DNA of 29,339 bases. Source: a virus. The stretch lies in IMG/VR virus record IMGVR_UViG_3300022222_000011, positions 1 to 29,339 of that record; one strand, 5' to 3'. Positions 1 through 29,339 of this stretch are shown piece after piece (the stretch's first letter is position 1; each line of letters opens with the position of its first letter). The notes beneath the pieces are model-generated. The model was not told the DNA's origin and made no database searches. It saw only the letters and a list, made by a program, of their open reading frames with translations. The translations under genes were made by a program, and so were the position numbers.

Positions 1-1098
1 AAAAGAAATACGATAGGCGCGGGCGAGAACGGGACGCCGGGTACATTTATTATTTACGGGGGGTTCTCGCCTCCGAATAACGGCTTAATATTTCAAACTC
101 CAGGCGGCGGGAACGTCGGACGTGAGGACGGCTTGAGCCCACAGCATGTTTTCGCTTTGCAGACGGTGAATATTGGAAAGCCCGTAGGTATCGGTATTCC
201 TGGAAATTCGCCGCAAACCTCTCGTGGTGGAGAATTAACTTTTACGGGAAAGCTTACGCGAGGCATCCAGCAAGCTGGGCATCTTACTTGGCGTGACGAC
301 TATTTTCAAATCGGGAGCGCTTGTTACGACACGAATCAATATTCTACCGGCATCATCGTTTTGAATGCGGACGTCTCTGGTTTATTCAACAACAATGGCA
401 ACGTGGGTTTTGCGGGTGGGCAGATCATTCTGGATAAGATTGACACTGCGGACGAAACTGGTTTGTGTAACGTCACGGGTGATGTGACCTTCGTTAATAG
501 CCCTTCCAATATTTGCGGCACTCCAAGTTCGAGCTACTCGGTTATCCCAACGTCTTGTGTTTTCCCTCCGACTTCGCAGGGGACTGTCACTGTCAATGGC
601 CCCCTCAAAATCATTCAGGAGCGGCCAAATATTGGAAGTATTACGAATCGCACCTATTCTATTTTTTCAAAAGACATAGACAATCTCGCTTCGATGAAAA
701 CCGGCTCGTTTTCGGTGAACGGCGGATCGATCTCTCCGTCTACGAATGATTACGTCGGCATCGTGGGCAACGTGAAGATCACTTCCGGCTCGCTTGCCAC
801 TACGCCGGTTACGATCTCGGTGAACGCAGACAATGCAATATTTAGCACTGTTGAGGATCGGGGTTATGTAGAATTCGTTTCGACTGATCCCGTGGCTGCG
901 AATAGGACGGTGATTTTGGGCATAGGCGTTCCTGGACAGAGAATTATATTTCGCAGGGCAGATCCTACGAATGCGATGGAAATTCTTGCGACAGCAAATC
1001 AAGTGCTTCGAGGGGATTGGATACCGGCAGATGGTGAGACGCTCTCTCTCGTCTCTGGGAGCGATGGTAAATGGTATGAGACCGGAAGAAGTCCTTGA
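1..1098 (+). CDS. Beta-rich probable virion/appendage protein, 5' truncated by the window edge
   Basis: The frame is open from the first base and has no ATG before the first recognisable residues, so the gene almost certainly begins upstream of the window; a TTG at 133 is the first alternative start. The visible part is about 365 residues. It is rich in Gly, Ser, Thr, Val, Asn and Ile in alternating patterns typical of beta-helical or beta-sandwich proteins. It ends with GKWYETGRSP, a C-terminal style often seen in phage fibre and appendage proteins. No catalytic motif is seen. It lies 29 bases before the large terminase gene. A role as a tail fibre, spike or other virion surface protein is inference from composition and context; it could be another beta-rich structural protein. 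Confidence 0.5.
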   Translation, partial: KRNTIGAGENGTPGTFIIYGGFSPPNNGLIFQTPGGGNVGREDGLSPQHVFALQTVNIGKPVGIGIPGNSPQTSRGGELTFTGKLTRGIQQAGHLTWRDDYFQIGSACYDTNQYSTGIIVLNADVSGLFNNNGNVGFAGGQIILDKIDTADETGLCNVTGDVTFVNSPSNICGTPSSSYSVIPTSCVFPPTSQGTVTVNGPLKIIQERPNIGSITNRTYSIFSKDIDNLASMKTGSFSVNGGSISPSTNDYVGIVGNVKITSGSLATTPVTISVNADNAIFSTVEDRGYVEFVSTDPVAANRTVILGIGVPGQRIIFRRADPTNAMEILATANQVLRGDWIPADGETLSLVSGSDGKWYETGRSP

Positions 1099-1127
1099 TT
1101 CGGTTTGATTAGGTCGAATTAGGTTTA

Positions 1128-2576
1128 ATGGAACTAAAAGCTGACCCATTCTTATCTCTTCCTCGCTTAGAGGAATTGATGCTCAAGACCGATCTCGGTT
1201 TCTTCGCCGAGGAAATGCTCGGCATTGAGATCTCCGATCACCACACTGAATGGTCTACCCTTGTCGCGAGACATCCCAGGCTCGCAATCGAAGCGCCCAG
1301 AGATCACGGCAAAAGTTTCTTTTTCTCATTCGCCTACGCAATCTGGCGATCCTACTACGCTTGGATACCGCCGATCCTCTACTCCGGTTTCAAGTCCATC
1401 CCCAAGATCTCGATGGGCTACATTTTTTCCAATACGCAGGATCAGGCGATTAAATTTCTAGAAATTATTCGTAACGAATTGGAAATGAATCCCAAGCTCC
1501 AGCATCTTGTCCCTGAGAAGAAAGATAATAACTGGAACAAGACCGAAATGCGGCTTTCCAATCGTGCAGTCCTTCGCGCGCGCGGTTGGGGGACATCGGT
1601 TCGAGGTGCGCATCCTTGCTGGGCGATTTGCGACGACGTACTAAACGACGAATCCATTTACTCTGAGATCACTAGGAAGAAACAGGTGGACTACTTCTTC
1701 TCGGCGGTCACTCCCATGATCGTGCCCGGCGGGCAGATCGTTGTGATCGGAACGCCCTTCCACGGGGAAGATCTCTACCAAAAACTTTCAGAAAATAAAT
1801 CCTACGTTTTCAAAAAGTATCCCGCACTCGACGCTTACGACCGTCCACTGTGGCCCACACGCTATACGAAGGAACATCTGCACTCGAAGCGGGACGAAGT
1901 GGGCTCGACCCGTTTCGCGAGAGAGTATCTCTGCGAGCCCGTGTCCGACGAGTCGAGTTTATTCCCTGAGAAGATCATCGCGGACTGCTACGACTTTCAG
2001 TACGAAATGCCCACGCACCTCACGCCCGAGGACAGAAAAAACCTCATGGTATTTACCGGCGTGGATCTCGCGCTCTCTTCGACCGTGGGCGCGGACTATA
2101 CGGTGATCACGACGCTTGGCGTTGATAAATTTAAAAACCGTTGGCTCTTGGACATCCGGCGCAAGAAGGGCCTCTCGATGACCGAACAGCTTCGCGAGAT
2201 TGAGGATGTCTACGTCAACTATCGTCCATTGAAAGTGTTGATCGAGGACAATGGTTTTCAGCGCGTATTCCGCGACGAGTTGGTGAAGAATACCGACATT
2301 CCGGTCGAGGGGTTCACTACGACGGCGCAGAATAAAAATAGCCTTGAGAAAGGCGTGCCGTCGCTTCAGATCTTATTTGAGAATAAAAAGTTTGTGATAC
2401 CACGCAAGACAGAGAGAGACAGGCGCATCACGGATTTTCTCATAAACGAGTTGAAGTGTTTCACTTGGCAGGATGGTAAGCTTCAGGGCTTGGGGGCTCA
2501 CGACGATTGCGTTATGTCACTCTGGATCGCATCGGAAGCGTGCAGCGCCTATCAATTTTCGTTTTCATTTGTGTAG
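1128..2576 (+). CDS. terL: Terminase large subunit (ATPase and nuclease)
   Basis: This is the DNA-packaging motor: an N-terminal ATPase pumps DNA into the prohead and a C-terminal RNase H-fold nuclease cuts the concatemer. At 482 residues it has the usual TerL length. A Walker A-like loop APRDHGKS is at residues 56-63. A Walker B-type stretch WAICDD is at 165-170, and a coupling motif VVIGTPFHG at 205-213. The nuclease acidic residues fit D313 (GVDLALS), E373/D374 (LIEDNGF) and D459/D460 (GAHDDC). The start has only a weak AGG four bases upstream, within a short repeat of ATTAGGT. No small terminase subunit is recognisable nearby; it may lie upstream of the window. The call is firm on family motifs and on the portal downstream. 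Confidence 0.95.
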   Translation: MELKADPFLSLPRLEELMLKTDLGFFAEEMLGIEISDHHTEWSTLVARHPRLAIEAPRDHGKSFFFSFAYAIWRSYYAWIPPILYSGFKSIPKISMGYIFSNTQDQAIKFLEIIRNELEMNPKLQHLVPEKKDNNWNKTEMRLSNRAVLRARGWGTSVRGAHPCWAICDDVLNDESIYSEITRKKQVDYFFSAVTPMIVPGGQIVVIGTPFHGEDLYQKLSENKSYVFKKYPALDAYDRPLWPTRYTKEHLHSKRDEVGSTRFAREYLCEPVSDESSLFPEKIIADCYDFQYEMPTHLTPEDRKNLMVFTGVDLALSSTVGADYTVITTLGVDKFKNRWLLDIRRKKGLSMTEQLREIEDVYVNYRPLKVLIEDNGFQRVFRDELVKNTDIPVEGFTTTAQNKNSLEKGVPSLQILFENKKFVIPRKTERDRRITDFLINELKCFTWQDGKLQGLGAHDDCVMSLWIASEACSAYQFSFSFV

Positions 2577-2585
2577 GGGGGTTTC

Positions 2586-3029
2586 ATGGAAAAGTTTTTA
2601 ATGAATCGACTGGCTAACTGTGGCAACAGCTTTCAGGGCAAGACGAAGCGCGTGCTCTGTGTTTGCTCGGCGGGACTGCTTCGGTCTCCCACGGCAGCGG
2701 AAGTGCTCTCGCGCGAGCCTTTCCACTACAACACGCGTGCAGCGGGCCTTTGCTCGGAGTTCGCGCTGATTCCGGTCGACGAAGTGCTTTTAGAATGGGC
2801 CGACGAGATCGTGTGCATGGAGGAAAGTCAGATCCACACATTACAGGAGCGCGTGAAGGCGAGTCGCACGACCATAAGGGATCTCAAGATTATCTGTCTT
2901 ATGATTGAGGACAGCTTCCCGTTCCGCGATCCGGAGCTACAAAAAATGATTAAGGAAAATTATTTGCGTGCTGCCGGAATAGACACCGAAGTCCGCACGG
3001 CGGGTTTGGCACAAAGGGAGGAAGTATGA
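2586..3029 (+). CDS. Low-molecular-weight protein-tyrosine-phosphatase-like protein (COG4551-like)
   Basis: The product has 147 residues. A phosphate-binding loop CSAGLLRS sits at residues 27-34, with the CX5R spacing of tyrosine phosphatases and strand VLCVCSA before it. Further on, WADEIVCMEES and FRDPELQKMI match the order of conserved segments I recall for the small predicted phosphatases of COG4551. Cys27 would be the nucleophile and Arg33 the phosphate binder. The terminal 25 residues do not belong to the core. It follows the terminase by 9 bases and overlaps the next gene by 4. The fold assignment is good. Substrate and activity are unknown; it might bind nucleotides or phospho-ligands rather than act on proteins. 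Confidence 0.75.
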   Translation: MEKFLMNRLANCGNSFQGKTKRVLCVCSAGLLRSPTAAEVLSREPFHYNTRAAGLCSEFALIPVDEVLLEWADEIVCMEESQIHTLQERVKASRTTIRDLKIICLMIEDSFPFRDPELQKMIKENYLRAAGIDTEVRTAGLAQREEV

Positions 3030-3211
3030 ATGGAAATAAATGGGCGATTGAAGTCTTGAAGCTGGAAGGCTTGAGCGAGGAATTAGACATCGCTGAGATC
3101 AAAGAAGTCCTAAAGTGTGCGGTGGAAGTTTTGAAGCGAGGGCCGGTAAGCTACCGTGGTGCGACCGTTCGGTACATCCCAAAGGCTAAAAAATCCGCGA
3201 AGGCACGATGA
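3026..3211 (+). CDS. Small hypothetical protein
   Basis: The product has 61 residues and is not recognised. It is predicted mainly helical in the first 40 residues (LEGLSEELDIAEIKEVL, then CAVEVLKRG) with a basic tail (PKAKKSAKAR). The ATG overlaps the phosphatase-like gene's stop as ATGA and is preceded by GGGAGGA, a strong ribosome site, so the gene is very likely translated and coupled. Its own stop overlaps the next start by the same ATGA arrangement. It could be a small adaptor or nucleic-acid-binding peptide, but nothing shows this directly. Confidence 0.65.
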   Translation: MNGNKWAIEVLKLEGLSEELDIAEIKEVLKCAVEVLKRGPVSYRGATVRYIPKAKKSAKAR

Positions 3212-3822
3212 CACTCAACCTCGGCACGATCAGTCACGGGATTAAAGAGCGAAAGAAGATTGCAGATTTTTACCCTTCGCCTCCTCATGTGACCGAGGCG
3301 CTAATGCGACGGGAGAAATTCGAGGGCCTGATCTGGGAATGCGCGAGTGGGGCGGGAGACATTTCTCGCGTGTTGGAACGAACCAACCCGGTCTTTTCGA
3401 GCGACATTCGTAAAGAGCCCGAGGTGTACGGGCGAAAGGGGATGAATTTCCTACTTTCCAATCGGGACAAAGTTCCCAACATCGTCACCAATCCGCCTTT
3501 CATGAAGGCGGTCGATTTTGTGATTCATGCGAAGCGTCGAGCGGATAAGAAAATTGCGATGCTTTTGCCTTTGGCGTTTCTCGAAGGGCGCGAAAGATTT
3601 GTCGAACGGATCTTTAATCACTCGGCATTTCCGCTGAAGAAAGTATACGTTTTCTGCAAGCGGCCAGAGTTCAAGCGTGGTGGGGTGAGCGGCGATAATG
3701 GAATGATGGTTGGAATTGCGTGGTTTGTTTGGGAGAAGGGGTGGACGGAAGCGCCGACCGTAGGTTGGATTCCGCCGGACGAGGGGATGAAAATTGCGGG
3801 GAAGAGGAGAAGGAAGAAGTGA
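3208..3822 (+). CDS. DNA adenine methyltransferase-like protein
   Basis: The 204-residue product resembles small phage N6-adenine methyltransferase-fold proteins. The segment IWECASGAGDISRVL (about residues 48-62) fits the S-adenosylmethionine-binding motif I. SSDIRKEP, a little further on, fits the acidic second strand. TNPPF (about 95-99) is the NPPF/Y catalytic motif IV. The N-terminal FYPSPPHVTEAL is typical of such phage proteins. The C-terminus is basic (GKRRRKK). No separate target-recognition domain is apparent, as in many short phage enzymes. It overlaps its neighbours by 4 bases on both sides. Likely role: methylating phage DNA against host restriction, or an enzyme-like relic. The recognition sequence cannot be inferred. 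Confidence 0.75.
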   Translation: MTLNLGTISHGIKERKKIADFYPSPPHVTEALMRREKFEGLIWECASGAGDISRVLERTNPVFSSDIRKEPEVYGRKGMNFLLSNRDKVPNIVTNPPFMKAVDFVIHAKRRADKKIAMLLPLAFLEGRERFVERIFNHSAFPLKKVYVFCKRPEFKRGGVSGDNGMMVGIAWFVWEKGWTEAPTVGWIPPDEGMKIAGKRRRKK

Positions 3823-3959
3823 CAAAGAAAATGAGCGCGCAAGACAAAGCCGATGTGAAACTTGCTGTCAAAAGATTGGCGTCAATTGACGAATCGAATC
3901 CTTTCAAACGCACGATCCCCTGGAAACAGGTAAAGAGCCGGTTGAAGAAGAAAAGGTAA
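3819..3959 (+). CDS. Small basic hypothetical protein
   Basis: A 46-codon frame starts at GTG, overlapping the methylase stop as GTGA, after a purine-rich GAGGAGAAGGAAGAA stretch that offers a ribosome site. An internal ATG (3831) is an alternative start. The product is strongly basic, with KQVKSRLKKKR at its end and a central segment SIDESNPFKRTIPWK. The segment resembles small Arc/antitoxin-adjacent or toxin-linked phage peptides only loosely, so no family is claimed. An in-frame extension upstream to 3720 would overlap the methylase gene by about 100 bases and is unlikely. Confidence 0.5.
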   Translation: MTKKMSAQDKADVKLAVKRLASIDESNPFKRTIPWKQVKSRLKKKR

Positions 3960-3976
3960 GACTGTAAAATAAAAGG

Positions 3977-4237
3977 ATGGGCCACGACGAATTCATCGAA
4001 AGGGCCTTCCAATATCTCAACCGACATCTTGATCCTGACATAAAGAGAAAACTTCCGCCCGGCGTCACGAGAGAAATTCTGCGATGCCTGTCGGTGTGGA
4101 TTCTGCAAAAAGGTTTTTCGGAGCGAATAGCGGAGAAGGGTGAACCGCCCGGCGGTTTAAGTTACCAGGATTTTAGTGACATGATTGATGAGACGAATGC
4201 GCGAAAGCGTTTGAAACGGACCAGCAATCCTGATTAA
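3977..4237 (+). CDS. Small hypothetical protein
   Basis: The product has 86 residues with alternating helix-like segments (DEFIERAFQYLNRHL, TREILRCLSVWILQKGF, YQDFSDMIDETNARKRL) and an acidic/basic mix. It is not recognised. The AAAAGG directly before the ATG is too close for a normal ribosome site, so initiation may be weak or may depend on the preceding gene, which stops 17 bases upstream. It lies between the small basic gene and the cold-shock gene in the accessory block. Confidence 0.55.
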   Translation: MGHDEFIERAFQYLNRHLDPDIKRKLPPGVTREILRCLSVWILQKGFSERIAEKGEPPGGLSYQDFSDMIDETNARKRLKRTSNPD

Positions 4238-4263
4238 ATCCTCACATTCCTAGAAAGTGATCT

Positions 4264-4524
4264 ATGACGGGCAAGTGTATTTGGTTCGACGTGCAAAAGG
4301 GCTATGGGTTTCTGCGAGCAGAAAACGGAGCCGAATACTTTGTCCACTATTCTAAGATCCTCGCGCCTCTCGGAGAATTCCGTCTACTGATTGAGGGTGA
4401 AGATGTTGAGTTCGAGCCCATGGAAGTAGAACGGGGCACCACAAAAAAGTTACAAGCAAACAGCGTTAAACGACTTGGGGGACACGATGAGGATTCTGGA
4501 AAAGGTCCAGGCGACACTTTCTGA
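4264..4524 (+). CDS. Cold-shock-domain nucleic-acid-binding protein
   Basis: The 86-residue protein carries a cold-shock domain (OB fold binding single-stranded RNA or DNA). The start GKCIWFDVQKGYGF (residues 3-16) contains RNP1-like KGYGF at 12-16, and YFVHYS at 25-30 is RNP2-like. VEFEPMEVERGTTKKLQANSV matches the final strands. It differs from host CspA-type proteins by IW in place of the usual VKW, and by a charged C-terminal tail after residue 70. It overlaps the next gene by 38 bases. A role as an RNA chaperone or antiterminator during infection is plausible from family knowledge, and placement next to a phage sigma factor suggests gene-expression control. Confidence 0.88.
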   Translation: MTGKCIWFDVQKGYGFLRAENGAEYFVHYSKILAPLGEFRLLIEGEDVEFEPMEVERGTTKKLQANSVKRLGGHDEDSGKGPGDTF

Positions 4525-4837
4525 GGACGATGTAAATGATCCGAAGCAGATTCGCTTTTCGCAAATTTACGAGAACGTAGATCTCACGCAGTTGAAGGAA
4601 TGCCTTCAGCGCGTCGAGAGTTTTCCGATTGGATCGCATTCCATTGGGATGGGAAATATTGCCCAAGGGCGCTGGTTATTTCTCAAGGCCGATAAGGACA
4701 TCGGGGTCTCGATCAATAGCGGGACGGTGCTCACGCTTCGCGCTGGAAAAGCGACGATGATGTGGGTGAATTTCACGTCGCTCGATTTGGTTGTGTCGGT
4801 CGTAACCGTAGTAACACTTCTTGTTGCAGGCGAATGA
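4487..4837 (+). CDS. Small beta-rich protein, possible minor virion protein
   Basis: The product has 116 residues. ATG 4487 is preceded by GGGGGA at suitable distance; a TTG at 4475 is a less likely start. After a helical N-terminus, the C-terminal half alternates hydrophobic and small residues (GRWLFLKADKDIGVSI, TVLTLRAGKATMMWVNF), as in compact beta-sandwich phage proteins. It ends VVSVVTVVTLLVAG. It loosely resembles the layout of the 21249 gene product, a small head-region protein. I do not recognise a named family. It overlaps the cold-shock gene by 38 bases and the sigma gene by 4. Confidence 0.6.
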   Translation: MRILEKVQATLSEDDVNDPKQIRFSQIYENVDLTQLKECLQRVESFPIGSHSIGMGNIAQGRWLFLKADKDIGVSINSGTVLTLRAGKATMMWVNFTSLDLVVSVVTVVTLLVAGE

Positions 4838-5532
4838 ACAAGGAAATAGTGCGATGGATCAAGATCGTGGTTCTCACGACCTTGCGGGAGAAGAACCTCG
4901 CGAAGATGGACATTCCCACGCTTATCTCTTGCGGGATGCTGGGGTATGCCCAAGCACTGAAGCGTTACGATCCCACGAGGGGAGTGAAGTTCAAGACGTT
5001 CGCGGAGTATCGGATCAAGGGCGCGGTCTTAGACGAGGTGCGCAAGATGATCGGGGACGAGCGGTGCAAGAATCCGCGACCGAGACGCATTGAGGACTTC
5101 AACTACGATCTGATCTCAGATAACGGCCACACGCAATCCACGATTGAATCCCTCCTCGACTTTGAAACCTTCCTCAACTTAGTTCCCCTGACCGAGCGTG
5201 AATTAAAGATCTTGGACTGCCGGATCAACGGGATGAATCTGCGTGAGATTGCACGCCAATTTAACTTCTCCGAATCGCGCGCCTCGCAACTTCTTGCGAA
5301 AATAAAGAAGATCATCTTCGTCTGGTATCGAGAAGAAATGGGTTTGAAATTTGGTTTAATCATCCGTCTTTGCCCTTCCTGTAATAATGAGAACTGTCTC
5401 TCCGATAAGATCCAGGAATTCCGCTGTGATATATGCGACGTGCCACTTATCATGGTCGAGGGCGTGCCGGTCTTAACTCAGTCTGAAAGTGAATCGAATG
5501 ATGGATATTCTCGAAACCGCGTCTATTCTTGA
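4834..5532 (+). CDS. Phage sigma-70-family factor (FliA/WhiG-like) with C-terminal zinc ribbon
   Basis: The 232-residue protein starts at an ATG overlapping the upstream stop as ATGA. Residues about 28-72 are a region 2: YDPTRGVKFKTFAEYRIKGA at 45-64, then VLDEVRK. This is very close to the region 2.3-2.4 signature of FliA/SigD/WhiG factors. Residues 119-161 are region 4, with LTERELKILDCRINGMNLRE and a helix-turn-helix FSESRASQLLAKIKK. The stretch between is short, so region 3 seems reduced or missing. The tail adds a C2-C2 zinc ribbon with C180, C183, C198 and C201, unusual for this class. It would bind host RNA polymerase core and redirect it to phage promoters; a matching candidate lies at 16626. 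It has no visible anti-sigma partner. Confidence 0.9.
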   Translation: MNKEIVRWIKIVVLTTLREKNLAKMDIPTLISCGMLGYAQALKRYDPTRGVKFKTFAEYRIKGAVLDEVRKMIGDERCKNPRPRRIEDFNYDLISDNGHTQSTIESLLDFETFLNLVPLTERELKILDCRINGMNLREIARQFNFSESRASQLLAKIKKIIFVWYREEMGLKFGLIIRLCPSCNNENCLSDKIQEFRCDICDVPLIMVEGVPVLTQSESESNDGYSRNRVYS

Positions 5533-7543
5533 CGAGCATATTGAAAAGGCGGCGAAGAAAGCCTTTCTCGAAAAGGGCGTAACCTTCGATCCGTCGAACC
5601 CGCATTTGATGGGCGGTGATTCCAGTTACTACTCCCCCTATCTCGAACTCGCAGACGGCGGCTTCGTGCCGTTTCCGGTCCAGCATTGGAAGGATCAGGG
5701 CAGGGACGAGAACGCTTATAACACGACGCGACAATTCTACCAGGACGCTGGCGAGCGCTTCAAGCCGGTGGAAGAGGCCGTGCGCGCATTTCGTGGCTTC
5801 GGCAAGTCTATCGACACGCTCTTTAAAGCGCTCCCCGTGCCCATAGGAACGATCCACACCTACGCCGATGGGGTGAAGTACAAAAAGATGAAAGAGGGCC
5901 AGTGGCTCCCGGTCAGATCGCCAAATACGCCCGCGTTTGATCATCCCAGCGAAGGCAAACGTAAGAAGGCGAGTCTTGAGATCGATACTCATGCGCAAAA
6001 GGTGAAGGCAATTCAGGACGAGCAGAAAAAGCGCAAGGAAACGCACGCGCTCGTCCATACGACCAAGAAGGAAGTCCTTCGCCACGTTCGCACGGCTCTC
6101 GGCAAAACAATTCCGCCCGAGGCAAAACAGCATTTCGATCTTAGACGTCGCACTCCCGGCTCGCAGGCAAAGACTGCGGCCACGAAAACTAAAGCAGGCG
6201 AGGACGATGGGAAGGCTGCGACCGTACTCGCAGGGCTACAGGAAAAGGTTAAGCGTTTAGGAAAAGGGGAAGGCCGAGAAGTGAAACTCGCAGAGGCGGA
6301 AGTGAAAACACTTCTCGAATCTGGGAAGTACGCGCTTATTTCGGCGGGGAAGAATCCGGCGAATCGTGAAGACCGCAAGATGTCGCAAGCCGACATCAAG
6401 GCTCGTTACGCTTTGCTGCGAAGAGATTTGGTTTCGGACGGTTTCGCATTCTCGAAGGTGAAGGGTCACTATCAGGGCACCGAGGACAGTTTCTTAGTAA
6501 TGGTCCACGATGCCGACAAGGAACACATCAAAAGTCTGGGCAAAAAATATAAGCAGGATTCGGTGATCTATTCCGAGGGCGGGAAGCACGAACTGCATTA
6601 CACGACCGGGAATGACAAACTTGTGGGCGAGGACGGTGAGACGATGAAGTCCACGTCCGAGCAGTACATGGAGGGCGAGCCCCCGCCTCCGCATTACGTT
6701 CCCGAGAGAAAAGAATTACACAATAAAATTATAAAAAATTTTTTGAGTAAAACCCAGAAGGCGACCGGCAAACCTGTGGCGGTGATTACTGGCGGAGGAA
6801 GTGGTTCGGGAAAATCTACCGTCATTAAGCATATGATGGGACAGGGCGGTCTTGGAAAAGACTTGGTCCATGTCGATGCTGACGAGATCAAGAAACATAT
6901 TCCCGAGTATCAAGAAGGCGTTGCCAAGAAGGACGAAAAGACTGCCGCTTTTGTCCACGACGAATCCTCGCACGTTACGTCGGAAATGATTAACCAGTCG
7001 GTCAAAGACGGGAAAAATTTTCTTTACGATTCTACTTTTTCCAACACTGCAAAATTTGAAAAGCTGATCGGGCATCTAAAGTCCAACGGCTATCACGTCC
7101 ACATTGTTTACGCAGACCTCCCGCCTGAAGAGGCGGAGAAGAGAGCGACCCAACGTGCGGCGAAGTCTGGCAGGAAAGTCCCTACGGACACGATTCGCTC
7201 CACGCATAAAAATGCGCTGAACTCTCTCAACAAGCTGCACCATCTGGCGGACAGCGTTTCGGTTTATTCCACGATGGGCGAGCCGAAACGAGTGTATCAT
7301 CGTGAGCCTGGGGCAAAAGAAGTGGACGATCAGGGGATGCAGGAAATGCGTAAGCGCGGACATTTGATCAAATCCGAAGCCGGTGACGGCGAGGACGAGG
7401 GAACGCCAATGGGCGGAGAAAAAGATTTGCTCGATAAGATCGACACAGCCTTCCGGTCGGGCAAGTCCGGTGACGAAGAAATTTCGGACGTTGTTGATGA
7501 AGGCGTGTCGTATGACGAATATCCCGGTGGGGAAAAATCTTAA
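5498..7543 (+). CDS. Polyvalent-type protein with zeta-toxin-family kinase domain
   Basis: The 681-residue multidomain protein may start at ATG 5498 (weak GAAAG 8 bases upstream), GTG 5489 or ATG 5501; it overlaps the sigma gene. Residues 122-143 hold the YKDG-style module GVKYKKMKEGQWLPV, followed by a long charged helical region. Residues about 262-370 (LLESGKYALISAGKNP...EDSFLVMV...GKKYKQDSVIYSE) resemble a DUF3293-like domain. Residues about 400-610 are a zeta-toxin-family P-loop kinase: Walker A GGGSGSGKST at 432-441, then HVDADEIKKHIPEY and FLYDSTFSN. Family members phosphorylate UDP-N-acetylglucosamine or related small molecules. No epsilon antitoxin is seen. Position before the portal fits proteins injected with phage DNA, an inference from polyvalent-protein literature. 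Confidence 0.82.
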   Translation: MMDILETASILDEHIEKAAKKAFLEKGVTFDPSNPHLMGGDSSYYSPYLELADGGFVPFPVQHWKDQGRDENAYNTTRQFYQDAGERFKPVEEAVRAFRGFGKSIDTLFKALPVPIGTIHTYADGVKYKKMKEGQWLPVRSPNTPAFDHPSEGKRKKASLEIDTHAQKVKAIQDEQKKRKETHALVHTTKKEVLRHVRTALGKTIPPEAKQHFDLRRRTPGSQAKTAATKTKAGEDDGKAATVLAGLQEKVKRLGKGEGREVKLAEAEVKTLLESGKYALISAGKNPANREDRKMSQADIKARYALLRRDLVSDGFAFSKVKGHYQGTEDSFLVMVHDADKEHIKSLGKKYKQDSVIYSEGGKHELHYTTGNDKLVGEDGETMKSTSEQYMEGEPPPPHYVPERKELHNKIIKNFLSKTQKATGKPVAVITGGGSGSGKSTVIKHMMGQGGLGKDLVHVDADEIKKHIPEYQEGVAKKDEKTAAFVHDESSHVTSEMINQSVKDGKNFLYDSTFSNTAKFEKLIGHLKSNGYHVHIVYADLPPEEAEKRATQRAAKSGRKVPTDTIRSTHKNALNSLNKLHHLADSVSVYSTMGEPKRVYHREPGAKEVDDQGMQEMRKRGHLIKSEAGDGEDEGTPMGGEKDLLDKIDTAFRSGKSGDEEISDVVDEGVSYDEYPGGEKS

Positions 7544-7554
7544 AAGGAGAAACA

Positions 7555-8829
7555 ATGGATCTTTTCAAAGGGCTTGGCATAACGGTCGGAGAACCCTCAC
7601 TCATCGAGGTCGCGCCTGATAACCTCGCGATGTCGAATCGAATCAAGAAGGGACACCTTCAGCAAGAGCGACAGGGCGTGGAAAATTCCTCGCGAGAGCG
7701 TCTCTGGAAGGGAATCGGAGCCGACGAGAATGACCTCGTAAAGCACGATCTCAAAGCTCCGTCCATCCCCCAGCACGCCAAGGGCGATGCGAACGGCGAT
7801 GGTTACGGCAGTGCGAGCCTGAAGGATAACCACGGTGAATCGCACCATTCGGATGCCTCGAAAGAGTTGATCGAGGACAAAGTGGACGAAGTGGATCGTG
7901 TGACCGCTGCGGATGAAGAGGAAGCTCCTGCTACTCGTGTCCGTCTCGCTGTCTCTGCTTCGGGCGGAGTGTGGCGTTCGGTCGAAAGTGCTCTCGACGA
8001 TCTGTGTAAGGGCTTCGATAACATGCCGTTGAAGCCGGGTGGAAAGGCGAAAAAGCCTGCGAAAGACCCTGTGGAAGTCAAACAGGAACTCCAACAGAAA
8101 AAAGAATTGGGTGTCTCGAAGGCGAAGAAAAAGGACGACGATTCAATCATCAAGGTGACGAAGGAAAAGACCAGCCCGAAACTCATTGCGAACGTGCATG
8201 AGAATTCTCCGGGTGTGGCCGAGCGGCGACGACCGGCAGTGATGAAGGCGCTCGACGAGACGGCAAGTGCGGCGAAGAAATATACGCCTGCACCCGTGCA
8301 AGCTCGTCCCGCTCCCGTGCAAGCCAAGCGGAACAGTTTCATCAAGGCCGAAGGGCCTGGCGGAATCGTATTCGACTTCGGTCCTCTCACCGGAAATAAG
8401 TTTGCGGATTTTGGCACCGAGCTTTTGCGCGGTGGAGATCCCGTCCAAGAGAGCATCGCGACCGAGCAACAGAATGCCTACGATAAGGCGCTGACGAACT
8501 TCGTAACCAAAGGACGAGCCGATGCCGTTGCTCCCGTTCCTTTCGGCAATGTGGACACGGGTTGGAAAGATCAGTTGGATAAGTCGATGGATCAGCAAGT
8601 CGTCGAGGCGTACAAATCCGGTGCGCTCGAAGAAAAAACCGCTGTTGCTCCTTCGCAGTACAACAAGACCGAGATCACCTTGGGCGGAGAAGTGATCAAA
8701 GCGACATCGGAAACCGATGCGGCGCTGATCGAGTTGATGCTGAAAAGCCAGGCGGCTCCCGAAGCCGGTGGAATGATCGCAGACGCAATGGGCGGCGGAA
8801 AAGTCGGCATTTGCGCTGACGCAATTTAG
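7555..8829 (+). CDS. Charged low-complexity protein of unknown function, head region
   Basis: The product has 424 residues and is preceded by AAAGGAGAAAC, a strong ribosome site. It is unrecognised. Residues about 55-130 are polar and acidic (KGDANGDGYGS, EDKVDEVDRV). The middle is Lys-rich with a small repeat PAPVQARPAPVQAKR. The C-terminal third is more ordered, with QYNKTEITLGGEVIKATSETD and GGMIADAMGGGKVG. It sits directly before the portal, 12 bases away. It could be a minor virion, internal or ejected protein. Nothing in it supports an enzyme. Confidence 0.6.
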   Translation: MDLFKGLGITVGEPSLIEVAPDNLAMSNRIKKGHLQQERQGVENSSRERLWKGIGADENDLVKHDLKAPSIPQHAKGDANGDGYGSASLKDNHGESHHSDASKELIEDKVDEVDRVTAADEEEAPATRVRLAVSASGGVWRSVESALDDLCKGFDNMPLKPGGKAKKPAKDPVEVKQELQQKKELGVSKAKKKDDDSIIKVTKEKTSPKLIANVHENSPGVAERRRPAVMKALDETASAAKKYTPAPVQARPAPVQAKRNSFIKAEGPGGIVFDFGPLTGNKFADFGTELLRGGDPVQESIATEQQNAYDKALTNFVTKGRADAVAPVPFGNVDTGWKDQLDKSMDQQVVEAYKSGALEEKTAVAPSQYNKTEITLGGEVIKATSETDAALIELMLKSQAAPEAGGMIADAMGGGKVGICADAI

Positions 8830-8841
8830 TTTGGGGGCTGC

Positions 8842-10632
8842 ATGGGGCTGGTGAGAGATCTGTTATCGACGTCGGTCGATTTTGTAAAAGAGGAGATCCT
8901 TCCACTACGGACGGATCTGATCAAGGCGGGCATTATCACGCCTGATAAAAGTGCCTTCGATGCCAAAGCCTCGCTGGTCGATCCGTGGCACTACGGATCA
9001 ATGGCGTATGGATACAAGGAAAAGTATTCCATCCTCGATTACGCCAAGTGCCGACAAATAACCTACGCCGATCCCGTTGTTGCTGCCGTGATTCAAACCC
9101 GTCTGAATCAGGCAGCCGCATTCGCTGTCCCTCAGCCCGACAAATTCAAAATGGGTTTTAAGATCGCGATGCGCGACAAGGAGAAAACTCCGACCGATCA
9201 GGACAAGAAGAAGATGAAAGAGATTGAGACTTTCATCTTGAACTGCGGGGTGCCAGAGAATTTCGACGACACGCCCGAAGTAAAGAAACGCGACGGTTTT
9301 GAAACCTTCATGCGCAAGATCGTGCGCGATTCTCTCTCGTTTGATCAGTTGAATTTTGAAATTATCCCTCGTCGTGACGGCAGACCTTACGCTTTCCAGG
9401 CGGTCGATGCCGCTACTATTCGCGTGATCCCCGACAAAAAAGAGCAGGTAGAGCGAGGCGGCGGGGACAATTTCGTTTACGACAAAACGAACGTGATGAA
9501 TTTGGGGAGCGAGAAGGTTTTCAATGAGTTCAAGCCGAAGAATCCCCGCTACGCACAGGTGATGAACGGGATCGTTCGTCACGTTTTCGACGAATGGGAA
9601 ATGGCTTTTGGAATTAGAAACCCGCGCACCGACGTCTGGGCGAATGGTTACGGTTTCTCCGAGATCGAAATGCTCGTGACGACGATCACGTCGCACATGA
9701 ATGCCGAGACGTACAACCGAAAATTCTTTTCTCAAGGGTCATCCATCAAGGGTGTGCTCGCATTTGAAGGATCAATCCCGCCTGACCAATTAGAGGCTTT
9801 CCGCCGACAGTGGTATCAGCAAGTGACCGGCGTGAATAATGCGTGGCGCACCCCCATCCTCTCTCTCGGGAAAGATGGGAAATTGAATTGGCAGTCTCTC
9901 CATTCGTCGAACCGAGAAATGGAATTCGGTAAGTGGCTCGAATACTGTATCAAGACGATCTGCGGCGTGTTCCAGATTGATCCCATCGAAATTGGTTTCG
10001 ACATCACGAAGCAGGGCTCTGGGCAGACCGGATCATCGGGCGGCTTAGGCCAGGGCAATCAGGCCGAGCGAATGATGTACTCCCAGGATCGCGGTTTGCG
10101 TCCTCTCATGAATCACGTTCGTGGGATTCTAAACGACTACATCGTTTTCCGTATTGATCCCAATTTTGAGATCGAGTTTGCCGGGCTCAATGTTTCCGAC
10201 GAGAAGGACGAACTCGATAAGACCGTCCTGAAGGTAAAAAATTTCAAGACGATTAATGAAGTCCGCGCCGAGAACGATCTCGAAGACCTCCCCTCGCTTG
10301 AGGAAATGGCAAAAAATCCTGGGGAACTCGTCCTCGATAGCTCACTCATTCAGTTTATTACGGGTCAAATTGCAGCTAAGGCCGCTGAGGAGCAGGCGAA
10401 GCAGGGCTTGGGACCGGATGGGCAGCCGCTTCAACAACCCGGAATGGAAGGGCAGCCCGGAGAAGAGGGCGAAGAAGAACCGATGGAACCGCCGGTCGAA
10501 GAAGAGGAACCCGATTACGGCAGCATGTCGGAAGAAGAATTAAATGGGGAACTCGAAAAGCTGCAACAACCGGCGGAGAAAAAGCCGGTCAAAAAGTCTC
10601 AACCGAAATTTTTTAAAGAACTCGATTTATGA
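8842..10632 (+). CDS. Portal protein
   Basis: The 596-residue protein forms the dodecameric DNA gate at one head vertex, docking the terminase and the neck. Portal-type features include an N-terminal region with YADPVVAAVIQTRLNQ, then LSFDQLNFEIIPRRDGRPYA and AVDAATIRVIPD. The stem/crown stretch includes GYGFSEIEML. FQIDPIEIGFDI and the Gln/Gly-rich segment QGNQAERMMYSQDRGLRPL are conserved in many portals. After residue about 500 the sequence becomes acidic and disordered (PGEEGEEEPMEPPVEEEEP) with a Lys-rich end. It overlaps the next gene by 4 bases. Confidence 0.92.
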   Translation: MGLVRDLLSTSVDFVKEEILPLRTDLIKAGIITPDKSAFDAKASLVDPWHYGSMAYGYKEKYSILDYAKCRQITYADPVVAAVIQTRLNQAAAFAVPQPDKFKMGFKIAMRDKEKTPTDQDKKKMKEIETFILNCGVPENFDDTPEVKKRDGFETFMRKIVRDSLSFDQLNFEIIPRRDGRPYAFQAVDAATIRVIPDKKEQVERGGGDNFVYDKTNVMNLGSEKVFNEFKPKNPRYAQVMNGIVRHVFDEWEMAFGIRNPRTDVWANGYGFSEIEMLVTTITSHMNAETYNRKFFSQGSSIKGVLAFEGSIPPDQLEAFRRQWYQQVTGVNNAWRTPILSLGKDGKLNWQSLHSSNREMEFGKWLEYCIKTICGVFQIDPIEIGFDITKQGSGQTGSSGGLGQGNQAERMMYSQDRGLRPLMNHVRGILNDYIVFRIDPNFEIEFAGLNVSDEKDELDKTVLKVKNFKTINEVRAENDLEDLPSLEEMAKNPGELVLDSSLIQFITGQIAAKAAEEQAKQGLGPDGQPLQQPGMEGQPGEEGEEEPMEPPVEEEEPDYGSMSEEELNGELEKLQQPAEKKPVKKSQPKFFKELDL

Positions 10633-10838
10633 AAGTCCAGATTCTCGCCGATTCGCAGGAGGAGTTTGACGCGAAGAGGTCTGTGTTGGTGAGGGCGCTT
10701 TCCCGTTCGGGGAATATCCCCACCGAAGCGCGTAAGCCGCACTTTAAAGCGCAGGGCGAAGTGAACCAAATGTGGGACGAGAAATTTAAACAGATGCTTG
10801 AAGAGATCAAACGAGAAATAGATGAAATTATCAAGTGA
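10629..10838 (+). CDS. Small hypothetical protein
   Basis: The 69-residue product starts with an ATG overlapping the portal stop (ATGA) and ends inside the next gene. It reads MKVQILADSQEEFDAKRSVL, then a basic middle, then a charged helix KFKQMLEEIKREIDEIIK. No family is recognised. Overlap at both ends suggests translational coupling with the portal and the Nudix protein. Confidence 0.6.
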   Translation: MKVQILADSQEEFDAKRSVLVRALSRSGNIPTEARKPHFKAQGEVNQMWDEKFKQMLEEIKREIDEIIK

Positions 10839-13275
10839 GTTTCTATTCATTGATCTCGCAAAGGACGACGTAGCGTCGGTCGCCGTGCGCAACGGCACGA
10901 AACTTCTCATGGGCAAAAGGAGAGATAATGAACGCTACACTCTTCCTGGCGGACATTTTGAGGACGGTGAGGATAAGTTTGAAGCTGCCGCGAGGGAACT
11001 CAAGGAGGAATCGGGTATTGAGGTGGAAAAGAAAGATCTCAAACACCTGGGCACTGAGAATGTCACGACGTTCACCGGAAAAAAGAAAACCATTCATGCC
11101 TTTGTGATCGATCACAGCGGGCCGACTTCGGTAAAGAACGATCCGGATAAAGAAGTTTACCGCTGGAAGTGGGTGGAAACGAAAGACGGTCTTCCCGAAA
11201 AAATTGCGCAAAATTTACACTCTCCCAAAAACACCGTGCTTATGAAGCTGGGACTGCTCAAGAGTTTACAAGGATTTTACATTTCCCTGACAAAAGCTCG
11301 CCCGCACAAATATTTGCGTAAGTTTCGGCGCAATGGGAAGTGGGTTTATATCTACCACGAGGGTGAAACCCGCCGAGAGCTTTCCGAGCAGGCCGCTGGT
11401 CATCTTCACAAGCTCGCCGAAGTGGGCGACGAAGATGCGAAAGGGCTAATAGATAACGCCGAGGAAATGGACGAAAAGCATTTGAAGATCCTGCGCGCTC
11501 TGGCCGACTTGGGCGATAAGGAAGCGCACGGGCACCTAAAGAGCGTCGGCATTGATCGCGATCACGAGCGTAAGCATGAGGACACGATCACGCGACCGCT
11601 TCAGGGCGAGGATCAGGAGAAAGTTCTCTCTTCGATTAAGAGCATCGTCGAGACAGATCTGTTCCATTATTTGGAGCGCCACGCGGAAAGTCCCTACAAT
11701 AAGGGTTTGGTCACGAACGGGGTTACGAGAGCCTCGGTTATCTCGGCGCTGACTGGCAGTTCGGTAAAGGAAATGCTGGAAAATCTGCACGCGCAAATGG
11801 GGCGCGTAGACCGGGCGCACGCGGGATTGGCTCCGAGCCAGAATCAACCCGTGCGAGACGCTGGCGGCTACGGGTCAATGGTTTATAAAAAGGCGGTCAA
11901 GACCCTGGAGGGCGTGCAGCTATCGACCGGCAAGGCGCTTCCCGAGGGCTACTCCGAAGTCCACCGTCGCGGAGAGCGTTTTGTCCCTGCAAAGGAAATG
12001 CAGGAAGCGCGAGAGCGCCAAGTCCGAGAGCGTGCCGAGCGAGAGGCGCGAGAGAAGGTTGAGCGCGAAGCGCGTGAAGCGGTAGAACTCGCCGAAGTCG
12101 CGGGCTCAATGGCTCACTTCATGTCCTCGATCACAGAGCGCGGGCTCCCAATTGAGCAAACGAAGAAACTGCATCGGGCGCTGAAGAATATTTTTGGACA
12201 AAATTTACGCAAGGAACAGTGGCCGTATGATTTTTCGCAGCACGGCCTTACGACGAAGATCACCGATGTCCAATTTGGTAAGAGTTCGGTTTCGCTGAGT
12301 ATGCAGGTTTACGACGCCCAAGGGCGAGAGCTAATGGAAGGCTGGCGACGGCGCTGGAGCAGAGACGGCGGACGACCACACATCGAGAATTCCTACATGG
12401 GAGTGATGCGAAGTGCGCGCACGGGCGTTCAGATCGGGAACCTGATCAACTCTGGGCAGAGAGATTTGATGCGTTCGGTCCCTGGCGGCGGAGTGATTCA
12501 CGTTCACGCCAACATCGACGTGGGCGGTTACACCTGGGCGAATCAGGGTTTCAGTTTTGACGGTGGTCGCAGCAGCACACTCAATCATTGGCGACAGAGG
12601 CTTCAGCTTTTCGCAAGACAATACGGGGTGACGTTGAGCGATGCGGACCTCATGCACTTCACCGAGCCTTGCCACTTCGCAGCTTTTAACGACGGCAAAA
12701 GATATGTGATGAACGTCCACGACATGCCTCTCTCGCAAAAACAAATTGATACGAAGTCTCTTTCTGGCGTTGTGGGAGAGCATCCTCTTGAGCCGTCCGA
12801 AATTGCTAATAATCGGACGTCGCGCATGGCGGTCCATCTTGGGAAAAAATTCATGCTCAATACCGACTGGTATGGGACGTGGGATTCCAAGACCAATTCC
12901 GAAGCCTCGAAATTTGCCGATCAGTATTACCAGCTTCGAGAGCGCGCTTCCGAGCACTTGAGGCCGGAATATAAAGCTGTGCTCTCGCGTGTGGCGAGTG
13001 GCGTGAGAGCGCCCGCTCCTGTGGCGGCACCGGCTCCTGTGGCTCCGACGCCGCGAGGGAGTGGCAGCGACATGGTGGATCGTCACATCCGTTATTGGCA
13101 GCCGAGACAGCGTTACGGCGGGACAGCGCGGACTAATATGTCGATGACCGATTCGCGAATGCAAAGAGTTTTGTCGTGGCCGCGAACGGACATCAAAAAG
13201 TTTCTTGAGCACGCTCCTCTGACTCCGGCGGCGAAGAGACGGATCAGAGAGGCTATGACCGGGGCTCCCAGATGA
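10822..13275 (+). CDS. Nudix hydrolase fused to coiled-coil and GNAT-like region (polyvalent type)
   Basis: The 817-residue protein starts with a Nudix domain (about 1-145). Its Nudix box occupies residues 44-66, from GHFEDGE to RELKEESGI, and matches the GX5EX7REUXEEXGU pattern perfectly. Residues 162-177 (HKYLRKFRRNGKWVYI) repeat a module seen in two other large proteins here. Helical regions follow, with a strongly charged coiled coil at 392-428. The region from about 485 to 590, with SLSMQVYDAQGREL and VHANIDVGGYTWANQGF, resembles the last strands of GNAT-like domains in phage and plasmid polyvalent proteins. The C-terminus is Pro/Ala-rich, then basic. The substrate may be a nucleotide derivative; the multidomain form suggests a protein acting early in the host. 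Confidence 0.8.
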   Translation: MKLSSEFLFIDLAKDDVASVAVRNGTKLLMGKRRDNERYTLPGGHFEDGEDKFEAAARELKEESGIEVEKKDLKHLGTENVTTFTGKKKTIHAFVIDHSGPTSVKNDPDKEVYRWKWVETKDGLPEKIAQNLHSPKNTVLMKLGLLKSLQGFYISLTKARPHKYLRKFRRNGKWVYIYHEGETRRELSEQAAGHLHKLAEVGDEDAKGLIDNAEEMDEKHLKILRALADLGDKEAHGHLKSVGIDRDHERKHEDTITRPLQGEDQEKVLSSIKSIVETDLFHYLERHAESPYNKGLVTNGVTRASVISALTGSSVKEMLENLHAQMGRVDRAHAGLAPSQNQPVRDAGGYGSMVYKKAVKTLEGVQLSTGKALPEGYSEVHRRGERFVPAKEMQEARERQVRERAEREAREKVEREAREAVELAEVAGSMAHFMSSITERGLPIEQTKKLHRALKNIFGQNLRKEQWPYDFSQHGLTTKITDVQFGKSSVSLSMQVYDAQGRELMEGWRRRWSRDGGRPHIENSYMGVMRSARTGVQIGNLINSGQRDLMRSVPGGGVIHVHANIDVGGYTWANQGFSFDGGRSSTLNHWRQRLQLFARQYGVTLSDADLMHFTEPCHFAAFNDGKRYVMNVHDMPLSQKQIDTKSLSGVVGEHPLEPSEIANNRTSRMAVHLGKKFMLNTDWYGTWDSKTNSEASKFADQYYQLRERASEHLRPEYKAVLSRVASGVRAPAPVAAPAPVAPTPRGSGSDMVDRHIRYWQPRQRYGGTARTNMSMTDSRMQRVLSWPRTDIKKFLEHAPLTPAAKRRIREAMTGAPR

Positions 13276-13463
13276 AAAATAAAAAAAAAGAAGAAGGCAT
13301 TCAGCCGGACGGAAAATTCATTGAGGACGACGCTGTAGAGGCGCATCCGGATTTTCACGACGAGTACGTTGACATGGTGGACGAAGTTTTCGCAGAGAAT
13401 CCTGGTTACACCGCACTTTTGAAACGGATTAAGAATGGCTCTGACCAAAGCTCAGATAAGTAA
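13272..13463 (+). CDS. Small acidic hypothetical protein
   Basis: The product has 63 residues, with a basic start KNKKKEEG and an acidic core (FIEDDAVEAHPDFHDEYVDM, VDEVFAENPG). The ATG overlaps the upstream stop as ATGA; the 3' end overlaps the MuF gene start by 29 bases in another frame. It is not recognised. The arrangement suggests coupled translation between two head-assembly genes. Confidence 0.6.
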   Translation: MKNKKKEEGIQPDGKFIEDDAVEAHPDFHDEYVDMVDEVFAENPGYTALLKRIKNGSDQSSDK

Positions 13464-14466
13464 AATTCAAGAGCTTATTCGACGCCGTTTTCTCGCATTC
13501 ACTTACGAGGCGGTCGGTGAGCGCGCTTTGACCCGATCTGAGATCCGAGAATTGAAACGGCTGGGACTGATTCGTGACAGCGTGAGAAACATGGTCGCCG
13601 ATCCCTACATTTTGGGGAAAGTCGTTTCTACCGTAGAGCGGGGACGTGTGCGCGATGTAAGCCTGGAGCGTATCCTGAAACTCTTTGGCTCTACCGACAA
13701 GCTAGGGCCGGTCGAAAAGCAGGCGATCAAGTACGCTCAAGATCACGCGGGCCAGTATATTCGGGGAATTGGCGATGCTTTGGTGAAAGAGGTTGGCGCG
13801 ACAGCGGCTCGAATCGCCGCTCAGAATTTGCGTGCGGTGCGTAAAGAGGTCGTTGGGGCGCTCAGAGATCGCAGTACGGTGAGTGAACTTTCAACTGCGC
13901 TTCGCGATGCTACCGACGATACATTTCGCGATTGGCGGAGAGTGGCTTCGACCGAAATAAACGATGCGATTCAAAACGGCATCTACAACGAGCTTCACGA
14001 CAAGTCCGACGAAGGCCGGAATCAGTTGGTCTATAAGCGTCCCGCGCCAGACGGCTGCCGTTACTGCAAGGCGGTCTATCTTAAAGAGGATGGATTCACC
14101 CCAAAGATTTTTAGGCTGAGAGACTTGGCTCCTTCCAATATTGGAAGGAAGGCAAAAGACTGGCTTCCTACCGTGGGAAGTGTCCACCCGTGGTGCCAGT
14201 GTCAACTGCATCCGGTGATAGAAGGCTTTGATTTTGTTAAACAAAGGACCGTGGGAACTCCGTTCGTTTCCGAGGGCACGAGCTATAAGCTCGGTCAAGT
14301 CGTGGACGAAGAGATCTACGCCAGGCTCACGGTATCTCAGAAGAATAAGCTCCGTTGGGATGCCGTTCTCTCTTATACGGGTAAGACACCCAAGGCTTCC
14401 GTCCGAAAGAGTTTAGATAATTCTGCAATTTCCGAAAACGATTCAGAATGCGTTTGTAGTTATTGA
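13435..14466 (+). CDS. MuF-like head morphogenesis protein
   Basis: The 343-residue protein belongs to the phage Mu gpF/SPP1 gp7 type, present in few copies in the head and linked to the portal. The family core is clear: RVASTEINDAIQNGIYNELH, then a Cys pair PDGCRYCKAVY (about 205-215), and HPWCQCQLHPV (about 250-260). These Cys and His residues probably bind zinc or form a structural site. The first 170 residues are helical. The C-terminal tail adds more Cys residues (SECVCSY). It lies downstream of the portal, as in many phages. Confidence 0.88.
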   Translation: MALTKAQISKIQELIRRRFLAFTYEAVGERALTRSEIRELKRLGLIRDSVRNMVADPYILGKVVSTVERGRVRDVSLERILKLFGSTDKLGPVEKQAIKYAQDHAGQYIRGIGDALVKEVGATAARIAAQNLRAVRKEVVGALRDRSTVSELSTALRDATDDTFRDWRRVASTEINDAIQNGIYNELHDKSDEGRNQLVYKRPAPDGCRYCKAVYLKEDGFTPKIFRLRDLAPSNIGRKAKDWLPTVGSVHPWCQCQLHPVIEGFDFVKQRTVGTPFVSEGTSYKLGQVVDEEIYARLTVSQKNKLRWDAVLSYTGKTPKASVRKSLDNSAISENDSECVCSY

Positions 14467-14481
14467 GGGGAAAAATATTTT

Positions 14482-16419
14482 ATGCGCAGCCACAAATATG
14501 TAAAGCGAACCGGCGGACCAGGAAATTACAAATACTGGTACAAAATGCCCGATGGATCGCTTCAGGCCGGAGATCAGGAAGAAGGCCGGAAAGAGCACGC
14601 GCATCGCCTTGTTGCCGGGAAAGTCCACGGTCATCACGAAATGAAAGTGGCCGACATCGCGAAAGAGACTGGCCTCACTTCGGGGAAAGTAAATTCCCGT
14701 TTGCAGAACTATAAGATCGCACAGCGGGCCGCCACAGCGCCCACTCACGGTTTTGAAGAGCATCACTTGAAAGAGGCGCACACGCCAATTTCGCATCCGG
14801 ATTATGCGAGACACGTCGCTGCCGCCGAGAGAGCACCGGCTGCCGGTGCGCCTGGTCCGCGCCGCGCTACTCCGCGAGCCACTCCCGCTGCACGTCGCGG
14901 AAGTCCCGTCCCTGCTTCGGCGCGAACCGATACCGATTCGGGCGCTCGCGATCCTCACGGTCGAACGGACGCTGAGCGAACAAGCGACGCAAGCCGAGGA
15001 CGAACTGCCCGTGCCGCTCGTCGTTTACCGCATGAAACCGATGCGTCACTTGCGGCTCGACGAACTGCGAGAACGGCTCCTCCTGTCGTAGGAGGTGTTG
15101 GAAGTCACGCAGCACGACCGGCAGCGGCCACTCCCGCCGCTCCGGCCACTCCCGCAGCGGAAACCCGCGAAGCGAAGATTAAGCGCCTGCGGGCGGAATT
15201 AGCCGCACTTGGTGGACCTTCGTTTGAACGACCAGAAGAGGCACCGGCAGTCGTCGCGGCTTCGGCAGAGAGAGTTCGCACAGCTTTAGCTCCCGCATCA
15301 AGGGCTGCTTCCACCCGTGCTCCGGCAGCCGCAGCATTGCGCGCGGCAGATCCGGATTTTGCGGCGGCGGAAGCGCCTGTCCGGAGAGCGGAAGAGGCGG
15401 CAACTCGCGGTGAGAATCCTTACCTCAACGGCGCGAAAGCTATTTTTGAAAAGATTAAGGGCGACCTTAAGCCCGAAAGAAAGACGACGTGCGAGCATGT
15501 GTTCGCAGCGCTCACGGCTCTCGGTCCTTCGGCAAGCGAATCGGCTCTCGTTGCGAAGTACAAAGAGTTGAGTGGGAAAAACATTCGCGGAATTTCTGGA
15601 ATTTCCGACGAATTTGAAAAGGGAACCGGCCACGGGTTGGACGAGGTTCTCGGCAACGCTCCACTCGATCTCGAAGTCGAGCGTATGAAACGCGGTTACG
15701 CGGCAAAGCAGATGGAACGGATGCGACCGCATCTGAAAGATTCCTTCACTGCGCAAAATCCTTCCGCGCCTCCTCCTATGCCGACGTTCGGCGACATCAA
15801 AAGCTGGGGAGAATTTGGCGGAGCAAAACCGTCGTGGGCGGGAACTACGCGTCTCTCGATGCCGAAAGAAGTTTTCGATGCGGCGGTAAAGGGAGGGGAC
15901 GGCAAGCCGTTGTATCCTCCCGCATGGATGCCGATTCATTTAATGCCCGCGTGGAATTACGTTGCGAAAAAAGTTGGTGCTGATGGATACCAGGCAAGAC
16001 CTGTCGGATTTACTCAGGAGGGTGCGCCTAATGTTGGAAGCCAAGCCTCTTTTCAGGAGGGGATGATCACTGCCGCTCTCCGCAAGTACGTTGCCCATCG
16101 CGGAGCCGGAAAGATGGTTGATATTCCAAAGGCGAAACTTACCGAGATCGGTCTCACGCACGCAGAAATTTTTAAGGGTGAAATGGACTTCAAAGAAATA
16201 ATTAAACACAAGATTGTGGATCTCGTGGCGCTACAACCTTTTCTTGATGCCGAAATGAAGGTTAAAAAATCTTTCGAGCTTGTCGTCGATGTGAATGCTC
16301 CGGCGGTTTCTTTCCGCAAGGGATTCACCGTCCCTCTTTCCAAAGGGGACATTGTGAAGGCTCGCATTGAAAAAATTCGAGGTTTGATTAATGAGAAAAA
16401 ACAATCTCGACTGTCCTAA
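14482..16419 (+). CDS. Large protein with KY module, HTH-like segment and Ala/Pro/Arg linker
   Basis: The 645-residue product begins with SHKYVKRTGGPGNYKYWYK (residues 3-21), the module shared with the Nudix and zeta proteins. An HTH-like stretch follows at about 53-78 (MKVADIAKETGLTSGKVNSR). Residues about 110-310 are Ala/Pro/Arg/Thr-rich and probably disordered. A mixed alpha/beta C-terminal half (FGDIKSWGEFGGAKPSWAGT, PAWMPIHLMPAWNYV) has no family I can name. GAGGGG lies 11 bases before the ATG, a rather long spacing. Within the linker another frame is open at 14804-15091 with protein-like codon choice. Function unknown; perhaps an ejected or internal virion protein. Confidence 0.65.
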   Translation: MRSHKYVKRTGGPGNYKYWYKMPDGSLQAGDQEEGRKEHAHRLVAGKVHGHHEMKVADIAKETGLTSGKVNSRLQNYKIAQRAATAPTHGFEEHHLKEAHTPISHPDYARHVAAAERAPAAGAPGPRRATPRATPAARRGSPVPASARTDTDSGARDPHGRTDAERTSDASRGRTARAARRLPHETDASLAARRTARTAPPVVGGVGSHAARPAAATPAAPATPAAETREAKIKRLRAELAALGGPSFERPEEAPAVVAASAERVRTALAPASRAASTRAPAAAALRAADPDFAAAEAPVRRAEEAATRGENPYLNGAKAIFEKIKGDLKPERKTTCEHVFAALTALGPSASESALVAKYKELSGKNIRGISGISDEFEKGTGHGLDEVLGNAPLDLEVERMKRGYAAKQMERMRPHLKDSFTAQNPSAPPPMPTFGDIKSWGEFGGAKPSWAGTTRLSMPKEVFDAAVKGGDGKPLYPPAWMPIHLMPAWNYVAKKVGADGYQARPVGFTQEGAPNVGSQASFQEGMITAALRKYVAHRGAGKMVDIPKAKLTEIGLTHAEIFKGEMDFKEIIKHKIVDLVALQPFLDAEMKVKKSFELVVDVNAPAVSFRKGFTVPLSKGDIVKARIEKIRGLINEKKQSRLS

Positions 16420-16612
16420 TTGTAGCAGCAACGTGGTGAAGTCCTACGGGGGCGAAACCAAATTGCGCGCCAAGTTATTGAAGTGGAATAAGGACGGAAT
16501 GTTTGCCGTTTGCAAAGGTTGTGGAACGGACATCGGTATCACTATCGACTTAATAAAATCGATCCAATCCGGTTTCGTTTATGAGATCGAAGAGGAAAAG
16601 CACTTGTTTTAG
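16391..16612 (+). CDS. Com-like zinc-ribbon protein
   Basis: The 73-residue product has two CxxC knuckles, C8-P-N-C11 and C41-K-G-C44, enclosing a basic segment GGETKLRAKLLKWNKDGMF. This resembles small Mu Com-like and phage zinc-ribbon proteins found near MuF genes. Mu Com is an mRNA-binding translational activator; whether this protein binds RNA is inference. It starts inside the end of the preceding gene (29-base overlap) and is followed by a 96-base gap with regulatory signals. Confidence 0.75.
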   Translation: MRKNNLDCPNCSSNVVKSYGGETKLRAKLLKWNKDGMFAVCKGCGTDIGITIDLIKSIQSGFVYEIEEEKHLF

Positions 16613-16625
16613 TTAATTCTTGGTG

Positions 16626-16652
16626 TCAAACTAAAAATAGACCCGCCCATAT
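16626..16652 (+). promoter_or_regulatory. Candidate phage sigma (FliA/SigD-like) promoter
   Basis: TCAA, then 15 bases, then GCCCATAT compares with the SigD consensus TAAA-N15-GCCGATAT: one mismatch in each box and exact spacing. It lies in the largest intergenic gap of the window's first 20 kb, 57 bases before the prohead protease. The window encodes a FliA/WhiG-like sigma factor, which supports the reading. Expected start of transcription is about 16658-16660. No convincing sigma-70 -10 element fits better here. Confidence 0.5.
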
Positions 16653-16655
16653 AGG

Positions 16656-16705
16656 CTCAAGTTTGATGGAGTGATTGGGAAAATTACTTTTTCAACACAC
16701 TTGAG
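16656..16705 (+). promoter_or_regulatory. Inverted repeat covering the protease ribosome site
   Basis: CTCAAGT at 16656-16662 is complementary to ACTTGAG at 16699-16705, with further partial pairing inside (TTGA/TCAA). The right arm contains most of the only Shine-Dalgarno-like sequence, GAGG, just before ATG 16709. Folding would hide this site and so could lower or regulate translation of the protease. It could also be an operator. A transcript starting at about 16658 would lose part of the left arm. Confidence 0.35.
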
Positions 16706-16708
16706 GCT

Positions 16709-18328
16709 ATGAAAAAATTCTTCATTTCCGAAGGCGACTTCCGCGTCTGGTTGCCCAATGTCCAATTCATAGAAAAGAGCGAGGACGACTACAACTCTCG
16801 TCGTCTGCGCGGAATTATGTCCACCCAGCGAATTGATCGCCAGGGTGAATCTGTCGTCGCCAAAGGTTTAGAGTTCGACGACTTCCTCCATCACGGTCAC
16901 TTCAACGACAATCACTCCCAAGAAACTTCCGCAATCGTCGGCTATCCCGAATCCGTTCAATACCATAAGAGCATGGAAGAATACGGCGGACCAAAATCCG
17001 AGGGCTGGACGTGTGAGGGTTTTGTGCTGAAGGGCACTAAACGCTCTGACGGAATTTGGGAACTCGCGAAGGCTCTCGCGGAAGTGCCGAATCGGAAGCT
17101 GGGCTTTTCCATTGAAGGGAAAGTCATTCGTCGCAATGACAAAACAATCGAGAAAGCCCGCATTCGTAATGTCGCGATCACCAACTGCCCGGTCAATACA
17201 GACTGTTTCCCTGGCGATGTGTCGGTGGTCGGAGCGGGTGAAAAGGTTTTTCAAAGGCTCTATTCAGGTCTTATGATCGAAGTGGTGCTTTCTACTGGCG
17301 AGAAGCTCACCGGAACACCGAATCACCCTGTACTCACGCAATTTGGCTGGGTGCCTCTTGGACAACTTGATAAAACGAGACACCGCATCGCCCGTTCTCT
17401 CGGTAACACTGTCTCCGCGTCTAGAATCTCCCGTGACGTAAATGACATGCCAGCCACACTTGAGGAGATATTTAACTTTACGAGCGTCATTCCGTCTAAT
17501 AAGCGGGTTTACTCCGCCAGAAAAGAGCAATTCCACGGCGACGGGACCAGTAGCGGCGATGTCAACATTGTACTTATCGATGGCAAATTGAAGAATCGTC
17601 TTGATACCGCGTTTTTCCAAAAGTTCGGCGAGGGTGCGTTCGTCGCGTCCCAGTTGGGAGAGAGAATCCTGCCTTACCAGAGCTTTTGTAATAAGCTCGG
17701 ATTTGGAAGCACGCTTGCTTCGTCGAACCCGATTCGCTCTTTTAGTGAGGAGTTTGCGCTGTCGGAGCGTGAGGTTCTTGTGTCGAACGGTCACGGCTTC
17801 ACTCATGGTTCGAATAGAAATTCCAGCATCTCTCACGATTCTGGCCACTGTTTTGTGAGTAATTCCAAACTTAGCGCCTACAGCGACCGTACTCTCTCCA
17901 TGCCGATAGGCTTCAGTGATATCTCTCGTAAGCGATCTTTCGGTTTTTCTGGTCATGTCTACAATCTTCAAACGGCACACGACTGGTATAGCGCCAACGG
18001 CATTATAGCACACAACTGCACTTGGGAAGTCCTGGACAAATCTTTTGCGTCTGAAGAGGTAGCAATGAAGTCAATGATGGCTGGTTACGGCGCGTCCCCC
18101 GGCACACAGACCGGCGGCGGCGCGATGCGCGGGGAATCTTTAGATTCCGACGAGAAAGTTTCTCAAGACGAGAAAAAGAAGAAGAGAGTGGCCGCTTTGA
18201 AAAAGGCACTTCTTTTCGACGATATGGAAAAGGCTATGGAAATAGTCTTGGATCGCCGTCCTGACATGGACGAAGAGGCGGCGGCTTATTTCGTAAACTA
18301 CTTATTTAAGAAGGGAGGAATGCTATGA
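16709..18328 (+). CDS. Prohead protease, interrupted by an in-frame intein
   Basis: The 539-codon gene encodes a precursor with two exteins around an intein (residues 166-436). The joined extein product is 268 residues, a normal prohead-protease size. N-extein segments LRGIMSTQRIDRQGESVV, FNDNHSQETSAIVG (with a His that may be catalytic) and LGFSIEGKVI fit S78-like proteases that trim scaffold and capsid. The intein splits the conserved NVAITNCPVNTD from CTWEVLDKSFAS. The C-extein ends in a Lys-rich segment and a helical tail (DRRPDMDEEAAAYFVNYLFK). It is followed by an ATGA-coupled small gene, a scaffold-like gene and the capsid gene, the usual neighbours. Splicing must occur for a working protease unless the split form functions. 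Confidence 0.87.
   Translation: MKKFFISEGDFRVWLPNVQFIEKSEDDYNSRRLRGIMSTQRIDRQGESVVAKGLEFDDFLHHGHFNDNHSQETSAIVGYPESVQYHKSMEEYGGPKSEGWTCEGFVLKGTKRSDGIWELAKALAEVPNRKLGFSIEGKVIRRNDKTIEKARIRNVAITNCPVNTDCFPGDVSVVGAGEKVFQRLYSGLMIEVVLSTGEKLTGTPNHPVLTQFGWVPLGQLDKTRHRIARSLGNTVSASRISRDVNDMPATLEEIFNFTSVIPSNKRVYSARKEQFHGDGTSSGDVNIVLIDGKLKNRLDTAFFQKFGEGAFVASQLGERILPYQSFCNKLGFGSTLASSNPIRSFSEEFALSEREVLVSNGHGFTHGSNRNSSISHDSGHCFVSNSKLSAYSDRTLSMPIGFSDISRKRSFGFSGHVYNLQTAHDWYSANGIIAHNCTWEVLDKSFASEEVAMKSMMAGYGASPGTQTGGGAMRGESLDSDEKVSQDEKKKKRVAALKKALLFDDMEKAMEIVLDRRPDMDEEAAAYFVNYLFKKGGML
17264..17956 (-). CDS. Antisense-encoded Vsr-like (EDxHD-type) homing endonuclease inside the intein
   Basis: A long frame on the minus strand lies wholly inside the intein DNA. 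From ATG 17956 it gives 230 residues; ATG 18013 gives 249. I prefer 17956 because a -10 element overlaps the upstream ATG and a weak GAAG lies nine bases before it. Numbered from 17956, residues about 12-45 form an HTH (ITEAYRHGESTVAVGAKFGI, then THKTVARIVRDAGIS), then a basic linker. The nuclease-like part has ERTLAELLEKRGIKTILQF (106-124), YNVDIAATGPVAVEL (129-143) with D132 and E142, and NDARKVKYLLKCGWHVIYV (156-174). This order fits Vsr-like phage homing endonucleases such as I-Bth0305I. The His of EDxHD is not obvious. It would cut intein-less alleles to drive homing. Confidence 0.82.
   Translation of the reverse strand: MTRKTERSLTRDITEAYRHGESTVAVGAKFGITHKTVARIVRDAGISIRTMSEAVTVRHKNLTLRQRKLLTKRANRVRRSKRASKSELITKALVRQDSLSQLGRDERTLAELLEKRGIKTILQFAIDKYNVDIAATGPVAVELLFSGGVNPLIRRNDARKVKYLLKCGWHVIYVTGDSRRGDSVTERTGDAVSRFIKLSKRHPAKLREYRVIRCSGELLASRKHHFDHKT
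18002..18010 (-). promoter_or_regulatory. Extended -10 promoter for the antisense endonuclease
   Basis: Read on the minus strand the sequence is TGCTATAAT, a perfect extended -10 element (TGnTATAAT). It overlaps the upstream ATG at 18013 and would start transcription near 17995, about 39 bases before ATG 17956. No good -35 box lies 17 bases upstream, which extended -10 promoters do not need. On the plus strand these bases encode Ile-Ile-Ala next to the terminal His-Asn of the intein. Confidence 0.5.
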
Positions 18329-18555
18329 ATTCCAATATAGGCCGTTTAGACACGGATCTGGTCGGAAAAGTGCTTCCGCACGACGCTCCAGAAACCGTAG
18401 TCGCCGCAATTTTGTCGAAACAAGATGAGATCATCGACAAATTAAATTCACTTCTCGTTGCCGTTGAAGCGGCGACGGACGGGAATACTTTGTTCACCGG
18501 GCTCGATGCAGCCGGGATCAAAGCGACTTTGGCAAAATTAGAATTTAAACTTTAA
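18325..18555 (+). CDS. Small hypothetical head-region protein
   Basis: The 76-residue product starts at an ATG overlapping the protease stop (ATGA), after AAGGGAGGA, a strong ribosome site. It is mostly helical: APETVVAAILSKQDEIIDKL and LLVAVEAATDG, then AGIKATLAKLEFKL. It is unrecognised. Its place between protease and scaffold-like gene suggests a small head-assembly or decoration protein, but this is context only. Confidence 0.6.
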   Translation: MNSNIGRLDTDLVGKVLPHDAPETVVAAILSKQDEIIDKLNSLLVAVEAATDGNTLFTGLDAAGIKATLAKLEFKL

Positions 18556-18566
18556 AGGAGGGGCCG

Positions 18567-19334
18567 ATGATTACTAAGGATCAAGTAAAAAAGGCTTTGG
18601 ATTCCTTGGAGGCGAACCTCGAAGATGAGGCGGTCACTAAGGCTTCCGAAGATGATTTGGATCAACCAGAAGGTGCGGACCTGGGCAATCCTGCCAAGGA
18701 AAAAATGTCCAGCAAAGCGCCTGCGCCTACTTCCAGCCCGAAGCCCGTAAAAAAGGCCGAAGCTGAAGTAGAAGAAGAGAGCGACGAAGATGAGGCCGAG
18801 GAATCGACCAAGTCTTTCGTCGAAGCAGCGCCCGAAGAAATTCAGACGAAGATTGATGTCTCTGAATTTTTGAAGTCGCTTGTGGATCATACGGGCAACG
18901 TGATCGATCAACTCCGCGCCGCTGTGGTGAAGAGTGAAGCGAATCACGAGAGCCGGTATTCCGGTGTTGTGGAAACGCTGAATGAAGTTCAGCAATCACA
19001 AGCCAAGATCGGTATCGTACTCAAAGCGCTTTGCCAGAAGATTGGAATTATCGAGGCATCGCCTGCTCGTCCCGCGAAAGCGGAAACCGTCGCCAAATCG
19101 ACGGCTGCGACGGCGGAGCGAGAGTTCTCGTCTGGCTTGGGCAATGAGGGCGGAGAAGAGAAGTTCGCAAAGAGCCTCTCGGAAAACCCGGTTGTTGCTA
19201 AGTCTCAGATCGCGAACGCGCTCTGTGACATGGTGAGAAAAGGCGAGGCAACTGATCTCGACGTGATTGGTTTCGAGAGCGGCGGCTTTATCCGTCCCGA
19301 ACTGACCGCGAAGCTAAAACAATCTTTAAGCTAA
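18567..19334 (+). CDS. Probable scaffolding or capsid-assembly protein
   Basis: The 255-residue protein follows a perfect AAAGGAGG ribosome site. It sits between the prohead protease and the major capsid protein, where scaffolds are normally found. It has an N-terminal helix (ITKDQVKKALDSLEANLEDE) and a Lys/Pro/Ala-rich and then very acidic segment (EEESDEDEAEE). A central helical coiled-coil-like part follows (EFLKSLVDHTGNVIDQLRAA, VETLNEVQQSQAKIGIVLKA). The C-terminal domain ends ESGGFIRPELTAKLKQSL. This composition is typical for scaffolds, but sequence families are poorly conserved. It could instead be a minor capsid component. Confidence 0.6.
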   Translation: MITKDQVKKALDSLEANLEDEAVTKASEDDLDQPEGADLGNPAKEKMSSKAPAPTSSPKPVKKAEAEVEEESDEDEAEESTKSFVEAAPEEIQTKIDVSEFLKSLVDHTGNVIDQLRAAVVKSEANHESRYSGVVETLNEVQQSQAKIGIVLKALCQKIGIIEASPARPAKAETVAKSTAATAEREFSSGLGNEGGEEKFAKSLSENPVVAKSQIANALCDMVRKGEATDLDVIGFESGGFIRPELTAKLKQSLS

Positions 19335-19353
19335 GAAGAGGAGAGGAGAGCTT

Positions 19354-20814
19354 ATGAATCCAATTGTTGATCCCAAAGCGTTTGAACAGCACGGAGACGG
19401 CTTCGGTAATTCCGATGCCCAAACTGTTGCTGAACTTAACAAAGCCCTCACTGCCGGAACGGCTGTTACCCCTGGTACACAGTCCAACGGTGGTGCGCTC
19501 CGAGTTGAGTCGCTCGATTCCACGTTGAAGATCGTGTCGTTCTTGGAAAAGAACATCATTTTCTACAACGATATTCCCAAAACCAAAGCCTACAACACCG
19601 TCGAGGAATACAACATTCTCTCGAAGTATGGTGGCAAGGGCGGGTTTTTCATCGAAGAAGGCGGATTGCCGCGCTCCGAGGATAGCTCGTACCAACGCAA
19701 GGCCGCGTTCGTAAAGTTCATGGGAACTACTCGTGAGATCTCTCATCCGATGTTGCTGGTTCGTCCGGCTCACGGATCGGTGGTCGCGCTTGAGACCAAG
19801 AACGGTGCGAAGTGGATGCTCCAGCGCATGGAAGAGGCACTCTTCGCTGGCGCTTCGGGCGTGATCTCGCAATCCTTCGATGGGTTGGAGAGACAGTTGT
19901 TGGATGGTTACATCGATCCGACGACTGCCGGTGATGGACGTCCTGACGTCTCTTTGGAGCATGTGATTGACCTTCGCGGTCAAATCCTCTCCGAAGCGGT
20001 GTTCGAGGAAGTGTCTCGCATCCTGCAAGACAACTACTACTATCCGACGCATTGCTATTTGAACAATAGCAACCACACGGACTTCAACAAGGCGTTCTTC
20101 TCCAAGGGGCGCTTTCAGCTTCCCGTTGGCGCGGATTCGACCGTTGGATTCGTGGTGGATCGGGTGAGAACTTCTGGCGGCGTGGTTCAGCTTCGCCCGG
20201 ACGTTTTCCTCCGCGTCGATCAAATGGCTCCTGCATTGGCAGACAATGCGGCGGCTCCCACGGCTCCGGCTTCGGCCACTGTCACTGTCCAGGCGGTCAC
20301 CACGTCTCGCGGCTTCAAAGCCGCTGAGTATGGGACTTACCTGTACGAAGTGACTGCGGTTTCCAAGTCCGGTGAGTCGGCTCCTACCGCCGGTAACGCG
20401 GGCGCAGTAGTTGCGGCTGTCGGATCTGCGGAAGTGAAAGTCGTTATTGCTCGCGGCGCGGTCGCTGGTAACGATCTCACTCAGGGCTATCGCGTGTACC
20501 GCACGCGGTTGGGTGACACTTCGGGACGGAAGTATCTCGTCGCGGAGATCGCCTCTGCCGGTGCCTCGACCAACTACTTGGATGGAAATGAATTCCTTCC
20601 TGGTTTGGGTCGGGCGTACATGGGCCAGTTGGACGAATCGGTCATGTCCTTGCGTGAGTTGAGCCCCATGCTCAAGTTCCCGCTCGCGACGGTCGCCTCG
20701 TCCATTCGGTGGATGCAATTATACTATTGCGTGCCGATCACGTTCCGCCCTCGTGGCTGGGTTGTGATCAAGAATATCGGACGCCTAGACCAGCCCAAGT
20801 TGGGAACGGTTTAA
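19354..20814 (+). CDS. Major capsid protein with Ig/FN3-like insertion
   Basis: The 486-residue protein is preceded by GAGGAGAGGAG. Early segments include GALRVESLDSTLKIVSFLEK, FYNDIPKTKAYNTVEEYN and FFIEEGGLPRSEDSSYQRK. These match myophage HK97-fold capsids with a leading linker and E-loop. A domain of about 110 residues (roughly 305-415) is inserted late. Its pattern GTYLYEVTAVSKSGESAPT and QGYRVYRTRLGDTSGRKYL is that of an Ig/FN3 beta-sandwich. The capsid then resumes with SIRWMQLYYCVPITFRPRGW. Such domains decorate head surfaces. The protease upstream and the strong terminator just after the gene fit the most highly expressed virion gene. Confidence 0.9.
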   Translation: MNPIVDPKAFEQHGDGFGNSDAQTVAELNKALTAGTAVTPGTQSNGGALRVESLDSTLKIVSFLEKNIIFYNDIPKTKAYNTVEEYNILSKYGGKGGFFIEEGGLPRSEDSSYQRKAAFVKFMGTTREISHPMLLVRPAHGSVVALETKNGAKWMLQRMEEALFAGASGVISQSFDGLERQLLDGYIDPTTAGDGRPDVSLEHVIDLRGQILSEAVFEEVSRILQDNYYYPTHCYLNNSNHTDFNKAFFSKGRFQLPVGADSTVGFVVDRVRTSGGVVQLRPDVFLRVDQMAPALADNAAAPTAPASATVTVQAVTTSRGFKAAEYGTYLYEVTAVSKSGESAPTAGNAGAVVAAVGSAEVKVVIARGAVAGNDLTQGYRVYRTRLGDTSGRKYLVAEIASAGASTNYLDGNEFLPGLGRAYMGQLDESVMSLRELSPMLKFPLATVASSIRWMQLYYCVPITFRPRGWVVIKNIGRLDQPKLGTV

Positions 20815-20834
20815 TCCGATAGAGTGATTTGAAG

Positions 20835-20869
20835 AGGGGGGGAGGGGAAACACTCCTCCTCCCTTTTTT
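20835..20869 (+). terminator. Intrinsic terminator after the major capsid gene
   Basis: The left arm GGGGGGAGGGG (20837-20847) pairs with CTCCTCCTCCC (20853-20863) over 11 positions with two G-T wobbles, leaving a five-base AAACA loop. Six T residues (20864-20869) follow. The shape is that of a strong Rho-independent terminator, 20 bases after the capsid stop. Confidence 0.88.
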
Positions 20870-20886
20870 ATTAGATTGGAGATTTA

Positions 20887-21252
20887 ATGAGACGATTGAA
20901 AAATGCGCGCATGGCAAATCAGAAACTCGCCACTGGCGGCGGGGTTCTGCAAGTGGATGCCGAAGGCTTTCTGGAAGTTGAAGATGAATTCGTACAGGCG
21001 TTTTTGAATTCTGGTTTCAAAATCGTCGCTCCCCTCAAAAAAGTTGAAGAGCAAAAAGCGAAAGAGCCCGAACCTCCGCCGGTAGAACTCAATTCTGGTC
21101 CTGGGATGGAATGCCCGGAAGAGTTGAAAACGGTACCGAGGGAAGCGAAGGATGCCGATCCGATTGATCTGAGTGGTGAGGAAGAAAAGCCAGCCGAGCC
21201 GAAATTTAAGCGAAAAGAATCGGACGCCAAGTGGCAAAGGAGTAAGCAATGA
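20887..21252 (+). CDS. Hypothetical head-region protein, acidic C-terminus
   Basis: The 121-residue product follows a GGAG ribosome site just after the terminator. The first half has LATGGGVLQVDAEGFLEVED then EFVQAFLNSGFKIV, resembling short phage proteins that begin with a beta segment and a helix. The second half is charged and disordered (EEQKAKEPEPPPVE, SGEEEKPAEPKFKRKE). Its stop overlaps the next start by four bases (ATGA). The function is unknown; its position fits a head completion or capsid-associated protein. Confidence 0.6.
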   Translation: MRRLKNARMANQKLATGGGVLQVDAEGFLEVEDEFVQAFLNSGFKIVAPLKKVEEQKAKEPEPPPVELNSGPGMECPEELKTVPREAKDADPIDLSGEEEKPAEPKFKRKESDAKWQRSKQ

Positions 21253-21632
21253 CCGTAGAAATGGATGGAATGTTTGGAGGCAAAGGTGAACCGGATTACG
21301 CGGAACACTCTCGCCCTTCGTCCTCGAAGAAAGTAATTCAGGGACCGACTGCAATCGCGCCTGATCCAGCGGCTCCGGGAAAAAGCATCAATCCGATTGT
21401 CGGAGCAGTGAGCGCGGTTTCGGCTTCGCTGACGTTGCTTCGTGGGAAATGCTATCGCGTAATCTCAAGCGTCGCGGTGAATTTTCGCATGACGAATGGT
21501 GTGGGCACGGCGGTCGCTACTGACATATACCTTCCTGCGAATACTCCGATTTATTTGACGACGGATCGCTGGGAAACTCTTTCGGCGATTGCGGCTGGCG
21601 CGGGTAGTATTCAGGCGGTCGAAGTCGAGTAA
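21249..21632 (+). CDS. Small beta-rich head or fibre-like structural protein
   Basis: The 127-residue product has a disordered N-terminus (residues 1-45), then a beta-rich domain with LTLLRGKCYRVISSVAVNF, ATDIYLPANTPIYLTTDRWE and SIQAVEVE. This resembles small phage beta-sandwich proteins in head-decoration or stabilisation roles, with an Ala/Gly-rich turn before the final strand. I do not name a family. It is translationally coupled at both ends, with ATGA upstream and a one-base overlap (TAATG) downstream. Confidence 0.6.
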   Translation: MTVEMDGMFGGKGEPDYAEHSRPSSSKKVIQGPTAIAPDPAAPGKSINPIVGAVSAVSASLTLLRGKCYRVISSVAVNFRMTNGVGTAVATDIYLPANTPIYLTTDRWETLSAIAAGAGSIQAVEVE

Positions 21633-21850
21633 TGTACCAAACGGTGAATTATTTGCTCGCTGCCTATCTGCAAACGCGGGAAGGCGGCGGGCATAAAATT
21701 TTGAAGGTTGAGAAGGTGCGTCCTGGGAAGGCGAGGTTTTTTTTTGAAATTACCCTGGAGCAAGCCGAAAAAATTCAACTTCAATTCCATCACAGCATTT
21801 GTTCCGAGTTTGAGACGAAGCGGAAGCACACAATCAATTTGGCGTACTGA
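21632..21850 (+). CDS. DUF5659-like small protein
   Basis: The 72-residue product reads NYLLAAYLQTREGGGHKILK then ARFFFEITLEQAEKIQLQFH, and ends FETKRKHTINLAY. This pattern (short helix, Gly loop, paired strands, helix, basic end) matches my memory of DUF5659 proteins, which are common between capsid and connector genes in phages. Function unknown. The ATG overlaps the previous TAA by one base. Confidence 0.6.
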   Translation: MYQTVNYLLAAYLQTREGGGHKILKVEKVRPGKARFFFEITLEQAEKIQLQFHHSICSEFETKRKHTINLAY

Positions 21851-21858
21851 GGTGAATT

Positions 21859-22635
21859 GTGACCACGGCATATAATCAGAGGCCGCCAGTAAAAGATCTC
21901 GCGATCTCTCCGCAGGAGCTTAAAGATCTCTTCCTTTTCGGCGTTAAGCTGACGGACGACAATGGCTGTCCGTTTCCGGAGAGCATGTACGAGTTTTATA
22001 TTCGATCTGCGCAAGAGTGGTTGGAAATGGAACTCGGTGGGATCTCAATAACCGAGCGAGTAATCACCAACGAGATCCACGATTACTACATGAATGATTA
22101 TATCTCGTACAATTTTCTGAAACTTTTCCGATTCCCGGTGACGGAAGTGACGGACGTTTCAATCCAGTTCCCGCTTTCTTCGGACATTCTAACTTTTGAT
22201 CCGACGTGGTACCGGGCCGAATCGGTGAGCGGTCAGGTGAATCTCGTCCCCACGCACGGGACTTTTTCTTCGATCCTTATTGGGCAAGCGGGCGGCTATC
22301 TCCCTCTTCTTAATCAGGCGTTTAATATTCCTGCGATCATGCGCGTAAGCTACCAGGTTGGCTTTAAGAAGGGCGCGATCCCGGCGAGCATTAAAGAGAT
22401 CATCGGAATGAAGGCCGCGATGGGACCGCTGAATGTCGCGGGCGATCTGATCGCCGGAGCGGGTATTGCCTCGAAGTCTCTCAATATTGACGGACTTTCG
22501 CAGTCGATCTCGACCACTTCTTCGGCGACAAACTCCGGTTACGGTGCGCGCATCTTGCTTTACAGCAAGGACATAAAAGATCGGCTTGCGATCATGCGGC
22601 AGTATTACCGAGGGATTCAGATGCAGGTAGCCTAA
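21859..22635 (+). CDS. Head-tail connector / adaptor protein
   Basis: The 258-residue protein starts at GTG with GAGGTGA just upstream. The N-terminal helices (ISPQELKDLFLFG, MYEFYIRSAQEWLEME) and a beta middle (FRFPVTEVTDVSIQFP) fit gp6/gp15-like adaptors that attach to the portal ring. Further on, PAIMRVSYQVGFKKGAIPAS and IASKSLNIDGLSQSISTTSS are characteristic, followed by YGARILLYSKDI and a helical end. The position after capsid and before other neck genes is standard. Confidence 0.75.
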   Translation: MTTAYNQRPPVKDLAISPQELKDLFLFGVKLTDDNGCPFPESMYEFYIRSAQEWLEMELGGISITERVITNEIHDYYMNDYISYNFLKLFRFPVTEVTDVSIQFPLSSDILTFDPTWYRAESVSGQVNLVPTHGTFSSILIGQAGGYLPLLNQAFNIPAIMRVSYQVGFKKGAIPASIKEIIGMKAAMGPLNVAGDLIAGAGIASKSLNIDGLSQSISTTSSATNSGYGARILLYSKDIKDRLAIMRQYYRGIQMQVA

Positions 22636-23414
22636 TGCCAGACTACACAGACAAATTAGGAGGGCTGCTACCGGCAAGCCCTAATACTTACCCGAAAACG
22701 ACGACGAGAACTCCTCGAATTGATATTGATCCGCTTGAGTACGAGGGGTTAATTGAATCGCACGGCGCAAGAGTGCGCGTAACGCCGACTGTTCTCTGCC
22801 CGAATCGGACCTCGCTCGAAGATACAAACCACGTTTTGGACTGCCAGCTTTGCTGGGGTAGCGGAAACGTCGATCTCGATTCCAACGCGGTCGAGGATTG
22901 GGCGTATATCCAGGGAATAAAATTAGACAAAAAATTTGAGTTTCACGGCATCTTCGATCTGAAAGATGCGCAGATTACGACGAGAGCCGGGGTAAAGCTT
23001 TATTACTGGTACAAAATTGAAGTGATCGACTTTTCTTCTCTGTTCAACCAATTAATGAAACGGGGAAGCGGCGATGTGGACCGGCTTCGGTATTTACCGA
23101 CGAAGAATTCCGATTTTTGCTTTCACTGTATTGATTCCACGGGCTACCGCTTTATCAGAGACGAGCATTATCGCATTGAAGGGCAGGAGATAAAGTGGCG
23201 AGGGACGAAGCGACCGGCTATCGGTTCGCTCTACTCTTTCATTTATCCCATCCTCCCGACGTTTCGAGTTTTGGAACTGCTTCACGAAAATCGGTTTTAT
23301 TATTTCGGATATAACATCCCTGTTAAAGTTCCCGTTCAGCTTCCGCAGAATGCGCTGATCCGCTGGGACTACATCGCCAAGGGCGCGGGGAATGCTATCG
23401 AGGTAAAAACTTGA
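22635..23414 (+). CDS. Probable neck or head-closure protein with Cys motifs
   Basis: The 259-residue product has an N-terminal Pro/Thr-rich arm, then VTPTVLCPNRTSLED and VLDCQLCWGSGNVDLD. These form a Cys cluster that may bind zinc or stabilise the fold, and FCFHC occurs later. The remainder is beta-rich with many aromatic residues (FYYFGYNIPVKVPVQLP). It has one-base overlap with the previous gene and four-base overlap with the next. The position between adaptor and tail-completion genes suggests head closure. No enzymatic motif is visible. Confidence 0.6.
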   Translation: MPDYTDKLGGLLPASPNTYPKTTTRTPRIDIDPLEYEGLIESHGARVRVTPTVLCPNRTSLEDTNHVLDCQLCWGSGNVDLDSNAVEDWAYIQGIKLDKKFEFHGIFDLKDAQITTRAGVKLYYWYKIEVIDFSSLFNQLMKRGSGDVDRLRYLPTKNSDFCFHCIDSTGYRFIRDEHYRIEGQEIKWRGTKRPAIGSLYSFIYPILPTFRVLELLHENRFYYFGYNIPVKVPVQLPQNALIRWDYIAKGAGNAIEVKT

Positions 23415-24211
23415 TCAGCGTTAAAGCAAAAATTATTGAAATGGGTTTCAACCCAGAAGAGATCGAGGGCGTCTCAACGACCGCATTCGTGCGCTCGGTG
23501 GGCGCTGTCGCTCTGGCCGCCCGCGAAGAGTGGGTGCGGCTAGCGCAGGCAAGACTAAAATCTGGCCGCGAAGAGTACGTCAACGGGCTCAGGAAAAAAG
23601 AGAGCCTCGTTATCCGTGATGTCGGTGAGACGGTCGTTTTTGAAGTGGGACTGATCGGCAAGATGCCGAACCATTTTGAATTTGGGATGGACGCTTTCGA
23701 TATGAAAACGGCGCGCCCAGGCTGGCTCGGTGGAAAAAAAGCGAAAACGAATAAAAAAGGAAAAAAGTACGTCATTATTCCCTTTCGACATTCGACCAGT
23801 AGTGATGCCCGACTTGCCTACACCGGCAAAGCCAAAGAGGCAGATTTAAAGTCCGAACTCCGAGGCGTCGTGCGAGATTACGGCTTAAATCGCGCCGTGA
23901 AAGTGGCAAGCGGAGGGAGTTATGCTTCCGGCGCAGTAAAGCGCGGGCCGACTTTCCCATTGAACGCTGCGATCCGAAAACACTTTCCGACTGCGAAAAC
24001 TCACCCGCTCTCTGGCCTTACGCGGATTCAAAAGGGCGGGAAAAGCGGTGCAGGGCAACTCATGACTTTTCGGGTAATGAGTGAGGATTCCGCACCGGGA
24101 AGTTGGATGCACCCAGGAATTAAGGGCGCAAATCTTCTCCCCGAGGTAGAGGATTTTGCACACCACGAGTTGGGCAACATGCTTTTAAATTTGATCCCAT
24201 TGGAGAAGTAA
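23411..24211 (+). CDS. Probable tail-completion / neck protein (HK97-gp10-like)
   Basis: The 266-residue protein probably starts at TTG 23411, overlapping the upstream stop (TTGA) with GAGG 7 bases before it; ATG 23441 is the alternative. The helical N-terminus (FVRSVGAVALAAREEWVRLA) and IGKMPNHFEFGMDAFDMKTA resemble neck proteins that join head and tail. A basic loop (KAKTNKKGKKYVIIPFRH) follows, and SWMHPGIKGANLLPEVEDF is a hallmark of gp10-like tail-completion families. A one-base overlap links it to the next gene. Confidence 0.7.
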   Translation: MISVKAKIIEMGFNPEEIEGVSTTAFVRSVGAVALAAREEWVRLAQARLKSGREEYVNGLRKKESLVIRDVGETVVFEVGLIGKMPNHFEFGMDAFDMKTARPGWLGGKKAKTNKKGKKYVIIPFRHSTSSDARLAYTGKAKEADLKSELRGVVRDYGLNRAVKVASGGSYASGAVKRGPTFPLNAAIRKHFPTAKTHPLSGLTRIQKGGKSGAGQLMTFRVMSEDSAPGSWMHPGIKGANLLPEVEDFAHHELGNMLLNLIPLEK

Positions 24212-24987
24212 TGCTAGGCCCCAACGCTTTTAGATACCCGCCGGTCGTTTCAGACGAGGCACCGCTTACCGGCGTATATCCGGTTGATTTTGTCTTGGAA
24301 ACCGTTCTGCGGGCAGGGCTCGATTGGTTTAGGACCGACCCCAAGGCACCGATGTCGGTTTACGGGCACTTCACGGCTCCCTGGCTCTCGGCGAAGTACG
24401 GCGAGGCGAAGGTAAACGAGATCGCGGCCTACATCAAAAAGTACGAGATCCGAATAGTACAACACTTCGCGTTGATTGATTTGCAGCTTCCCTCGATCTC
24501 AATCCAGTTGCTCGATGGAAACGAAATGACGGAGCGCGCTAGTCTCTCCGATCACGCCCAGATGGTCGACGTGATGAATTCCGATGGGGAAGTCCAGGGC
24601 CGAAGCGAAGTGGGTTACGCCGCCGTGATGGACAATATTCACATCGGCATCCACAACATCGGGACGCCCGATCTCACCAAGTATCTTTACTACTTAGTGA
24701 TCTACATCCTGAACTCTTTTAAGCCTCAACTCGAAGAGAGAGGGCTTATGCTGGGGACATTCCGGGCGACCGATCTCTCGCGGCTCAACGATTTTCTGCC
24801 CGAGAATATGTTTTCGCGCTTCGTCAATTTCAACGTCTTTACGATTGCCCCCTTCAAAAAGGGAGAAATGCCGATTATCGACACCTTCCTCGGGGTGCAT
24901 GTCCCTCCGGGACCGTCTGTAATTTTTAACGAGAACTCCGATGAAGAGTTGAATATTGAAACAGGAGTGACGGTCGATGAGCGATAA
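24211..24987 (+). CDS. Probable tail-terminator-like neck protein
   Basis: The 258-residue product contains PVDFVLETVLRAGLDWFRTD, FALIDLQLPSISIQLLDGNE, and YLYYLVIYILNSFKPQLEER. The layout, with a central beta hairpin and a long helix, suits tail-terminator-type proteins that cap the tail tube or sheath and bind the neck. The place between the tail-completion and sheath genes is usual. The identification is from position and general layout, not a specific motif. It overlaps the next gene by 11 bases. Confidence 0.55.
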   Translation: MLGPNAFRYPPVVSDEAPLTGVYPVDFVLETVLRAGLDWFRTDPKAPMSVYGHFTAPWLSAKYGEAKVNEIAAYIKKYEIRIVQHFALIDLQLPSISIQLLDGNEMTERASLSDHAQMVDVMNSDGEVQGRSEVGYAAVMDNIHIGIHNIGTPDLTKYLYYLVIYILNSFKPQLEERGLMLGTFRATDLSRLNDFLPENMFSRFVNFNVFTIAPFKKGEMPIIDTFLGVHVPPGPSVIFNENSDEELNIETGVTVDER

Positions 24988-25240
24988 AAAAGAAGAAGTT
25001 AAGCCTAAATTGTCCAAAGCAGAACTTATCGCCCGGTCGAAACTTCCGAAAGAGCAGAAAGACGCTTACCTCCGGGCGCTCGGTAAAGGGAACCAAGACG
25101 GTAAGGTTCCCTTTAGTGTTTACGCGAAAGTGCGAAACATAAGCGACAGTTTTGTAAAACCGATGCTCGCCTATCCCAAGGCGGCAGGTGTGGCAATGGC
25201 GTCACTGGAAGAGTGGGACCAAATTTTCACTGAATTTTAA
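24977..25240 (+). CDS. Small hypothetical protein before the sheath
   Basis: The 87-residue product has a Lys/Glu-rich start (SDKKEEVKPKLSKAEL) and helices (LPKEQKDAYLRALG, GVAMASLEEWDQIFTEF). It is not recognised. It starts within the end of the upstream gene and ends just before the sheath gene's ribosome site. It may be a small tail-assembly factor; only position suggests that. Confidence 0.6.
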   Translation: MSDKKEEVKPKLSKAELIARSKLPKEQKDAYLRALGKGNQDGKVPFSVYAKVRNISDSFVKPMLAYPKAAGVAMASLEEWDQIFTEF

Positions 25241-25251
25241 AGGAGAGGTCA

Positions 25252-27375
25252 ATGTCGATCAAAAGAACTTTCAACGGCGCGACGATAATCAGGCCGGGTG
25301 CGTACTCGAAAATTATTGTCGAAATGCTTACCGGATTCCCGCTCCAGCCCTCGGGCGTAGTGGGGATTGTGGGTGAAGCGGTCGGAGGAGAGCCTCGGGT
25401 TCTCGACATTCTCTCTCGCGAGAGAATCCAGGACGCGAAAGCCCGCTACAAGTCGGGGCCTATCGCGGACGCTCTGGAGCTTTTGGTCAATCCCTCGAAA
25501 GATCCCCGCGTTCCGAACGGTGCCTCCACTATCGTCGTTTACAAAGTAAACGCGGGCACGCAGTCGCAGGTGAACCTGACGAACTCGGATGCGATCAACC
25601 AATTTCTTTTGAAGTCCCAAAACTACGGGGACGACGAGAACAATCTCAACGTGCTCGTTTCGGCGGGAAGCGTTCTTGATTTGAATGCGATCCTCGCGGG
25701 ATCAGTAGCCGGTCCTTTCGCTTTGGCAGGCGGTGAGACGTTAATCCTCACCGCGAACAATGTGGTTTACACGTTCACTAATACGCTAGTGGGCGGAGCG
25801 ATTACGACGGCAGCGCTCGTCGCGGAATTGAATGTCGCGGCTCGCTGGTCCGGTTCGCTGAAGCCGGTTGTGGCAAGCGGCACGACGACGATCACTCTCA
25901 CGCTCGATGCGACGGTGGTTACGACTGGCGCAAAGGACTACGGGTATCTGAAGGTCGATCCCGCGTCCACGTTGGATCTGATCGCCGGTATCACGGGCGA
26001 GAACCGGGGAAAAAAGGGCAGCCGTTTCGCCACGCTTCGCAAGGGCTCTACAGTAGAAATGACCTTGGAAATTGGCGGGCTCGATACCATGAGTATCAAG
26101 TACGTCGGAGCGGGCACGGCGGCTGTGATGACGATCCAGGATTCGCTGGGCGCGATGAAGCTTACGACCACGGTCACGGGTGCCGGAGGCGATAACCTCG
26201 ATCTTACGCTCCGCGATGCGAACGGTAAGGTGAAGTACACGCTGAAGCAATTGTCGGATCTGATCAACGCCCACGCGGCCTACGAGTCGGCAGTCCTTTA
26301 TCCAAATCCCGAACTCAATGCGGACGAGTTGGATTACTACTTGTCGCTCGACATCCGCAATGTCTCGGCGGTCCTTCGTCGTGATTCGGCGGATTTTCTG
26401 GAAAAGGTCAACGTCGGGCAGTTGGCGACGGCATCGAAAATTTCCAACATTTATAAAGAAGTCCTCACTTTCGGAATCCCGAAATTCTTCGCTCTCGGAA
26501 CGGATGGGACTTCCACCAACGCCGATTGGGTGAATGCGTTCGAGGCGTTCAAGGAAGAGCGAATTAACGTGGTCGTGCCCTTGATCTCGCAAGATGTGGG
26601 TGCGCTCTCGATTGATTCAATCAATGCCGGTGCAGCGGCGCACGCGGCTTGGGGATGGGGAACCACGGGAAAATCGGAGCGCTCGGCGTTTATCTCGAAG
26701 AGCGCGGCGAAAGAGGCTTTCAAGACTGCGTGCCGGAATACCGCAAGCGGGTATGTGAGCATGTTTGGTCAAGAGCCCGAAGTGCTGAACCGTCTCGGGG
26801 AATTAGAATTTTTAAAACCGTGGGCAGCGGCTTGCATCGCCGCCGGTCTTCGCGCTGGCGCGGAAGTGGGAGAGCCTCTCACTTTCAAGATCGTCAACGT
26901 GAACAATATTCGTGTCGCCGATGGATCGTGGAATCCTAAAAAGGATTACGCAGAAATGATCGAGGCCGGTGCGACGATCTTGGAGCCGCTGGATTCCGGT
27001 GGTTTCCGCATCGTCCTTGGCAACACGACCTACGGTGCTGATCCCAACTTCGTTTGGAATCGCGAATCGGTCGTGCAGGCGGCGGGTTTCATCGCCTACG
27101 ATCTCCGGTTCAATTTAGAATTGGTGTTTACGGGAACCAAGGCGAGGACTGGAACTGCCGAGGCAATCGCGAACTTCATTAAGTCCAGGATGACCACTTA
27201 TCTGGAAGCCGACATCACAGTAGGCGATGATTTGAATGAGGGGCTTGGTTACTCCAAGCTCGGGGTCAGCGTCCAAGGAAATACGGCATTGATAAATATT
27301 TCTGTAACTCCCGTGCAGGGAGTGGACTTCATTCTGCCGACGATTTACTTGGCTGATATCAGACAAACTGCTTAA
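25252..27375 (+). CDS. Tail sheath protein
   Basis: The 707-residue protein follows AAAGGAGAGG. The start SIKRTFNGATIIRPGAYSKI and the C-terminal domain are typical of contractile tail sheaths. The latter runs LRFNLELVFTGTKARTGTAE, then YSKLGVSVQGNTALINISVT and VDFILPTIYLADI. Residues about 150-340 are Gly/Ala/Thr-rich beta domains that probably face outward. The later part includes an Ala-rich helical stretch (AFKTACRNTASGYVSMFG). Subunits stack around the tube and contract during injection. The gene identifies the phage as a myovirus, and the tube gene follows. Confidence 0.93.
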   Translation: MSIKRTFNGATIIRPGAYSKIIVEMLTGFPLQPSGVVGIVGEAVGGEPRVLDILSRERIQDAKARYKSGPIADALELLVNPSKDPRVPNGASTIVVYKVNAGTQSQVNLTNSDAINQFLLKSQNYGDDENNLNVLVSAGSVLDLNAILAGSVAGPFALAGGETLILTANNVVYTFTNTLVGGAITTAALVAELNVAARWSGSLKPVVASGTTTITLTLDATVVTTGAKDYGYLKVDPASTLDLIAGITGENRGKKGSRFATLRKGSTVEMTLEIGGLDTMSIKYVGAGTAAVMTIQDSLGAMKLTTTVTGAGGDNLDLTLRDANGKVKYTLKQLSDLINAHAAYESAVLYPNPELNADELDYYLSLDIRNVSAVLRRDSADFLEKVNVGQLATASKISNIYKEVLTFGIPKFFALGTDGTSTNADWVNAFEAFKEERINVVVPLISQDVGALSIDSINAGAAAHAAWGWGTTGKSERSAFISKSAAKEAFKTACRNTASGYVSMFGQEPEVLNRLGELEFLKPWAAACIAAGLRAGAEVGEPLTFKIVNVNNIRVADGSWNPKKDYAEMIEAGATILEPLDSGGFRIVLGNTTYGADPNFVWNRESVVQAAGFIAYDLRFNLELVFTGTKARTGTAEAIANFIKSRMTTYLEADITVGDDLNEGLGYSKLGVSVQGNTALINISVTPVQGVDFILPTIYLADIRQTA

Positions 27376-27403
27376 AAATTTTAGCCGATAAGGGGGCGAC
27401 CAG

Positions 27404-27817
27404 ATGACGACTGTAATGACGGGTGCAAAGGCGATATTCCGAATCGCCGGAAACCAAATCGCTTATGCTTCGAGTGTTACCTACAACGAGAATATCCAAC
27501 TGGAAGAGGTCAACGTCCTCGACGAACTCGTGACCAAGGAACTGGCGGAAGTCGGCTACCGAGTGGATATGAGTTGCCAGACTTTCCGGGTGCAAAATCA
27601 GTCGGTAAAGCAGCTTGGGATTATGTCGAAGCTCAGCGCAATTCTCACTCAGGGAGAGTTGACGGCGGAGATCGTAGACAGGAATTCCAATGCCGTTCTC
27701 CTTCTCATGGAGGGCGTGAAGCTCGAATCGCGACAAACCACGGTCGATGCTCGTGGACTTATGACGGAAACTTGGAACTTCCGAGGCCGCAAGTCCTCTG
27801 ACGAATCGAACGGGTAA
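27404..27817 (+). CDS. Tail tube protein
   Basis: The 137-residue product follows AGGGGGCGACC. It begins TTVMTGAKAIFRIAGNQIAY and continues ASSVTYNENIQLEEVNVLDE, as in tube proteins of contractile-tailed phages. The central VDMSCQTFRVQNQSVKQLGI and final TVDARGLMTETWNFRG complete a single-domain beta barrel of usual length. It lies directly after the sheath gene, as expected. Confidence 0.88.
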   Translation: MTTVMTGAKAIFRIAGNQIAYASSVTYNENIQLEEVNVLDELVTKELAEVGYRVDMSCQTFRVQNQSVKQLGIMSKLSAILTQGELTAEIVDRNSNAVLLLMEGVKLESRQTTVDARGLMTETWNFRGRKSSDESNG

Positions 27818-27846
27818 GGTTTTATAATTAGATTGAAAGGTAGAAA

Positions 27847-28275
27847 ATGAAAAAGTACACACTTCCTAACATGGAGTTCCCGTTCTCAATCCAAATGGTC
27901 GGTGAAGAAACCGGGATCAATTGGGTTGGGAACTTTTTGTATCGGCGTCCCACTCTGCTTGATCGCAGCCGAATCGACTCTTTTCGAGTCAGCCTCAATG
28001 GTGATCTCCTCACTCTGAAACCAGAAATTGAAGAATTTAATAAGGCCGTTTCGCATTTGCGTCACACACTTACGGAAGCTCCGGAGTGGTGGACGGAAGC
28101 GGACATGGGCGGATCTTTGTACGATGGGAACGTCGTAAAAGAAATTTATGCTAAGTGCATGGAGTTTGAGAAACGCTGGAAGGAGAAGGTGACAGGAGGC
28201 AAGCCCGAAGAGGTGGAGGCTGGGAAAAATGAAATTAAGGACGTCCCCTCTCCCACGATTGCTACCGGAAAATAG
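27847..28275 (+). CDS. Tail assembly chaperone (first)
   Basis: The 142-residue product lies between tube and tape measure, where tail assembly chaperones that coat the tape measure are encoded. It has a beta start (YTLPNMEFPFSIQMVGEETG) and FLYRRPTLLDRSRIDSFRVS, which resembles phage chaperone-type proteins, then helices and a charged tail. GAAAGG precedes the ATG. A second gene overlaps its 3' end by 47 bases in another frame, echoing the G/GT type arrangement. Confidence 0.7.
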   Translation: MKKYTLPNMEFPFSIQMVGEETGINWVGNFLYRRPTLLDRSRIDSFRVSLNGDLLTLKPEIEEFNKAVSHLRHTLTEAPEWWTEADMGGSLYDGNVVKEIYAKCMEFEKRWKEKVTGGKPEEVEAGKNEIKDVPSPTIATGK

Positions 28276-28681
28276 CGATAACCTGCATCGGATTGCGATC
28301 TCCAATATCACCGTAAACACCGAGACGAAGATCTCGCGATGGTGGTCGGAGAAGTTCCGCACTCCGATGAAACCTTTTCTTGAGCATACGACCGAAGAAT
28401 TGGTGATCATGTTTCTGGAAGATCACTACGAGAAAAACCCGATTGAAATGCAGAAGTTTTTGGCTCCCGCTCCCGAAGAGGGTGAATGGGATGGGAAGAT
28501 GCCCGTCGAGTACGAGCGGGTGATGGAAGCCAAAATGAAAAAGATTCAGGAAAAAAACAAAGTCGATCTCAGTAAGTATCAAGACGAGAAACCCGTTTCG
28601 CAGGAAGAAGAAGACCGGATCTTAAAAAACCTGGGGCTCCCGCAGGACAAGGGAGAGTTTGAGGATAATTTCGAGGACTAG
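28229..28681 (+). CDS. Tail assembly chaperone (second), overlapping frame
   Basis: The 150-residue frame starts with ATG 28229 after GGAGGCTGGGAAAA, inside the preceding gene. Recognisable protein-like sequence begins around TKISRWWSEKFRTPMKPFLE and FLEDHYEKNPIEMQKFLAPA. An acidic C-terminus follows (PVSQEEEDRILKNLGLPQ). Position before the tape measure suggests the second chaperone component. In many phages this part is made by a programmed frameshift; here an independent start also exists. A +1 or -2 shift near GGGAAAAAT (28222-28230) would fuse the two products. Confidence 0.65.
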   Translation: MKLRTSPLPRLLPENSDNLHRIAISNITVNTETKISRWWSEKFRTPMKPFLEHTTEELVIMFLEDHYEKNPIEMQKFLAPAPEEGEWDGKMPVEYERVMEAKMKKIQEKNKVDLSKYQDEKPVSQEEEDRILKNLGLPQDKGEFEDNFED

Positions 28682-29339
28682 ATGCAAGCCAAAGTCAGTT
28701 TGATTGCCGATGTAGCCGGATTCAAACGACGGCTGCAAGAGGCCGGTGCGGCCTTCAAACAGTTCCAGCGGATCGTCTCGGCGCAAACCGGAAATTCTTT
28801 TGTTGGTCCGATGCCGCTTACTTCCGGTGGAAGTCCGCGTGGGATCGCAGGCGGTGCTGGAGGGAATCTCGCCGGTAATAGCGGTGGAGGCATGGGAGGC
28901 TCGCTCCTCTCGATGGGCATGAAGGGTGCGGCTGCGGTCGGCGTGACAGTCGGAGCCGCTGCGCTCTACCAGCGAAGGCTCGATATTGCCCGCCAAAACA
29001 TGTCTATTCGCTCGCTCACGGGCGGTTCGACCGTTGGCGGGATAAGCTCACAGGGTTTCACGGGCGAGGAGCACCGCGAGCGCGCTATGGGAATTGCTAC
29101 CGAGCTTGGCAGGAATGCGAGCGAAGCCGAGCTTACGCGATTGACAGATCAGAGCGAAAAACTCCAGCGAAGATTTGGAATTTCCCAAGAGCAGAGTTCG
29201 GCGACTGTCGGTGCTGGTCGACGTGCTGGAGCGCAGGGTGAAAAAGTTTTGGCGACCGCGATTGGTGCGGCGGTAACGAGCGGGCTTACGGGTTCTCGCG
29301 TGGGAGAGTTCCTCGCTTCGATGACCGAATCTCTCACTC
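28682..29339 (+). CDS. Probable tail tape-measure protein, 3' truncated by the window edge
   Basis: The frame opens at ATG 28682 with GAGG five bases upstream and stays open to the window end, 219 codons. The start VSLIADVAGFKRRLQEAGAA is typical of the repeated N-terminal segments of tape-measure proteins. A Gly/Met-rich stretch (GGGMGGSLLSMGMKG) and a hydrophobic segment (AAAVGVTVGAAALYQ) follow. Then come Gln/Arg/Ala-rich helices. Position after the chaperones supports this. The rest, probably much longer, is outside the window. Confidence 0.7.
   Translation, partial: MQAKVSLIADVAGFKRRLQEAGAAFKQFQRIVSAQTGNSFVGPMPLTSGGSPRGIAGGAGGNLAGNSGGGMGGSLLSMGMKGAAAVGVTVGAAALYQRRLDIARQNMSIRSLTGGSTVGGISSQGFTGEEHRERAMGIATELGRNASEAELTRLTDQSEKLQRRFGISQEQSSATVGAGRRAGAQGEKVLATAIGAAVTSGLTGSRVGEFLASMTESLT

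Follow-up and report, generated by a model that had tools for sequence, protein, structure and literature searches.

A phage capsid-assembly gene carries an intein with an antisense gene for a predicted Vsr-like, putatively homing, nuclease

We have analysed a window of 29,339 nucleotides (the whole stretch of DNA examined, a virus record of 29.3 kb), which shows a myovirus-like gene order of terminase, portal, head maturation protease, scaffold, major head protein and tail sheath. Between the terminase and portal genes lies a 684-aa ORF (5489-7543) with a P-loop/polynucleotide-kinase-like C-terminal part, and between the portal and the protease lies an 817-aa ORF (10822-13275) with a NUDIX hydrolase-like N-terminus and no clear family for the rest. 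The head maturation (prohead) protease gene is located at 16709-18328 on the plus strand (539 aa), and its host part matches the PHROG 'head maturation protease' at E 9.2e-44. This gene is interrupted by a 271-aa intein at 17204-18016 (+), through which the plus-strand frame is open. The intein starts with Cys1, has T-P-N-H as block B (residues 38-41, 17315-17326 +), carries blocks F (GHVYNL) and G (IIAHN) in the C-terminal splicing region (17891-18016 +), ends with His270-Asn271, and is followed by Cys. It matches the intein models TIGR01445 and PF14890, though below their curated cut-offs, while the profile of the family matches solved inteins at E 1.7e-11. In the AlphaFold2 model, pLDDT is above 93 for residues 1-60 and above 87 for residues 230-271, and the top fold matches are all inteins, led by the Mtu RecA and GyrA inteins, at modest scores. 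On the other hand, the middle of the plus-strand product has no nuclease match and is predicted to be disordered at residues 152-219 (pLDDT below 50).

On the minus strand, 17956-17264 is an open frame of 230 codons, starting with an ATG at 17956 opposite the block F His codon (CAT) and ending with a stop at 17264-17266. A GTG at 18013 would give 249 aa instead, but the ATG at 17956 is better supported, as it is the conserved start of the family with a conserved Shine-Dalgarno upstream. The minus codons lie exactly opposite plus codons (17264-17204 = 60), so that plus position 2 faces minus position 2. The original prediction, that the intein has all splicing residues and no in-frame endonuclease and that an HTH plus Vsr-like protein is encoded antisense within it, is confirmed for both sets of coordinates and supported for the family assignment.

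To see whether this layout is more than chance, we first estimated the number of antisense stops for the window alone, where about 5.7 were expected and none was seen, which is suggestive only. A tblastn search with the plus-strand intein found 107 phage records and one with the minus-strand protein found 126, largely the same phages and the same places (Salmonella, Gordonia, Klebsiella, Escherichia, Edwardsiella MSW-3, Haemophilus Aaphi23, Vibrio, Idiomarina). Pseudomonas/Vibrio phages that matched only the minus-strand protein are diverged inteins with the same antisense layout. In 19 of 20 inspected inteins, the in-register antisense frame is the single long open one (250-323 codons), while it is broken in one (locus L001). 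Scans of viral contigs with the single plus-strand intein and of bacterial genome contigs with the single antisense protein returned nothing, but pattern scans built on alignments of 3-4 members gave 160 more loci from IMG/VR and 5 more from bacterial genomes, with E-values that are relative to the candidate sets. Of 185 loci, 179 give complete inteins, every one with the nuclease antisense in the same register. The remainder, namely five truncated contigs and one locus (L100) with no intein found opposite, were not counted. Among the 179, 160 called starts are Cys, 176 end in Asn, 171 have Cys at +1, and none has a plus-strand stop. Over 142 distinct inteins there is 1 antisense stop in 34,158 codons, where 797 are expected from the Leu/Ser content and each gene's own extein codon usage, while the other frames have 2.4-5.9% stops. 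Chance is therefore excluded, and so is codon bias as the cause of the open frame.

ASCERTAINMENT. Because that set was found through the nuclease, a second set was chosen only by the 69-residue plus-strand N-terminal splicing region, which allowed us to ask whether the antisense frame is broken in homologous inteins while the plus-strand middle is conserved. All 80 inteins obtained in this way carry the nuclease in the same register. Only one of them, a 166-aa mini-intein (L206, 3001-3498), is visibly decayed, with 2 antisense stops and the start codon lost, and may be viewed as a natural loss-of-nuclease intermediate. In two others (L232 and L257), an apparent stop at codon 31 looks like the natural end of the nuclease. 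Within this intein lineage, the antisense gene is thus the rule. Notably, two inteins of this kind lie in the same host gene (L078 and L079 from IMG/VR, about 2444-3244 and 3386-4180), each with intein N- and C-terminal blocks and an antisense nuclease match. A search for sense-coded full-length relatives in about 670 bacterial genomes found only antisense-in-intein copies plus domain-only DUF559-like proteins.

We further examined which strand is under selection. Single-base codon differences between close pairs were classed as silent (S) or altering (N) on the plus and then the minus strand, and divided by opportunity. In 18 disjoint pairs, the exteins and the intein end beyond the nuclease start codon behave as plus-coding (SN.28, NS.02), the middle behaves as minus-coding (SN.07, NS.19, NN.02, SS.31), and the N-terminal splicing region is constrained on both strands (SN.16, NS.07). 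In a position-resolved version with 28 pairs, the NS:SN ratio is.07-.11 in the exteins,.19 in intein codons 0-19 (before the nuclease stop),.79 and.42 in codons 20-59 (over blocks A-B), 2.1-2.7 in codons 60-119, 3.5-4.9 in the core, 1.1 in the last 20 codons before the nuclease start,.07 past the start, and.08 in the downstream extein. That is, the switches coincide with the stop and start codons of the nuclease, and a pure shadow of plus-strand conservation cannot produce this pattern.

Some motifs are shared by the two strands. Block B, when read antisense, gives the V-I-R-C of the nuclease (family consensus VIRG), in a zone where both strands are constrained. In addition, a plus-strand F-H-G-D motif (intein residues 110-113, 17531-17542 +) lies exactly opposite the V-A-V-E of the nuclease, and both motifs are conserved. 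On the plus strand, D is kept in 128 of 136 inteins while the minus residue varies between Val and Ile (GTC 92, ATC 36), and H is kept in 113 of 136 with the Val codon GTG in 110, though GTG is only 20% of Val codons in the antisense core. Both strands thus appear to be conserved at the amino-acid level there, and FHGD is conserved beyond what the antisense VAVE requires. The decayed L206 still keeps FHGDG. Residues 80-130 of the intein are predicted with moderate confidence.

The minus-strand product is predicted to be an HTH plus Vsr-like nuclease of the PD-(D/E)XK superfamily. AlphaFold2 gives pLDDT 93 and pTM 0.77. In the fold comparison with VIA-align, the nearest folds are Vsr (Z 10.2 over 114 residues) and the homing endonuclease I-Bth0305I (Z 10.1 over 93), followed by Vsr again (9.7) and 3HRL (9.4), and Foldseek also puts I-Bth0305I first (E 1.3e-3, prob 1.00). 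The 12-member profile matches 3R3P, the I-Bth0305I catalytic domain, at E 6e-8 and 3HRL at 3e-6, and the 77-member profile matches 3HRL at 5e-8. A profile match to designed repeat proteins (8cwy, 8cws) covers only the helical HTH repeats and was disregarded. Pfam MTES_1575, a restriction-nuclease family, is found in 48 of 77 members (best 1.7e-8) and DUF559 in 16, and many HTH families are matched to 8e-12. However, the single-sequence Pfam hit of the window is weak (E 1e-3, below the curated cut-off), so the family assignment rests on relatives. The helix-turn-helix domain occupies aa 1-47 (17816-17956, minus strand) and resembles the DNA-binding domain of GcrA (Z 7.7), while the Vsr-like domain occupies aa 100-224 (17285-17659, minus strand). 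In 77 members, the acidic residues D132 and E142 are invariant and E106 is kept in at least 90%. Judged from the sequences alone, the classic His-Asp of 'EDxHD' is not evident in the window copy (LLFSGGVNP), although a 'GG.WH' histidine is seen in some members. Intein lengths fall into two classes, about 260-287 and 305-345 aa, which in the aligned members correspond to one versus two HTH units, and two 191-aa inteins (L083 and L097) have antisense products matching only the nuclease domain part of the model, with little or no HTH.

The start signals of the antisense gene appear to be embedded in intein block F. The start codon, antisense to the block F His, is ATG in 93 and GTG in 20 of 143. 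Among block F His codons, CAT (ATG in antisense) is used in 109 of 135, whereas the terminal splicing His is CAT in only 39 of 106. Likewise, the block F Leu codon is CTC in 88 of 107, against 22% of extein Leu, which makes an antisense GGAG(G) about 8 nt before the start, and an SD-like word is present in 94 of 107. As this stretch is not protein-coding on the minus strand, the codon choice is best explained by a ribosome-binding site. The window itself has CTT and thus the weaker GAAGA (17965-17969, minus strand), 8 nt upstream of the ATG, and no sigma-70-like promoter was seen on the minus strand near the start within the window.

The distribution of the element suggests mobility. The host gene of phage jersey matches 406 phage records, but only 58 cover most of it including the intein, and many others match in two pieces with the intein length missing. 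One empty allele (PQ035139.1) aligns without a gap across the joined flanks over 600 bp at 90%. Jersey (Salmonella) and Snoke (E. coli) are 76.7% alike in the extein but 95.7% in the intein, while the empty allele is 90% like jersey. Conversely, the loci L013 and L015 are 86.7% alike in the extein and 81.2% in the intein. Double coding slows divergence, but it does not explain ratios pointing both ways, whereas transfer does. Insertion is mostly before a CxC motif of Mu-F-like minor head proteins, but also in phage minor capsid protein 2 and in head proteases. A related intein (L107, 2441-3286 on the minus strand, 45% identical) sits in the same conserved motif of a head protease as that of the window but six residues upstream (VAITA|SPVNT versus CPVNTD|CTWEVL), which gives two insertion points in one motif.

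Based on the above analyses, we infer with high confidence, though from sequence and model evidence only, that this is a mobile intein in which splicing and mobility are encoded by two overlapping genes on opposite strands of the same DNA. The plus strand, read as part of the capsid-assembly gene, should give a HINT intein that excises itself and so restores the essential host protein. The minus strand, from its own ribosome-binding site and ATG/GTG, should give a separate HTH plus Vsr-like (I-Bth0305I-like) endonuclease, which is inferred to bind and cut the intein-less allele at the insertion site in a co-infecting phage genome, so that repair copies the intein in. Splicing of the intein, translation of the nuclease, its independent expression, its cleavage of the target and homing itself are all inferences. 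Compared with the original prediction, which described the arrangement in this one intein, we have found an intein lineage in many phages, and true dual coding, since the plus-strand splicing blocks and the extra FHGD motif are constrained too.

Other explanations seem unlikely. It could be argued that the antisense frame is only a shadow of a selected plus-strand intein, since in this register conserved plus codons do project conserved minus codons, and the N-terminal 60 codons are partly of this kind (NS:SN 0.4-0.8). Nevertheless, in the core, changes silent on the minus strand but altering the plus protein are 2-5 times more frequent than the reverse, opposite to the exteins, and this reading, already difficult to reconcile with the stop counts and with a well-folded predicted nuclease opposite a plus-strand region of very low pLDDT, is refuted by the strand switch. 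It is equally improbable that the nuclease is mostly a degenerate relic overlapped by the intein linker. A few members are decayed (L001, with an internal stop, and L206), but 186 of 188 distinct inteins lack an internal antisense stop, not counting the two at codon 31, and the invariant acidic residues and the minus-strand purifying selection also speak against decay. Somewhat less remote, but still unlikely, is a genuine nuclease that is not a homing endonuclease, for example one acting in phage-phage exclusion or genome processing that merely sits in the intein, as the function is inferred and Vsr-like and DUF559-like domains occur in other DNA enzymes. However, the nuclease is always confined inside an intein, its best homing relative is I-Bth0305I, and the element shows clean presence/absence and transfer between host-gene backgrounds.

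A further reading, which we regard as only slightly more probable than not, is that a whole intein lineage, spread over phages of many bacterial hosts, is built on obligatory sense-antisense dual coding, in which splicing protein and mobility nuclease occupy the same codons, block B (TPNH) is the last-strand 'VIRG' of the nuclease, the catalytic VAVE is the FHGD of the intein, and block F carries the start codon and ribosome-binding site of the nuclease. The plus-strand FHGD module may be a second function of the intein that the overlap created or preserved, so that mutations that kill the nuclease tend to damage the intein, slowing the usual decay of homing endonucleases.

This is an unusually well-documented case of two overlapping protein genes, both tied to known folds, that share most of about 270-330 codons on opposite strands in hundreds of divergent copies, and it offers a natural laboratory for how far sense-antisense dual coding can go (the Rodin-Ohno question) and for gene-overlap evolution. 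For inteins, it breaks the rule that the endonuclease is part of the intein protein: the nuclease could be expressed apart from the abundant capsid protein, it does not have to fold inside the splicing domain, and the overlap may protect it from the decay that ends most homing cycles. It also shows that many phage 'head morphogenesis' genes carry an unannotated enzyme gene. Intein-bearing head genes in phage records such as OQ507916.1 and MT677934.1 are annotated 'NAD+--asparagine ADP-ribosyltransferase' or 'hypothetical', and in the annotated regions inspected none names an antisense nuclease. In the open-access literature searched, which does not cover subscription journals and preprints, we found no earlier report of an antisense endonuclease in an intein, and a Jerseyvirus paper calls the gene an intein-containing capsid morphogenesis protein without mention of an antisense nuclease in the passages found.

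The element can be compared with several known systems. Conventional mobile inteins with a LAGLIDADG or HNH endonuclease (e.g. PI-SceI, PI-MtuI) share the HINT splicing domain, the selfish spread by a nuclease (here inferred) and the insertion at conserved motifs of essential genes, but there the endonuclease is in frame with the splicing domain at a conserved insertion site (PMC6801210), while here it is a separate protein encoded antisense over a median 91% of the intein codons. I-Bth0305I and Vsr-like/EDxHD homing endonucleases have a Vsr-like catalytic domain joined to DNA-binding modules and are phage-borne, but I-Bth0305I is a group I intron enzyme (PMC3943268), whereas the present family is antisense inside inteins and carries N-terminal HTH units. 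DUF559/MTES_1575 proteins belong to the same nuclease superfamily, but they are sense-coded with no intein opposite, and match only the nuclease domain. Antisense homing endonuclease genes are known in nuclear rDNA group I introns (e.g. Dsq.L2066, Dir.S956-2; PMC9548176), where the nuclease gene is likewise on the strand opposite to the splicing element; these are eukaryotic and of the His-Cys family, and the host is an RNA ribozyme with the gene in a peripheral loop, so that the DNA is not dual protein-coding.
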